The notes below the pieces were generated by a model, which saw only the letters and a program-made list of their open reading frames with translations, made no database searches and had not been told where the DNA came from. Positions 1 through 64,000 of a stretch of DNA of 64,000 nt are shown here, in pieces. The first letter of the stretch is position 1, and the number at the start of each line of letters is the position of its first letter. Origin of the DNA: Deltaproteobacteria bacterium (GTDB lineage: Bacteria; Chloroflexota; Dehalococcoidia; Dehalococcoidales; BS750m-G39); assembly GCA_030603275.1 (NCBI GenBank), contig JAUVYB010000003.1, positions 1-64,000 on the forward strand, in the 5' to 3' direction. The position numbers and the translations under genes are program-made.

Positions 1-141
1 CAAAGGAGCTTCCTCAAGTCCTTTGTAGAAAGGATTGAGGTGGATGAGTCAGAAGTAAAGGTACATTATACTATCCCTATGCCTCCGCATAGTGTCTCAG
101 AGGAAACCGTGGGAGTTTTACCTTTCGTACACCACGGTTGA
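1..141 (+). CDS. Site-specific serine recombinase, C-terminal end only (truncated by window start)
   Basis: Frame 1 reads QRSFLKSFVERIEVDESEVKVHYTIPMPPHSVSEETVGVLPFVHHG*; FVxRIEVxxxxVxVxYxIPxP resembles the C-termini of large serine recombinases. Not in the ORF track. Confidence 0.65.
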   Translation, partial: QRSFLKSFVERIEVDESEVKVHYTIPMPPHSVSEETVGVLPFVHHG

Positions 142-241
142 GGGAGAGGGGGATAAAGGGGGTGAGGGTGTATATCACTAGCTTTGTAAAAAAAGAGCAT
201 TTATTATAAACTAAAAGAGATATCCCTTATTATGGAGTTGT

Positions 242-1819
242 GTGATTAAGATGGAAAGACAATATAAATACCAGAGTTCTATTCCCCAGTACTATAACAT
301 CACCACCAAGCTGATAGATGAGATGGTGGACAAGGGGTTGGGTGATAAGGTAGCCGTTTATTATAAGGACGAGACCTATACCTATGCTGAAATGCAGAGC
401 CTGATAAACAAGGTGGGCAATGCACTCAAAATCCTCGGCGTGCATCTGGAAGAGCGGGTGATGCTGGCGATGTACGATTCGCCGGAAGCCATGGCCAGCT
501 TCTTCGGCGCTATGAAAATCGGCGCCATTCCGACGCCGGTCAACTATATGTCTACCATGCACGACTACCGCTACCTGCTGAATAACAGCCGTGCCCGCAC
601 TCTTATCGCCGATGCCGATTTTATTGAAGAAATTGAGGGCTTCAAGGAGAAGTTTCTCTACCTGGAAAACACCATCATCGTGGGTAAGAAAACAAGGGCT
701 TATCACATCGCTTTCCATGACCTGATTGACCGCTGTTCCGATAAACTGGATGTGGCTTATACTACCGTTGATGATGCCGCTTTCTGGAACTACACCTCCG
801 GCAGTACCGGCGTTCCCAAGGCGGCGGTTCACCTTCAGCACGATGTTTTCAGCTGCATTGATAACTATGCCAGGGCTGTTCTGGGTATTACCCAGGATGA
901 TTTAATCTTTTCGGCGTCCAAGTTCTTCTTTGCCTACGGGCTGGGTAACAGTTTCTTCTATCCCCTGGCTATTGGCGCCTCGGTGGTGCTGCTCCCCGAT
1001 AGACCCCGCCCCGAGACCATATTCGCCACCATAGACCATTACCACCCCACGGTATTCTTCGGCGTGCCCACGCTTTACGCCAATATGCTGGAGGTAGAGG
1101 GCGCTGAGAAGAAATACGATTTATCCTCGGTGCGCATCTGTACCTCAGCCGGTGAGGCTCTGCCCAAGGAAATCTTTTATGAATGGAAGAAAAAGTTTGG
1201 CCTGGAAATACTGGATGGAATAGGCTCCACCGAGCTGTTGCACATTTTTATCTCCAATCGCCCGGGCGATGTCAAGCCGGGCAGCTCGGGTAAAATGGTG
1301 CCCGGATATCACGCCAGGATTTTCGATGATGATGGTGAAGAGGTGCCTGACGGCGAGGTCGGCACTCTGTATGTAATGGGGGAATCAACCGCCGCCTATT
1401 ACTATCGCCACCACGATAAGACCAAGACCTCCATGCTCGGAGAGTGGTTCAATACCGGAGACAGGTATTACCATGATGCCGAAGGTTACTACTATTACCG
1501 TGGCCGCAGCGATGACATGCTCAAGGTGGGCGGTATATGGGTCTCACCTGTTGAGGTCGAAGATGCCCTGATTTCTCACCCGGCGGTGCTCGAGGCGGCG
1601 GTGGTGGCCAGGAAAGACGAGCACGGCCTGGTCAAGCCCAAGGCGTATGTATCTCTTAAGAAAGGCCGCCGCCCGTCAGAAAAACTGGCCGAGGATATTA
1701 AACTCTTTGTCAAGAAGAGCATAGCGCCTTATAAGTATCCACGGTGGATAGAGTTCGTTAAAGACCTGCCCAAGACCAGCACCGGCAAGATACAGCGCTA
1801 CAAGCTAAGAGCGGATTAG
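242..1819 (+). CDS. Benzoate-CoA ligase family / acyl-CoA synthetase (AMP-forming)
   Basis: 525 aa; AMP-binding motif YTSGSTGVPKAAVH; C-terminal GRSDDMLKVGGIWVSPVEVE and PKTSTGKIQR. Confidence 0.88.
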   Translation: MIKMERQYKYQSSIPQYYNITTKLIDEMVDKGLGDKVAVYYKDETYTYAEMQSLINKVGNALKILGVHLEERVMLAMYDSPEAMASFFGAMKIGAIPTPVNYMSTMHDYRYLLNNSRARTLIADADFIEEIEGFKEKFLYLENTIIVGKKTRAYHIAFHDLIDRCSDKLDVAYTTVDDAAFWNYTSGSTGVPKAAVHLQHDVFSCIDNYARAVLGITQDDLIFSASKFFFAYGLGNSFFYPLAIGASVVLLPDRPRPETIFATIDHYHPTVFFGVPTLYANMLEVEGAEKKYDLSSVRICTSAGEALPKEIFYEWKKKFGLEILDGIGSTELLHIFISNRPGDVKPGSSGKMVPGYHARIFDDDGEEVPDGEVGTLYVMGESTAAYYYRHHDKTKTSMLGEWFNTGDRYYHDAEGYYYYRGRSDDMLKVGGIWVSPVEVEDALISHPAVLEAAVVARKDEHGLVKPKAYVSLKKGRRPSEKLAEDIKLFVKKSIAPYKYPRWIEFVKDLPKTSTGKIQRYKLRAD

Positions 1820-2019
1820 CCAGTCATACCGACCTGTAATGGCATTGGGGGGCATGTGCCCCCCTTTAGCTTAATTCTTTCTTCTCACCCCTCCCCATTT
1901 TTAACGGTTCTCTTTCTTCCCACCCACCCTCCCTGTAGGGGGTTTTACCCCTAAAACTCTCTATGAAGAGCAGTAAAATAAATTGACTTAAATAGCTGTC
2001 ACTGTTAACATTTAAACAT

Positions 2020-3327
2020 ATGGAATCCAGGCTTAAATTATTCCCGCTAGCTGCGGCGGTTAATGATAGCGGTCATCTGGTTATCGGCGGCTGTGATGCT
2101 GTAAAGCTAGCCGCTGAGTTCGGCACGCCCCTTTACCTCTTTGACGAATTCAGCCTAAGAAATAATTGCGCCGAATTTAAGCGGGAGTTCGGCCAGCGCT
2201 ATACCGCTACCACCGTTCTCTATGCCGCCAAGGCTTTTATCAACAAGGCTCTGGCCAGGCTCTTTAAAGAAGAGGGGCTGGGGCTGGATGTGGTCTCCGC
2301 TGGTGAAATCAGTATTGTCCGTTCCGCCGGTTTCCCTATGGACAGGGTCTATTTCCCGGGCAATAATAAATCGGCTGAGGAATTAAAGCTGGCTCTGGAG
2401 TGTGGAGTCGGGCGTATCGTGGTGGATAATCTCTATGAGCTTAACCTGCTGGGTGAGCTTGCCAGGGAGCGGGGCGATAAGCCCGATATACTTTTGCGGC
2501 TTTCCCCCGGTGTGGATCCTCATACACACCGCTATATCACAACTGGCAGTCTCGATAGCAAGTTTGGCGTGCCCATGGTTCATGCCGAGGAGGCGCTGGC
2601 TAGCGCACTGGCTATGCCCCAGCTTAACCTGCGGGGGTTGCATTTTCATATCGGCTCCCAGATTGCCGAGCTTGAGCCGTATCAGCAGGCGATAGATATT
2701 ATTCTCGGCTTTGCCGCCGAGATGAAGCAGAAGCACGGTTTTGAGTTAGAAGAGCTGGATATTGGCGGCGGCTTTGCCATTCAGTATACCCTGGATTCTC
2801 CCGCCCCGCCCATTTCCGCCTATGCCGGGGCGATAACCTCCAGCATTATTGACGGATGTCATAGGCTGGGGCTGGCACAGCCGCGGCTTATTATCGAGCC
2901 GGGGCGGTCGATAGCGGGGCAGGCGGGCGTGGCGCTGTACACGGTGGGGGTGGTCAAGGATATCCCCGGTGTCAGGTGCTATGTATCGGTGGATGGCGGC
3001 ATGGCGGATAATATCCGCCCCGCCCTTTATGAAGCCAAGTTAGAGGCGGTAATCGCCAACCGCATGAAGGATAGCCCGTCCGGTAAGTTCACCATTGCCG
3101 GCAAGTTCTGTGAATCAGGCGATATATTAGTCAGGGACATTGAGTTGCAGGAACCCGTCGCCGGCGATATTATCGCCGTGCCGGGTTGTGGCGCTTATTC
3201 TTTGCCAGAGGCCAGCAACTATAACGCCTCACTCAAGCCGGCGGTGGTTCTGGTCAGGGAAGGCGGGGCGCGCCTTATCCGGCGCAGGGAGACCCTTGAT
3301 GACCTCATCCGGCACGATTTAGCCTAG
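2020..3327 (+). CDS. lysA: Diaminopimelate decarboxylase
   Basis: PLP decarboxylase fold III; YAAKAF, HFHIGSQI, EPGRSIAG, CESGD motifs. Confidence 0.95.
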   Translation: MESRLKLFPLAAAVNDSGHLVIGGCDAVKLAAEFGTPLYLFDEFSLRNNCAEFKREFGQRYTATTVLYAAKAFINKALARLFKEEGLGLDVVSAGEISIVRSAGFPMDRVYFPGNNKSAEELKLALECGVGRIVVDNLYELNLLGELARERGDKPDILLRLSPGVDPHTHRYITTGSLDSKFGVPMVHAEEALASALAMPQLNLRGLHFHIGSQIAELEPYQQAIDIILGFAAEMKQKHGFELEELDIGGGFAIQYTLDSPAPPISAYAGAITSSIIDGCHRLGLAQPRLIIEPGRSIAGQAGVALYTVGVVKDIPGVRCYVSVDGGMADNIRPALYEAKLEAVIANRMKDSPSGKFTIAGKFCESGDILVRDIELQEPVAGDIIAVPGCGAYSLPEASNYNASLKPAVVLVREGGARLIRRRETLDDLIRHDLA

Positions 3328-4370
3328 TGGGGAGTTCTGGTGTGTGGCAGATAGTAGGGCAATCTAGAGTGGTATCCTTACTTCAGCGGAGCCTGGAGCA
3401 GGGAGCTGTGTCTCGTGCCTATCTTCTGGTGGGTCCTCCGCACGTTGGCAAGATGACCCTGGCGCTGGATTTAGCCCGGCTGGTTAATTGTCAGGGGGAT
3501 GAGCCTCCCTGCGGTTTGTGTGACGCCTGCCAGAAAATATCTTCGGGTAATCATGCCGATGTCCAGGTTATCGGCTTGAACTCTATCGGCAGTTCTAATG
3601 ACAAGCCGCGCACTGAAATCGTCATTGACCAGATCAGGGAGATACAGCACTCATCCAGCCTGCCCCCTTTCGAGGGCAGGTATAAGGTATTCATTATTGA
3701 CGGGGCTGAGCTCATGTCGACGGAGGCGGCTAACTGCCTGCTCAAGACTCTGGAGGAGCCATCGGCCGGGGTAATCTTTATTCTGCTCACCGCCAACGAG
3801 TCGGTTCTGCTGGCAACCGTGGTCTCCCGCTGCCAGCGATTAGAGCTACGCCCGCTGGCCACCTCCCAGGTAGGGGTTGCCCTGAGTGAAAGCTGGGGCG
3901 TTGAACCGCAGAAGGCCGAGCTTCTGGCCAGGCTCAGTCACGGCTGTCTGGGCTGGGCAATATCGGCGGCAGGGGATGATAGTCTGCTCGAGCAGCGTAG
4001 CCAGAGGTTGGACAGGTTGCTTGACATAACAATGGTTGATTATGAGGAGCGTTTTGGCTATGCCTCCCAGCTGGTGGCCTTGTTCAGCCAGGGCCGGGGT
4101 CTGGTTCAGGAGATACTGGATTTATGGCTTGACTGGTGGCGTGACCTTTTGCTGGTCAAGCTAGGCTGTGGTGATGGCATCACCAATATTGACCGAAAGG
4201 ACGTGCTGGTTGAGCTTGCTCAGGGTTATAGCCTGGCGGAGATAAGGGCTTCTATCAGCAGTATTCAAGCTGCGGCAGAGCAGCTAAGGCAGAATGCCAA
4301 TCCACGGCTGGTACTGGAGGTGCTGATGCTCAGCATACCGGAAAGGAGAGCGGCGGTAAATTATGGCTGA
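3327..4370 (+). CDS. holB: DNA polymerase III delta' subunit
   Basis: AAA+ clamp-loader motifs; CGLCDACQKI zinc finger; LLKTLEEPSAGVIFIL; GTG start overlapping the lysA stop. Confidence 0.9.
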   Translation: MGSSGVWQIVGQSRVVSLLQRSLEQGAVSRAYLLVGPPHVGKMTLALDLARLVNCQGDEPPCGLCDACQKISSGNHADVQVIGLNSIGSSNDKPRTEIVIDQIREIQHSSSLPPFEGRYKVFIIDGAELMSTEAANCLLKTLEEPSAGVIFILLTANESVLLATVVSRCQRLELRPLATSQVGVALSESWGVEPQKAELLARLSHGCLGWAISAAGDDSLLEQRSQRLDRLLDITMVDYEERFGYASQLVALFSQGRGLVQEILDLWLDWWRDLLLVKLGCGDGITNIDRKDVLVELAQGYSLAEIRASISSIQAAAEQLRQNANPRLVLEVLMLSIPERRAAVNYG

Positions 4371-5175
4371 TATCGTTGGCGTACGTTTTAAGAGAGCCGG
4401 CAAGATATATTACTTTGATCCGGCGGGTATTGAACTTGAGGTGGGTGACTATGTCGTGGTCAAGACTACTCGCGGCCAGGAGATGGGGAGGGTGATTATT
4501 GCTCCCGGGCAGGTTGTATCCGGTGAGGTTAACAGGGAACTGAAGCCGGTGGTGCGCAAGGCGGAGCCGGAGGATATGGAACAGGCTGAAGAACTGGAAG
4601 CCAAAGAGGCTAAGGCTCTGGCCGAGTGCGCCAAGCTGATAACCAAGTACAGGCTGCCGATGAAACTGCTATCGGCGGAATACAGTCTAGATGGCAGTCG
4701 GCTCACCTTCTTCTTCAGCGCTACTGAGAGGGTTGACTTCCGCGAGCTGGTCAGGGAGTTAAACAGCCGTTTTAGGCTGCGGGTTGAACTGCGACAGCTG
4801 GGACCCAGGGATGAAGCCAAGGTGGTGGGTGGCTTTGGCCGTTGCGGGCGCCCTCTGTGCTGTGCGAATTTCCTCTCCGAGTTTTCCCCTGTTTCTATCA
4901 GGATGGCCAAGGACCAGGATTTACCCCTCAACCCGATGAAGATATCCGGTGTCTGTGGGCGCCTGTTGTGCTGTCTGGCTTATGAAAGCGGGCAGTACCA
5001 GAGCATGAAAAAGCAGATGCCCAAGGTAGGCCAGCAGGTGTCCACAGCTATGGGGCCAGCCAGGGTGGTGGGGGGTAATCCACTCAAGGAAACGGTGCTG
5101 GTGGAGATAGAGGGCCAGGCAAACGCAGAATTACCTCTCAGTGAAATCACCGTTGAAGCAAAGCCGTCTAAATAG
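4363..5175 (+). CDS. PSP1 domain regulatory protein, RicT family
   Basis: PSP1 motifs: GGFGRCGRPLCCANFL..FSPVSIRMAKDQDLPLNPMKISGVCGRLLCCLAYE. Confidence 0.9.
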   Translation: MADIVGVRFKRAGKIYYFDPAGIELEVGDYVVVKTTRGQEMGRVIIAPGQVVSGEVNRELKPVVRKAEPEDMEQAEELEAKEAKALAECAKLITKYRLPMKLLSAEYSLDGSRLTFFFSATERVDFRELVRELNSRFRLRVELRQLGPRDEAKVVGGFGRCGRPLCCANFLSEFSPVSIRMAKDQDLPLNPMKISGVCGRLLCCLAYESGQYQSMKKQMPKVGQQVSTAMGPARVVGGNPLKETVLVEIEGQANAELPLSEITVEAKPSK

Positions 5176-5184
5176 GGATAGTTC

Positions 5185-5703
5185 TTACTGGGGCAGGTAT
5201 TTCTGCCACTGACTCTGGCTTTGCCGGTAGCGATGGGGTATGTAGAAGTAGGCGTCACCTCGCGGCAGTGCGGGCTTATGGGTTAACTTCATTCCGGCTT
5301 CTTCGGGGGTTTTGCCCGCCTTGCGCCGGTTACATGAGATGCAGGCGCTGACCACGTTTTCCCAGGCATGTTCACCGTTGCGGTATCGGGGTATGACGTG
5401 GTCCAGGGTAAGCTGGCCGGTCTGCTTGCCGCAGTACTGGCAGGTGTAGTGGTCCCGGTGGAAAATCTCCAGGCGGGTCAGTTTCCTCTGTGGCCGGGGG
5501 CGCTTAATCAGATGGGCTAAGCGGATTACTGAAGGCAGGGGGAAGTCTTCGCTGGCGGCGTGGATAAATCCGGAGCCGTTCTCCAGCATCTCTGCCTTAC
5601 CGCGCTGCATCAGCACTATGGCTCGCCGCACCCGGCATATGTTAAGCGGCTCATAGCTTTGATTTAATACCAGAACCGGAAGACTTATTACATTCACGCT
5701 CAT
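5185..5703 (-). CDS. HNH endonuclease
   Basis: CQYCGKQ...LTLDHVIPRYRNGEHAWENVVSACISCNRRKAGKTPEEAG. Confidence 0.9.
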   Translation of the reverse strand: MSVNVISLPVLVLNQSYEPLNICRVRRAIVLMQRGKAEMLENGSGFIHAASEDFPLPSVIRLAHLIKRPRPQRKLTRLEIFHRDHYTCQYCGKQTGQLTLDHVIPRYRNGEHAWENVVSACISCNRRKAGKTPEEAGMKLTHKPALPRGDAYFYIPHRYRQSQSQWQKYLPQ

Positions 5704-5757
5704 AATACAAAAACCTACCTATTTTACAAAAAACGATAGAGCTATGCAAATTAGCGG

Positions 5758-6612
5758 TTAGCCCCGGCGCTCTTTCCGCCCCCGAGCCGTCTTCTTACGG
5801 TTGGCGGTGGCATCGGTGCGGTAATCGGGAGCGGTGATGTGGAATATCATGCTGAACTGGTGGTCGAGGAAACGTGAGACTATAGGGCTGGCCATCTCGT
5901 CGGTGGTCAGGCGGGTGGTGATGACGGTGGCCAGCCGGGCGTTATAGCGGTAGTTGATAACCTGGTAGAGCTTCTCCTCCGCCCAGGGGGAGGTTGATTG
6001 CTCGCCGAAGTCGTCCAGGATGAGCAGTGGGGCGTTCTTTACCTCTTCGAACAGCTGGTCATAGGTAACCGTGCTCTCCGGGCTGAAGGTGAAGCGCAGG
6101 TGGTCGAGGAAGTCGGGCACCACCTCGAATTTGGCAGGTTTGTCCTCTTTGAGGCGGTAGTTGGCGATAGCCGCCGCCAGGTGGGTTTTACCGCAGCCGG
6201 TATCCCCCTGCAGCACCAGCCAGCCCTGGGGTGACCTGGCGAATTCAAGGGTGGTATCGTACGCCTTCTTCAGGTTCTCGCGCTGCTCCGGCGGCAGGTT
6301 GACCCGCTTCCAGTCGAAATTGTCAAAGGTCATTTTTTGCAGCAGCTCCAGATCCAGGCCGCTGTACCGCTGCAGTCGGCCCCGGCTCTTTTTATCCCGT
6401 TCTTGCCGGGTACAGCTGCAGGGCACTGTTCGGCTGTAGTCCGGCTGGCCCGAGGGCAGACGGGGGTGGACAAAGCCGGCGCCCTTACAGACAGGGCAGG
6501 CCGAGTCTGCTGCCTCTTCGGGTTCCTTAACGCCTGACAGCGTTTCCATATTTTTGTTTGACGTATTTGTCCCGGTCTGTCTTTTTAGAATCTCTCCGAT
6601 GTGTTCCATCAC
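5758..6612 (-). CDS. DnaC/DnaI-like helicase-loader ATPase
   Basis: Walker A GDTGCGKTHLAAAIANY, Walker B PLLILDDFGEQ, N-terminal Zn-binding CPVCKGAGF; true start may be the internal Met near 6549. Confidence 0.82.
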   Translation of the reverse strand: MMEHIGEILKRQTGTNTSNKNMETLSGVKEPEEAADSACPVCKGAGFVHPRLPSGQPDYSRTVPCSCTRQERDKKSRGRLQRYSGLDLELLQKMTFDNFDWKRVNLPPEQRENLKKAYDTTLEFARSPQGWLVLQGDTGCGKTHLAAAIANYRLKEDKPAKFEVVPDFLDHLRFTFSPESTVTYDQLFEEVKNAPLLILDDFGEQSTSPWAEEKLYQVINYRYNARLATVITTRLTTDEMASPIVSRFLDHQFSMIFHITAPDYRTDATANRKKTARGRKERRG

Positions 6613-7240
6613 TCCTACCTTCGGTTGACCAGTTTTCTAAAATCTTGGCGATGTACCTCCAGCTTCGCTTGTTGAGGGCAACCGCCTCTTTGATAGCGTC
6701 CCTTATCCAGTCCTGGGGGTAGAGCTGCTCGGCGTCACGCAGTTCATCGGCAATCATTGGGGTTAGCATGCCGATATTCTGCTCATACAGGGTGAAGATG
6801 TCGGGCGGCTCCTCGGCGTCAACGTAGGCCGGCTCTCCGGCTTTAAGCCCGCTTAATTTAAGCTCGCCGTTTTGAATCCTGGCCATAACCTGCCTGTCCG
6901 CCTCGGTATTGAGGAAATATATGTCCTCAGGAGTCCCGTCTCTATCCAGCGCCAGATGAAGTATGGTGCCCCGCCCGGCAGCCATTTCCAGGGCGTGGCG
7001 CAGCACCTCATCGGGCGGCTGAACATCCCCTTTAAGACTGCTCATCAGGCTTTTATTGCCCGCCAGCTCTTTATAGGTGGCAAAGCGGGGATAACCCCGC
7101 TTGTGGTAGAGCGCTTGGAAGATGTGGAGGGTTGTTTTCAGCTCATTAATATCGCTGATTTGAGGCAGCAGCTTGCTCAGGAAAAAATCGGGTACGGCGG
7201 TAAATTTCATTTTAGACGGGAAACCCTTAAATTGCTCCAT
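6527..7240 (-). CDS. DnaD-domain primosomal protein
   Basis: DnaD-like C-terminal domain (YEQNIGMLTPMIADELRDAEQLYPQDWIRDAIKEAVALNKRSWRYIAKILENWSTEG). Confidence 0.85.
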   Translation of the reverse strand: MEQFKGFPSKMKFTAVPDFFLSKLLPQISDINELKTTLHIFQALYHKRGYPRFATYKELAGNKSLMSSLKGDVQPPDEVLRHALEMAAGRGTILHLALDRDGTPEDIYFLNTEADRQVMARIQNGELKLSGLKAGEPAYVDAEEPPDIFTLYEQNIGMLTPMIADELRDAEQLYPQDWIRDAIKEAVALNKRSWRYIAKILENWSTEGRSDGTHRRDSKKTDRDKYVKQKYGNAVRR

Positions 7241-7264
7241 AGTAAATTTGACCGGTATAAGGTT

Positions 7265-8635
7265 TTATAACAGGCTTGGCTCTTGGTTGGGAATATTTTC
7301 AAACTTGGCCATCCTAGGTTTGAACAGCAGCTTGACTACGCCGGTGGGGCCGTTGCGGTGTTTGGCGATGATTATATCCGCCGGCGGCGGGTAGCTTTCA
7401 CCGGGGTGCTCTCGTTCCCAGTCATCTTTGCTGGTATAGTAGTATTCGTCACGGTAGACGAAGATAACGACGTCGGCGTCCTGTTCGATGCTACCGCTCT
7501 CACGCAGGTCGGAAAGCTGTGGTTCATGTGATGCCCGTCCCTCCGGGGCACGGCTTAGCTGCGATACCGCCAGCACCGGCGCGTTCATCTCACGGGCAAG
7601 CCCTTTCAGGGCGCGAGAGATATCACTGACCTCCTGGACACGGTTATCAGACCTTCTATCTCCCTGCATCAGTTGCAGGTAGTCAATAATAATCAGGTCA
7701 ACGCCACGCTCGTAGAAGAGGCGGCGGGTCTTACTTCTCATCTCCACCACCCGCAACTGGGGGGTATCATCTATATAAATCGGGGCTTCGGAGAGCCGGC
7801 CGATGGCATCCATAATCCTCTGTTCCTGCTGTTCGGTGTGATGCCCGAGACGAACCTGACGGGAATCAACCTCGGCTTCGCTGGCCAGCAGGCGCAGCAC
7901 CAGCGGCTCCCGTGCCATCTCCAGGCTGAAGAGGGCTACGCAGGCTCCCTGTTCCACGGCGGCATTTCGGGCCAGGCTGAGGGCCAGGCTGGTCTTGCCC
8001 ATGCTCGGCCGGCCGCCAATAATAAGCAGGTCAGAGCGCTGAAATCCGCCCAGAAATTCATCCAGACCGGCAAAACCGGAAAGCACGTAGGGGATTGGTC
8101 CCCTCGCTTCACCCTCGGCCTCGGTGGTGGTCTCAAAGTACCGGTCCAGCACCTGGCGGATATGGGTCAGGTCCCGCCGGCTCTGCCCGTGGCGCAGCCG
8201 GAAGAGAACGTCCTCGGCGTCATTGAGGCCGCGGTCGACGTCAGGGTCGGCCCGGTAGCCGATGTTGGAAATCTGGCCCCCGGCATCAATCAGACGGCGC
8301 ATTATCGAAAGGCGGTAGACAATCTGACCGTAGTGCTCGATATCAAGAGAAGTGGGGCAGATAGCAATTAAGTGGCTCAGGTTGGCCGCGCCGCCGCAGG
8401 TCTCCAGTTTTCCCTGCCGGTCTAGCTCTTGGGCCACGGTAATCTGGTCTATGGCGTCATCACGCTCGTAGAGGGACAGGCACGCCCCGTATATCAGCGA
8501 GTTGCGCTCGCTGTGGAAGTCCACCGGCTGGAGGATGGTGGCAACCTTGTGGATGGACGACCCGTCAATCAGCAGTGAACCGATTACGGCTTCCTCGGCA
8601 TCAGTATCATGCGGCGGCAATTTGTCGCCATTCAT
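7265..8635 (-). CDS. dnaB: Replicative DNA helicase
   Basis: N-terminal PHDTDAEEAVIGSLL; GGRPSMGKTSLALSLARNAA; DYLQLM. Confidence 0.96.
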   Translation of the reverse strand: MNGDKLPPHDTDAEEAVIGSLLIDGSSIHKVATILQPVDFHSERNSLIYGACLSLYERDDAIDQITVAQELDRQGKLETCGGAANLSHLIAICPTSLDIEHYGQIVYRLSIMRRLIDAGGQISNIGYRADPDVDRGLNDAEDVLFRLRHGQSRRDLTHIRQVLDRYFETTTEAEGEARGPIPYVLSGFAGLDEFLGGFQRSDLLIIGGRPSMGKTSLALSLARNAAVEQGACVALFSLEMAREPLVLRLLASEAEVDSRQVRLGHHTEQQEQRIMDAIGRLSEAPIYIDDTPQLRVVEMRSKTRRLFYERGVDLIIIDYLQLMQGDRRSDNRVQEVSDISRALKGLAREMNAPVLAVSQLSRAPEGRASHEPQLSDLRESGSIEQDADVVIFVYRDEYYYTSKDDWEREHPGESYPPPADIIIAKHRNGPTGVVKLLFKPRMAKFENIPNQEPSLL

Positions 8636-9378
8636 CCCGTCTTCTCTTCCTTCTTAGCCTTGGCTTCTTTCTTGGTGGTCTTCTTTACTGCTTTCTTGGG
8701 CGTTTTCTTCTCTGCTGCCTTGGCGGTCTTGGCGGCTTTCTTGGTCTTCTTCTTCTCCGCCTCAGGTTCCTTGGCTACCTTCTTGGCGGTCTTTTTCTTT
8801 TCCTTGGCCGCTTTCTCTTCTTTCTCCGGGGCTTTCTTCTCTTTTTTGGCCGCCTTCTTTTCTGTCTTCGGCGCCTTCTTATCCTTAGCCTCCTTCTTCT
8901 TGGCCGCCTTCTTCTCCTTCTTTGGAGGCTTCTCTTCCGCTTCCTCTTCGGTCACGGTAACCCTTACTTTGGGTGCGATATCCTTGCCCAGCTTAATGGC
9001 TATCTCGTAGCTGCCCAGCTGGCGGATAGGCTCCTCCAGCTCTATCTTTCTCTTATCGACTTCAATCCCGGTGACATTCTTCAGCTCGGCGGCAATATCA
9101 GCGCTGGTGATGGAGCCGTAAAGCTTCTCCTTGGCGCCGGCCTTGGCCTTGAGGCTGACTTCCTTGCCTTCCAGCTGGCCGGCCAGCTCCTTTAGCTCGC
9201 CGGTGAGGCGGGCTTCCATCTTTTTGGTGCTGGCTTCTATCTTGCTGACCGCCTGGGGCTGGGCCAGGGCGGCCAGTTTTCGGGGAATGAGATAGTTCCG
9301 GGCGTAGCCATCGGCCACCTCTTTTACCTGGCCGGCCTGGGCTACATTGGGTACATCCTGGAGGAAAATAACCTTCAT
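8632..9378 (-). CDS. rplI: Ribosomal protein bL9 with long Lys/Ala-rich C-terminal extension
   Basis: MKVIFLQDVPNVAQAGQVKEVADGYARNYLIPRKLA N-terminus; about 95-aa K/A/E/P tail. Confidence 0.93.
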   Translation of the reverse strand: MKVIFLQDVPNVAQAGQVKEVADGYARNYLIPRKLAALAQPQAVSKIEASTKKMEARLTGELKELAGQLEGKEVSLKAKAGAKEKLYGSITSADIAAELKNVTGIEVDKRKIELEEPIRQLGSYEIAIKLGKDIAPKVRVTVTEEEAEEKPPKKEKKAAKKKEAKDKKAPKTEKKAAKKEKKAPEKEEKAAKEKKKTAKKVAKEPEAEKKKTKKAAKTAKAAEKKTPKKAVKKTTKKEAKAKKEEKTG

Positions 9379-9434
9379 AATTTCACCTTACTTATTATTA
9401 CCTATTATACTTTACTTACTGGCAGAGCGCTAGG

Positions 9435-10367
9435 CTACTGGCTGATAAATATTTCGGCGTTTACGGCGGCGGTGGCGCCATCTCCGGCGGCGGTTATCGC
9501 CTGGCGGGGAGAATGCTGGCGAATATCGCCGGCGGCAAAGATACCGGGTATTTCCGTCTCCATCCGGTCGTTGGTGATGATATAGCCGGCTTTATCCAGG
9601 GGCACGACGCCTTTGAGGAAATCGGTGCCGGGCTTAAGCCCGACGGCGACAAAGACGCCGGCTATATCCAGGGTAGACGGCTTGCCCGTTTTCACCTGGC
9701 GCAGAATCAGCTGCTTGACCGCATCTTTACCATCAATTTTCTCTACCACCGTATCCCAGAGGAATTCTATTCTGGATTGCGCCCGCGCCTTCTCTTCCAT
9801 GATGCGGGTGGCGCGGAGCTGGTTACGGCGGTGTATCACTATCACGTGAGAAGCGAATTTGGCCAGGTGCAGGGCTTCGCTGATGGCGGCATTGCCGCCA
9901 CCCACCACGGCTATCGGCTTTTCCTTGAAGAAGGGAGCGTCGCAGGTGGCGCAGTAAGACACCCCCTTTCCGGTAAGCTCCTTCTCCCCCGGTATGCCCA
10001 GCTTGCCCCGTTCCGAGCCGCTGGCGATAATCACGGCCTTAGCGGTGAAATCGCCCCTGGTGGTCTTGACCACCCTTTTCTCTTTTTTAAGCTCTAACCC
10101 GGTAACCTCGGCGGTAACGATGCTCAGCCCGTATTTAGCCGCCTGCCGTTGCATCAGCTGCCCCAGCTCGGCGCCGGAAACGCCTTCGGCAAAGCCGGGG
10201 TAGTTTTCCACCAGCTCGGCATCGGTTATCCGGCCGCCCACCACCCCCCTCTCTATGAGCAGGCTGTTAAGTCTGGCCCTTGAGGTATAAATGCCGGCAC
10301 TGAGCCCGGCCGGCCCACCACCGATTATTATTACGTCGTATTCTTTTTTAGCTTTGACGGTCATCAC
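9435..10367 (-). CDS. trxB: Thioredoxin-disulfide reductase
   Basis: FAD GGGPAGLSAGIYTSRA; redox motif CATCDAPF. Confidence 0.95.
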   Translation of the reverse strand: MMTVKAKKEYDVIIIGGGPAGLSAGIYTSRARLNSLLIERGVVGGRITDAELVENYPGFAEGVSGAELGQLMQRQAAKYGLSIVTAEVTGLELKKEKRVVKTTRGDFTAKAVIIASGSERGKLGIPGEKELTGKGVSYCATCDAPFFKEKPIAVVGGGNAAISEALHLAKFASHVIVIHRRNQLRATRIMEEKARAQSRIEFLWDTVVEKIDGKDAVKQLILRQVKTGKPSTLDIAGVFVAVGLKPGTDFLKGVVPLDKAGYIITNDRMETEIPGIFAAGDIRQHSPRQAITAAGDGATAAVNAEIFISQ

Positions 10368-10368
10368 T

Positions 10369-10695
10369 TTATTTCAAGACGGCATCCAGGTCTTTCTTTA
10401 GTTCTTCTTTGGGCTTATAGCCCACGATTTGTGAAACCGGCTTGCCCTCTTTGAAGATAATGAGATTGGGTATGGCCATTATATTATATTTGGCGGCGAC
10501 CTTGGCATTCTGGTCAACATCCAGCTTGGTAAAGGTTATCTTGTCGGCGTACTCCTTGGCGAGCTCTTCCAGCACCGGCGCCGCCATGAGGCAGGGTCGG
10601 CACCAGGGCGCCCAGAAATCTACCAGTACCGGTATCTTGGACTCCAGCACTTTTTGCTCAAAGCTGGCGTCATCTACTTCAATTGGTTTGCTCAT
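10369..10695 (-). CDS. trxA: Thioredoxin
   Basis: Thioredoxin fold with active site WCRPC instead of WCGPC. Confidence 0.92.
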   Translation of the reverse strand: MSKPIEVDDASFEQKVLESKIPVLVDFWAPWCRPCLMAAPVLEELAKEYADKITFTKLDVDQNAKVAAKYNIMAIPNLIIFKEGKPVSQIVGYKPKEELKKDLDAVLK

Positions 10696-11701
10696 AGCTT
10701 TCCTCCTTAATTATTCGGCAGATGTCCCGTTCCACCGTCTGTTTGGCCAGGCCGACGGCATTTTTTATCGTCTTGGCCTGGCTGCGGCCGTGGGAGACGA
10801 TAATATTTCCGTTTACCCCCATGAGATAGGCCCCGCCGTATTCGGTATAGTCTATCCTTTTAACCAGGGAGCCCAGGCCTATATCCCGGAGTAACTCCCG
10901 TCCGCGTAAATGATAAGCAGTGGAGAAAATCTGACCGGCTTGTCGCGCTACATTGGCGAGGGTGTCCCCCATTCCCTCGATGGTCTTGAGCACTATGTTG
11001 CCGGTGAAGCCGTCGGTAACGATAACGTTGGCTTTTCCTTTCATTATATCCTGGCCTTCTATATTGCCGATGAAGTTCAGGCCGTTGAGCTTTTTAAGGA
11101 GCTTGTAGGTTTCTTGGGCCAGTCGGTTACCCTTGATTTCCTCTTCGCCGTTGTTGAGCAAGCCGATGCTCGGGGCGCTGATGCCGAGAATATGTTTGGT
11201 ATAGACATTGCCCATCTGGGCGAACTGGACCAGGTTGTGGGGGCGGCAGTTGGCGTTGGCACCGGCGTCAATAAGTAGAGCGGGAGTGGGGGGGCTGAGA
11301 TTAAGAAAACTGCTCAGGGCGGGGCGGTCGATGCCCTTTATCTTGCCCAGATTGAGCAGGCCGGCGCATAGTACGGCGCCGGTGTTACCGGCGGAAATGA
11401 AGGCGGAAGCGGCGCCATCCCGCACCATGTTAATGCCGACAACTATCGGGGAGTTTGGCTTGCTTCTGATTGCCTTCAACGGGGGCTCATTGCAGGCAAT
11501 AACCTCCGGGGCGTCGATGATTTTAATATTCAGTTTATTCATGTAGTGGCCGGCCAGCATGTGCAGTATTGACTTATTGCCCACCAGGGCAATGTTAACA
11601 TCATACTCCTGAGCCGCTTTTATGGCTCCTTTGACTATTTCCCTCGGGGCGTGCTCGCCTCCGGCGGCATCAATGGCGATTGTCATCTTTTTGTCATTCA
11701 T
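10679..11701 (-). CDS. plsX: Phosphate acyltransferase PlsX
   Basis: IAIDAAGGEHAPREIVKGA; FISAGNTGAVL; GFTGNIVLKT. Confidence 0.94.
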   Translation of the reverse strand: MNDKKMTIAIDAAGGEHAPREIVKGAIKAAQEYDVNIALVGNKSILHMLAGHYMNKLNIKIIDAPEVIACNEPPLKAIRSKPNSPIVVGINMVRDGAASAFISAGNTGAVLCAGLLNLGKIKGIDRPALSSFLNLSPPTPALLIDAGANANCRPHNLVQFAQMGNVYTKHILGISAPSIGLLNNGEEEIKGNRLAQETYKLLKKLNGLNFIGNIEGQDIMKGKANVIVTDGFTGNIVLKTIEGMGDTLANVARQAGQIFSTAYHLRGRELLRDIGLGSLVKRIDYTEYGGAYLMGVNGNIIVSHGRSQAKTIKNAVGLAKQTVERDICRIIKEESYEQTN

Positions 11702-11711
11702 AATTCTTTAG

Positions 11712-12671
11712 TTACTCGGCTCTCTCCCACATGTCACAGCGGCCTCCCCACCGGGCCAGAGCCTTCCCGTTGATGGAAAGCTGGGCTATTTCACACAGGT
11801 TGGGGCAGGCTTTGCATTCAAACGAGGAGGTGCGGTATTTTATCTCGCTTATGCCGAATCCCTTAAACTGGCTTTCCTGCTGGGTGGCGCTCATCTCCTC
11901 ATGCACCAGCAGGGCGGCGCCTATCGCTCCCATCACCTCGTGGTGGGGGGGGACAATTACCTCGGTATCAAGCTCTTCCCGCAGTGCCTTGACTATGCCC
12001 TGGTTGAAGGCGACTCCTCCCTGGAATATTACCGGCGGTTGAATATCCTTGCCCAGCCCCACATTGTTAAGGTAGTTACGCACCAGCGCCTGGCAGAGAC
12101 CGTAGAGAATATCCTCGGTGCGGTGCCCCATCTGCTGTTTGTGTATCATATCAGATTCGGCAAAGACGGTACACCGTCCGGCGATGCGCACCGGCGTGGT
12201 GCTCTCCAGAGAGCGCTGGCTGAACTGCTCGATGTTCATATTGAGGCGCAGCGCCTGGTGGTCGAGGAAGCTGCCGGTGCCGGCGGCACAGACGGTATTC
12301 ATGCCGAAGTCGGTTACTATCCCGTCCCGGATGAGGATAATCTTGCTGTCCTGCCCCCCGATTTCAACAACGGTTTGCGCCTGGGGGAAGTAGTGCAGAG
12401 CGCCTACGGCGTGGCTGGTAATCTCGTTCTTGACCAGGTCGGCCCCGACGATAACCCCGGCCAGGTAGCGGGCGCTGCCGGTGGTAGCCACACCACAGAT
12501 ATTCACCTCTTTGGGCAGCTGTTTCTTAACCTCTTTTAAGCCCTCCTGAACCATCTCTATGGGCTTACCCTGCGTCGGCAGGTAAAGGTGAAAGACCAGC
12601 TTATCTTTACTGTCCAGCACGGCGAACTTGGTGGTCACCGAGCCGACGTCAATACCCAGATAGGTTTCCAT
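11712..12671 (-). CDS. Acyl-CoA dehydratase activase (HgdC/BadF-BadG-type ATPase)
   Basis: GIDVGSVTTKFAVLD; EIGGQDSKII; CAAGTGSFLDHQA; C-terminal cysteines CKACPNLCEI. Confidence 0.92.
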   Translation of the reverse strand: METYLGIDVGSVTTKFAVLDSKDKLVFHLYLPTQGKPIEMVQEGLKEVKKQLPKEVNICGVATTGSARYLAGVIVGADLVKNEITSHAVGALHYFPQAQTVVEIGGQDSKIILIRDGIVTDFGMNTVCAAGTGSFLDHQALRLNMNIEQFSQRSLESTTPVRIAGRCTVFAESDMIHKQQMGHRTEDILYGLCQALVRNYLNNVGLGKDIQPPVIFQGGVAFNQGIVKALREELDTEVIVPPHHEVMGAIGAALLVHEEMSATQQESQFKGFGISEIKYRTSSFECKACPNLCEIAQLSINGKALARWGGRCDMWERAE

Positions 12672-12694
12672 AGATTCTCCTCAGTTTGTTTTCC

Positions 12695-12880
12695 CCACCC
12701 CATTTTATATCTTTTCCCACCCGCCGCCCTTATGGAAGGGCTAAAGCCCTTTTTACCCCACCCCTGTTAAGGAGTTGATAGAGGTCTAACCTCTATAGGG
12801 TGGGAAGGTGGGAAGTAAAACACACTCTAAAAATCCCTCTAGAACTCCCTATTTTGAGCCTCACCCCTCTGCTTCCCGTT
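12695..12880 (+). repeat. Intergenic modular repeat copy
   Basis: cccacccg..aagggctaaagcccttt..gaggtctaacctctat..gggtgggaaggtgggaagtaaaacac; near-identical block near 31455-31600. Confidence 0.8.
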
Positions 12881-12886
12881 ACTCTT

Positions 12887-13969
12887 TTAAACCTTAACTC
12901 TGGCCCGCCGGCGGTGCTTGAGCAGATCAACGAAGGCTTCCAGCCTGGTCAGCATTCCCGGCTTGCCCAGCTGCTCATCGCAGAGTATGGTCAGCACCGG
13001 GATATTCTCCTTGGTCGATGGCATGATATTCTGGGCTACTATCTCCGGCATACAGGTAAACGGCGCCAGGTGTACCAGCCCGTCATAATCTTTGGCGTGG
13101 AGCACCTTCTCCCCCACCGATTCCCAGCCCTCGCCACCGATATCCCGCTTTAGATAGGGCATAGCCGCCTTATGGAGCCGGTCCTTCTCATTCACGCCCA
13201 GCGGGTTAAGGAACAGGCTGAATTTAGTCCACTCTGAGGTAAATATACTCCTTCTAACCTCCACCCCCAGCCGGCCCAGCTCCTTCTCCACATCCATATT
13301 GGAGAAAGGCTCCAGCAATACATAAAACTCACCGATTATACCCACCACCAGCGGCTCAGCGCTCTCGTCCCTCTCTGCCAGGCTTAGCTGTTCCAGATAA
13401 TCCTTCTGCACCCGCTTCAGGCTCTTGTAATCATCGGCCTGCTCGGTAGCGCTGACCGCCTGGGCGAATAGTTGATTGGCGGTTCCCTTTATTCGCTCCA
13501 CGGGTCTTACCTTCTGCACCGCCCGTTCTATAGTGTCCAGGACGTTCAGCTTGGCCAGCCCGAAGCGGAAGGCTGAGATAATCTTAAACCAGGAGGCATT
13601 GTTTGACAAGCGCTTGATAGCTTCCAGCAGGCCGAGCAGTTTTCGCTGGGAGACCCCCACGGAGATTATCTCGGCGTCATAGCCCAGGCTGTGGAGCACC
13701 TGCTCCTGTGTCTTGGCGTAATAACCCAGCCGGCAGATACCGGAGCCGGCGGGCATGAGCATGGTATCGGCGCCGAGCTCGGCGGCTTCAATCAGGTTGC
13801 CCAGGGTTAGCTTAAAGGGGATACACATCCCTTCCGGCGAATACCTTACCCCCAGCGAAAGGGTGCGCCGGTTATTGACCGGCGGTATGACGAAGTCCAG
13901 CTCCAGTCTCTCCAGCAGGGCCCTGAGCGGTATATGGAGGTTTCCCATATGGGGCACGCCTATACGCAT
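12887..13969 (-). CDS. 2-hydroxyacyl-CoA dehydratase-related protein (HgdB/DUF2229-like)
   Basis: Family-like FTCMPEIVAQNIMPS, GSGICRLGYYA, PVLTILCDEQLGKPGMLTRLEAFVDLL. Confidence 0.8.
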   Translation of the reverse strand: MRIGVPHMGNLHIPLRALLERLELDFVIPPVNNRRTLSLGVRYSPEGMCIPFKLTLGNLIEAAELGADTMLMPAGSGICRLGYYAKTQEQVLHSLGYDAEIISVGVSQRKLLGLLEAIKRLSNNASWFKIISAFRFGLAKLNVLDTIERAVQKVRPVERIKGTANQLFAQAVSATEQADDYKSLKRVQKDYLEQLSLAERDESAEPLVVGIIGEFYVLLEPFSNMDVEKELGRLGVEVRRSIFTSEWTKFSLFLNPLGVNEKDRLHKAAMPYLKRDIGGEGWESVGEKVLHAKDYDGLVHLAPFTCMPEIVAQNIMPSTKENIPVLTILCDEQLGKPGMLTRLEAFVDLLKHRRRARVKV

Positions 13970-14940
13970 ACTTCAGCCCCTCTCCGCTTCTTTCTCTGTA
14001 TCATGTCCAGGAAGGCTTCCAGACGGGTAACCACGCCGGCTTCGGCGGAATGCTCTTCTAAAGTCAGGCTCATGAACGGCGTCGTCTTCAGCCTGATGGC
14101 CTGCCGCTGTACCATGTCCATCATCAGTGAATCGGGCCCGCAGCCGAAAGCTATCACCCCTATAGCCCCCTCCACCCCGCTTTCCAGGTAATGTCCCCCG
14201 CTTCCCACCACCTCTTCCTCGTATGTCCAGTAGGGCTGGCCGGTCAGCCTGGTTATGGCTGTTTCCAGCTGCTCGGCGGTGAGCATCTCCGGCGTCAGTA
14301 CCCTGTAGCCGGCCTGCTCCAGGCGGTGGGTGAGGCGGTGGTTTATCAGCTCGTCATAGAGCAGGTAGGGGTGCCCGACCAGGGCAATGGAGGCCTGATT
14401 TGGGGTGGAATGCTTTTCTGCAGTCACCCCGGCTATCGCCTGTGGAGGGGCCAGGCTCTCGTTTACCATCAGCTCTTTATATTCACGGTGAGCCTGCCAG
14501 GCCGCCAGCGCCGCTTTTCTCACCTTTAACGGGCTCCGGCTAAGGTGCCGCCCCAGCACGTAGATAGCCTGGTACAGCCGGCGCTTCCCCTTGTTAATAT
14601 CTATATCTATATCCAGTATGGGAGGGCATTCGGGGATGACGGCCCGGGTCATATCGGGCAGGCCGAGAAATTTAGAGCAGTTATAAATCTTGCTTTTGAC
14701 GCTGCGCAGGGCGGGAATAAATATATAGTCGCACTTATCTACCAGGGCCAGCACATGCCCGCAAAAAATCTTTACCGGCAGGCAGGTATCGGCCACCACC
14801 CGCGATGAGCCTGCTGAGAGTGTCGCCTGGGTGGTCGGTGGCGAGACCACCACCTCCGCCCCCAGCTCCTCGAAAAATGTCTTCCACATGGGGTAATACT
14901 GATAGTAGAGCAGGGCTCTGGGGATACCGACCTTAACCAT
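13960..14940 (-). CDS. Acyl-CoA dehydratase activase-associated protein (DUF2229-like)
   Basis: VGIPRALLYYQYYPMWKTFFEELGAEVVVSPPTTQATL; DTCLPVKIFCGHVLAL; GFGCGPDSLMMDMV. Confidence 0.83.
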   Translation of the reverse strand: MVKVGIPRALLYYQYYPMWKTFFEELGAEVVVSPPTTQATLSAGSSRVVADTCLPVKIFCGHVLALVDKCDYIFIPALRSVKSKIYNCSKFLGLPDMTRAVIPECPPILDIDIDINKGKRRLYQAIYVLGRHLSRSPLKVRKAALAAWQAHREYKELMVNESLAPPQAIAGVTAEKHSTPNQASIALVGHPYLLYDELINHRLTHRLEQAGYRVLTPEMLTAEQLETAITRLTGQPYWTYEEEVVGSGGHYLESGVEGAIGVIAFGCGPDSLMMDMVQRQAIRLKTTPFMSLTLEEHSAEAGVVTRLEAFLDMIQRKKRRGAEVCV

Positions 14941-16108
14941 TTTTCTTGCCGAACTCCCGTTTGACCCAGGCTAACGTTTCCGGGCTGGCTACCAGGTCGA
15001 CTATGGTCATCGCCATAGCTTTAGCGGCATCGAGCATCCCCTCGATGCCTGCGTCGGAGCAGGCCGCCAGAGCGAACTCCGGAGAGTGGTTGCCCACTTC
15101 CGGAGAGACTATGGCGACACCGGGGTGAATACCGGGCACTATTTGGCTGACATTACCCATATCGGTGCTGCCGAAAGCCCTGTCCGGGTCGGAGAGCGGC
15201 ATCTTGCGCCCCAGGGACTGCATATTTTGCTTAAATAATTTGGCCAGGGTCAGGTTATTGCGCATGGGCGCGTAGCGCGTCTTTCCCCAGCGGTATTCCA
15301 GGCGGGCGCCGGTGGCGGTGGCACCGCCGACAAAGCAATCCAGCACCCTCTCTTTAAGCTCGTCCAGATAGGCGTCATCCTCGGCGCGCACCAGAAAGTT
15401 ACCGGCGCTGTGGGCCGGCACAACGTTAGCCGCATCCCCGCCGTCGGTGATAATACCGTGTATGCGTGCCTTGTCCTTGATGTGCTGCCTCAGGGAGTTA
15501 ATAGCGGCAAAGGACAGGAGCATGGCCTCCAGGGCGTTGATACCGGCTTCGGGGTGTCCGGCGGCGTGGGCCGCCCGGCCAAAAAACTCCACTTCCAGAG
15601 CGATGCAGGCCAGAGCCGGGGTAACGGCTCCATTATGCGAGCCGGGGTGCACCATCATGGCCGCATCAACGCTATCAAAGGCTCCCCGCTCTGCCATTAT
15701 CACCTTGCCACCATAGAGCTCCTCGGCCGGCGTGCCGATAACCTGGACGCTCCCGCCAAAGCGGTCGATGGCCGCTTTAGCGGCGACGGCGGCGCCAACG
15801 GAGCCGCCGGCTATCAGGTTATGACCGCAGGCGTGTCCCAGGTGGGGCAGGGCGTCGTACTCCGCCACCAGGGCAATGGCCGGTTTCCCCTCCCCGTAGC
15901 TTGCCCGGAAAGCGGTATCCAGCTCACAGATGCCCCGCTCTACGGCAAAGCCGTTTTTGTCCAGGTACCGGGTGAGCCAGGCGGCTGCCTTAACCTCCTG
16001 AAAGCCGAGCTCTGGGTTGGAGTGGATTTTAAGGCTCAAATTCCGTAGCTGCTGGCGTTGCGCCTCAACTTTGGCTATTACTGAGGCCTTTAATTCGGCT
16101 GTACCCAC
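14933..16108 (-). CDS. M20 family metallopeptidase / amidohydrolase
   Basis: HSNPELGFQE; EYDALPHLGHACGHNL; ADDAYLDELK; STDMGNVS. Confidence 0.92.
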   Translation of the reverse strand: MGTAELKASVIAKVEAQRQQLRNLSLKIHSNPELGFQEVKAAAWLTRYLDKNGFAVERGICELDTAFRASYGEGKPAIALVAEYDALPHLGHACGHNLIAGGSVGAAVAAKAAIDRFGGSVQVIGTPAEELYGGKVIMAERGAFDSVDAAMMVHPGSHNGAVTPALACIALEVEFFGRAAHAAGHPEAGINALEAMLLSFAAINSLRQHIKDKARIHGIITDGGDAANVVPAHSAGNFLVRAEDDAYLDELKERVLDCFVGGATATGARLEYRWGKTRYAPMRNNLTLAKLFKQNMQSLGRKMPLSDPDRAFGSTDMGNVSQIVPGIHPGVAIVSPEVGNHSPEFALAACSDAGIEGMLDAAKAMAMTIVDLVASPETLAWVKREFGKKNG

Positions 16109-16223
16109 GCCTTATTATAGCCCAGCGCCAGTATAATTTCTAGCGCATCAAGGTTTGCGCCCGTTCAGATTTTGCCCCCTCTTAAACATCCCATCACAAG
16201 GTATTGCATCCACCACCGACTTG

Positions 16224-16250
16224 TGATATACTCGTAATGGTATACCATCT
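16224..16250 (+). promoter_or_regulatory. Candidate sigma70 promoter upstream of nusA
   Basis: TTGCAT-(ccaccaccgacttgtga, 17 bp)-TATACT read directly; coordinates approximate. Confidence 0.5.
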
Positions 16251-16269
16251 AGATATAAAGTGACTTGTT

Positions 16270-16294
16270 AAGTGGGTGAGATTCCCACTTTTTT
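16270..16294 (+). terminator. Intrinsic terminator/attenuator hairpin in the nusA 5' leader
   Basis: AAGTGGG-tgagatt-CCCACTT followed by TTTTGTTG, about 40 bp before the nusA ATG. Confidence 0.7.
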
Positions 16295-16333
16295 GTTGCA
16301 GCGAAATAATAATATTGGAGGTTTTAACCTCGG

Positions 16334-17770
16334 ATGAAGAGTGAGTTTGTGCTGGCTCTAACTCAGCTCGCCGCGGAGAAGAACCTGCCCAAAGAGGTGG
16401 TTATCTCAGCGGTAGAGACGGCGCTGGTATCGGCCTATCGCAAGGATAGCTTTGCCCCTAACCAGGAGATTTCGGTCAAGATTGACCCCATTACGGGTAA
16501 GGTCAGGGTGTGGGTGGAGAAGACCGTCGTCGAGAAGCCGGAAGATATCAGTAGAGAGATATCGCTGGCCGAGGCGAAAAAGATTAACCCGGATGCCGAA
16601 CTTGACGGTACTGTTGAGGTAGAGGCCACGCCGCGCAATGCCGGGCGCATTGCCGCGCAGACAGCCAAGCAGGTTATTCTCCAGCGCCTTCACGAGGCAG
16701 AGCACAGCGCCATATTTGAGGAGTATGCGGGCAAAGAAGGCGATATTGTCAACGGGCTGGTGCAGCGCATCGAGTCCCGGCAGGTCTTTATTGATTTGGG
16801 CAGGACCGAGGCGGTGCTCCCCGCTTCCGAGCAGGTGCGCAACGAAAGGTATCGTATCGGTCAACGGCTCAAGGTTTATCTGCTTGAGGTAGTCCGCACC
16901 GCCAGAGGTCCCCAGGTGGTAGTATCCCGTTCCCACCCCGATTTTCTGCGCCGCCTTTTTGAGCTGGAAGTCCCCGAGGTGCTTAATGGGACGGTGGAGT
17001 TAAAGGCGGTCGCCCGCGAGGCTGGCTACCGCAGTAAGGTAGCCGTAGCCACCGGTCAGGAGGGTATTGACCCGGTTGGCTGTTGCGTTGGCCTGCGGGG
17101 TATCCGGATACAGAACATTATGAGGGAGCTCAATAGCGAGAAACTGGACGTGGTTTCCTGGAGTCAGGACACCTCGGTATTTGTTGCCAATGCCCTCAGC
17201 CCGGCTCAGGTATTGAGTGTAGAGCTGGATGAGGAAGAGGGGATAGCTACCGTGGTTGTCCCAGACAGGCAGCTCTCCTTAGCTATTGGCAAAGAGGGGC
17301 AGAATGCCAGATTAGCCGCCAAGCTCACCGGCTGGCGGATTGATATTAAGAGCGCTTCAATTGCTGAGGCGGAAAAGCTGGCTAAAACCAAGCTTCTAAC
17401 CGAGGTAGCCGAGGTCACCGAGGAGACCATAGTCAGCGAGGAGCTTCCCACAGAACTGCCGGTTATTGACGAGCCGGCGTTAGCCCCAGAAAAGGCCGAA
17501 GCTGAGGTTGAGGCCGAGGCTGAACCGGTTACCGCCGAGACTGAGTTGGTGGCTCCGGAGACTGTCTTGAAACCGCCGGTAGGGGTAAAGGCGGGAGCGA
17601 AAGCCCCCAAGCTTCGTTTTGCTGAGGAGGTTTTACAACGCGCGCCAACCAAGCCGGTAGCTCAAACGAGGCGGAAAAAGAAGGACACCCGTGAGCACGG
17701 TGAGGATGGTGTTAAGCTTAAGAAACGGCGCCAGAAGGCGGAAATCTTTGACGAAGAAGAGGAGTACTAA
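16334..17770 (+). CDS. nusA: Transcription termination/antitermination factor NusA with acidic low-complexity C-terminal region
   Basis: NusA N-terminus, S1 and KH domains ([45 protein letters not shown]). Confidence 0.95.
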
Positions 17771-18044
17771 TCCGGCTCCGGCTAAGCACATACCCCAGCG
17801 GACCTGTGTGGCCTGCGGTGGGGTGAGACCCAAGCGGGAACTGGTCCGTCTGGTTAGAGTTTCCGGTGGCGGTGTGGAGGTTGACCCCGCTGGCAGAAAG
17901 GTGGGGCGCGGTGCCTACCTGTGTCCGACGCCGGATTGCTGGCAGGCCGGGCTTAAAAAAGGACGGCTGGAGTACGTCCTGCGTACCACACTTACCGAGG
18001 ATAATCGGCAGCAGCTTGTTAGGTACGGAAAAGAGCTGGGATAA
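17691..18044 (+). CDS. YlxR (DUF448) RNA-binding protein; true start probably internal (for example TTG at 17748)
   Basis: [20 protein letters not shown]...[16 protein letters not shown]. Confidence 0.88.
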
Positions 18045-18055
18045 GGAGCGATTTA

Positions 18056-19813
18056 TTGGTTAAGGTGAGTAAGCCTGCAGAGGATAAGGCAAACGTAATC
18101 GAGGTTCCTCACTCGGTGTCGGTGAGGCAGCTGGCCGACCTTATGCAGGTCAGCGCCATAGATATCATCAAACAGCTGATGAGGAGCGGCATTTTTGCCA
18201 ACATCAATCAGGTCATCGACTACGAGGCCGCCGCCAAGGTGATAGCTGCCCTGGGCTCTGAATCCCAGCTCAAGCCTTTAGTCGCCACTGGCGGTACCAA
18301 GAGATACCGCCCTCAGGAGGAGGAACTCGGCGCTCTCAAACTGCGTCCGCCGGTGGTTACCATTATGGGGCATGTCGACCACGGCAAGACCAAGCTCCTG
18401 GATGCTATCCGCCAGACCAATGTAGTGGATACCGAGGCTGGGGGTATCACCCAGCATATTGGCGCCTATCAGGTAGAGGTCAACGGGCAGAAGCTTACCT
18501 TCCTGGATACACCTGGCCATGAGGCTTTTACCGCCATGCGGGCTCGCGGTGCCCAGGTAACCGATATCACCATTCTGGTGGTGGCGGCTGATGATGGGGT
18601 AATGCCCCAGACCCTTGAAGCTATTGACCATGCCCGGGCTGCCGGAGTGCCCATCGTGGTGGCCATTAATAAGATTGATAAGGCCGATGCCAATCCTGAT
18701 CTGGCCAAACAGCAACTGGCTGACGCCGGTCTGGTTATTGAGGAGTGGGGTGGTGAAGTGGTCTGCGTGGCTATTTCAGCCAAAGAAAAGAAAGGCATCG
18801 ATGAACTGCTGGAAAACCTGCTGGTAGTCGCGGAGATGGAAGAGCTCATGGCCAACCCCTCCCGCCCGGCGGTGGGGGTGGTGGTTGAGGCCGAGATGGA
18901 TAAGAGCAAGGGGCCTCTGGCTACGGTGCTCATTCAGACCGGGACCTTGAAGGTCGGCGATACGGTGGTGGTCGGCGGTACCTGGGGCCGGGTAAGGGCC
19001 ATGTTCAATGATTTGAGCAAGCGGGTGCGGAAAGCCGAACCATCCACGCCGGTAGAGATTATGGGTCTGGACAGCCTGCCTCAGGTGGGAGATATCCTTA
19101 ACGTGGTAGCCAGCGAACAACAGGCGCGGGCGCTTATACAGAAACACCAGCAGGAGAAACACCCCGGGGCGGTGAGTCTGGACAACCTATATGACCAGAT
19201 AAGCGCCGGTCAGGTAAAAGAGCTTGATGTCGTTCTCAAGGTTGATGTTCAGGGCAGCTTAGAGCCGATAACCGTCTCCCTGGAGCGGCTGGCCATAGAG
19301 CAGGTCCAGGTCAGGATTATCCACAGCGGCAGCGGCAATATTACCGAGAGCGATGTTATGCTGGCCATTGCTTCTAGAGGGCTTATTATTGGCTTCGGCA
19401 CCGGTGTTGAAGCCGGGGCGCGGCGGATGGCTGATGCTGAAGGTGTTGATATCCGCCTCTATGACGTGATTTACAACCTGGTGGATGACGTTGATAAGGC
19501 GCTCAAGGGTTTATTAGAGCCCCATTATGTCGATGTTATTGAGGCCAGGGCTGAGATAAGGGCGGTTTTCTCCAGCAAGAAGAAGAAGATAGCCGGTCTT
19601 ATGGTTACCGAGGGTAAGATAAGCCGCGGTGCCTCAGTCAGGGTGCGGCGTGGAGACAAGTTATTGCTAGAATCAACTATTGACAGCCTCAGGCGTTTCA
19701 AGGACGATGTTACCGAAGTAGCCGCAGGCTACGAGTGCGGGGTAGGCATCAAGGACTTTGGCGAATTTGAAGTTGGTGATACCCTGGAGTTTTTCCGTAA
19801 AGAGAAAGCCTAG
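18056..19813 (+). CDS. infB: Translation initiation factor IF-2
   Basis: [31 protein letters not shown]; short N-terminal region. Confidence 0.97.
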
Positions 19814-19830
19814 GCTAAGGGACTAAGGAT

Positions 19831-20199
19831 ATGTCGCATCGCATCGAGCGGGTAAGTAGCCTCATGCGCCAAGAGATTAGCGGATTGCTGCAGCGCCAGG
19901 TCAAAGACCCCCGAATCAGCAAGTTTGTAGCTGTGACCGAAGTTTCCATCTCCGTTGACATGAAGTACGCCAAGGTATTCGTCAGCTGCATGGGCAGCGA
20001 AGAGGAAAAAAAGACGATGCTTAAGGGGCTTGGGGCTGCCTCTAACTTCCTGCGCAACCAGCTGTCTAAGCGCTTGCACCTGCGCCGTATCCCCGAGCTT
20101 AGATTTGAGTGGGATGATTCTATCGAACGGGGAGATCACCTGCTGCAGCTGTTAGATAAAATCAGCGCCGAGCACCCCCCGGAAGAGTCCAGTGACTAG
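19831..20199 (+). CDS. rbfA: Ribosome-binding factor A
   Basis: RIERVSSLMRQEISGLLQRQVKDPRI; RIPELRFEWDDSIERGDHL. Confidence 0.93.
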   Translation: MSHRIERVSSLMRQEISGLLQRQVKDPRISKFVAVTEVSISVDMKYAKVFVSCMGSEEEKKTMLKGLGAASNFLRNQLSKRLHLRRIPELRFEWDDSIERGDHLLQLLDKISAEHPPEESSD

Positions 20200-21097
20200 C
20201 GTGGACGGCATCCTCAATATTAATAAACCCCCGGGCAGGACCTCTTTCAGCATAGTCTCTTTCGTTAAGCGGTTGAGCGGGGTAAGGCGTGTGGGACATG
20301 CCGGCACCCTGGACCCGGCTGCCGCCGGTGTCTTACCGGTCTGCCTGGGGCAGGGCAGGCGCGTTGTTCCCTTTTTGCACGATACCGCCAAGGTCTATAA
20401 GGCTCAAGTGGAGTTTGGTGTAACCACCGATAGCTATGACGCCACCGGCAAAATCACCGCTACCGGAGACCCCACCGGCCTGAGCCGTCAACATTTATTG
20501 TCAGCCCTTGATTCCTTTCGCGGTCTGATACAGCAGACGCCACCCATGTACAGTGCTGTAAAGCACGGTGGCAGGCCGCTCTATGAGCTGGCGCGCGCCG
20601 GTATTGAGGTGGAGAGGAAAAGCCGTACGGTGCAGATTTACCGCCTGGAGCTCAGGCGCTGGCAGCCGCCGGTAGCCACTATAGAGGTAGAGTGCAGCAA
20701 GGGCACCTATATCCGCTCGCTGGCTTATGATTTAGGTCAGCTTCTGGGCTGTGGCGCTCATTTAAAGAGCCTCACCCGCCTTAAGTACGGCTGTTTTAGC
20801 CTTGAAGACGCCGTTTCACTGCCACAGCTTGAGGACGGCTTCCGCCACGGCTACTGGCAGCAATTTGTCTATCCCATAGACATTGTCTTTCAGGACTGGG
20901 CGGCGGTGGTGGTTGATGATGCCGCCGCCGCAGATGTCAGGAACGGACGCCCCGTGGAGTTAAAGCCTGGTGATGATTTTCAGCCGGGAGTGGGCCGCTT
21001 GCGTGTCTATAACGGTGATGGCCGTTTCCTGGGGGTGCTTCAGTTCAATAGGGAAAAGGGGCAGTGGTGGCCGGGGAAGGTCTTTAATACCACTTGA
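20192..21097 (+). CDS. truB: tRNA pseudouridine(55) synthase
   Basis: DGILNINKPPGRTSF; VGHAGTLDPAAAGVLPVCLG. Confidence 0.96.
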   Translation: MTSVDGILNINKPPGRTSFSIVSFVKRLSGVRRVGHAGTLDPAAAGVLPVCLGQGRRVVPFLHDTAKVYKAQVEFGVTTDSYDATGKITATGDPTGLSRQHLLSALDSFRGLIQQTPPMYSAVKHGGRPLYELARAGIEVERKSRTVQIYRLELRRWQPPVATIEVECSKGTYIRSLAYDLGQLLGCGAHLKSLTRLKYGCFSLEDAVSLPQLEDGFRHGYWQQFVYPIDIVFQDWAAVVVDDAAAADVRNGRPVELKPGDDFQPGVGRLRVYNGDGRFLGVLQFNREKGQWWPGKVFNTT

Positions 21098-21154
21098 CAG
21101 TCTGCCCATAATAGGGGTATATTGCAACGGATGCCCATAAGGAGGTGACTTAGA

Positions 21155-21295
21155 TTGCAGGCCTATTGTTTTAAGTGTCGCAAGAAGGTAGATATAAAGA
21201 ATCCGCAGCGGGTCACCCTTAAGAATGGCCGGCCGGCCACACAGGGGGTTTGCCCGGGGTGCGGGACTAAAGTATTTAGAATTGGCCGAAGCTAA
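21155..21295 (+). CDS. Small zinc-ribbon protein (DUF5679-like), 46 aa; absent from the ORF track
   Basis: TTG start after GGAGGTG; reads MQAYCFKCRKKVDIKNPQRVTLKNGRPATQGVCPGCGTKVFRIGRS* with two CxxC pairs. Confidence 0.8.
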   Translation: MQAYCFKCRKKVDIKNPQRVTLKNGRPATQGVCPGCGTKVFRIGRS

Positions 21296-21469
21296 TCGCC
21301 TTAAGCTCTAGACGAGGTAAGCAAATCCTCTTTAGTATAGATACCGGAGTACGGTTCCCACTTGCGGTGGCAAGGAGAGAGTGCTCAGCGAGCAGGTTCT
21401 GGAAGCGCTATTCTCAGCAGATATTATTTGGTTATAGTTTCTACTGTCTGTAAAGGAGGCAATTCAACC

Positions 21470-22564
21470 TTGGGCAAGGTAAATGTAGCAATAATAGGGG
21501 TGGGCAACTGCGCCTCCTCCCTGGTTCAGGGCGTTCAATACTATAAGCAAGCCAAAGATAACGAATTTGTTCCCGGGCTGATGCATGTTAATCTCGGTGG
21601 GTATCATATCAGTGATATCAACTTCGTGGCTGCCTTTGATATTGATAAGAATAAAGTAGGCAAGGATATAGCCCAGGCTATTTTTACCCCACCCAACAAC
21701 ACCTTCAAGTTTAGTGAGGTGCCCGCCACCGGGGTTAAGGTTCAGCGGGGGATGACCCATGACGGGCTGGGGTTTTATCTGTCGCAGATAATAGAGAAGG
21801 CGCCGGGCCCCACCGCTGACATCGTTAAGATTCTAAAAGAAACCAAGACCGATGTGGTTATTAACTACCTGCCGGTGGGCAGCGAAGAGGCCACCAAGTG
21901 GTACGTTGAGCAGGTATTGGCCGCCGGCTGCGGCCTTATAAACTGCATACCGGTTTTCATCGCCCGGGAGAAGTACTGGCAGCGGCGCTTTGAGCAGAAA
22001 GGGCTGCCGGTTATCGGTGATGATATCAAATCTCAGGTGGGGGCAACCATTGTCCACCGTGTTCTCACCCGGCTGTTCCGGGACCGCGGCGTCAGGCTGG
22101 AGCGGACCTATCAGTTGAATTTCGGCGGCAACACTGATTTTTACAATATGCTGGAGAGGACGCGGCTGGAGTCCAAGAAGATATCCAAGACCAACTCGGT
22201 CACCTCCCAGCTTGATTACCAGCTTGACCCGGATAATATTCACGTCGGCCCCAGCGATTATGTCCCCTGGTTGGAGGACCGTAAGTTCTGCCATATCAAG
22301 ATGGAGGGAAGAACGTTTGGCGACGTTCCCCTCAATGTGGAGCTGAAACTTGAGGTGTGGGACAGCCCCAACTCGGCCGGGGTGGTTATTGATGCTATAA
22401 GGTGCTGCAAACTCGCCCTCGACCGTAGGCTTAAAGGATCACTGGAGGCTCCCTCGTCTTACTTTATGAAATCGCCGCCGGTTCAGTATACCGATGACCA
22501 GGCTCACCAGATGGTGGAAGAGTTTATTACCACCAATCAGCCTGCGGCGAGCGCGCCCGTTTAA
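21470..22564 (+). CDS. Inositol-3-phosphate synthase; start moved from 21362 to TTG 21470 after AAAGGAGG
   Basis: [52 protein letters not shown]. Confidence 0.92.
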
Positions 22565-22596
22565 TTGATTTTCCACGGAGGTATTAGGCGGCTACG

Positions 22597-23772
22597 GTGA
22601 AGATAGCATTAGTCTCTCCGTATGATTTTGCCCATCCTGGCGGTGTAATTCTACATATTGCCTATCTGGAGCGCTACTTTACCAAGATGGGGCACGAGGT
22701 TAAGGTTATTGCCCCCGCCTCCCGGGCTATCCCCGACTTTGGCGACCGGTTTATCCCCATAGGCAGGCCCCGCCCCATTCCCAGCAGCGGCTCTATTGCC
22801 CGGGTTACCGTATCAATCTGGTTGGCCCCTAAAATAAGGGCTGTACTCGAGCAGGAGAAGTTTGATATTATTCATTTTCATGAGCCTTTAATGCCCATGT
22901 TATGCACCTCTGTGCTTCGCTTGTCAAAGACGGCCAATGTCGGCACCTTTCACGCCTGCCATGGCAAACCGGGCTACAATTTCGCCCGGCCTGTAGGCAA
23001 GTGGATTCTGCGGCGGTGGTTCCGCAAGCTTGACGGCAAGATTGCGGTCTCCAATCCGGCTATGGAGTTCGCCAGCGAGCACTTTCCCGGCTACTATAAT
23101 ATTATTCCCAACGGGGTGGATGTGGAGCATTTCTCCCCCGATATATCTCCTATTGAAGAATTTGACGATGGCAAGCTCAATATTCTCTTTGTCAGCCGTC
23201 TGGAGAAGAGAAAAGGCTTAAACCACCTGCTGCAGGCTTTCAAGCAGGTCAAAGAGGAGGTTCCCAATTCCCGGCTTATTGTCGTTGGCCCCGGCACCAG
23301 GCTGCGCCGCAGGTATGAGAGATATGTGGCCAGGAGCGGTCTCAAGGATGTTGTCTTTGTTGGCCTGGTCAGCTATGACGAGTTGCCACGCTATTATAAG
23401 ACCGCCGATGTCTTCTGTGCCCCGGCCATAGGCTCGGAGAGCTTCGGCATCATTCTGCTTGAGGCTATGGCGCTGGGCAAGCCAATTGTCGCCTCAAATA
23501 TAGAAGGTTATGCCAGCGTGATAAGCCATGGCGTTGACGGGTTATTGGTACCGCCGGCAGATAAGGATAAATTAGCCCAGGCTCTAATTGCTCTCCTCAA
23601 TGACAAGGCGCTGCGGCAGGAGATGGGCGCCAGGGGGAGGATTAAAGCCCTGGAGCATAGCTGGGAGCGCATTGCCCGGCGGGTTTTCGCTTACTACGTG
23701 AGGATATTAGGCGAGCCGCCCTGGAACAAAAAGTTCCCCGAATTTCAAGAGACGGCTGTTTCGGTTAAGTGA
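22597..23772 (+). CDS. Glycosyltransferase family 4, PimA-like
   Basis: IALVSPYDFAHPGGVILHI; IPNGVDVEHFSP; FVSRLEKRKGLNHLLQAF; ESFGIILLEAMALGKPIVAS. Confidence 0.85.
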   Translation: MKIALVSPYDFAHPGGVILHIAYLERYFTKMGHEVKVIAPASRAIPDFGDRFIPIGRPRPIPSSGSIARVTVSIWLAPKIRAVLEQEKFDIIHFHEPLMPMLCTSVLRLSKTANVGTFHACHGKPGYNFARPVGKWILRRWFRKLDGKIAVSNPAMEFASEHFPGYYNIIPNGVDVEHFSPDISPIEEFDDGKLNILFVSRLEKRKGLNHLLQAFKQVKEEVPNSRLIVVGPGTRLRRRYERYVARSGLKDVVFVGLVSYDELPRYYKTADVFCAPAIGSESFGIILLEAMALGKPIVASNIEGYASVISHGVDGLLVPPADKDKLAQALIALLNDKALRQEMGARGRIKALEHSWERIARRVFAYYVRILGEPPWNKKFPEFQETAVSVK

Positions 23773-23872
23773 GAGCGGGAGTAGTCCGGTTAGTAAAGTT
23801 TCATCAAAATCGCCATCAAAAATAAATCTGCCCCGGTTCCGCAGCTCCGTAGCCTCGCGGTTTACCGGGCCG

Positions 23873-24418
23873 GTGGTGCGGGTTTTAGCCAGGACGCCTG
23901 TGACCCCCAATTTCTTAAGCTGGTCCGGCTTTATCCTGGCCCTGGGGGCGGCGGCGCTGATTGTCACCGGCTACCCTCTGGCCGCCGGCATTGTGGTGCT
24001 TGTGGCCGGCTTCTTTGATATTTTAGACGGGGCGCTGGCCCGCCTCATTAAAAGGGTCACCCCCTTCGGCGCTGTTCTTGATGCAACCCTGGACCGTCTG
24101 TCGGAGGGAGCAATCCTGCTGGCTATTCTGGCCGTGTATGCCATCCAGCAGTCGTTGCCTGGGGTACTATTGGTCGGCGCCGCCCTTATTACTTCACAGC
24201 TGGTGAGCTATATCAGGGCCAGGGCGGAAGCACAGGGCCTGGAGTGCAAGGCGGGCATATTTACCCGGGCGGAGAGGGTGGTAATACTGGCGCTGGGTCT
24301 GCTACTGAGTTACTTTACCCCGGCGCTGCTCATCGCCCTGGCCATTATCGTGGTATTCAGCCTGGTTACGATTATTCAGCGGGTAGTCGATGTATGGCGG
24401 CAAAAACCCCCCGCCTAG
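23873..24418 (+). CDS. CDP-alcohol phosphatidyltransferase (PgsA/PIS-like); true N-terminus possibly further upstream
   Basis: DILDGALARLIKRVTPFGAVLDATLDRLSEG matches the D(G)-D(G)AR-G-D-D family signature. Confidence 0.9.
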   Translation: MVRVLARTPVTPNFLSWSGFILALGAAALIVTGYPLAAGIVVLVAGFFDILDGALARLIKRVTPFGAVLDATLDRLSEGAILLAILAVYAIQQSLPGVLLVGAALITSQLVSYIRARAEAQGLECKAGIFTRAERVVILALGLLLSYFTPALLIALAIIVVFSLVTIIQRVVDVWRQKPPA

Positions 24419-24493
24419 CCCTTTTATTTGGGGCGCGGTTTATGTTATAAGTTAACGGGAAATTTTTAGCCTTTGTGCTTAATGGAGGAAATA

Positions 24494-25777
24494 ATGCCGG
24501 TTGTTGCTATTGTCGGAGCTCAGTGGGGTGATGAAGGTAAGGGAAGGGTGGTTGACATGCTGGCCCAGCAGGCCAAGATGGTAGTCCGTTTTTCCGGCGG
24601 TGATAATGCCGGTCATTCCGTGGTTAACCCCCACGGCGAGTTTAAATTACACCTTATTCCCTCGGGCATCTTTGACCCCGGGGTGGTATGCATCATCGCT
24701 AATGGGGTGGTGATTAACCCCGGTGTGTTAATCGGCGAGATTGACCGCTTAAACGAGCGCGGGGTGGATACCAGCCAGCTGTTTATCAGCGACCGGGCTC
24801 ACCTGATTATGCCCTATCACCTTCTCCTGGACGGTCTGGAGGAGGAGGCGCGCGGTGGCAAGGCGCTGGGCACAACCCTCAAGGGGGTAGGCCCCGCCTT
24901 TACCGATAAAGCCGCCCGGCTGGGCGTCAGGGCCGGCGACCTCCTGGATAAAAAGGCTTTAAAAGAGCGTCTTGGCACTGTACTGGAATACAAGAATGTC
25001 ATTCTGACCAGGGTCTACGGGGTTAAACCGCTGTCACTGGAAGAGGTCTATACCCAGTACTGCCAGTATGGGGAGCGTCTTGCGCCTCATATACGGGAGA
25101 CGACTGTCATGATGGATGAGGCGTTGGGCCGGGGGGAGATGGTGATACTGGAGGGGGCTCAGGGGGCTTTGCTCGACCCCGATTTCGGCACCTATCCTTA
25201 TACCACCTCATCCTCCCCTCTGGTGGGGGGAGCTTGCCTGGGGGCGGGCTTAAGCCCTACCAAACTCGACCGTGCTCTGGGTGTCTACAAGGCCTACTGC
25301 AGCCGGGTAGGCAGCGGTCCCATGCCCACCGAACTAAAGGATGAAACCGGTGACCTGATTCGGGAAAGGGCGCATGAGTACGGCACCACCACCGGACGGC
25401 CGCGCCGCTGCGGCTGGTTTGATGCCGTTGCCGCCCGCTTCAGCAGCCGGATTAACGGCTTAACCGGTGCGGTGGTCACCCGCCTTGATATACTGGATAT
25501 ACTGCCCAGCCTCAAGGTATGCGTCGGCTACGAATTGGACGGGAAGACGATTGATTATTTCCCGGCCAGCGTTACCGCCCTGGCCCGTTGTAAACCCGTC
25601 TATGAGGAACTGCCCGGCTGGCAGGCGCCGACCACCGATATCCGTAGCTACGACCAGCTGCCCAGTGAAGCCCGCCGCTATATTAGCCGCCTGGAAGAGC
25701 TTATCTCCTGCCCGGTGAGCCTTATCTGCGTGGGGCCGGAGCGGGCGCAGGCCATCGAAAAGACGCCCATCTTTTAG
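24494..25777 (+). CDS. purA: Adenylosuccinate synthase; start at ATG 24494 after TGGAGG
   Basis: VAIVGAQWGDEGKGRVVDML; GTTTGRPRRCGWFD. Confidence 0.96.
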   Translation: MPVVAIVGAQWGDEGKGRVVDMLAQQAKMVVRFSGGDNAGHSVVNPHGEFKLHLIPSGIFDPGVVCIIANGVVINPGVLIGEIDRLNERGVDTSQLFISDRAHLIMPYHLLLDGLEEEARGGKALGTTLKGVGPAFTDKAARLGVRAGDLLDKKALKERLGTVLEYKNVILTRVYGVKPLSLEEVYTQYCQYGERLAPHIRETTVMMDEALGRGEMVILEGAQGALLDPDFGTYPYTTSSSPLVGGACLGAGLSPTKLDRALGVYKAYCSRVGSGPMPTELKDETGDLIRERAHEYGTTTGRPRRCGWFDAVAARFSSRINGLTGAVVTRLDILDILPSLKVCVGYELDGKTIDYFPASVTALARCKPVYEELPGWQAPTTDIRSYDQLPSEARRYISRLEELISCPVSLICVGPERAQAIEKTPIF

Positions 25778-25805
25778 AGCAATTTATCAACCTTACCCCC
25801 TGTAT

Positions 25806-25842
25806 CCCCCTCTCCAAGAATGGAGAGGGGGAAGATTTTTTT
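25806..25842. terminator. Terminator-like copy of the intergenic hairpin repeat downstream of purA
   Basis: CCCCCTCTCC-aagaat-GGAGAGGGGG then AAGATTTTTTT. Confidence 0.75.
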
Positions 25843-26060
25843 CTAAGAAGAGGGGGCTTCGCCCCCTCTTAAACACCCCTTAAAAGGGGGGAAGGGGGTG
25901 AGCCCGCCGCCAAATGAGGGTGGGGCGAAAAGAGAAGTGTTAGAAGCGCATACGGGGCCCCCGAAAAAACAAAGTTTTTTTGGGGTAAAAGATTATGAGG
26001 GTGGGAGGGTGGGAAATAATACTTACGCTAAAAATGCGGTGGGGTTAGGTAAATTTAATT

Positions 26061-26080
26061 TAAGTTAAGTTAAGTTAAGT
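26061..26080 (+). repeat. Pentanucleotide tandem repeat (TAAGT)4
   Basis: TAAGTTAAGTTAAGTTAAGT read directly. Confidence 0.9.
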
Positions 26081-26088
26081 TAATGCCC

Positions 26089-26979
26089 CTATACCGGCAA
26101 ATCAATCTGATATTTCTTCAGCGTCTCTATGATTTGAGCGGCTGATTTTTCACCGGCCTCAACCAGGGGCAAACGGGGCCTGCCCACATTGAAGCCGAGG
26201 TGGTTAAGGGCGTATTTCAGCGGCGCCGGGTTAGGCTCGATAAAGAGCACGTCCACCAGCGGCAGCAGGTGGCGGTGAATAGCCGCCGCTTCGGCGATTT
26301 TGCTATTTAGAATATAGTTCATCATCTGCTTAATCTGCCTGCCCACCAGGTGCGTGGTAACGCCGATGGTACCATAGCCGCCGAGGGCCATGATGGCAAA
26401 GGTATCGTTATCATTGCCGCTCCAGATGCGGAAGTCCTTGCTGGCGTTATTGAGGGTATGAGCCACCAGGCCCATGTCGCCGCTGGCTTCTTTGACGCCG
26501 ACGATGTTATCAATCCGGCTCAGCCTGACGATGGTTTCCACCGTCATCTTGATGACCACGCGGCCAGGTATATTATACATTATGATAGGCAGGCTGGTGT
26601 TTTCGGCGATGGTCTTGAAGTGCTGGTAAATGCCCTCTTGAGTGGGCTTATTATAATAGGGGACGACCGATAGGCAGCCGTCAACCCCTATTTTCTCGGC
26701 GGCTTTAGTGGCTGACACGGCTTCGGCGGTGCTGTTACTGCCGGTGTAGGCAATAATGGTTCCCCGCCCCCCCAGTGCCGATTTCACCTCGGTAAACAGG
26801 CGTGCTTCCTCCTCCCGGACCAGCGTCGGCGACTCGCCGGTGGTAGCCGCTACCACAACGCCGTCGCTCCCCGATTCGAGTAAGGCTAGGGCCAGCTTTT
26901 TAGCCTGTTCATAGTTAACCGCCCCCTTTTCGTCGAAAGGGGTTACCATAGCCGTCAGTAATCGTCCCAGCTCCTTCAT
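26089..26979 (-). CDS. dapA: 4-hydroxy-tetrahydrodipicolinate synthase
   Basis: GRLLTAMVTPFD; GTTGES-like AATTGESPTL; YNIPGRVVIKM. Confidence 0.95.
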   Translation of the reverse strand: MKELGRLLTAMVTPFDEKGAVNYEQAKKLALALLESGSDGVVVAATTGESPTLVREEEARLFTEVKSALGGRGTIIAYTGSNSTAEAVSATKAAEKIGVDGCLSVVPYYNKPTQEGIYQHFKTIAENTSLPIIMYNIPGRVVIKMTVETIVRLSRIDNIVGVKEASGDMGLVAHTLNNASKDFRIWSGNDNDTFAIMALGGYGTIGVTTHLVGRQIKQMMNYILNSKIAEAAAIHRHLLPLVDVLFIEPNPAPLKYALNHLGFNVGRPRLPLVEAGEKSAAQIIETLKKYQIDLPV

Positions 26980-28010
26980 TTCCCTGCCTCCCCGGGATGC
27001 AGCCAGTCCCTTTTAATCAGCTCTTCGGCAATCTGGACGGTATTCAGCGCAGCTCCCTTGCGCAGGTTATCGGCGACGACCCACATAACTAGGCCGTTGG
27101 GGTGAGAGACATCGCGGTGAATACGCCCGACGAAGACATCATCGGTGCCGGCGGCTGACCAGGGCTGGGGGTAGAGGCTGATGCCCGGGTCATCCAGCAC
27201 CTTGACCCCCGGCGCCTGGGCGAGGATACGCTTGGCGTCATCAGGAGCCATCGGCTGGGAGAATTCTATGTGAAGTGCCTCGCTATGCCCGATAAATACC
27301 GGCACCCGCACGCAGACCGCCGAGATGGCGATATCCGGGGCATGCATTATCTTCCTGGTCTCCTCCACCATCTTCCACTCCTCTTTGGTGTAGTCGTTAT
27401 CCAGGAAGACATCTATCTCCGGCAGTACATTAAAGGCTATCTGGTGGGGATAAACGTGGGGGACGGTGTTCTGTCCCTCCAGCACCTGCTTGGATTGTTC
27501 GGTAAGCTCCTCAACGGCGGCGGAGCCGGTGCCCGATACCGCCTGGTAGGTAACGGCCACGATGCGCTTTATGGGGTTGACCTTGTGCAGCGGGTTTAGC
27601 GCCACCACCAGTTGAATAGTGGAGCAGTTAGGATTGGCGATAATCCCCTTATGCAGTTTAATGTCTTCAGGGTTGACCTCGGGCACTACCAGAGGCACCT
27701 TGGTCTCCATACGGAAGGCCGAGCTATTATCAACCACCACCGCCCCGGCCTGGGCGGCTAGGGGTGAAAAGTAGCGGCTTATCTCCGCCCCCGCCGAAAA
27801 GAGGGCGATATCCACGTCCTTAAATGAGGCGGGCGCCGTTTCCTTGACCACCAGCTCACGGTGGTTGACAAACAGCTTCTTACCCGCCGAGCGGTCGGAT
27901 GCCAGGAGCTCAATGGAATTCATGGGGAAATCCCGCTGCTCCAGTATCTTGATGAACTCCTGCCCCACCAGCCCGGTAGCGCCGACTACAGCTACTTTGA
28001 GTCCCTTCAT
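26976..28010 (-). CDS. asd: Aspartate-semialdehyde dehydrogenase
   Basis: VAVVGATGLVGQEFIKIL; NPNCSTIQLV; YQAVSGTGSAAVEEL. Confidence 0.95.
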   Translation of the reverse strand: MKGLKVAVVGATGLVGQEFIKILEQRDFPMNSIELLASDRSAGKKLFVNHRELVVKETAPASFKDVDIALFSAGAEISRYFSPLAAQAGAVVVDNSSAFRMETKVPLVVPEVNPEDIKLHKGIIANPNCSTIQLVVALNPLHKVNPIKRIVAVTYQAVSGTGSAAVEELTEQSKQVLEGQNTVPHVYPHQIAFNVLPEIDVFLDNDYTKEEWKMVEETRKIMHAPDIAISAVCVRVPVFIGHSEALHIEFSQPMAPDDAKRILAQAPGVKVLDDPGISLYPQPWSAAGTDDVFVGRIHRDVSHPNGLVMWVVADNLRKGAALNTVQIAEELIKRDWLHPGEAGK

Positions 28011-28807
28011 GGCTCTTTCTCCAGACCAAGCAAAGTCTCTAGGCCATAGACCAGCCCTTTAAGCTTGACCACTTCTCTTATGGCCAGCATGACCCCGGGC
28101 ATATAACACTCACGCCCGATAGTATCATGCCGTATTTTCAGCGTTTGCCCCGCCCCGCCCAGGAGCACCTCCTGGTGAGCCAGCAGACCGGGCAGGCGCA
28201 CGCTGTGAATACTGATACCTTTAACCTGTTCCCCCCGCCCGGCTGTACTCTTCCCCTCCGGGGTGGAGAACGGTTTGCCCCTGGCTTTGGCCATAGCCTT
28301 GGCGGTGGAAAGGGCTGTCCCCGAAGGCGCATCAGCCTTCAGGTGGTGGTGCAGCTCAATAATCTCGGCAAAGTCAAAGTATTTGCCGGCTATCCTGGCC
28401 AGGTGCATCATCAGCACCGCGCCCAGAGCGAAGTTAGGCACCACCGCCACCCCCACCCCCCTGGCCTGCGCCAGACGGTCAATCTCTTTAATATCGTCAC
28501 TGGTAAGCCCGCTGGTGCCTATCACCAGGTTAACCCCCCGTTCGGCGGATAGGCGCACCGCCGGCATCACGGCACTGGCTGTGCTGAAATCAACCACCAC
28601 CTCCGGACGTGCGGCGCTGATAATCTCATCAAGGTTCCGGGAGAGGGGCACCGTGCCCGAGCCATCGGGCAGAGGCAGCTCATCTTTAGCCGCCTTTATA
28701 TCTACCGCCCCCACCAGCTGCATGTCGGGCTCACGGCACAGGGCATCGACCAGTGTCTGCCCCATTCTGCCCATGGCGCCGTAAACAGCTACCTTTATCG
28801 GATTCAT
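28007..28807 (-). CDS. dapB: 4-hydroxy-tetrahydrodipicolinate reductase
   Basis: VAVYGAMGRMGQTLVDAL; ELHHHLKADAPSGTALSTA. Confidence 0.95.
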   Translation of the reverse strand: MNPIKVAVYGAMGRMGQTLVDALCREPDMQLVGAVDIKAAKDELPLPDGSGTVPLSRNLDEIISAARPEVVVDFSTASAVMPAVRLSAERGVNLVIGTSGLTSDDIKEIDRLAQARGVGVAVVPNFALGAVLMMHLARIAGKYFDFAEIIELHHHLKADAPSGTALSTAKAMAKARGKPFSTPEGKSTAGRGEQVKGISIHSVRLPGLLAHQEVLLGGAGQTLKIRHDTIGRECYMPGVMLAIREVVKLKGLVYGLETLLGLEKEP

Positions 28808-31017
28808 CGCCTGGGTCCTCTATTTGGTCCTCTATTATGATAGCCCCCAGTGTTCCGGGGAGGTCGGGAATCGCTTCTTTTAAAGGGGTAGTCTTTGGAC
28901 GGAGCGTCCTGTGCCTGGCCTCCGGCTGCCTGATCTGAATTATCTAACACCGCCCGCCGGGACAGGTTTACCCGGCCCATGTCGTCGATGCCGATTACCT
29001 TAACCGTTACCTCATCGCCTATCTTAACTTCATCCTCGACCCTGGCTACCCGGTAGTCGGCCAGCTCGCTGATGTGAACCAGCCCGTCCTTACCGGGGGC
29101 AATCTCCACCATGGCGCCGAAGTTCAATATCCGTGATACCTTTCCCGTGTAGACGGTGCCGACCTCTATCTCCTTGGTTAGACTTTCGATAATAGCAATG
29201 GCCTTTTTGGCGGATTCCTCATTAACTGCGCCGATAATCACCGTGCCGTCGTTATCAACATCGATGGTCGTCTTGGTTTGCTCAATAATTGACCTTATGG
29301 TTTTACCGCCGGTACCGATAACAGCGCCGATTTTATCCGGGTCTATGGTTATCTTGTGCATTCTGGGCGCGTATTTACTCAGCTCGGGCCGGCCGGTGCT
29401 GATGGTCTGCTGCATCTTTTCCAGGATGAACAGGCGTGCCTGCCGGGCCTGGGGCAGCGTCTTGGCCACCACTTCCAGGCTAATGCCCTTAAGCTTGGTG
29501 TCCATCTGCATGGCGGTGATACCCTTGTCCGTTCCGGCTATTTTAAAGTCCATATCGCCGTAGTTATCCTCTATCCCCTGGATGTCGGTTAAAACCTCAT
29601 ACTTACCGTCATCACCGGTGACCAGCCCCATAGCTATCCCGGCGACGGCGGCGCTGGTCGGTATGCCGGCATCCATCAGGGAAAGACTGGAGGCGCAGAC
29701 ACTGGCCATAGAGGTGCTGCCGCTGGAGCTCAGGACCTCGGAGACTAATCGTATGGTGTAGGGAAAGTCCTCGGCTTTGGGCAGTATCGGCTCAATAGCC
29801 CGCTCCGCCAGGGCGCCGTGCCCGATTTCACGCCTCCCCGGCGACCCGACGCGCTTGGTCTCGCCGCTGGAGAAGGGAGGAAAGTTGTAGTGGTGGATAA
29901 AACGTTTCTTCTCCTCTATGCCCAGTCCGTCAAGCGGCTGCTCCTTGGCTGCCGGGCCCAGGGTGGTAATAGCCAGGACCTGGGTCTGTCCCCGGTTAAA
30001 CAGGGCCGAGCCGTGAGTTCGGGGCAGTAGCCCCACCTCGCAGCTTATGGGACGGACATCGGTTGAACTGCGTCCGTCAATACGCGTCTGCTTCTCAAGC
30101 AGGTTACCCCTTATTTCCGCCCTGATTTTGACATCAAGGGCAGTTTTGATATCTGCTTCGGGGAATTTCTCGCATAGCTTTTCCAGCAGCTCTTTTTTAA
30201 GCTGGCTCAGCTCTTCTTCCCGCTGTGACTTTTCCGTCTGGCCTAATGCCCGGGCCAGCTTTTCATCAGTCAGAGGCGTAATTGCCGCAAGCGCTTCCGG
30301 GTTGACCTCGCTTACCGGCGCTTCTACCTTCGGCTTGCCCCACGCCTGCTGAAGCTGCTCCTGGAGCTGGATAATAGGCTGGTTGGCCTGGTGGCCGAAT
30401 TCTATCCCTTTAAGCACGATATCCTCCGGAGCTTCGTTGGCTCCGGCCTCTATCATGACTATGGCCTCTTTGGTGCTGACCACTACCAGGTCAAGCTGGC
30501 TATCGTCAAGCTGGGCCATGGTCGGGTTCAATACCATTTCGTCGTTGATATAGCCCACGTGAACGGCGCTCACCGGACCGGCAAACGGTACCGGTGAAAT
30601 TGACAGTGCCGCCGAGCCGCCGATAATGGCCAGTATGTCGGGGTCATTCTCCTGGTCGGCGGAAAGGACGGTAATGATAATCTGAATATCGTTGCGCCAG
30701 GCCTTGGGCAGCAGCGGGCGCAGCGGTCGGTCGGTCTGCCGGGCGGCTAAGGTCGCATCCTGGCTGGGGCGCCCCTCCCGGCGGATAAAGCCGCCCGGAA
30801 TTTTACCGGCGGCGTAAAGCCTCTCCTCGTAGTCGATGGTCAGCGGCAGAAAATCTACCCCTTCCCGCGGCTCCTGGCTGGCGCAAACGGTAACCAGGAC
30901 TACGGTATCCCCGTAGCGGGCGGTTACGGCGCCGTCCGCCTGTCCTGCCAGCTTGCCAGCGTCGATAGTAAGCTTTCTACCACCGACCTCGGATTCAAAA
31001 GAATTTGATGTCGCCAA
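28804..31017 (-). CDS. pnp: Polyribonucleotide nucleotidyltransferase
   Basis: RNase PH repeats plus KH (IGAVIGTGGKTIRSI) and S1 domains. Confidence 0.97.
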   Translation of the reverse strand: MATSNSFESEVGGRKLTIDAGKLAGQADGAVTARYGDTVVLVTVCASQEPREGVDFLPLTIDYEERLYAAGKIPGGFIRREGRPSQDATLAARQTDRPLRPLLPKAWRNDIQIIITVLSADQENDPDILAIIGGSAALSISPVPFAGPVSAVHVGYINDEMVLNPTMAQLDDSQLDLVVVSTKEAIVMIEAGANEAPEDIVLKGIEFGHQANQPIIQLQEQLQQAWGKPKVEAPVSEVNPEALAAITPLTDEKLARALGQTEKSQREEELSQLKKELLEKLCEKFPEADIKTALDVKIRAEIRGNLLEKQTRIDGRSSTDVRPISCEVGLLPRTHGSALFNRGQTQVLAITTLGPAAKEQPLDGLGIEEKKRFIHHYNFPPFSSGETKRVGSPGRREIGHGALAERAIEPILPKAEDFPYTIRLVSEVLSSSGSTSMASVCASSLSLMDAGIPTSAAVAGIAMGLVTGDDGKYEVLTDIQGIEDNYGDMDFKIAGTDKGITAMQMDTKLKGISLEVVAKTLPQARQARLFILEKMQQTISTGRPELSKYAPRMHKITIDPDKIGAVIGTGGKTIRSIIEQTKTTIDVDNDGTVIIGAVNEESAKKAIAIIESLTKEIEVGTVYTGKVSRILNFGAMVEIAPGKDGLVHISELADYRVARVEDEVKIGDEVTVKVIGIDDMGRVNLSRRAVLDNSDQAAGGQAQDAPSKDYPFKRSDSRPPRNTGGYHNRGPNRGPRR

Positions 31018-31041
31018 TGGTTCCTCCTCCGCTTCAATACT

Positions 31042-31305
31042 TTACTTGCGCAGCCCGAGTTGTGCAATCAGGTTGCGGTAGCGATCGACATCTTCCCGTC
31101 GGAGGTAGGCAAGCAGTCTCCTTCTTTGTCCCACCAGCTTAAGTAGCCCGCGCTGGGTGTGATAATCGTGCCGGTTGGCCGCCATGTGGGAGGTCAACTC
31201 GTTTATCCTTTCGGTTAGCAGGGCTACCTGAACCTCGGTCGAGCCGGTGTCTCCTTTATGAAGCTCAAATTTATTTACTATTTCCGTCTTTTTCTCTTTT
31301 TCCAA
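31042..31305 (-). CDS. rpsO: Ribosomal protein uS15
   Basis: [53 protein letters not shown]. Confidence 0.96.
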
Positions 31306-31439
31306 GTTATATCCCTCTGTCTCTGATGATACTTAATAATACTATAAAACAACAGATTATAACATAACTCAGGGCGGCTGTAAATTCGCTGCGGTCGTTT
31401 ACCTGTGGCGCCGCCTCCGCCTCCCCACTTTAACAGTGC

Positions 31440-31795
31440 TCTCTTTCCCCACCCCCATTTATATCTTTTCCCACCCGCCGCCCTTAATGTAAAAGGGCTA
31501 AAGCCCTTTCTACCCCCCCCCAGAAGAAATTGAGAGAGGTCTAACCTCTATTGGGTGGGAAGGTGGGAAGTAAAACACCCTCTAAAAAACTGGGCAATCC
31601 TCCCTTTGAAAAGGACTAACCCAGCGGGGTGTTTAAGAGGGGCGTATACGGGGTCCCCGCGAAATCCTGATTTCGTGGGGTGAATATCCCCTCTTTCAAA
31701 AAAATCTTCCCCCTCCCTTACAAGGGAGGGGGATACAGCGGGTTCCCTGAAAAATCCCTGATTTTTTAGGGTGCATACAGGGGGTGGGTTGCTAA
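31440..31795 (+). repeat. Intergenic modular repeat copy with several hairpins
   Basis: Same block as at 12.7 kb plus CCCCGCGAAATCctgATTTCGTGGGG and CCCCCTCCC-ttacaa-GGGAGGGGG hairpins. Confidence 0.8.
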
Positions 31796-31828
31796 GCTAC
31801 TAAAACGAACATAATACGCTTGACTTTA

Positions 31829-31857
31829 TAAAAAATCGGGTGTATAGTTTGCTCTGG
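31829..31857 (+). promoter_or_regulatory. Candidate sigma70 promoter for the zinc-ribbon gene at 32012
   Basis: TTGACT-17 bp (ttataaaaaatcgggtg)-TATAGT; about 150-nt 5' UTR; coordinates approximate. Confidence 0.55.
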
Positions 31858-32011
31858 ATTAGATACCTTGGTTCAGTGTGGTTTCAAAGCTTGACCCCCG
31901 GTATAGACGGGGAACCCTCGGTAGTATAACCTGACAATACGGCAAGGGGTTTGGGAGCCAGAGACTGCAGCGATGACAAGGGACTAACAAAATACATAGG
32001 AGGTGCAGTTA

Positions 32012-32305
32012 ATGGCTCTGGAAGAAAAGACCCTCGTGTGCCGTGACTGCGGACAGGAATTCCTTTTCACCACCGGTGAGCAGGAGTTCTATCAATCCCA
32101 CGGGTTGCAGAATGAACCCAGTCGTTGCCCGGACTGTCGGGCATCTCGGCGCAAAGAGCGCTGGGGCAACTATAATCAGCCGAGGCAGATGTTTAATGCT
32201 ATCTGTGCTGAGTGTGGCGTTGAAACCACAGTACCCTTTGAGCCCAGGGAAGGGCGACCGGTCTACTGCCGGGATTGCTACGCCAAACAAAAACAGTCTG
32301 GTTAA
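32012..32305 (+). CDS. Zinc-ribbon protein (CxxCG/CxxC), paralogue of 37608..37961
   Basis: LVCRDCGQEFLFTTGEQEFYQSHGLQNEPSRCPDCRASRR...CAECGVETTVPFEPREGRPVYCRDCY; SD aggaggtgc. Confidence 0.85.
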   Translation: MALEEKTLVCRDCGQEFLFTTGEQEFYQSHGLQNEPSRCPDCRASRRKERWGNYNQPRQMFNAICAECGVETTVPFEPREGRPVYCRDCYAKQKQSG

Positions 32306-32336
32306 GCTTTAGTATCTGGTTACCAGCTTATATATA

Positions 32337-32630
32337 ATGAATGTCGGTATCTGTCAGGTTAAACTTCGCTTTCCTGAGAACCTGTCGCTTAAAGGTAAGC
32401 GGCGGATACTTAAGTCCATCACTACCCGCCTCAGAAGCAAGTTCAACATTTCCGTAGCTGAAGTTGGCGATAATGACCTGTGGCAGTTAGCCACCCTTGG
32501 GATTTGTTGTGTGAGCAATGATAGGCGGCATACCAACGAAATGCTGTCCCGGGCGGTGGATTTTATTGTCAACGGTCGCTTTGATGTAGAGATACTGGAC
32601 TATGAGATTGAGATTCTCCCTTTTAGTTAA
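32337..32630 (+). CDS. DUF503 family protein
   Basis: MNVGICQVKLRFPENLSLKGKRRILKSITTRLRSKFNISVAEVGDNDLWQLATLGI. Confidence 0.9.
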   Translation: MNVGICQVKLRFPENLSLKGKRRILKSITTRLRSKFNISVAEVGDNDLWQLATLGICCVSNDRRHTNEMLSRAVDFIVNGRFDVEILDYEIEILPFS

Positions 32631-32642
32631 GCGGGGCTGATA

Positions 32643-34928
32643 GTGGATACATCGTCCTTTCTGCGTCATCTGGCGGCTCAACCTGGTTATGGTGGCCAGA
32701 TGGTTCACGTGGAGCATATACCGCGCCGCCAGGCCAGGTCTGCCCGCTTACGCCTACCTCTGGCAGAGGCGCTTCAGGACTGCTTGCACGAGCACGGCTT
32801 ATTTCCCCTTTATAGCCACCAGGCGGAGGCCATAAACTATGCCCGCGAGGGCAAGAATGTGATGGTGGCCACCTCCTCGGCCAGCGGCAAGACCCTTTGC
32901 TATAACGCCCCGGTCATGGAGGCGATTCTGACCGAGCCGAGAAGCTGCGCTCTTTATCTTTTCCCCACCAAGGCACTGGCTCAGGACCAGCTGCGCAGCC
33001 TGAATGAGCTTTTCTGCCCCGCCCTCTTCCAGTCGGGGGAGGTGACCACTTTTGACGGCGATACCCCCCAGATAGAGCGGGCGGATGTAAGAAAACGGGC
33101 CAGGGTAGTGCTTACCAACCCCGATATGCTCCATCTGGGCATACTGCCCAACCACCAGCAGTGGTCAAGGCTGCTGCGCCGCCTGAAATACGTGGTGATA
33201 GATGAAGCCCATATCTATCGCGGTGTTTTCGGCTCTCACGTGGCTGGTGTCACGCACCGCCTGCGCCGCCTCTGTCAATATTACGGCGCTAGCCCCCAGT
33301 TTATCTGCTGCTCGGCGACTATCGCCAACCCCGGTGAGCACGCCCGGAAGCTGGCCGGCCTGCCCTTTGAGGTGGTGGATAAAGACGGCTCTCCCCACGG
33401 CGGCAAGGACTTTGTCTTCTGGAACCCGCCGCTTATCGACCAGGCTAGGAGCGTCCGGCGCAGCGCCAACGGTGAGGCGGCCAATCTCTTCGCCGAGCTG
33501 GTAAGCCGGGATATCCGCACCCTCACCTTTGTCCGCACCCGCCAGTTAACCGAGGTTATCTATAACTACACCCGGCACAGGCTGGCGGAAATAGGCCCTG
33601 GCTTATCCAAGAAAATCAAGCCCTACCGGGCGGGCTATCTGCCCAGGGAGAGGCGTCAGATAGAGCACGAGCTTTTCAGCGGCCAGCTTACCGGCGTGGT
33701 GGCGACCACGGCCCTGGAGCTGGGCATAGACATCGGCGACCTGGAGGCGACGGTGCTCACCGGCTATCCGGGAAGCATCGCCAGCACCTGGCAGCAGGCG
33801 GGTCGGAGCGGACGGAGTAAGGAAAGAGCGCTCAGCTTTCTCATCGGGCTGGATAACCCCCTCGACCAGTATTTTATGCGCCACCCCGATTTCCTTTTCG
33901 GCAAAAATTTTGAAAATGCACTGGTCAACCCGGATAATCCCTATATCTTAATGGCCCACCTGCTCTGTGCCGCCTGGGAACTGCCCTTAACCGGCGATGA
34001 TGAAAAGTTCTTCGGCCCGGCTCTGCATGAGCAGAGAGCCGAACTGGATAAGCAGGGCCTGCTCCGGGAACGCAGGGGCAGGTGGTATCTTTCACCGTCA
34101 ATCATCTACCCCGCCCAGGGGGTAAATATCCGTTCCACTTCCGGGGAAAACTTCGCCATTATGGATACTGCCACCGCCTCCCTGCTGGAAACTATCGAGG
34201 CCAGCGTGGCCCTCTTTCAAATCTTTCCCGGCGCCATCTACCTCCATCAGGGGGAATCCTATCTGGTCGAGGAGCTTGACCTGGCCGCCCGCACCGCCTA
34301 TGCCCGGCCGGTCACGGTCAACTACTACACTCAGGACAAGGAAATCACCGACCTTCATATTGTCCGGGTAATGCAGGAGAAAAGCTGCGGCAGGATCAAG
34401 GTCTATCTGGGCGAGGTTGAGGTTACCACCAGGGTGGTTGGCTTCAAGAAGCTGGCCCATTTCACCGAGGAGGTCATCGGTGAGGAGCCCCTGGACCTCC
34501 CCCCCCAACACTTCCCCACCGTCGCCCTCTGGTTTGATATGCCCCCCGGAATAGCCGCCCGGCTGGCTAAAGACCAGCTGGGCTTTGCCGGCGGACTGCA
34601 CGCCACCGAGCACGCCGCCATCGCTATCCTGCCCCTCTTTGCCCTCTGCGACCGCAACGATATCGGCGGTGTCTCCACCCCCCTCCACCCCGATACGGGC
34701 AGGCCACAGGTATTCATCTATGACGCCTATCCCGGCGGCATCGGCATTGCCGAGAAGGGCTTTGACCTGGTGGAGGAATTGTGGCAGACTACACTAAGAG
34801 CGATTAAAGAGTGCCCCTGCGAGGAGGGCTGCCCCAGTTGTATCCAGTCGCCCAAGTGCGGCAATAATAATAAGCCTCTGGATAAAAAAGCGGCCCAGGT
34901 GATGCTGGAAGGGTTGTTAGAAGAATAA
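32643..34928 (+). CDS. DEAD/DEAH-box helicase with DUF1998 C-terminal Zn-binding region (MrfA-like)
   Basis: TSSASGKTLCYNAPV; VIDEAHIYRGVFGSHV; QAGRSGRS; C-terminal CPCEEGCPSCIQSPKCGNNN. Confidence 0.9.
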   Translation: MDTSSFLRHLAAQPGYGGQMVHVEHIPRRQARSARLRLPLAEALQDCLHEHGLFPLYSHQAEAINYAREGKNVMVATSSASGKTLCYNAPVMEAILTEPRSCALYLFPTKALAQDQLRSLNELFCPALFQSGEVTTFDGDTPQIERADVRKRARVVLTNPDMLHLGILPNHQQWSRLLRRLKYVVIDEAHIYRGVFGSHVAGVTHRLRRLCQYYGASPQFICCSATIANPGEHARKLAGLPFEVVDKDGSPHGGKDFVFWNPPLIDQARSVRRSANGEAANLFAELVSRDIRTLTFVRTRQLTEVIYNYTRHRLAEIGPGLSKKIKPYRAGYLPRERRQIEHELFSGQLTGVVATTALELGIDIGDLEATVLTGYPGSIASTWQQAGRSGRSKERALSFLIGLDNPLDQYFMRHPDFLFGKNFENALVNPDNPYILMAHLLCAAWELPLTGDDEKFFGPALHEQRAELDKQGLLRERRGRWYLSPSIIYPAQGVNIRSTSGENFAIMDTATASLLETIEASVALFQIFPGAIYLHQGESYLVEELDLAARTAYARPVTVNYYTQDKEITDLHIVRVMQEKSCGRIKVYLGEVEVTTRVVGFKKLAHFTEEVIGEEPLDLPPQHFPTVALWFDMPPGIAARLAKDQLGFAGGLHATEHAAIAILPLFALCDRNDIGGVSTPLHPDTGRPQVFIYDAYPGGIGIAEKGFDLVEELWQTTLRAIKECPCEEGCPSCIQSPKCGNNNKPLDKKAAQVMLEGLLEE

Positions 34929-34934
34929 GTTTTT

Positions 34935-35190
34935 CTTCCCACCCACCCGCCCGAAAAGGTTTCACCTCTATAACTCTCCTGGGAAAGGGGGAGTTTGGGG
35001 CAGGGTGGCGATAAAGTGTAGAATAAAGAGTGTTTTTCTTCCCGCCCACCCGCCCTATATAGGCTTTGCCTCTAAAACTCTTCCGGGCAGGGGGATAGTT
35101 AAAACTAAATACGGGTAGTTTAAGAAGGGTGAAACCCTTCTTCTAAAATATCTTCCCCTTCCCCTTACAAGGGGAAGGGGATAAAGGGGA
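34935..35190 (+). repeat. Intergenic modular repeat copy
   Basis: Two cccacccg..ccctc blocks; hairpin CCCCTTCCCC-ttacaa-GGGGAAGGGG at 35155-35180. Confidence 0.75.
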
Positions 35191-35195
35191 TAGGG

Positions 35196-36095
35196 TTGGC
35201 TGATATTGAGAAAGCGCTAAAGCCCAGCCGCGATACCTGGTTCAAGCGGGCGATGCGCCTCTTTGACCGCCCAACTGTTGACGAAACGGTATGGGAGGAA
35301 CTGGAGGAGCTGCTTATCTCGGCCGATGTCGGCTTCAGCACCACGGAAAAGCTTTTAGAGCAGGTCAGGCAGAGGGCTAAAGAAGAGAAGCTAAAGCAAG
35401 GCTCGGAGGTGCGTGACGCCCTCCAGCAGGAGATGGTCAGGATGCTCACCGTTGAGGCTCCGGTGCCGTCGGTTCCCCCCTCCCTGCCGGAGGTTATCCT
35501 GGCGGTGGGTGTCAACGGCAGCGGCAAGACCACCTCTATCGCCAAGCTTGCCTATAAAGCCAAAAAAGAGGGCAAGCGGGTGCTGCTGGTGGCCGCCGAT
35601 ACCTTCCGGGCGGCGGCTATTGACCAGCTAAAAAAGCTGGGTGGGGAGGTTGGCGTCGATGTTGTTGCCCACCAGTACGGCGCTGATGCCGGGGCGGTGG
35701 TCTTTGATGCCCTGGAGGCGGCACGCAGCCGGCAGGCGCAGACGGTAATTATCGATACCGCCGGCAGGCTGCACACCAAGTTCAACCTGATGGAGGAGCT
35801 GAAGAAGATTAAGCGGGTAGCCGCCAAGGCTGACCCCACCGCCCCCCACCAGGTCATCCTGGTGCTCGATGCCAACACCGGCCAGAACGGCCTGACCCAG
35901 GCAAAGCATTTTACCGAGGCGGTAGGGGTAACCGGCATTTTTCTGGCCAAGCTGGATGGTACGGCTAAAGGGGGTATAGTGCTGGCTATCTGTGACGAAA
36001 TGCAGGTGCCGATACAGTTTATCGGTGTCGGCGATGAACTGGAGGACATGGCGCCCTTTGACGCCGCGGCTTTTGTCCGGGCGCTGTGCTCATAA
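35196..36095 (+). CDS. ftsY: Signal recognition particle receptor FtsY
   Basis: GVNGSGKTTSIAKLAYKAKKEGKRVLLVAADTFRAAAIDQL; TKLDGTAKGG-like AKLDGTAKGGIVLAI. Confidence 0.95.
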   Translation: MADIEKALKPSRDTWFKRAMRLFDRPTVDETVWEELEELLISADVGFSTTEKLLEQVRQRAKEEKLKQGSEVRDALQQEMVRMLTVEAPVPSVPPSLPEVILAVGVNGSGKTTSIAKLAYKAKKEGKRVLLVAADTFRAAAIDQLKKLGGEVGVDVVAHQYGADAGAVVFDALEAARSRQAQTVIIDTAGRLHTKFNLMEELKKIKRVAAKADPTAPHQVILVLDANTGQNGLTQAKHFTEAVGVTGIFLAKLDGTAKGGIVLAICDEMQVPIQFIGVGDELEDMAPFDAAAFVRALCS

Positions 36096-36112
36096 TCTTG
36101 GGGAGGTAGACA

Positions 36113-36916
36113 TTGATTACTATAGGTATAAATCCGGTAGCCTTCACCATAGGCGAGATGAGCGTCAGGTGGTACGGCGTTATGATTGCCCTGGCGGTGG
36201 TGCTGCTGATACTCTGGGTGGTGTGGCAGATAAGGCGCGGGGCTGATATCTCCTACGATAGTCTTCTTACCGTGGCCCTGATAGCCATTCCCTCCGCGAT
36301 AATAATATCAAGGTTGCTCCATATTATTGACATGCGGGGTTTTTATATGGCCAACCCCGGGCTGCTTTTGGGTTTTGGCGGTCTGACCATATGGGGGGCC
36401 ATTCTGGGGGCGACTCTGGGCATCTGGGTTTACAGCCGCTTTAGCGATTTTAAGTTCGGCTACTTCATGGACCTGGTGACACCGGCTGTCCTGCTGGCTC
36501 AGGCAGTGGGCAGGGTCGGCTGTACCATAAACGGCTGCTGCTACGGAAAGGTCACCTCGCTGCCCTGGGGCATAGTCTATACTCACTCGGATAGCTACGG
36601 CCTTAACGCAAGCATTGAAGCCCTCTCAAAAGGGATGGGCTTACACCCAACCCAGCCTTATGAGATTATCTTTCTGCTTATTGTCTTCGGGGTACTGTTC
36701 TGGCTGAGGAGGCGCTTCCAGCCGGAAGGCTCCCTCTTCCTGATTTATCTCAGCATGTATTCAATATGGCGGCTGGGCCTTGGCTTCCTGCGGGACGGGA
36801 CGGACTTTCTCTTTGGCTTACACCAGGCTCAGGTGATAGGCATTGTCGTCCTGCTGATTGTTGTCCCCATACTGGTGATGAGGACGCGCTGGATTAAAGG
36901 GGAAAGTAAGGGTTAG
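36113..36916 (+). CDS. lgt: Prolipoprotein diacylglyceryl transferase
   Basis: RWYGVMIALAVV; GRVGCTINGCCYGKVTSLPWGIVY; HPTQPYE. Confidence 0.94.
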   Translation: MITIGINPVAFTIGEMSVRWYGVMIALAVVLLILWVVWQIRRGADISYDSLLTVALIAIPSAIIISRLLHIIDMRGFYMANPGLLLGFGGLTIWGAILGATLGIWVYSRFSDFKFGYFMDLVTPAVLLAQAVGRVGCTINGCCYGKVTSLPWGIVYTHSDSYGLNASIEALSKGMGLHPTQPYEIIFLLIVFGVLFWLRRRFQPEGSLFLIYLSMYSIWRLGLGFLRDGTDFLFGLHQAQVIGIVVLLIVVPILVMRTRWIKGESKG

Positions 36917-36958
36917 GTAATCATAGGTAAAAGACTTAAGGGGTTTTAAGCGGGAACT

Positions 36959-37294
36959 CTAGTATCTTCTCGGCCTGCCGCCGCCTCTTCGGCCTCCACC
37001 ACTACCACCCCTCCGGCCGCCGCCGTATGAAGAGTGTCCGCCCCGGCTATCGGTGCGAGGGCGAGCCTCGTTGATATCCATTGTGCGTTCCTGCAGTGTC
37101 TTTCCTTTGAGGCCGGCAATGGCCGCTTCTCCTTCTATTTTGGAGGGCATTTCAACAAAGGCAAAGCCCCTCGATTGTCCGCCATACTTGTCTTTGATAA
37201 TATTAACCGCGCTCACTTCTCCAAAAGCGGCGAATTCCTGGCGCAGTTCCTCTTCAGTTACATCGCGGGACAGGTTGCCCACATAGATATTCAT
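36959..37294 (-). CDS. RRM RNA-binding protein with Gly/Arg-rich tail
   Basis: MNIYVGNLSRDVTEEELRQEFAAFG (RNP2), SRGFAFVEM (RNP1), GGGRRGGSGGGRRGGGRPRRY tail. Confidence 0.93.
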   Translation of the reverse strand: MNIYVGNLSRDVTEEELRQEFAAFGEVSAVNIIKDKYGGQSRGFAFVEMPSKIEGEAAIAGLKGKTLQERTMDINEARPRTDSRGGHSSYGGGRRGGSGGGRRGGGRPRRY

Positions 37295-37341
37295 ATTGAC
37301 TCCCCTTTTTGTTGATGAGTACTTTTAGAGCCGCACTGGCA

Positions 37342-37557
37342 CTACCTGCCCATTCGCCTCCGCCGGGCACTCTTTTTGGCTTTCAGGCGCGCCGCGTCCC
37401 TCTTGGACAGGAAATAGCGATGAGTCTTGGCCTCACGCAGGATTCCTTCCATCTGTACCATCTTTTGAAAGCGCCTCAACAAGGAGTCCTGGCTTTCACC
37501 GTCACGTATTGAAACTTTCAATGACATCATACACCAACATATTTTAGTGACATACAC
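37342..37557 (-). CDS. rpsU: Ribosomal protein bS21 (true start likely internal, MSLKVSIRDGESQD)
   Basis: SLKVSIRDGESQDSLLRRFQKMVQMEGILREAKTHRYFLSKRDAARLKAKKSARRRR. Confidence 0.92.
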   Translation of the reverse strand: MYVTKICWCMMSLKVSIRDGESQDSLLRRFQKMVQMEGILREAKTHRYFLSKRDAARLKAKKSARRRRMGR

Positions 37558-37607
37558 GGGCCGGGTATAACCCCCGGCCCACGTATGTCCTTTAGCTCAA
37601 CTCAGCC

Positions 37608-37961
37608 TTATCGGTTAAGTTTGACTTTGTTGTAGCACTCGCTACAATATACCGGCCTGCCCTCACGGGGCTCGAACGGTACCTCGGTCTCCTTACCACA
37701 CTCGGCACATGTTACCGGGAACATCTGACGCCGGGACTGGTAGCCGTAGCTATCATTCCCGTAACGCTGTGATTTCCTGGCTTCACGGCATGCGGGACAG
37801 CGCTTGGGCTCGTTGGTATAGCCTTTAGATTGGAAGAACTCTTGTTCCTCGGCACTAAAGGTAAAATCAGCCCCGCAATCAGCACAGTGAAGTTGTTTGT
37901 CCTCAAAACTCATAGGATGACCTCCTCTCTCTAATAGTTGGCTAGAGTTGCGGTCATCCAA
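37608..37961 (-). CDS. Zinc-ribbon protein, paralogue of 32012..32305 (start probably internal, MSFEDKQLHCADCG)
   Basis: LHCADCGADFTFSAEEQEFFQSKGYTNEPKRCPACREARK...CAECGKETEVPFEPREGRPVYCSECY. Confidence 0.87.
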   Translation of the reverse strand: MDDRNSSQLLERGGHPMSFEDKQLHCADCGADFTFSAEEQEFFQSKGYTNEPKRCPACREARKSQRYGNDSYGYQSRRQMFPVTCAECGKETEVPFEPREGRPVYCSECYNKVKLNR

Positions 37962-38082
37962 AACTTGAGTATAACTGGTTGTATTTGACTAAGTATGTGA
38001 TAACCTAAACTTAAAACCACCGTAGACATTATACACTAAAGGCAATACGTTGGCAAGTGCAGGGTGACGGGCGGAATTTCTA

Positions 38083-38592
38083 CTATTCGGCAAAGCAGAT
38101 TTTCCACTCGCCGTCTATTTTCATCAACTGATAGGTGATGTGCCTGGGTTCCGCGAGCTTGGAGGGGGTGAGCTTCATTTTTATCTCAATCGTTTCGCCA
38201 GCGTTGATAGCTGGTTCCGCCTCTTCTTCCACTCCAAGGGTGACGCCGAACATTTTCATCTGGCTTATCTCGCTGGTGAGGCTTGCCTCTCTTTCCTGTC
38301 CCCAGGATTCCTCCATACAGGCTAAGACGCCTTCCAAATCATAGTTGTTGAGGGCCTCCAAGTAGGTAAACACGGTCTGCCTGGCTGCTTCTATATCTTC
38401 CCCGGTGATGGCGGCTGGCGGCGGAGCCTCTTCTTCCTCTGTAGCTTCCGGCGTTGGGGTGCTGGTTAACGGTGTCTCGTCTTCTTGGACGGCTGGCGGC
38501 AGGTTAGTGTCCGGTGGTGCCTCCGGCGTTTGAGTGCAGGCCGCGCCGACTCCCAGGGCCAGGACCAGTAAACAGGCTAACGCTAGTTTCAT
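38083..38592 (-). CDS. Predicted lipoprotein of unknown function
   Basis: Lipobox-like LALGVGAACTQ; T/P/E-rich linker; NTF2/DUF4878-like C-terminal region. Confidence 0.65.
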   Translation of the reverse strand: MKLALACLLVLALGVGAACTQTPEAPPDTNLPPAVQEDETPLTSTPTPEATEEEEAPPPAAITGEDIEAARQTVFTYLEALNNYDLEGVLACMEESWGQEREASLTSEISQMKMFGVTLGVEEEAEPAINAGETIEIKMKLTPSKLAEPRHITYQLMKIDGEWKICFAE

Positions 38593-38691
38593 CGGTAACC
38601 TCCGTCTGATATATAATACCTAGCAATTCTATGCATAGTCTCATGCTGGGCATCATTTGTCAAGACGGCAGGTAGCCGAAGTGTAGCCCGG

Positions 38692-40374
38692 CTATTTGAC
38701 CGGGGCAAAGTCGAGGATATTCAGCCTGAGCTTCTCCCTGCCCTGCCACCGGTCTATCTCCAGGTTGTAGACAATATCAAGCTGGGGCGATATCTCGGCC
38801 AGGTAGCAGCCCAGCCGGAAGCCCACCCCGTCCCAGGCCGTGCCCCCCTGCCTCAGTTTCAGCCTCAGGTGCTGGGCGCCGTTACCCATGGTGCGGCAGT
38901 CGACTATCTCCGCCCGGCGGCTTAAGAATGTAGGCGATGGGTTGCCCCGGCCGAAGGGGGATAGCTGCTGGATGGTGTTAAAGGTATCCCCGCTTAAGTC
39001 AGGCAGGGTGACCTCGGCATCGATATCCAGCCGGGGGCGGAGGTCAGCTCCGGCCAGCTGTTCGGCGGCTTGCCGGGAGAGATACTGCTCAAGTTTGGGC
39101 AGGTTTCTGGTGGGCAGGGTGAACCCGGCCGCCTGCGAGTGACCGCCGAAGTGGGAAAGCAGGTGGCTGCATCCGGTCAGGGCTGCGATGATATTAAACT
39201 CGGGGATACTGCGGCCGCTGCCGCTGCTGAGCTTCTCGCCGGTCCTGATGACCAGGGCCGGGCGGTAGAACTCCTCGGCCAGCCTCCCCGCCACCAGCCC
39301 GGCGATGCCCACCGGGTAGTCGCTGCCGGCGGCAATCAAGAGCGGTGAAATCCCCTGGCCCAATACCTGCTCTCTGGCTTTGGCCTGTACCTTGGCGGTC
39401 AGCCGCTGACGTTCGGCGTTTTTCTGCTCCAGCCATACCGCCAGCCCCTCCGCTTCTTTGGGGGAGTCGGTCATCAGCAGTTTATAGCTGGTCATGGCAT
39501 GGGCTAATCTTCCGGCGGCGTTCAGGCGCGGGGCGATAACCCAGGAGATACTCTCGGCGTCAAGGCTGCCCGGGCTTAAGTTAGCCTGGGCCATAATCTC
39601 GCGCAGCCCGAGGCGCGGGCTGGTATTCATTAATTTAAGCCCCTCTTTAACCAGGTAGCGGTTCTCCCCGAAAAGTGGGGCCATGTCGGCCACCGTCCCT
39701 ATGGCAATCAGGTCAAACAGCCCGTCAAGCTGTTCCTCCTTGCCGATGCCTTGGAGAATAGCCTGGAGCAGCTTGCCGGCGACGCCGGCGCCGGTCAGTT
39801 CGGGAAAGGGGTAGGCGGAGTCGGCCCGCTTGGGATTAACCACGGCCACGGCGGGCGGAATTTCGGGCAGGGGGGTGTGGTGGTCGGTGATAATTATATC
39901 CAATTTAAGCCTATTGGCCCGCTTGACCTCGGCCAGGGCGGTGATGCCGCAGTCGACGCTGATAACCAGGCTGATGCCCTGCTGGTGCAGCTTTTCCAGG
40001 GCGGCGTTTTTAAGCCCGTAGCCCTCGGTGACGCGGTGGGGGATGTAGGGGATGACCTTGCCGCCGAGTCGGGACAGCCCCTGGACGAGCAGGGCGGTGC
40101 CGGTGATGCCGTCGGCGTCGAAGTCGCCGTAGATGGCGATGTTCTCCCCGGAGAGAAGGGCCTGGTAGACTCTGGCTACCGCCGGCTGGATATCGGGTAA
40201 CAGTGAAGGGTCACCGGAAAGCCGTCTGTCAGCGGTGATGAACGGTTCTAATTGTGAAGGCTCGGTAAGCCCGCGGTTATATAAAAGTTGGGCTATTAAG
40301 GGGGAGAGACCTAAGTTAAAGGCCAGATTTTTGTCTGGAACCGGTGGCAGCAGATTCCAGCGGTAATGAGTCAA
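38692..40374 (-). CDS. recJ: Single-stranded-DNA-specific exonuclease RecJ
   Basis: YGDFDADGITGTALL; DCGITA; DHHTPLPEIPPA; SHFGGHSQAAGFTL. Confidence 0.95.
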   Translation of the reverse strand: MTHYRWNLLPPVPDKNLAFNLGLSPLIAQLLYNRGLTEPSQLEPFITADRRLSGDPSLLPDIQPAVARVYQALLSGENIAIYGDFDADGITGTALLVQGLSRLGGKVIPYIPHRVTEGYGLKNAALEKLHQQGISLVISVDCGITALAEVKRANRLKLDIIITDHHTPLPEIPPAVAVVNPKRADSAYPFPELTGAGVAGKLLQAILQGIGKEEQLDGLFDLIAIGTVADMAPLFGENRYLVKEGLKLMNTSPRLGLREIMAQANLSPGSLDAESISWVIAPRLNAAGRLAHAMTSYKLLMTDSPKEAEGLAVWLEQKNAERQRLTAKVQAKAREQVLGQGISPLLIAAGSDYPVGIAGLVAGRLAEEFYRPALVIRTGEKLSSGSGRSIPEFNIIAALTGCSHLLSHFGGHSQAAGFTLPTRNLPKLEQYLSRQAAEQLAGADLRPRLDIDAEVTLPDLSGDTFNTIQQLSPFGRGNPSPTFLSRRAEIVDCRTMGNGAQHLRLKLRQGGTAWDGVGFRLGCYLAEISPQLDIVYNLEIDRWQGREKLRLNILDFAPVK

Positions 40375-40376
40375 AT

Positions 40377-41630
40377 CTACCTCTCGGGGTACTCCCGGAA
40401 GACCAGCACCGAGTTGTGCCCGCCGAAGCCGAAGGAGTTGGACAGGGCGGTAGTAACTTTAGTCTGGCGGGCCACATTGGGCACGTAATCTAAATCGCAC
40501 TCAGGGTCGGGGTGGGTGAGGTTTATTGTCGGCGGTATGATGCCGTTCCGGATAGCCATGATGCATATTACCGCCTCAACGGCGCCGGCACTCCCCACCA
40601 GGTGCCCCATCATTGACTTGGTGGAGCTTATCGGAATCCGGTAGGCGCGCTCGCCGAATACCATCTTTATCGCCTTGGTCTCCATCTTGTCGTTGAGCAT
40701 GGTGGATGTGCCGTGGGCGTTGATGTAGTCAATCTCATCGGGCTTTATATCGGCTTTATCCAGCGCCCGCTGCACCGCCAGGGCGGCACCGGCGCCGCTC
40801 TCAATGGGGGCGGTGATGTGATAGGCATCGGCGCTGGCTCCGTAGGAAAGCAGCTCGGCCAGTATTTTAGCCCCCCGCGCCCGGGCGTAGGCCAGGTCTT
40901 CCAGAATGAGGACGCCTGACCCCTCCCCGATGACGAAGCCGTCGCGCTCGGCGTCGAAGGGGCGGGAGGCGAGCTGCGGCTCATCGTTGCGGGTAGAGAT
41001 AGCCTTCATGGCGTTAAAGGCGCTGACGCCCACCGGGTTGATTATGGCCTCGCTGCCGCCGGTTACCATCACCTTGGCATCGCCGCGCTTGATAGTCTCG
41101 TAGGCAAAGCCGATGGCGTCCGAGCCGCTGGAGCAGGCCGAGGTAGTGCACAGGTTGGGGCCCTTTACCCCCAGAATGATGGATATCTGGGCGGCGGCTA
41201 TATTGGGCATTATCATCGGGATGAGGAAAGGGCTTACCCGGTCGGCGCCCCTCTCCAGCAAGACCTTGGTTTGTTCAAAGAGGGTGGTCAGTCCCCCGAT
41301 GCCGCTGCCGATGACGATGCCGATGTCGTCTTTATTGATGGCGTCGATTTGCAGCCCCGAATGCTTCACCGCCTCAAGGCTGGCGGCTACCGCCATCTGG
41401 GAGAATCGGTCGTTGCGGCGGGCGTCCTTGTGGTTCATATAATTGGTGGGATCAAAGCCTTTTACCTCGCCGGCAATCTTGGTCTCAAAGCCCTCGGTAT
41501 CAAATAGGGTGATGCGGTCCACCCCGGGCTGGCCGCTGGTAAGGGCTTCCCAGGTGGCTTTAACGTCCAGGCCGAGGGGGCAGACCATCCCCATGCCGGT
41601 AACTACTACTCTATTGTTCTCATTTGACAT
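40377..41630 (-). CDS. fabF: Beta-ketoacyl-ACP synthase II; start moved to internal ATG (MSNENNRVVVTGMGMV)
   Basis: VVVTGMGMVCPLG; CTTSACSSGSDAIG-like active site; NSFGFGGHNSVL. Confidence 0.94.
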   Translation of the reverse strand: MSNENNRVVVTGMGMVCPLGLDVKATWEALTSGQPGVDRITLFDTEGFETKIAGEVKGFDPTNYMNHKDARRNDRFSQMAVAASLEAVKHSGLQIDAINKDDIGIVIGSGIGGLTTLFEQTKVLLERGADRVSPFLIPMIMPNIAAAQISIILGVKGPNLCTTSACSSGSDAIGFAYETIKRGDAKVMVTGGSEAIINPVGVSAFNAMKAISTRNDEPQLASRPFDAERDGFVIGEGSGVLILEDLAYARARGAKILAELLSYGASADAYHITAPIESGAGAALAVQRALDKADIKPDEIDYINAHGTSTMLNDKMETKAIKMVFGERAYRIPISSTKSMMGHLVGSAGAVEAVICIMAIRNGIIPPTINLTHPDPECDLDYVPNVARQTKVTTALSNSFGFGGHNSVLVFREYPER

Positions 41631-41729
41631 AACATTAATGGGGGGAAACAGATATCGGTTAGCTATTTGTACCATAATTTCGGTTTCTCTGCAAGGAAAG
41701 CCCGTATTTGAGGCGGGTTTTTTTAGCCC

Positions 41730-41970
41730 CACCCCCGTTTATATCTTTTGTTTTTCTTCCCGCCCTCCCACCCTTATGGAAGGGCTAAAGCCCTTTACCC
41801 CTCCCCATTGTCTTTTTCCCGCACCACCCACCCTTTAAAGCTTAACGCTTAGTCCCCCTCCCCCTAAAAAGTTGCTAACCAAGTGGGGTGTTTAAGAGGG
41901 GGCTTTAGCCCCCTCTTCTTAAAAAATACTTCCCCCTCCCTTGTAAGGGAGGGGGACAAAGGGGGTGGGT
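41730..41970 (+). repeat. Intergenic modular repeat copy
   Basis: aagggctaaagccctttaccc; AAGAGGGGGCtttaGCCCCCTCTT; CCCCCTCCC-ttgtaa-GGGAGGGGG at 41932-41955. Confidence 0.75.
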
Positions 41971-41980
41971 TGGTAGGCAA

Positions 41981-43258
41981 ATGACTAGTCTATTTGACCA
42001 GTTTAGATTCTCGCCATATAATTTCAATGCAATGGTTAGAAGCCCGGAAACAACAAGGATTGCCTTAGACACGGTGGGCTGTAAGCTCAATCAGGCTGAA
42101 ACCCAGCTTCTGGCCCGGCAGTTTGCCCAGGCCGGGTACCGGCTGGTGCCGCCTGATGACGTGGCTGATGTCTATGTGCTCAATACCTGCACCGTGACCC
42201 GTGTCGCCGATGGCAAATGCCGCCGCCTGCTTAAGTCCGCCCGCCGCCACAATCCCGGCGCCCTGGTGGTGGCCATCGGCTGCTACGCCCAGCGCGCCCG
42301 CCAGGAGCTGTCCCGGATTAAGGGCGTTGACCTTGTTCTGGATAACAGCCAGAAGATGGATTTGCTGCCCCGCCTTGAGGAATCGGGGCGCCTGACTCGC
42401 CCCGAGGCAGTTTCAGCCCGCGCTGATTTCAGGACCCGCGCTTTTATTAAGGTGCAGGACGGCTGTGATAACTTCTGCTCTTACTGCATCGTGCCGCTGG
42501 TGCGGGGCAGGGAGAAGAGCCTGCCTTTAAAACAGGTTATTGATGAGGTCAGCCACCGCGTTGTCGACGGCTATAAAGAGGTGGTACTAACCGGCACCGA
42601 AATAGGCTCATACAGCCATGAGGGAATTGGCTTAAAGGAACTGCTCCGGCGAATTTTAGAGAAGACCGGGGTGGTCAGATTAAGGCTCTCCTCCCTCCAG
42701 CCCCAGGAGATAACCCCCGAACTTATCGGGCTCTGGCAGGACGAGAGGCTGTGCCGCCACTTCCACCTCTCCCTGCAGAGCGGCAGCGATGCCGTGTTAA
42801 AGCGGATGAAGCGGCGCTATACTACCGCCGATTATAAGCGGGCGGTAGACTTAATAAGGAACGCTGTGCCCGGCGTGGCTATTACCACCGATGTTATCGT
42901 CGGCTTCCCCGGCGAGACCGATGACGAGTATAAAGAGAGCTATAATTTTGCCAGGCAGACGAATTTTGCCCGTATCCATGTCTTTTCTTACTCCCCCCGC
43001 CCCGGAACCCGGGCCGCCGATATGCCTCAACAGGTAGACGATAGGGTCAAGCGGGAGCGGAGCCGCAGGATGCTGGCTCTGGGGAGGGCCTGTGTCCGCA
43101 ATTTCAGGAAAGGATTCCTGGGTAAAACCATGCTCGTACTGTGGGAGAAGGAGAGCGGCGGCGTCTGGTCCGGCCTCACCGATAACTACATCAGGGCATA
43201 CACCAAAAGCGACGAGGATTTGACCAATCAGCTCCTGCCGGTAGAGCTGGCGGAGTAA
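41981..43258 (+). CDS. mtaB: tRNA (N6-L-threonylcarbamoyladenosine(37)-C2)-methylthiotransferase MtaB
   Basis: UPF0004 domain TVGCKLNQAETQLL; radical SAM CDNFCSYCIVPLVRGREKS. Confidence 0.92.
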   Translation: MTSLFDQFRFSPYNFNAMVRSPETTRIALDTVGCKLNQAETQLLARQFAQAGYRLVPPDDVADVYVLNTCTVTRVADGKCRRLLKSARRHNPGALVVAIGCYAQRARQELSRIKGVDLVLDNSQKMDLLPRLEESGRLTRPEAVSARADFRTRAFIKVQDGCDNFCSYCIVPLVRGREKSLPLKQVIDEVSHRVVDGYKEVVLTGTEIGSYSHEGIGLKELLRRILEKTGVVRLRLSSLQPQEITPELIGLWQDERLCRHFHLSLQSGSDAVLKRMKRRYTTADYKRAVDLIRNAVPGVAITTDVIVGFPGETDDEYKESYNFARQTNFARIHVFSYSPRPGTRAADMPQQVDDRVKRERSRRMLALGRACVRNFRKGFLGKTMLVLWEKESGGVWSGLTDNYIRAYTKSDEDLTNQLLPVELAE

Positions 43259-43261
43259 TTT

Positions 43262-43792
43262 CTATATATCCAGCCCCAGCACTACTGAAGTCTCAATCTG
43301 GCGCCGCGGGATGTCCCAGTAGGTCTCCAGCAGCTCGTCCTTATTCAGCTCCAGGTTAAAGCCGTGCTTCTGGTAGAAGTCGATTGCCCAGCGGGCGTCA
43401 GCCCAGGTTCCCACCAGCAGGCGGCGGGTATTAACCAGCGTCTTGAGGTGGTTTAGAAGTTCACTGCCTATTCCCTTTTTCTGCCATTGGGGCAGTACAT
43501 AGGAGTGGCGGATAAGGGTTATATCCTTAATCGGTTGAAACCCCATCACCCCCACCAGTTCCCTGTCCTCCTCCCAGCCAAAGAAGGTCATCTGCTTGAT
43601 TTCCCGCTCCAGCTCTTCTCTGGGCATGTAGGGCTGGGGGTAGCAGTCGGCGGGGATAGAACCCTCATAGGCTCTGGCGGCCTCATTAATAATAAGGTAT
43701 ATCCGGTCTAAATCCTGTGGCTGGCACTGGCGAATCATTAGCCCTAAGTATACCGAGTCAGCAGGAAGGTGGTCAACTTTACCCCCCCCCAC
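43262..43792 (-). CDS. GNAT family N-acetyltransferase
   Basis: VLPQWQKKGIGSELLNHL acetyl-CoA binding motif; FYQKHGF. Confidence 0.88.
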   Translation of the reverse strand: MGGGKVDHLPADSVYLGLMIRQCQPQDLDRIYLIINEAARAYEGSIPADCYPQPYMPREELEREIKQMTFFGWEEDRELVGVMGFQPIKDITLIRHSYVLPQWQKKGIGSELLNHLKTLVNTRRLLVGTWADARWAIDFYQKHGFNLELNKDELLETYWDIPRRQIETSVVLGLDI

Positions 43793-43837
43793 CCCGGTGG
43801 CAGGGTATTACTCCTTGGTGACAAAAGGGTAACTATT

Positions 43838-43940
43838 TGACCACTGGCAACTTACCCCCTTGTGATATTATTGTATTACACTTGAGTTTATTACCCTATT
43901 GACAAATGACCCCGCAATGGTTTAAAATGTGACCACTGGC
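43838..43940 (+). repeat. Direct repeat TGACCACTGGC (43838-43848 and 43930-43940) flanking a candidate promoter
   Basis: Two exact 11-bp copies; TTGACA-17-TTAAAA lies between them. Confidence 0.7.
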
Positions 43941-44006
43941 ATTATTCCCTTCGGGGCAGGATAAAACCTTATGACTTGGCGGGTGTGCCAGTTGTGGTGG
44001 TGGGTG

Positions 44007-44038
44007 CTTCTACTGGTTCGCCTGAATTACAGTAGAAG
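44007..44038 (+). repeat. Perfect 9-bp inverted repeat in the 5' region of the histidine kinase gene
   Basis: CTTCTACTG-14 nt-CAGTAGAAG. Confidence 0.75.
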
Positions 44039-44069
44039 GGTTTCAAAACTTTAAGAATAGAGGAATGTT

Positions 44070-44774
44070 ATGCCGCGTGTGAGAGACCTGCCTCCATTTG
44101 GTAAGACCTGCTATTTATCAGAGAAGCAAATCACCGCTCCCTCTATTGAAATTCAAGAAGCCGAACGTATCATCCTAGAGATACATGACGGGCCCGCCCA
44201 GACTTTAACCTCCGCTTTCCAGTGCCTTCAGACTGTTGACCAGGTTGCCCGCCCTTATTTTGTCCAGCGCCCGGAATTAGACCGGTTATTCAGCCGGGCA
44301 GTGGGGCTGGTAAGGCAGGCCGTTCGGGAAACCAGGGAGATAATCAATGGCGCTGTCCCGGCGGCGCTTGAAGCTCATGGTCTGGTGGCGGTAGTGCGGC
44401 AGGAGCTGAAGCAATTGGAGGAGGAGAGCGGCTGTAAAATTGAGTTCTATTCCAGCGCCTGGCCCACCCTTCACGGGCAGGCGGAGCTGGCTATCTACCG
44501 CATCATACACGAAGCTGTTAGCAACGTCAGGAAACACGCCCGATCGCCCAGGCTTGAGATAGAGATGAACCAGAAAGGAAAGCGTCTCCTGGTGAGGGTG
44601 AAAGACTGGGGAATCGGGTTCCCGCCCGATAAACTGGAGTCATCACCTTCCGGTAATTCCCTGGGGCTGTTGAGTATGCGCCGGCGCGCCGAGCTTCTGG
44701 GAGGCACTTTCAGTATAAGCACTGCCCTGGGCAAGAGCACGGAAATCACAGTGGATATTCCCTGGCGAAAATAA
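44070..44774 (+). CDS. Soluble NarL-type sensor histidine kinase (HisKA_3 plus HATPase_c), no recognisable sensor domain
   Basis: ILEIHDGPAQTLTSAFQ; IIHEAVSNVRKHARSP; VKDWGIGFPP; SLGLLSMRRRAELLGG. Confidence 0.9.
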   Translation: MPRVRDLPPFGKTCYLSEKQITAPSIEIQEAERIILEIHDGPAQTLTSAFQCLQTVDQVARPYFVQRPELDRLFSRAVGLVRQAVRETREIINGAVPAALEAHGLVAVVRQELKQLEEESGCKIEFYSSAWPTLHGQAELAIYRIIHEAVSNVRKHARSPRLEIEMNQKGKRLLVRVKDWGIGFPPDKLESSPSGNSLGLLSMRRRAELLGGTFSISTALGKSTEITVDIPWRK

Positions 44775-44780
44775 ACCGGA

Positions 44781-45458
44781 GTGAGAATGGGGAAAATAAG
44801 GGTACTGATTGTGGACGACCATCCAGTAGTTTTGGAAGGGCTCCGCACCATGCTGTCCACTGACCGTAATATAGAGATTGTCGGTGAAGCCTGCGATGGC
44901 GCCGAGGCAGTAGCCATAGTGGAGGACAAGGAGCCCAGTGTGGTGCTGATGGACATTCGCATGCCCAATATGGATGGCATCCAGGCTACCCGCCAAATCA
45001 AACGCCAGTCCTCCTCCACGGCGGTTATCATGCTCACCATGTATGACACTGATGCCTATGTCGTTGATGCGGTGCGGGCCGGAGCCAGCGGCTACCTGCT
45101 TAAGGACGCCACCCGGGAGCTGGTGGTTGACACTATACGGGCGGTGAACAGCGGCGCCACGCTAATTAAGACCAGCCTCTTCACCGAAGCCATATCCTCC
45201 TTAGGCCAGTCGCAGAAGGGTCGTCAGCCGATGGAGACAAGCTCCCCCGAAAATGGTATGGAGCGGCTGACAGCCCGGGAAAGGGAAGTACTCAAACTGG
45301 CGGCGGTGGGGTATAGCAACAAGGACATAGCCAAAGAGCTCAATATTACCCAGGATACGGTGAAAAAGCATATGCAGAGTATCCTAGGTAAATTACATGC
45401 CTCCAGCCGGATTCATGCCGCTATACAGGCGACTCGTGCTGGCATTATAAAATACTAG
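44781..45458 (+). CDS. LuxR/NarL-family response regulator
   Basis: VLIVDDHPVVLEGL; MDIRMPNMDGI; LTAREREVLKLAAVGYSNKDIAKELNITQDTVKKHMQSIL. Confidence 0.95.
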   Translation: MRMGKIRVLIVDDHPVVLEGLRTMLSTDRNIEIVGEACDGAEAVAIVEDKEPSVVLMDIRMPNMDGIQATRQIKRQSSSTAVIMLTMYDTDAYVVDAVRAGASGYLLKDATRELVVDTIRAVNSGATLIKTSLFTEAISSLGQSQKGRQPMETSSPENGMERLTAREREVLKLAAVGYSNKDIAKELNITQDTVKKHMQSILGKLHASSRIHAAIQATRAGIIKY

Positions 45459-45500
45459 CTATTTTTAACCGGCGGGTAGTACCCACCCGCAGGAGGAAGA

Positions 45501-45980
45501 GTGGACAGTAAGATTACACCAATGGGGGTTGTCGTACCGGGAGTCAACAATTATGCTATATATAGCCAATTGTCTCCCGTTTGTCCACGCAACCTGCTAG
45601 GGATAGCCATAATCACTGCTGGGATAGAAGGGCAGTTAATGAATAGTTTTGAGATATTTGGAACGGATTTTGGACAAGATGACATTAGACAACAGAATAA
45701 GGGAACACAGCGCACCTTTAATGACGATATTAATGCCATCGCCTATGGGGTAGCGGCCTGGTTCGAGGAAAACTCCGGTTATTCGGATAACGTAACCGGA
45801 ATGACCATAGAAATCGCGCGGAAGCTGGGGGTGCCGGAGAAAGAGATAGGGAAATGGGCAGCTCGCCGCTCAACCTTGAATGCGAAGAGGGTTAAGCCAA
45901 TCAGGACCCTCATGCAGAGGCTGTGCTCTGAGCCGGCCACCGAAGAGTTGAGGAAGATGACAAAGACGAGGGAGGTGTAA
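45501..45980 (+). CDS. Hypothetical protein of unknown family
   Basis: 159-aa ORF co-oriented with the two-component system, GTG start after AGGAGGAAGA; no family recognised. Confidence 0.65.
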   Translation: MDSKITPMGVVVPGVNNYAIYSQLSPVCPRNLLGIAIITAGIEGQLMNSFEIFGTDFGQDDIRQQNKGTQRTFNDDINAIAYGVAAWFEENSGYSDNVTGMTIEIARKLGVPEKEIGKWAARRSTLNAKRVKPIRTLMQRLCSEPATEELRKMTKTREV

Positions 45981-46050
45981 CTGCCGTAGTTGATGGGTTT
46001 TACCCTGCGTGCCTTCAACGCCTTTAACACGGAGGCATGCTCCCTTTGCA

Positions 46051-46133
46051 GCGCCCTGGGGTGATGAAGACCTGCTCAAAAAATAAAAAAAAATTTTTAT
46101 AGGGGCACTGGCTATCTTCATATCCCGGGGCGC
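46051..46133 (+). repeat. Long imperfect inverted repeat around an A/T-rich core, upstream of the GvpF/L gene
   Basis: GCGCCCTGGGGTGATGAAGA ... TCTTCATATCCCGGGGCGC. Confidence 0.7.
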
Positions 46134-46172
46134 TAAATAAAACATCGACGGCGGTTTGGGGAAGCGATTATA

Positions 46173-47138
46173 ATGCACGGCAAGTATGTTTACGGAATTA
46201 TCATTGGCACTGGTGATACCGCCCTCGGCATCAGGGGAATGGTGGGCACCAGCCTGGTTTACAACATAGCCCATGAGGGCCTCAGCTGTGTAGTTAGTGA
46301 CTACACCGGCGGTAATTTTGACACCATGTCCAAGGAGGGGCTGGCGCGGTGCCTGGTGATGCATCAGGTAGTGGATGAGCAGGTGATGAAGAGGCACTCG
46401 ATATTGCCGGTGAAGTTCGGCACGGTGCTGGCTGACTCCGACGAGGTTCTTGAACTTCTGGCTCAGGGTCACCCGCAGTTTTATCTCACCCTGCTCTGGA
46501 TGCAGGATAAGGTGGAGGTGGAGGTAATGGCTAACTGGGCCGGTGAGCAGGTGATAGAGGAAAACGGTGCCGAGCCGGAACGGGTTGCGGCGTCTGCGTC
46601 ACAACGCCCCCAGAGCTACCTGGAGCGGATGATAGACTTTCTCCAGCCGGTGTCGGTTGATGTTCAGCCCTACCCCCCTAAATCGGGTGAGATGGCGGTG
46701 AATGTAGCTTTCCTGGTGGATAAAGCCGGTCTGGATGCCTTTCACGGCCGTGTCAATCAGCTTAACGCCCTCTTCTACAACCAGGTTAACTTCCAGGTCA
46801 CCGGCCCCCTCCCTCCCTACAGCTTCGCCATGGTGGAGGTCAGCAGGCCCAGCCCGGAGGCAATAAATGCAGCCAAACTGCTACTTAACTTAAACGAGGT
46901 TGCCGGCGAGGTTGAGGTAAGGAAAGCATACCGCCGCCTGGCCGCTGAAGTCGGCTCCGACCGCAAGCTGGCAGATAAGCTGGCCAGAGCACGGTTGATG
47001 GCCCTTCGCCGGGCATTAGACCTGCTGGTGGCTTACTGCCGGGGGCAGACAGAAAAAGACGGCGGTTTCTTAATCAGCATAAGGCGCTCCCGCAGCGACG
47101 AAGTTCATCCGCCCAGGCTGGCTGAAATCGGGGCTTAA
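46173..47138 (+). CDS. GvpL/GvpF-family gas vesicle protein with J-domain-like C-terminal segment
   Basis: YVYGIIIGTGD...; HQVVDEQVMKRHSILPVKFGTVLADSDEVLELL is characteristic of GvpF/L. Confidence 0.82.
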   Translation: MHGKYVYGIIIGTGDTALGIRGMVGTSLVYNIAHEGLSCVVSDYTGGNFDTMSKEGLARCLVMHQVVDEQVMKRHSILPVKFGTVLADSDEVLELLAQGHPQFYLTLLWMQDKVEVEVMANWAGEQVIEENGAEPERVAASASQRPQSYLERMIDFLQPVSVDVQPYPPKSGEMAVNVAFLVDKAGLDAFHGRVNQLNALFYNQVNFQVTGPLPPYSFAMVEVSRPSPEAINAAKLLLNLNEVAGEVEVRKAYRRLAAEVGSDRKLADKLARARLMALRRALDLLVAYCRGQTEKDGGFLISIRRSRSDEVHPPRLAEIGA

Positions 47139-47192
47139 GCCGGCATTACCCCATACCCCCCCAAGTTTCCTCAGGTGTTATAATAGCCCTAA

Positions 47193-47972
47193 ATGGTAGA
47201 AGACAGCCTGTCACCCGCCGCCATCACCGATGGTCTGGGCACCCGCTTTATCGGTCAGGAGATTACCTGTTACCCCAGCCTGCCCTCAACCAATGATATG
47301 GCCAAGCAAAAAGCTCAAGAAGGGGCAAAAGAGGGGACGGTCATCGTTGCCGAGGAACAAACCGCGGGCAGGGGGAGAATAAAGCGCCGTTGGCTGTCAC
47401 CACGCGGCAGTATAGCCCTGTCCATAATTCTCTACCCCCCGCTTGATTACCTCCCCTGCCTTATCATGGTCGCCTCTCTGGCGGTTACCCGCAGCATTGA
47501 GCAGGTCACCGGCCTGAAAGCGAAGATTAAGTGGCCCAACGACGTGCTGGTCAACGATAAAAAGATATGCGGCATCCTGGTGGAAAGCGATGTGCGGGGA
47601 AATAAAGTGGACTACGCCGTTATCGGCATCGGAATAAATGTTAATCTTGAAGTTTCGGACTTTCCCCGGATTGCCCCGATGGCGACCAGCCTCTCCCGGG
47701 AGCTGGGCAGGGATGTCTCCCGGCGGGATATGGTTCAAGGCCTCCTGGCTCAAGCCGAAAAACTCTACTTGGCTTTAGCGGCGGGGGACTCGGTTTTCAG
47801 GCAGTGGCGGGACAACCTGGTGACACTGGGCAAGAAGGTCCAGGTCAGCTCGGGAGAGGCCACCTGTAGAGGGATAGCTGAATCGGTAGCCGCCGACGGC
47901 AGCCTGCTCCTGCGCCAGCCCGACGGCAGCCTGCTTAAAATCGTTGCCGGAGACGTCACCCTGCGCCGGTAA
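47193..47972 (+). CDS. birA: Biotin-[acetyl-CoA-carboxylase] ligase (no N-terminal HTH)
   Basis: STNDMAKQKAQEGAKEGTVIVAEEQTAGRGRIKRRWLSPRGSIALSI; KWPNDVLVNDKKICGILVE. Confidence 0.93.
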   Translation: MVEDSLSPAAITDGLGTRFIGQEITCYPSLPSTNDMAKQKAQEGAKEGTVIVAEEQTAGRGRIKRRWLSPRGSIALSIILYPPLDYLPCLIMVASLAVTRSIEQVTGLKAKIKWPNDVLVNDKKICGILVESDVRGNKVDYAVIGIGINVNLEVSDFPRIAPMATSLSRELGRDVSRRDMVQGLLAQAEKLYLALAAGDSVFRQWRDNLVTLGKKVQVSSGEATCRGIAESVAADGSLLLRQPDGSLLKIVAGDVTLRR

Positions 47973-48051
47973 ATAAGCCCTCCCGGAGCCGGCAGCGCCG
48001 GCCCCGGGCATACTCTCTCTAATAGCTTAAGCTTCTATCCCCGGCTACTGG

Positions 48052-48810
48052 CTACTTTTTATCGTCGTCTTTGGACATAAACATCTTGATCAGGTCTATG
48101 GGCAGCGGGAATATCAGGGTGCTGTTCTTTTCGGAAGCTATCTCGGTCAGGGTCTGCAGGTAACGCAGCTGGAGGGTAACCGGCTCCTTGGCGATAATGG
48201 CGCCGGCTTGAACCAGCTTCTCCGAGGCCTGGAACTCGCCTTCGGCGTGGATTATCTTGGCTCGCCGCTCTCTCTCCGCCTCGGCCTGAGCCGCCATCAT
48301 CCGCCTCATTTCTTCGGCAAGTTCGACCTCCTTAATCTCCACGGTGCTGACCTTCACCCCCCAGGGGTCGGTATGCTCGTCGATTATCTTCTGCAACATC
48401 TGGTTGAGCTTTTCCCTCTGTGCCAGCAGTTCATCGAGCTCGGACTGCCCCAGCACATTTCTCAGCGTGGTCTGGGCTATCTGAGAAGTGGCTCGGATGT
48501 GGTCCAGCACCTTGATTACCGAAGCCTCGGGGTCAACCACCCGGAAATAGATCACGGCATTTACCCGGACGGTGACATTGTCTTTGGTAATCACCTCCTG
48601 TGATGGCACATCCATGGTCACAACGCGCAGGTCCACCCTCTGCATGCTGTCAACAAAGGGGATGATGAAAAACAGCCCCGGCCCCTTGGCTCCCACCAGG
48701 CGCCCCAGCCGGAAAACAACCCCCCGCTCATACTCCTTGACAATCTTGATTGACATGGGCAGGAGAATGAGCACCACGACAACGATTACGCCGATAAGAA
48801 TTGGGTTCAT
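48052..48810 (-). CDS. Slipin / SPFH-domain (stomatin-like) protein
   Basis: [63 protein letters not shown]. Confidence 0.93.
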
Positions 48811-49107
48811 CTAGTTACCTCCTTTTTCCTTTTTAGTGACATAAAGTTTCAAGCCGTCGACCTTGGTTATAATAACCTCCTCCCCCTTGGCCACCCGTCC
48901 TTTCTCCGATATCGCTGTCCACCGTTCGCCCTCAACCAGTACCACTCCTTTAGGTTCCAGGGTAATATCAACCTCGGCCGTCCGGCCCACCAGTTCTTCA
49001 CGGCCGGCGGAGATCCGCAGGCGGTGGGCCAGGACTACCCGCTGAACGACGAAGACTATGAAAGCGGCAACACAGATAGCGATGATAACAATCAACCAAA
49101 CGTCCAT
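48811..49107 (-). CDS. NfeD C-terminal domain-only protein
   Basis: Short membrane segment plus GRTAEVDITLEPKGVVLVEGERWTAISEKGRVAKGEEVIITKVDGLKLYV. Confidence 0.85.
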   Translation of the reverse strand: MDVWLIVIIAICVAAFIVFVVQRVVLAHRLRISAGREELVGRTAEVDITLEPKGVVLVEGERWTAISEKGRVAKGEEVIITKVDGLKLYVTKKEKGGN

Positions 49108-49146
49108 TTTAAAGTTTTAAGTCTCCTCTATTGACCTTTAGCTTTT

Positions 49147-50481
49147 TTAGCTTTCTTTAGCTTTCTTAGGTTTCCTGGTAACATACAGTGTCAAGCCGTC
49201 GACCTTGTTTATAATCACCTCCTCCCCGGGTTTCACCCGGCCCTTCTCCGATACCGCCGTCCAGAGCTCGCCCTTAAAGAAGATTTCACCCTCAGGTTCC
49301 AGGGCTGCCCTGACCACGGCCGTCTTGCCTATCAGTTCCTCCCAGCCGGTGGCCGCCTGGCGGCGGTGAGTCCTTACCACCTTCTGGATGACGAAGGCGA
49401 AGAAGCCGGCCACCAGCAGCACCACCACGGCAATCAGCCAGGGGTCGACGCTGAACAACGGGCTACCCCGTGGAAACAGAATCAGTGAGCCGATAATTAA
49501 GGCCGTTATGCCCCCGGCGGTAAACAAACCGAAGCTGGTAGTGAGCACCTCGCCGACGAATAAGCCGAAGGCAAGCAGGATAAGCAGTATGCCTCCCCAC
49601 CGGGCATCGAGTACGCCCAGGGAATAGAAGGCAAGGAGCAGGCTGATGGCCCCGGCGATTCCGGGGAAGAACATCCCCGGGTTGTAAATCTCGGCGATAA
49701 TGCCCAGGCTGCCCACGCTGAGCAGGATATAGGCGATGTTGGGGTCGCTGATGGCGTGCAGGAAGCTCTCGATAAAGTTCATCTCATCCCTGACCAGTTC
49801 GTGGCCGTTGGTATTGATGGTCACCGTAGCCCCGTTGGACAGGGTGACCTCCCGCCCGTCAATCTGGGCGATGAGGCTCTCCAGGTTGTCCACCCGCAGG
49901 TCGATGAGGTTGGCGTTCAGGGCATCGACGTCGGTGAAGGACTTGCTCTCGGTGACGGCCAGCTGGGCTTCCTCTATATTGCGCCCCCGCTCCTCGGCGA
50001 TGGCCTTCATCCACTTCGCCGAAAACTCGGTTATCTTTTTCATCTGGTCTTCCGGTATCTCTTCCCCGCCCCCCGCCACCGGGTGAGCGGCGCCGATGGT
50101 TGTCCCCGGCGTCATGGCGGCGATATTGGCCGACAGGGTGATAAATGTCCCCGCCGAGGCTGCCCAGGCGCCTTTGGGCGAGACATAGACGACCACGGGG
50201 ACATCGGCGTTCATAATCTTCTGGACTATCCTCTCCGTCGTGCCCAGCAGCCCTCCCGGCGTATCTAGTTCGATGATGCAGACGGTGGCGTTCTCGTCTT
50301 CCGCCTGGTCGATGCCCCGCTCGATATAATCGGCCACGATAGGTACGATGGTGCCCTCAACGTGCAGGACTTTAACTGTCGGGGCCTGGGCGTGGGCGGT
50401 AACGGCCAGCAGGGCACCGGCTACCAGGGTGATGAAGAAGGCGATACGGAGGCTTTTGAATAAAACTTTAATCATACACAT
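49147..50481 (-). CDS. NfeD family membrane-bound ClpP-class serine protease (1510-N type)
   Basis: IIELDTPGGLLGTTERIVQKIMNADVPVVVYVSPKGAWAASAGTFITL; C-terminal NfeD OB domain. Confidence 0.93.
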   Translation of the reverse strand: MCMIKVLFKSLRIAFFITLVAGALLAVTAHAQAPTVKVLHVEGTIVPIVADYIERGIDQAEDENATVCIIELDTPGGLLGTTERIVQKIMNADVPVVVYVSPKGAWAASAGTFITLSANIAAMTPGTTIGAAHPVAGGGEEIPEDQMKKITEFSAKWMKAIAEERGRNIEEAQLAVTESKSFTDVDALNANLIDLRVDNLESLIAQIDGREVTLSNGATVTINTNGHELVRDEMNFIESFLHAISDPNIAYILLSVGSLGIIAEIYNPGMFFPGIAGAISLLLAFYSLGVLDARWGGILLILLAFGLFVGEVLTTSFGLFTAGGITALIIGSLILFPRGSPLFSVDPWLIAVVVLLVAGFFAFVIQKVVRTHRRQAATGWEELIGKTAVVRAALEPEGEIFFKGELWTAVSEKGRVKPGEEVIINKVDGLTLYVTRKPKKAKES

Positions 50482-50549
50482 GTAGTCCTATCAAAGGGAT
50501 GTGAATAAGATTATATATTGGTTACACCACCTTTGTAAAGAATATTCAG

Positions 50550-50578
50550 TTGAATAGCCAGCAGAGTAGTGTTAAAAT
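50550..50578 (+). promoter_or_regulatory. Candidate sigma70 promoter for hisZ
   Basis: TTGAAT-17 bp-TAAAAT; the -10 ends only 9 nt before the hisZ ATG at 50588. Confidence 0.5.
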
Positions 50579-50587
50579 TTACCAGCT

Positions 50588-51814
50588 ATGAAGACGCAGC
50601 GGTGCAAAGGAACGCGGGACCTATCACCCGGGGAGATGGCGGTCTTCCGCCTCATTGAGGGCGCCTTCCGGGACGCATGCCTCAACTGGGGCTATAAAGA
50701 AGTCAGGACGCCGACCCTGGAGTACCTGCACCTGTTCACCTCGGTAGGCACGCTCACTCCGGGCATGCTGGGACGGGTATATTCCTTCCTGGACTGGGAC
50801 GGCTGGAGCGGGGAAAGGGTGGTGCTTAGACCCGACGGCACCATTCCCGTCGCCCGCCTTTATATAGACAGCATGGAGAAAGAGAAGCTGGCAAAGCTCT
50901 TCTATGTGGCTAATACCTTCATCTTCGAGGCCACCGGTGAAAAAACCAGAGAAAGATGGCAGTGCGGGGCGGAGCTTTTAGGAGTCAGTTCCCCCTCGGC
51001 TGATGTCGAGCTGGTAATGCTGGCGCTGGAGGTTTTGCAGAGGCTTCAGATTGACGGTGTTAAGCTCAAAGTGTCCCACGCCGGTTTAATCCGGGCGCTG
51101 CTGGCACGGCTGGGGCTGAGTTCCGAAGAGCAGGCCAGGGTATTCGACCGCATTCTGGATGGCGATGGTAAGGAGCTGGCCGAGTTGGGACTTGACCGGA
51201 CCGAGCTGGAAACCCTGTCCGCCCTGCTTGGGCTTAAAGGGAAGGCGTCTACCTTCGTAAAGGGCTTAAAGGCTCTATTTGACCCCGATTTAGCCGGGCT
51301 CCAGCCGGGTATTGACGATCTGGTCAGCGTCGCCGGGCTTCTGGAGGCTCTGGGCGCCGATTACCAGATTGACCTGGCTTCGGTGAGGGACTTTGAGTAC
51401 TACACCGGCGCCATCTTCCAGATTTTCCGGGGTAAAGATAAAATAGGCGGCGGCGGCCGCTATGACGCCCTTATCCCGCTGATGGGAGGTAAAGATACTC
51501 CCGCCTCGGGTGTTGCCCTTTACCTTGACCGCCTCATGGGGCTGGTAAAGCCGGAGGCTCTGATTGAGCCTGAAACACCGGGGATTCTGGTTAGGGCAAA
51601 GCCGGAAGCGGCCAAAGAGGGCTTTAATCTTGTTGCCCGCTTACATGAAGCCGGTTACAGGGCGGAGTTCAATCTGGGGGCACAAAGTGGGGCTGACTTC
51701 GGCTGGACGCTTGATGTTCAGAGCCAGGCGCCCAAATTTATCCTGACTGACCGGGCTGAGAAGAAGTTTGAGGCTCAAACTGTTAACGAGGTTTTAAAGT
51801 TACTAGCGAGATAA
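50588..51814 (+). CDS. hisZ: ATP phosphoribosyltransferase regulatory subunit HisZ
   Basis: HisRS-like fold: KGTRDLSPGEMAVFRLIEGAFRDACLNWGYKEVRTPTLE; GGGGRYDALIPLMGG. Confidence 0.88.
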   Translation: MKTQRCKGTRDLSPGEMAVFRLIEGAFRDACLNWGYKEVRTPTLEYLHLFTSVGTLTPGMLGRVYSFLDWDGWSGERVVLRPDGTIPVARLYIDSMEKEKLAKLFYVANTFIFEATGEKTRERWQCGAELLGVSSPSADVELVMLALEVLQRLQIDGVKLKVSHAGLIRALLARLGLSSEEQARVFDRILDGDGKELAELGLDRTELETLSALLGLKGKASTFVKGLKALFDPDLAGLQPGIDDLVSVAGLLEALGADYQIDLASVRDFEYYTGAIFQIFRGKDKIGGGGRYDALIPLMGGKDTPASGVALYLDRLMGLVKPEALIEPETPGILVRAKPEAAKEGFNLVARLHEAGYRAEFNLGAQSGADFGWTLDVQSQAPKFILTDRAEKKFEAQTVNEVLKLLAR

Positions 51815-53223
51815 AAATAGCCCTGCCCAAAGGCCGCCTGCTGGCGGAAACCGCCGCGCGCCTCAAGGAAGCGGGCTGGGGTCTTGATGGCTATAACGCC
51901 TCGGCGCGCCTTTACCGGGTTAAGTCACGGAATTTCCCCCGGCTCTCGGCCAAGATGTTCCACGAACGGGACATCCCCGTACAGGTGGCCATCGGCAACT
52001 ACGACCTGGGCATCTGCGGCTCGGACTGGATTGAGGAGCTTATGGTCAAATACCCCAGCAGCGCCTTAATGAAGGTAGGACTGCTGGGATACGGCCAGAG
52101 CGCCCTGTATGTGGCTGTCAGCCCCGATGAGGGTATATCTACGGTGGAGACGGTGAGGCAAAGGTCTGGCGTTGTCCGTATCGCCAGCGAGTACCCCAAC
52201 CTGGCCGAGCAATTTGCCATCAACCTGCGGTTAAGGCGGTTCGGTGTCTTTCCCCTGTGGGGGGCGGCGGAAGCCTATCCCCCGGAAAGCGCCGATTTAG
52301 CCCTGGTCTGCGGAACTGAAGAGGGGCTGGCTGACTGCGGGCTGGCGCCGATAGCTAAGGTGCTTACTGTCAGCGCCTGCCTGGTCGCCAACCGTAACAG
52401 CTGGGAAGCTAAAGACATGAAAGATGTGGTGGCTTCCATCTATGATAAGGCAGCGGCTCAGGAAGCCGAACCGGAAATTACTCGGGTCTCAGGCCGGCGT
52501 CCCCGCAAATCTAAGCTCTTCCCCCCCGGCGCCGATGGCGATATAATCCGCCTGGCTTTACCCGACGGGCACCAGCAGTCGCCCACTTTTGACCTTTTGA
52601 GCAAAGCGGGCATCGGCCTTGACGATTACCCCTCCCCCACGGGCAACCGCCGCCCCGCCACCGACCTCGCCGGCGTGGCTATCAAGGTCATCCGGCCGCA
52701 GGACATGCCCCTGCAGGTGGCCAGCGGCAACTTTGACCTGGCCGTTACCGGCCGGGACTGGCTGCGTGAGCACCTCTGCCAGTTTCCCACCAGCCCGGTT
52801 AAGGAGCTGCTTGACCTCAGGTCGGGCAGGGTCAGAATCGTGGCGGTGGTGAGTAATGATATGCCGGTGGCCGATGCCTCTGACCTGATAAAGTTCAGCG
52901 CCGGGCGGACGGCGCCGCTAAGGGTGGCTTCGGAGTACATCAATATCGCCGATAAGTATGCCCGGGACAACCACCTCGGCTCGTACCGGGTGGTGCCCAC
53001 CTGGGGAGCCACCGAGGCCTTTCTCCCCGAGGACGCCGACCTGCTCATTGAGAATACCGAGACCGGTGGGACTATAGCCCGTCACAACCTCAAGATTATC
53101 GACACTCTTTTCGAGTCGACCGCCTGCCTCATCGGCAGTAGCCGGAGAGTGGCTAATGCTGTGAAGCGGGGGAAGATAAACGCCATTATCCAGGCTCTGC
53201 AAACGGGGGTGAAGCTAAATTGA
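51811..53223 (+). CDS. hisG: ATP phosphoribosyltransferase: two HisG-like domains in one ORF (start codon unclear; homology begins at codon 51811 ATA)
   Basis: IKIALPKGRLLAETAARLKEAGW upstream of the tracked start at 51955; second copy begins IIRLALPDGHQQSPTFDLLSKAGI; LIENTETGGTIARHNL PRPP-loop-like motif in the second copy. Confidence 0.88.
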   Translation: MKIALPKGRLLAETAARLKEAGWGLDGYNASARLYRVKSRNFPRLSAKMFHERDIPVQVAIGNYDLGICGSDWIEELMVKYPSSALMKVGLLGYGQSALYVAVSPDEGISTVETVRQRSGVVRIASEYPNLAEQFAINLRLRRFGVFPLWGAAEAYPPESADLALVCGTEEGLADCGLAPIAKVLTVSACLVANRNSWEAKDMKDVVASIYDKAAAQEAEPEITRVSGRRPRKSKLFPPGADGDIIRLALPDGHQQSPTFDLLSKAGIGLDDYPSPTGNRRPATDLAGVAIKVIRPQDMPLQVASGNFDLAVTGRDWLREHLCQFPTSPVKELLDLRSGRVRIVAVVSNDMPVADASDLIKFSAGRTAPLRVASEYINIADKYARDNHLGSYRVVPTWGATEAFLPEDADLLIENTETGGTIARHNLKIIDTLFESTACLIGSSRRVANAVKRGKINAIIQALQTGVKLN

Positions 53224-54485
53224 AAATCATTGAAGGTTTCAAGCTGGCAGAAGAGGTATTATCCCGGCGCGCCTCTACCGAGTTCTACGATAATAACCTG
53301 GAGCCAGAGGTCAGGCAGATAATTGACGAGGTGCGCGGCGGTGGAGACGCCGCCCTTTTCGGCTGCACCTTAAAGTTTGACCGGGTAAAGCTCAGCTCGC
53401 TGGAGGTGAGTAAAAAGCAGATAAAGGACGCCTACCGGCAGGTAGATGAGGGGCTAATATCAGCCCTCAAGCTGGCGGCGGACAGGATAGGCGCATTCCA
53501 CCGGAAGCAGAAAGATATGCTGGCTAAACCGCCCTCGGGTCAGCTGATACGCCCGCTGGAGCGTGTCGGTGTCTATGCCCCCGGCGGAACAGCTTCTTAT
53601 CCCTCTACGGTGCTGATGACGGCGGTGCCGGCCAGGGTAGCCGGCGTTAAGGAGGTCATACTGGCCACCCCGCCCCGACCCGACGGCGCCGTTTCTCCGG
53701 TAACACTGGTCGCCGCCGATATCGCCGGCGTTGACCGCGTCTTCTCCATAGGCGGGGCTCAGGCCATCGCCGCCCTCGCCTTCGGCACCGAGTCCGTGCC
53801 CGCGGTGGACAAGATTTGCGGCCCCGGTAATATCTTCGTCGTTCTGGCCAAGAAACTGGTCTACGGCGTGGTGGATATTGACGGCCTTCCCGGCCCCAGC
53901 GAGGTAATCGTCATCGCCGACGGGACGGCTAGCCCTGCCTACTGCGCCGCCGACCTTCTGGCCCAGGCGGAGCACGACCCCCTGGCCTCGGCCATCTTAA
54001 TCACTACCTCAAAGCGCCTGGCTGATGAGGTCAATCAAGAGGTGGAAAAGCAGTTAAAAGGTCTGGAGCGCCGGGCTATCGCCGCCGAATCCCTGCAGAA
54101 ACAGGGGGTAATAGCGGTGGTGGCTGATATTAACCAGGCGATAGAACTGGCCAACCTCTATGCCCCTGAGCACCTCTGCCTGATGGTAAAGGACGCCGAT
54201 GCCCTCGTCGGGCGGCTAACCAATGCCGGCTGTATCGTTACCGGGGAAAGCGCCACGGTGGTGCTGGGCGATTATGTCTTCGGCCCCAGCCACGTGCTGC
54301 CCACCGGGGCTACCGCCCGCTTCGGCTCACCGCTTAATGTGCTTGATTTCGTTAAAATTACCAGCCTGCTCAATGTCGATAAGGCCAGCCTGAAAAAATT
54401 GGGCAAGGCTGCTGCGGCTATCGCCAGGGCGGAGGGTTTCGAGGCTCACGCCCGTGCTGTGGAAAAGAGACTGGAGGCCGATTAG
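53220..54485 (+). CDS. hisD: Histidinol dehydrogenase
   Basis: GVYAPGGTASYPSTVLMTAVPARVAGV; GPGNIFV; GPSEVIVIAD; AEHDPLASAILIT; TTG start overlapping the hisG stop. Confidence 0.96.
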   Translation: MKIIEGFKLAEEVLSRRASTEFYDNNLEPEVRQIIDEVRGGGDAALFGCTLKFDRVKLSSLEVSKKQIKDAYRQVDEGLISALKLAADRIGAFHRKQKDMLAKPPSGQLIRPLERVGVYAPGGTASYPSTVLMTAVPARVAGVKEVILATPPRPDGAVSPVTLVAADIAGVDRVFSIGGAQAIAALAFGTESVPAVDKICGPGNIFVVLAKKLVYGVVDIDGLPGPSEVIVIADGTASPAYCAADLLAQAEHDPLASAILITTSKRLADEVNQEVEKQLKGLERRAIAAESLQKQGVIAVVADINQAIELANLYAPEHLCLMVKDADALVGRLTNAGCIVTGESATVVLGDYVFGPSHVLPTGATARFGSPLNVLDFVKITSLLNVDKASLKKLGKAAAAIARAEGFEAHARAVEKRLEAD

Positions 54486-54494
54486 CAGGCAATA

Positions 54495-54523
54495 TTGACA
54501 AATTATTCTCCTTATGTTAAAGT
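54495..54523 (+). promoter_or_regulatory. Candidate internal promoter for the hisC leader
   Basis: TTGACA-17 bp-TAAAGT. Confidence 0.45.
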
Positions 54524-54545
54524 GAGCCAGATAGGTAAGAGGGAG

Positions 54546-54629
54546 ATGTTAATTTATACTACCGCCCACTACTACTATTATTACTATTACTACGCGTTTA
54601 CCGGGCGCATCGGCACGCTTGGGGGGTAG
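54546..54629 (+). CDS. Tyr-rich leader peptide MLIYTTAHYYYYYYYYAFTGRIGTLGG* (27 aa)
   Basis: ATG after AGAGGGAG; codons 9-16 are eight consecutive Tyr codons (TAC TAC TAT TAT TAC TAT TAC TAC); stop TAG at 54627. Confidence 0.8.
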   Translation: MLIYTTAHYYYYYYYYAFTGRIGTLGG

Positions 54630-54709
54630 TTTAGCGCAGATTTAGAAACTAAGCAGGAACCAAATAAGAAAAACAGAAAAAACCCTCCCAGGCGGAGGGA
54701 ATTTTGTTT
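54601..54709 (+). promoter_or_regulatory. Transcription attenuator: 1:2 hairpin, 2:3 antiterminator, 3:4 terminator
   Basis: 54601-54607 can pair with 54616-54622; CTTGGGGGGT (54618-54627) with ACCCTCCCAG (54682-54691); CCCTCC-CAGGC-GGAGGG (54683-54699) followed by AATTTTGTTT. Confidence 0.78.
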
Positions 54710-54738
54710 ATATAGGACATAGAAAGGGAGATAAAGAG

Positions 54739-55842
54739 ATGTCTAAAGAGGGGATAGTCAAACTGATAAGGCCGGATCTGGTTAATATCACCGGCTATGC
54801 CGCCAGCAAGTCGGTGGAAGAGGTGGCCGCCTCGGCCAGATTTCCGATAAACGGCGTCATCAAGCTGGATGCCAACGAAAATCCGTACGGCTGCTCGCCA
54901 AAGGTAATGGAGGCACTGAGCAAGTATGATTCTTTTAGTGTTTACCCTGACGCTGGCCAGAGGGAGCTCAGGAAATTGCTTGAGGGCTATGTCGGCGTCG
55001 GCGCCGAGCATATTGTCGCCAGCGGCGGCAGTGACCAGATGATAGGCCTTATTATGCAGCTGTTTGTTAGCCCCGGCGACGAGGTGATAAACTGTCCGCC
55101 TACCTTTGATATATTTCGTTTTGCGGTGGTACTGTGCAACGGCAGGCTGGTTGAGGTGCCCAGGGATGAAAACTACAATGTAGATGTAGCTGCGGTCAAG
55201 AAGGCGATAACCAAAAAGACCAAGCTGATACTGCTGGTCAACCCCAATAACCCCACCGGCACCCCCACTCCCCAGAAGGATATACTGGAGTTACTGGATA
55301 CCGGCGTGCCCGTGCTGGCCGACGAGGCTTACGTTGAGTTCAGCGGTGAGACCGTTACCCCGCTGGTCACCCGGTACGATAACCTGATGGTGCTCAGGAC
55401 ATTCAGCAAGTGGGCGGGCCTGGCCAGTTTCAGGATTGGCTATGGTATCTTCACTCCCGAGATTGCTAATTACATATTAAATATAAAGATGCCCTACAGC
55501 GTAAGCGCCGCTTCCCAGATTGCGGTGAGGGAGTCCCTGAAGGACCGTGACTTTTTGATGGAGAGGGTAAAGGCTATAGTCGCCGAAAGAGACCGGCTCT
55601 TTGAAGAGCTCAAAAAGATAGAGTGGCTAAAACCCTTCCCTTCAAAAGCCAACTTCATCTTCTGCCACGTTCTGAACGGCACGGCCAGGCAGATATATGA
55701 AGGGTTGCTGGACAGGAGTATATTAATCCGCTATGCCGGCAATCACCTGCTGAAGGACGCTATTCGCATTGGCGTGGGCAAACCGGAGCATACCGACATC
55801 CTGATTAAGGCAATCAGGGAGATAGAGGCAGAGAGAGCTTAG
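54739..55842 (+). CDS. hisC: Histidinol-phosphate (possibly also aromatic) aminotransferase
   Basis: KLDANENPYGCSPKVMEAL; LVNPNNPTGT; DEAYVEFSGE; FSKWAGLASFRIGYGI. Confidence 0.93.
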   Translation: MSKEGIVKLIRPDLVNITGYAASKSVEEVAASARFPINGVIKLDANENPYGCSPKVMEALSKYDSFSVYPDAGQRELRKLLEGYVGVGAEHIVASGGSDQMIGLIMQLFVSPGDEVINCPPTFDIFRFAVVLCNGRLVEVPRDENYNVDVAAVKKAITKKTKLILLVNPNNPTGTPTPQKDILELLDTGVPVLADEAYVEFSGETVTPLVTRYDNLMVLRTFSKWAGLASFRIGYGIFTPEIANYILNIKMPYSVSAASQIAVRESLKDRDFLMERVKAIVAERDRLFEELKKIEWLKPFPSKANFIFCHVLNGTARQIYEGLLDRSILIRYAGNHLLKDAIRIGVGKPEHTDILIKAIREIEAERA

Positions 55843-55869
55843 ACTATCCCATCTTTAGAGGATTTTTAA

Positions 55870-55985
55870 GAGGGGGGCGTTAAGCCCCTCTCTCTTTTTC
55901 CCCACCCCCTTTTATATCTATTCCCGCCCTCCCACCCTTATATGGAAAAGAGGGGGCTTTGCCCCCTCTTAAACACCCCCTTATG
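55870..55985 (+). repeat. Intergenic modular repeat copy
   Basis: ccacccccttttatatctattcccgccctcccaccc...aaaagagggggctttgccccctcttaaacaccccc. Confidence 0.7.
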
Positions 55986-56153
55986 TTGCCACCGCTATTG
56001 TTGACGGCGGCGGCGGCGGTGGTAGTAGTGTATAATAATACTGATTTAAGGAGGGGAAGCAACACCGACGTAGCCATCGCCACCACCATGCCTTCTTCTG
56101 TTTGCAATAATTAACAGTTTTACCTATATTGCTAGAATTAGTGTTGTATACAC

Positions 56154-56182
56154 TTGACAAGCTATTAAGTGATGTATATAAT
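56154..56182 (+). promoter_or_regulatory. Consensus sigma70 promoter P1 of hth-hisB
   Basis: TTGACA (56154-56159), 17-bp spacer, TATAAT (56177-56182). Confidence 0.8.
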
Positions 56183-56184
56183 AA

Positions 56185-56199
56185 TTAACAGACTGTTAA
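56185..56199. promoter_or_regulatory. Candidate operator O1, perfect dyad TTAACAG-A-CTGTTAA
   Basis: 15-bp perfect palindrome centred 10 bp downstream of the P1 -10; core AACA-N3-TGTT. Confidence 0.7.
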
Positions 56200-56271
56200 T
56201 AATAAACAACGTAATATTAACTATAGACAACAATATTACCTTAGGTTACGATAGTTATGTATCATGTGCGC

Positions 56272-56300
56272 TTGACAAACTGTGAAGAATGGTATATAAT
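56272..56300 (+). promoter_or_regulatory. Consensus sigma70 promoter P2 of hth-hisB
   Basis: TTGACA (56272-56277), 17-bp spacer, TATAAT (56295-56300). Confidence 0.8.
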
Positions 56301-56304
56301 ATAC

Positions 56305-56315
56305 AACATGATGTT
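56305..56315. promoter_or_regulatory. Candidate operator O2, AACAT-G-ATGTT
   Basis: Perfect dyad centred 10 bp downstream of the P2 -10; core AACA-N3-TGTT. Confidence 0.65.
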
Positions 56316-56325
56316 TGGTATAGAC

Positions 56326-56336
56326 AACATTCTGTT
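56326..56336. promoter_or_regulatory. Candidate operator O3, AACATTCTGTT
   Basis: Third AACA-N3-TGTT core, 21 bp centre to centre from O2. Confidence 0.55.
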
Positions 56337-56413
56337 AATAATAGATAACAACATCACCTTAAAACTCTACAGGGTAGCTTAATGTATAATAAATATATAA
56401 TAGAGGACCGAAA

Positions 56414-57232
56414 ATGAAATCGGTTGATGAACTAGTAGTAGATAAGGCTAAGGAAATACAAGAGAGTAACAGATACTCTGACCCGGAGATGGCAAAGTTA
56501 ATTGGGTGTAATAGAACGACTTACAACCTGATTAAAAACAGGAGGAAGCCGGTCGGTGCTATTTTCTACAGAGGCATACTTGCGTTTTTGGAGAATAATG
56601 GCAACGGATTATTTACTCTAAAAGGCGAAGGGAATAATAATGGAGGAAGATCTCGTAATATCCCTCGGAAAACTAAGGAAACGGATATTAACCTGGAGCT
56701 AAACATTGATGGTAGTGGCAAATATGATATAAACACCAACGGTATAAAGATGTTTGACCACCTCCTCTCCCAGACGGCCAAGCACGGCCGGTTTGACCTT
56801 GTAGTTAAGGCTACCGGTGATGATGAACACCACCTGATAGAGGATGTCGCCATCTGCCTGGGAAAGGCGCTGGTCGAGGCGTTGGGGGACAAGCGCGGCA
56901 TTGTCCGAATGGGCGATGCCACTGTGGCTATGGATGATGCTCTGGCTATGGTGGCGGTGGATATCAGCGGCCGGGGATATGCAGTGTTAGAACTTCCTTT
57001 TAGCGGTAACGACATGGCAGGCTTTCCCACCGACCTCATCCGTCATTTCCTAGAGACTTTTGCCATTGAAGCTAGGCTTAACCTTTATGCTAAGGTTTTG
57101 AATGGTACTAATGACCATCACAAGGCGGAGGCTCTTTTTAAAGCCCTGGGCAGAGCATTGGATATGGCCACCAGCCTGGATAAGCGTATTTCCGGTGAGC
57201 TTCCCAGCACCAAGGGTCGTCTGGAGGAATAG
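56414..57232 (+). CDS. hisB: Imidazoleglycerol-phosphate dehydratase with N-terminal phage-type HTH extension
   Basis: N-terminal [28 protein letters not shown] (HTH); from about residue 83 [35 protein letters not shown]...[14 protein letters not shown]...[15 protein letters not shown]...PSTKG. Confidence 0.9.
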
Positions 57233-57234
57233 CG

Positions 57235-57582
57235 CTGGATATAACCAGTATCGGTATCATCGTCCTGCTCATCATTCTGTTGCTGCTGGGGTTGTTCTTC
57301 ATTCCCCGCTGGCTGGTGAGGCGCGCCGCCCGCCAGGTAATCAAGATTTTCCGCAGGCATAACGCTACCGACAGCAAAACCGCCCGGACCATTGACGAGC
57401 TGGGGCTGAGGCCTCCCGGTGCGCTGGAGAGGATGATGCGGCGGCGTGACTACAAGCCGCATGCCCTGAACGCCCTGATGCAGGCGGAGATAATACAGAC
57501 AACCGAGGACGGCAGGCTCTATCTCTCCGAGGAAAAGCTGGCCAGTTTCGGCCTGGAGAAGGGCACTTCAGTTTACCGCTAG
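57235..57582 (+). CDS. Small membrane-anchored hypothetical protein; non-ATG start (CTG 57235, ATA 57229 or the tracked TTG 57280)
   Basis: DITSIGIIVLLIILLLLGLFFIPRWLVRRAARQV...; GGAGG 7 nt upstream of CTG 57235. Confidence 0.65.
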   Translation: MDITSIGIIVLLIILLLLGLFFIPRWLVRRAARQVIKIFRRHNATDSKTARTIDELGLRPPGALERMMRRRDYKPHALNALMQAEIIQTTEDGRLYLSEEKLASFGLEKGTSVYR

Positions 57583-57587
57583 GGCGG

Positions 57588-58499
57588 CTACCCCAGCTTC
57601 TTTCCCGTCAGCCTCTCGTAGGCCCGCTGGTATCTCCGGCTGGTAGCCTTGATGACCTCAGGGGGAAGCATGGGTGCAGGTGGCTCCTTATTCCACCCCG
57701 AATCGCTGAGCCAGTCGCGCACCGGCTGTTTATCGTAGCTGGGCTGGGACTGCCCCACTTTATACAATTCGGTTTCCCATATCCGTGACGAGTCCGGCGT
57801 CAGCATCTCATCGATGATGATAAGCTTATCGCCGTCCAGCCCGAACTCGAACTTGGTATCGGCAATGATAATACCTCTGGCCAGGGCATACCCCTGGGCG
57901 TAGCTGTAGATAGCCATGCTTTTCTGTTCTATCTCCTCGGCTATGGCCTTACCCACCAGCTTTCCCACTTCATCTATGGACAGGGGCTCGTCATGCCCGC
58001 TCTCCGCCTTGGTGGTAGGGGTAAACAGCGGCTGGGGCAGCTCCTGGCTCTGCTTCAGCCCTTTAGCTGCTTTTAGCCCGGAGATGGTGCCGGATTGCTT
58101 ATACTCTTCCCAGGCCGAGCCGGAGAGGTAGCCGCGCACCACGCACTCCACGGGCAGGCGCTTGACCTTCTTGACCACCATAGACCGCCCCGCCAGGTAG
58201 GCGGGGTAGTTAAAGCGCTTTTCCTGGGGCAGGTAGTTGTCGAGGCGGTTAACATCGTCCAGCACCTCTATCAGGTGGTTGGGCAGCAGGTCCCGGGTCT
58301 GGTCGAACCAGAAAGCGGAAAGCTGATTAAGCACCCGTCCCTTGTTGGGGATACCGCAGGGCAGGATAACATCAAAGGCGGAGATTCTATCGGTGGCGAC
58401 GATTAGCAGCAGGTTGCCCATGTCGTAGGTATCACGCACCTTCCCCTTGACGAAAGAGGGCAGGGGCAGGTCGGTATTCAGCAGGATATCGTTACTCAT
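57588..58499 (-). CDS. purC: Phosphoribosylaminoimidazole-succinocarboxamide synthase
   Basis: FVKGKVRDTYDMGNLLLIVATDRISAFDVIL; ECVVRGYLSGSAWEEY. Confidence 0.95.
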   Translation of the reverse strand: MSNDILLNTDLPLPSFVKGKVRDTYDMGNLLLIVATDRISAFDVILPCGIPNKGRVLNQLSAFWFDQTRDLLPNHLIEVLDDVNRLDNYLPQEKRFNYPAYLAGRSMVVKKVKRLPVECVVRGYLSGSAWEEYKQSGTISGLKAAKGLKQSQELPQPLFTPTTKAESGHDEPLSIDEVGKLVGKAIAEEIEQKSMAIYSYAQGYALARGIIIADTKFEFGLDGDKLIIIDEMLTPDSSRIWETELYKVGQSQPSYDKQPVRDWLSDSGWNKEPPAPMLPPEVIKATSRRYQRAYERLTGKKLG

Positions 58500-59851
58500 T
58501 ATATTGACCTCGGCGCCAAGTCGCTAGGCCCGGCCATGCTCTTGCCTTGCCACTGCACCTCGGTTAGTCCCAGGCGCTTGAAGATATCATCTACATAGCG
58601 CAGGTGGTATTTCTCGTCAAACAGCGGCTCAAGCTCGGCTTCAGGCAGGGTGGCGGTGACCTCGGCGTCGGCTTTAAGCAGGGTGAGGAAGTTCTTGTTG
58701 CCCTTCCAGGCCTTCATGGCGTTGCGCTGCACCATCTCGTAGGCCTGCTGCCGGCTCAGGCCCTTGTTTATCAGGGCCAGCATCACCCGCTGGGAGAAGA
58801 TTAAACCTTTGGTTATATCCAGGTTCCTCTTCATCTTCCGCGGGTAGACCTGCAGCCCCTTCATTACCGAGGTGAATATACTTAAGGAGTAGTCCAGCAC
58901 CAGGCAGGCATCGGGCAGTATAATGCGCTCGGTGGAGGAATGGCTGATATCCCGCTCGTGCCAGAGGGCGATGTTTTCCATAGAGGTTAAAGCGTAGCCC
59001 CTCACCAGGCGGGCCAGTCCGCTGATGCGCTCACAGAGCTCCGGGTTGCGCTTGTGGGGCATGGCCGAAGAGCCGGTCTGTCCGGCGGCAAAGGGTTCCT
59101 CCACCTCCCGTGTCTCGGTTTTCTGTAAGCCCCTGATTTCGGTGGCGAACTTCTCCAGCGAGCCGGCAATTATGGCCAGAGTGGTCACGAACTGGGCGTG
59201 GCGGTCGCGCTGCAGGACCTGGTTGGAAACAGGGGCCGGCGCCAGCCCCAGCCGGGCGCAGGCCTTCTCCTCGACCTCGGGAGACAGGGTGGCGTATGTG
59301 CCCACGGCGCCGGAAATCTTGCCCACGGCGATGATTTTTTCAGCATCAGCCAGCCTCTGTAGGTTGCGCCTCATCTCCTCCGTCCAGATGGCCAGTTTGA
59401 GCCCGAAGGAGATTGGCTCGGCATGGATGCCGTGGCTGCGCCCTATCATGACGGTATATTTGTGTTTCATGGCCGTCTGCGCCAGCACCGAGATGAGCTC
59501 CTTTATATCCTGGCTCAGCAGTTCGGAGGCTTCGATTAGCTGCAGGCTGAGGGCGGTATCGATGACGTCGGAGGAGGTAAGTCCGAGGTGGATAAAGCGC
59601 GATTCCTCGCCCAGGCCCTCGGACACCGAGCCCAGGAAGGCGGTAACATCGTGGTGGGTCTCTTTTAAAATCTCCTCCATGCGCTTGAGGTTGACCCGTG
59701 CCAGCTTTATCTTGGGTATCGCATTGCGGGGAATAACGCCCAGGTCGGCCCAGGCTTCACAGACGGCAATCTCTACCTGGAGCCACTTGTGGAACTTATT
59801 CTCGTCCGCCCAGACTCTTTTCATTCGGGGCCGGGAGTAGCGCTCAATCAT
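58499..59851 (-). CDS. purB: Adenylosuccinate lyase
   Basis: GQTGSSAMPHKRNPELCERISGLARLVRG; IGRSHGIHAEPISFG. Confidence 0.96.
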   Translation of the reverse strand: MIERYSRPRMKRVWADENKFHKWLQVEIAVCEAWADLGVIPRNAIPKIKLARVNLKRMEEILKETHHDVTAFLGSVSEGLGEESRFIHLGLTSSDVIDTALSLQLIEASELLSQDIKELISVLAQTAMKHKYTVMIGRSHGIHAEPISFGLKLAIWTEEMRRNLQRLADAEKIIAVGKISGAVGTYATLSPEVEEKACARLGLAPAPVSNQVLQRDRHAQFVTTLAIIAGSLEKFATEIRGLQKTETREVEEPFAAGQTGSSAMPHKRNPELCERISGLARLVRGYALTSMENIALWHERDISHSSTERIILPDACLVLDYSLSIFTSVMKGLQVYPRKMKRNLDITKGLIFSQRVMLALINKGLSRQQAYEMVQRNAMKAWKGNKNFLTLLKADAEVTATLPEAELEPLFDEKYHLRYVDDIFKRLGLTEVQWQGKSMAGPSDLAPRSI

Positions 59852-59887
59852 TGTTTTTCTCCTTGAGACTGTTTATCCATGTCAACC

Positions 59888-59970
59888 TCACCCCCTGTAT
59901 CCCCCTCTCCACTCTTGGAGAGGGGGAAGAAAAGCTATACGAAAGGGGCTTCGCCCCTCTCGGACTCCCC
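59888..59970 (+). repeat. Intergenic hairpin repeat copy
   Basis: cctgtatCCCCCTCTCC-actctt-GGAGAGGGGGaag; gaaaggggcttcgcccctctc. Confidence 0.75.
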
Positions 59971-59972
59971 AA

Positions 59973-60440
59973 TTAAGAACTCTTATCCCCCCGCAACTCG
60001 CTTCTGTATTTTTCGTAGGCCTGCCGGATTTGATCGTGCTTTATGCCCAGAATCTCGGCGGCTAGGTAGGCGGCGTTCTTGGCGCCGGCGGTGCCGATGG
60101 CCACGCTGGCTACCGGTATTCCGGCGGGCATCTGGACTATGGAGTAGAGGGCATCGACCCCCTTAAGCTCGCTGGAGGCCAGGGGCACCCCGATAACGGG
60201 CAGGGTAGTCCAGCTGGCCAGGACGCCGGGCAGGTGGGCCGCCCCTCCCGCCGCGGCGATGATTACCTCAATCCCCCGCCCCCGCGCCCCCAGGGCGTAC
60301 TCCCGCGCCTTTTCCGGGGTGCGGTGGGCTGATATTACATTAACCTCGTGCTTGATGCCTAGCTGGGTAAGTATCTCCATCGTTGGTTGGAGCGCCTCGG
60401 CATCCGATTTGGAACCCATGATTACGGCTACTAGTGGCAA
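59973..60440 (-). CDS. purE: N5-carboxyaminoimidazole ribonucleotide mutase
   Basis: [49 protein letters not shown]. Confidence 0.95.
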
Positions 60441-60447
60441 TCTACCT

Positions 60448-60570
60448 CACCCCCTGTATCCCCCTCTCCTATCAAGGAGAGGGGGAAGAATATGTAAAGA
60501 GAGGCTTCGCCTCTCTAAGACTCTCTCACCTCTATATGGAAGGGCAGAAGCCCTTTTTACCCCTCCCCAG
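60448..60570 (+). repeat. Intergenic hairpin repeat copy
   Basis: CCCCCTCTCCT-atca-AGGAGAGGGGG; agagaggcttcgcctctct; gaagggcagaagccctttt. Confidence 0.75.
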
Positions 60571-60576
60571 ATAAGA

Positions 60577-61860
60577 TTAGCGTCCCTCTTTAATTAAAGC
60601 AATATCCTTGCGGTAGTGGCAGCCCTCGAAGTTTATCCGGCCGATATTGTTATATACCTTCTCTCTGGCCTCGGCTATGGTCTTGCCCCTGCCCACCACG
60701 GCGAGCACCCGGCCACCGCTGGTCACCACTTTCCCCGATTCCAGTCTGGTCCCGGCGTGAAAGACCATGATATCTTTATCCAAATCGTCCAGCCCGCTGA
60801 TGGGAAAGCCGGTTTTATAGCTTGCGGGGTAGCCGCCCGAGGCCATTACCACCCCCACGCAGGCGTCCCGGCTCCACTCCACCTTGAGATTACCCAGCTT
60901 ATTATCATTCACCGCCAGCATAATATCAACCAGGTCGGTCTGGAGCAGGGGCAGGGTAACCTGGGCCTCCGGGTCGCCGAAGCGGGCGTTAAACTCCAAC
61001 ACCCTGGGATTACTATCAGAAATCATCAGTCCCCCGTAGAGGACGCCCCGGTAGGCTCGGCCTTCGTCGTGCATCGCCTTTACCGTCGGCTCCATGATTT
61101 TCTCTTTTACCGTTTTGGCCAGGGCGGCGCTCAGGAACGGCGGCGGGCTGTAACTGCCCATGCCGCCGGTATTGGGCCCCCGGTCGCCGTCGAAGGCCGG
61201 TTTGTAGTCACAGGCGGAGGTCATCGGGATTATGGTTTGGCCGTCGGTGAAGGCGAAGGTGCTCATCTCTCTGCCGGATAGATACTCCTCGATGATTACC
61301 CGGTCACCGGCGGCGCCGAAGGCTTTTGTCTCCATTATCAGGGCGAGGGCTTCGAGGGCTTTGGGGACGGAGTCGGCCAGAATCACCCCCTTGCCCGCCG
61401 CCAGCCCGTCGGCTTTGACTACGATAGGGGGCTTCTGTTGCTTGACATAATCTAAGGCTTTATTGTAGTCGGAGAAGCTGGCGCTTTTAGCGCAGGGGAT
61501 ATTATATTTCTGCATCAGCTCCTTGGCGAAGACCTTGCTCGATTCTATCTCGGTAGCCTGCTTTGTGGGGCCGAAAATCTGCAGGCCCCGGATGAGGAAC
61601 TGGTCGGCGATGCCCTCGGCCAGGGGCGTCTCCGGCCCGACCACGGTCAGGTCGATGTTCTTTTCCGAGGCTATTTTAGCTAGCGCCTCTATATCGTCGG
61701 GCTTGATATCCAGGTTCCGGGCAATATGGGCCGTGCCGGCGTTACCCGGAGCCACGTAGATTTCATTGACTTTGGGGCTCTGGGCGAGCTTCCAGACCAG
61801 TGTATGCTCTCTGCCCCCACCCCCTATAACCAGTATCTTTATTCTACCCACCCCCCTCAA
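60577..61860 (-). CDS. purD: Phosphoribosylamine-glycine ligase
   Basis: KILVIGGGGREHTLVWKLAQSPKV; DRGPNTGGMGSYSP; RFGDPEAQVTLPLL. Confidence 0.96.
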   Translation of the reverse strand: MRGVGRIKILVIGGGGREHTLVWKLAQSPKVNEIYVAPGNAGTAHIARNLDIKPDDIEALAKIASEKNIDLTVVGPETPLAEGIADQFLIRGLQIFGPTKQATEIESSKVFAKELMQKYNIPCAKSASFSDYNKALDYVKQQKPPIVVKADGLAAGKGVILADSVPKALEALALIMETKAFGAAGDRVIIEEYLSGREMSTFAFTDGQTIIPMTSACDYKPAFDGDRGPNTGGMGSYSPPPFLSAALAKTVKEKIMEPTVKAMHDEGRAYRGVLYGGLMISDSNPRVLEFNARFGDPEAQVTLPLLQTDLVDIMLAVNDNKLGNLKVEWSRDACVGVVMASGGYPASYKTGFPISGLDDLDKDIMVFHAGTRLESGKVVTSGGRVLAVVGRGKTIAEAREKVYNNIGRINFEGCHYRKDIALIKEGR

Positions 61861-63076
61861 ACTTTCCTTTGGTTAGCTCCCTAATCTTCTGCTCTACGAC
61901 CTCAATGTCTTCAGGTTCGCTAATATTCCTTCTTGCCCATTTGAAATCTTTTAGGGCCTTTTTATACTGACCTTGTGCTTGATAAGCGAGGCCTCGATTA
62001 AAATAAATGTCTACAATAAACGCGGGTTTTAATTTAATTGCTTTATCGTAGTCTGATATAGCTTTTTCGCACTCACCCTTCTCACTATAGGACGTACCCC
62101 TGTTGTAAATAGCTTTTGCGTAGTTCTCGTTTAGCTCTATAGCCTTTGTGCAGTCACTTATGGTCTTATCTACGTTGCCTAAATTATCATGTGTTATAGA
62201 CCTATTGAAATAGTATTTGGCATTCTCGGGGTAAAGTTCAATCGCTTTGTTGAAATCTTTAATAGATTTCTCAAAATCACCAAGCTCGGCATAGACTACA
62301 CCTCTTTTATCGTAAGCCTCGGCTAATGTAGGTTCCAGTTCAATTGATTTCGAGTAGTCTTCTATAGCCTTCTCAAATTGCATTATATCATCGTATGAGT
62401 CCCCCCTAACTACATATGCCACAGAGTCTTTTGGCTTCATTTTGATATGTTTAGCAAACTCAATGATTGCCTCTTCATTCCTGCCTCTTGAAGCTAACGC
62501 CAATCCCTTTTCAAGCTGATCTGAAGCAGGTGGGGTTATTGGCGTAACCTTATTAGCCTTAAGGTCTATCCGCCAAGAAGTAAACCTCCTCGGCCCAACA
62601 TGTCCTATTCCCGTTGTTAGCTTAAATGGTCCGCTACTCTTGTAGTCAGCAGGTGTTTGATAATAATATCCAAATTCATAAACATATGGCTTAAGTTTCT
62701 TATATCGCCAACCCCAAAAACCGATGTCATTTTCGTTATGGATAGACCACTTTTCTTTCCAATCTTCAACCAACTTGCCCCACCAGGTTTGTTCGAGTAA
62801 TATTCTTTCAGCTTCTAGCTCATTATCGATAGGTGACACGCCTTCTCGCGTCTCCAGTTCGCGGAGTTCAACCATCATGCGCCTATAAGTCTCCAAACGA
62901 GTAGACAAGTGGGCAGGAGGCGCAATTATGCCAATGTTAGCAGCTATTATTAGTGCTTTATCTCGCTCGTCTAAACCCTCAAACACCTTCCCAATCTTGG
63001 CTAGCCATTCTTGCTTCTCTGCGTCTGCCTGTTTGTAAATCTCTTTTATCTTTTTAAGTATTTCAGCGTTTTCCAT
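61844..63076 (-). CDS. TPR-repeat protein (start MENAEILKKIKEIYKQ)
   Basis: Tandem TPRs: SVAYVVRGDSYDDIMQFEKAIEDYSKSIELEPTLAEAYDKRGVVYAELGDFEKSIKDFNKAIELYPENAKYYFNRS...; GGAGG before the internal ATG. Confidence 0.9.
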   Translation of the reverse strand: MENAEILKKIKEIYKQADAEKQEWLAKIGKVFEGLDERDKALIIAANIGIIAPPAHLSTRLETYRRMMVELRELETREGVSPIDNELEAERILLEQTWWGKLVEDWKEKWSIHNENDIGFWGWRYKKLKPYVYEFGYYYQTPADYKSSGPFKLTTGIGHVGPRRFTSWRIDLKANKVTPITPPASDQLEKGLALASRGRNEEAIIEFAKHIKMKPKDSVAYVVRGDSYDDIMQFEKAIEDYSKSIELEPTLAEAYDKRGVVYAELGDFEKSIKDFNKAIELYPENAKYYFNRSITHDNLGNVDKTISDCTKAIELNENYAKAIYNRGTSYSEKGECEKAISDYDKAIKLKPAFIVDIYFNRGLAYQAQGQYKKALKDFKWARRNISEPEDIEVVEQKIRELTKGKFEGGG

Positions 63077-63186
63077 TTTTGTGATTCCTCCTCCCTCACC
63101 CCCACTCTCAGGTTTACATAACACTAGAAACAATTTCTCCTATCTAACTAGCTTTGAATTGTTCCCTGATTTTTTATATCTTCGTT

Positions 63187-64000
63187 TTATTCCCACTCAA
63201 TCGTGGACGGAGGCTTGGAGGTTATATCGTAGACGACGCGGTTTACTTCCGGGACTTCGTTGACTATCCGGTTGGAGATGCGGGCCAGGACATCGTAGGG
63301 GAGGCGGGACCAGTCGGCGGTCATGGCGTCGTCGCTGGTGACGGCGCGCACCGCCACCAGGTAGCCGTAGGTTCTAAAGTCCCCCATCACCCCCACGCTG
63401 CGGACATCGGTAAGTATGGCAAAGCTCTGCCAGAGCTGGCGGTAGAGCTTTGCTTTCTTAATCTCGCTCATCACCACCCAGTCGGCCGCCCGCAGTATCT
63501 CCAGCTTCTCTTTAGTCACCTCGCCGATGATGCGGATAGCCAGCCCCGGGCCGGGGAAAGGCTGCCGCCAGACCATCTCTTCGGGCAGGCCCAGCTCCAG
63601 CCCCACCTGGCGCACCTCGTCCTTGAACAGGTAGCGCAGCGGCTCCAGCAGCTTTAGCGTCATCCTGGCCGGCAGCCCGCCCACATTATGATGGGACTTT
63701 ATCTTGGCGGCGGCGGTGCTTCCCGAAGAGGCGCTCTCGATGACATCGGGATAGAGCGTCCCCTGGGCCAGGAAATCCACCTTGCCGATTTTCTTAGCTT
63801 CATCCTCAAATACGTTGATAAACTCCTCGCCGATAATCTTCCTCTTGGTCTCGGGGTCGGTCACCCCTTTCAAACGGTCGAGGAAGCGCTCGCTGGCGTC
63901 GACGTAGACGATATTCATGCCCATATTGAGGCGGAAGGTATTGAAGGTTCTTTCCACCTCCTCGCGGCGCAGCATGCCGTGGTTGACGAAGATGCAGGTA
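63187..64000 (-). CDS. guaA: GMP synthase (glutamine-hydrolysing), C-terminal part; runs off the window
   Basis: Reverse strand from 64000 reads [14 protein letters not shown]...; [29 protein letters not shown]; terminal KPPSTIEWE. Confidence 0.95.

Follow-up and report, generated by a model that had tools for sequence, protein, structure and literature searches.

In the enteric pheA, pheST, his and trp attenuators, a short leader ORF with runs of cognate codons is combined with strands that form competing pairings (1:2, 2:3 and 3:4) and with an intrinsic terminator. In gamma-proteobacteria, Phe leaders precede pheST (PMC1262725). Leader peptides have been listed for Proteobacteria and Actinobacteria, together with a Firmicutes case of the same paper's own (PMC2965389); Chloroflexota is absent from the phyla given there. 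Genes of histidine biosynthesis are controlled through codon sensing or tRNA, by His-codon attenuators and T-boxes, and a T-box has been described before a lone hisC in Natranaerobius (PMC9413887). T-boxes also regulate Tyr genes (PMC1262725). The uORFC-13-1 motif combines an upstream ORF containing a Phe codon with an adjacent terminator; its description covers Acholeplasma and environmental sequences alone, with aroF as the sole downstream gene (PMC8632094).

The leader compared here lies between hisD and hisC in a 64,000-nucleotide stretch of DNA (the window) from the genome G000. It shares all of the enteric features named above, and the family to which it belongs has Phe leaders before pheST, as gamma-proteobacteria do. 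The probable mechanism is classical leader-peptide attenuation. Unlike in the enteric attenuators, Tyr codons are the main signal, an outer helix encloses the codon run, and one homologous, sequence-conserved core is reused before many operons. Unlike the his-operon attenuators and T-boxes, the element carries Tyr and Phe codons and would affect only hisC and the genes co-transcribed with it. A Tyr T-box would share its signal, the charging of tRNA-Tyr, and its terminator output, but the hisC element would need a translated ORF and has no Rfam match in the window. Like uORFC-13-1, the family places an upstream ORF that contains a Phe codon, next to a terminator, before DAHP synthase; by its description that motif belongs to a different taxon, and hisC, pheST and transport operons are not among its reported targets. 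At the gathering score, no Rfam family was found in the window or the family (best match 17.1 bits against 55), permissive thresholds gave nothing relevant, and the Rfam search returned no T-box covariance match. The open-access literature searched gave no earlier description of this family, and none of a leader with a Tyr run or of attenuators in Dehalococcoides. No paper there named tyrosine codons with attenuation, and none linked Dehalococcoides to amino acid genes under leader-peptide attenuation, the one match concerning Bacillus efflux; a Tyr-run leader before hisC was not known to the initial annotation either.

Table 1. Features of the hisD–hisC region, in window coordinates.
Feature	Position	Strand	Evidence
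hisD	53220-54485		PF00815
Leader promoter, TTGACA-N17-TAAAGT, TG before the -10 box	54495-54523	+	promoter scan
Purine-rich, Shine-Dalgarno-like AGGTAAGAGGGAG directly 5' of the leader ATG	54533-54545	+	sequence; weak, very short spacing
Leader ORF, 27 codons, MLIYTTAHYYYYYYYYAFTGRIGTLGG*	54546-54629	+	translation; homologous leaders in relatives
Strand 1a of the outer 1:2 helix (partner 54620-54630), Tyr codons inside	54558-54568	+	
His codon ahead of the Tyr run	54567-54569	+	kept in 10/10 hisC leaders
Control codons, eight consecutive Tyr codons	54570-54593	+	translation
Near-invariant UUU (Phe) codon just 5' of strand 1b	54597-54599	+	comparison of leaders
Strand 1b, inner hairpin with 54616-54622	54601-54607	+	covariation, folding
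Strand 2, partner of 1a/1b or of strand 3	54616-54630	+	covariation
Strand 3, in antiterminator 2:3 or terminator 3:4	54682-54693	+	covariation
Strand 4, which forms the intrinsic terminator hairpin together with 54683-54688	54694-54699	+	terminator scan, covariation
U-rich terminator tract AATTTTGTTTAT	54700-54711	+	sequence
hisC, histidinol-phosphate aminotransferase, controlled gene	54739-55842	+	TIGR01141, 314.8 bits (cutoff 276.55)

The initial annotation, whose range begins with the promoter, had placed the ORF, its eight Tyr codons, the strands, the terminator and hisC exactly where we find them, and its 1:2, 2:3 and 3:4 pairings match the sequence letter for letter. The leader ORF is short, looks translated, follows a promoter of its own and carries a cluster of codons for a single amino acid or for two related ones. 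The outer helix around the Tyr run, a feature that annotation had not reported, pairs ACUACC/CCCA of strand 1a with UGGG/GGUAGU of strand 2. The antiterminator joins 54617-54627 to 54682-54693, and the terminator scan flagged 54683-54699, which by sequence criteria is a terminator hairpin just 5' of the structural gene. The poor Shine-Dalgarno spacing at the leader start counts against the reading. So does the position of the leader ORF in many relatives (L007, L008 and L009 among them), where no more than 8-14 nt separate its start from the -10 box and the leader mRNA would be nearly leaderless. Reading the TAC/TAT run in a Leu or Thr/Ile frame was rejected: those frames have no ATG, GTG or TTG start between the preceding stop and the run.

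A BLAST search of the leader against its own genome revealed a second copy, likewise missing from the initial annotation, at G000:C21:36299-36418. It is 78% identical over the core and has the same promoter hexamers with a Phe-codon leader, MLNQAVLSGFTSFVFTGRTRCAWGAAYSKI. This copy heads an operon of CaiB/BaiF-type CoA-transferase with two 2-hydroxyacyl-CoA dehydratase-like subunits, two activases, a GlcD-like oxidase and an Fe-S subunit. DNA searches located the element before hisC or CoA-transferase in 8 of the 11 genomes of the GTDB family. A covariance model (R1) built from 13 cores comprising strands 1-4 matched 118 genomes out of 156, and 64 genera out of 85, in the order, Dehalococcoidales according to the relatives' record titles, and a broader model (R2) matched 67 of 393 genomes in a sample of the class, 24 of them outside the order. 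An independent exact-pattern scan of the genomes of 84,980 species returned 21 stretches titled Dehalococcoidales, Dehalococcoidia or Chloroflexi, and four (L185, L191, L199 and L200) from two MAGs titled Deltaproteobacteria, bin.571 and CSMAG_2238. These MAGs were placed in the window's genus, and their record titles look wrong. Of the 116 family copies, 106 have a promoter of the same type close 5' of the leader start, among them all ten hisC copies. In a tree of the 120-nt cores, drawn for duplication versus inheritance, the classes were interleaved. One match, in G010 (E 0.2), was rejected, having no convincing leader or aromatic gene.

The gene downstream of the 116 copies within the order is almost always related to aromatic amino acids. 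The targets comprised AMP-forming acyl-CoA ligase (43), DAHP synthase (42), hisC (10), CoA-transferase (7) and pheS-pheT (3), names without a family match being our reading of the sequences; the remaining few were an aldolase-aroB operon and opine-dehydrogenase-like, metallo-beta-lactamase-like, AAA ATPase and molybdopterin-enzyme genes. The element is not confined to hisC: its family serves many aromatic operons and, with its codons exchanged, stands before most of the Phe/Tyr-related operons that the search recovered. Acyl-CoA ligase copies are followed by LivH/LivM-like permeases wherever enough DNA is present, and DAHP synthase copies by aroB, aroD and aroE (aroF-B-D-E). The closed 1,469,720-bp genome G026 contains both arrangements: aroF-B-D-E-K-A-C-pheA-tyrA follows a Tyr leader, and the acyl-CoA ligase operon, which also includes Liv-type transporter genes and a PaaK-like ligase, follows a leader of the Tyr/Phe kind. 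Outside the order, copies precede two types of DAHP synthase and the ligase operon. In another order of the class, a copy with the same core (L176, 3801-3915, minus strand) has an Ile/Leu/Val leader, MDTTARIVSRGLILSILIIVRTSSALGRLAG (LILSILIIV), before ilvB-ilvN-ilvC. A second attenuator copy was also observed within the CoA-transferase operon region of L014 (26-151) and L047 (2177-2308), giving two switches in one cluster; in L047 it precedes a metallo-beta-lactamase-fold gene.

The single-sequence folding energy of the window's leader was ordinary (z -0.20 against shuffles), and the case consequently rests on comparison. Here the comparison with related genomes that the initial annotation had called for upheld the attenuator layout: the ORF, the Tyr-rich codons and the terminator/antiterminator pairing are kept, and the helices covary. 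The inner 1:2 and 3:4 helices were 94% paired, with 10 of 13 pairs changed on both sides and 92 double-change cells, and none of 500 shuffles reached any of these measures, in an alignment that had been fitted to those helices. The antiterminator 2:3, which lay outside the model, was 93.5% paired with 21 double-change cells; 0 of 500 shuffles matched it in double-change count or percent paired, and sliding the strands lowered pairing to 63-74%, the statistics for all helices being inflated by related sequences. In L105 and L109 a three-way covariation, GCUUGAGAGG : CCCUCUCAAGC : AGAGGG, matches one substitution across strands 2, 3 and 4, a pattern that pairing of strand 3 with each of the other two would produce, and close forms occur in L034, L075 and L083. 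The mutually exclusive pairings 1:2, 2:3 and 3:4 are thus conserved by covariation. The outer helix joins early leader codons to the end of strand 2, with the control codons enclosed. Own pairs were stronger than swapped ones before hisC (-21.8 vs -15.1 kcal/mol), pheS (-22.1 vs -13.3) and DAHP synthase (-18.0 vs -15.2), and also in CoA-transferase copies; in the ligase class the outer helix is weak, own pairs hardly exceed swapped ones, and the Phe codons lie right beside strand 1b.

Codon usage in the leaders followed the leader frame and the downstream gene. In the leader frame, 35% of the codons at the ten positions preceding UUU encode Phe or Tyr, whereas the other frames reach 5% and 10% (n=116, Wilcoxon p<1e-16, for sequences that are not independent). 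The UUU frame had no interrupting stop in 116/116 copies. Tyr and Phe codons numbered 201 and 54 before DAHP synthase, hisC and aldolase, versus 35 and 90 before acyl-CoA ligase, CoA-transferase and pheS (Fisher 1e-21, inflated by related sequences). Leaders are Tyr-rich before DAHP synthase/shikimate genes and hisC, Phe-rich before pheST and the ligase/Liv operons, and mixed Phe/Tyr before CoA-transferase/dehydratase operons. Codon identity agrees with the operon product where Phe leaders precede pheST, Tyr/Phe leaders the shikimate genes, and the Ile/Leu/Val leader ilvBNC; for hisC itself we infer such a match. Between G000 and G008, of the same genus, the eight-Tyr runs differ at four third positions and in no amino acid.

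On this comparative footing, the hisC leader is in all likelihood a ribosome-mediated attenuator that senses charged tRNA-Tyr, and tRNA-Phe through the UUU codon, as one copy of an aromatic-regulon family. Control of hisC by Tyr-tRNA, as originally claimed, is supported in that a Tyr-codon attenuator layout is conserved before hisC, but the near-invariant UUU, which adjoins strand 1b, indicates that the sensing is probably of Tyr plus Phe and not of Tyr alone. The switch very probably turns hisC on when tyrosine or phenylalanine is short; we infer the ribosome stalling and the direction of the response from the anatomy and the comparison. RNA polymerase would start at the leader promoter, and a ribosome would follow on the leader ORF. 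With both amino acids ample, the ribosome would reach the stop codon and cover strand 2, 3:4 would form, and transcription would end before hisC. With either short, the ribosome would wait in the codon run and the outer 1a:2 helix would be broken; on the last codons it would also cover strand 1b, allowing strand 2 to pair with strand 3 and hisC to be transcribed. Copies of the family would differ mainly by the codons preceding the core.

We modelled the ribosome states by equilibrium folding of only the RNA downstream of the ribosome. When RNA polymerase stands between strands 2 and 3 and no ribosome is present, strand 2 is held by the outer helix (0.91). This helix is lost once a ribosome occupies the Tyr run, and a ribosome at Tyr8 or UUU removes the inner hairpin as well. 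In the full-length RNA, 3:4 stays dominant when the ribosome stalls anywhere from Tyr1 to Tyr7, and 2:3 can compete only if the stall is at Tyr8 or the Phe codon; once the polymerase has just cleared strand 3, 2:3 is favoured whether or not a ribosome is there. In this folding with and without a ribosome, proposed earlier as a check, the stop-codon state gave 3:4 at 1.00 and stalls at Tyr8 or Phe freed strand 2, but earlier Tyr stalls did not do so at equilibrium. As the states are not cleanly resolved at equilibrium, the gate must work by timing, an ambiguity that weakens the mechanistic detail and not the layout.

The aromatic gene content of G000 bears on why hisC would be a target. Its aro genes lie solely inside a trp operon, trpD-C-F-aroF-B-Q-A-K-E-C-trpB-A (contig C21, L215/L216; names by sequence reading). 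The prephenate dehydratase (PDT) domain was not found in any of the 11 family genomes, nor prephenate dehydrogenase (TyrA) in G000 (93% complete), with positive controls recovered in 14/14 reference genomes. In G000 we found only three class I/II aminotransferases, namely a DapL-type enzyme, a PRK07682-like enzyme and HisC, and it carries IorA and IorB beside the CoA-transferase operon. A Tyr/Phe switch, the lack of PDT and TyrA and this set of three fit HisC as an arylpyruvate transaminase, and the link to Tyr/Phe supply drawn in the initial annotation accords with the gene content to that extent. HisC probably supplies arylpyruvate transamination to Tyr and Phe besides its step in the His pathway. 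IorAB near the CoA-transferase/2-hydroxyacyl-CoA dehydratase operon hints at a non-prephenate route to Phe and Tyr, which would run from aryl acids through arylpyruvates with HisC as the transaminase. More tentatively, and as a possibility that we would not call probable, one ancestral core may have been copied before many operons of the order (and thinly in the class) and re-targeted by codon exchange to Tyr, Phe, Tyr plus Phe and once Ile/Leu/Val, forming an RNA-only aromatic regulon. The copy at hisC would act as a His-or-Tyr gate controlling a bifunctional transaminase, and the window's family would use the core to govern the non-prephenate Phe/Tyr route from aryl acids (CoA-transferase, 2-hydroxyacyl-CoA dehydratase, IorAB and HisC).

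Whether histidine also enters the switch depends on the His codon that adjoins the Tyr codons on their 5' side or precedes them by a few codons, and which is present in 10/10 hisC leaders versus 5/42 DAHP synthase leaders (Fisher 2e-7, lineages not independent). A stall at this codon would break the outer helix too, and in folding it does so as a Tyr1 stall does, which makes histidine control possible and leaves the claim that hisC is decoupled from histidine unproven. The hisC leader could then be a dual-input OR gate in which a His or a Tyr/Phe stall opens the outer helix, matching a bifunctional HisC. A lone His codon is nevertheless a weak sensor, and in the His-stall state the inner hairpin keeps part of strand 2; moreover, the ten hisC loci span two GTDB families but nine come from one, so that shared descent may explain the codon. 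We regard the OR gate as somewhat unlikely. An unlikely alternative, rated a little lower, is that HisC is a histidine enzyme only and that Tyr control is an evolutionary leftover or a general growth control. The protein passes the histidinol-phosphate transaminase cutoff, its gene sits in the his cluster, and the PRK07682-like aminotransferase could serve Tyr/Phe. Tyr-rich leaders are nonetheless kept before hisC in two families, and with PDT and TyrA not found as above, arylpyruvate transamination is the only evident last step.

The remaining rivals concern the leader as such. Recurrence of FTGR-like residues in the leaders of different operons would suit a nascent-peptide arrest in which a conserved FTGR segment stalls the ribosome on a small molecule, without codon starvation. 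The segment varies, however (FTRR, FTKR, FPGR, FTWR, FSER, FSGR), it coincides with strand 1b, which covaries with strand 2, and the amino acid composition of the leaders tracks the operon's amino acid, making arrest very improbable. Less probable still is a neutral TAC/TAT repeat expansion next to a plain terminator of hisD transcripts. The eight-codon run is confined to two genomes of the genus and is shorter elsewhere before hisC, and a terminator alone would end hisD transcripts. Yet a conserved promoter and ORF precede the run, the 2:3 pairing covaries, most relatives lacking a long run keep YYY or YY leaders, and the same element heads unlinked operons; the comparative data largely refute this explanation.

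Attenuation by a Tyr/Phe leader, as preferred here, would extend classical codon sensing to Chloroflexota, where an entire regulon would share one recognisable RNA core, in a poorly studied order and apparently including the lineage of the organohalide-respiring Dehalococcoides. Since the leader codons reveal which amino acid is concerned, the family can be used to annotate operons of unknown function. From it one would predict a role in Phe/Tyr supply for the acyl-CoA ligase/Liv-transport and CoA-transferase/dehydratase operons, as well as action of HisC on arylpyruvates, and it offers natural comparisons of codon-specificity swaps on a constant RNA core.

Two further observations were made downstream in the his cluster. 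The gap between hisC and hisB contains, at 56154-56300, two perfect TTGACA-N17-TATAAT promoters within an AT-rich, repeat-like stretch. The HisB ORF (56414-57232) has about 105 extra N-terminal residues, its Pfam IGPD domain match starting at residue 110.
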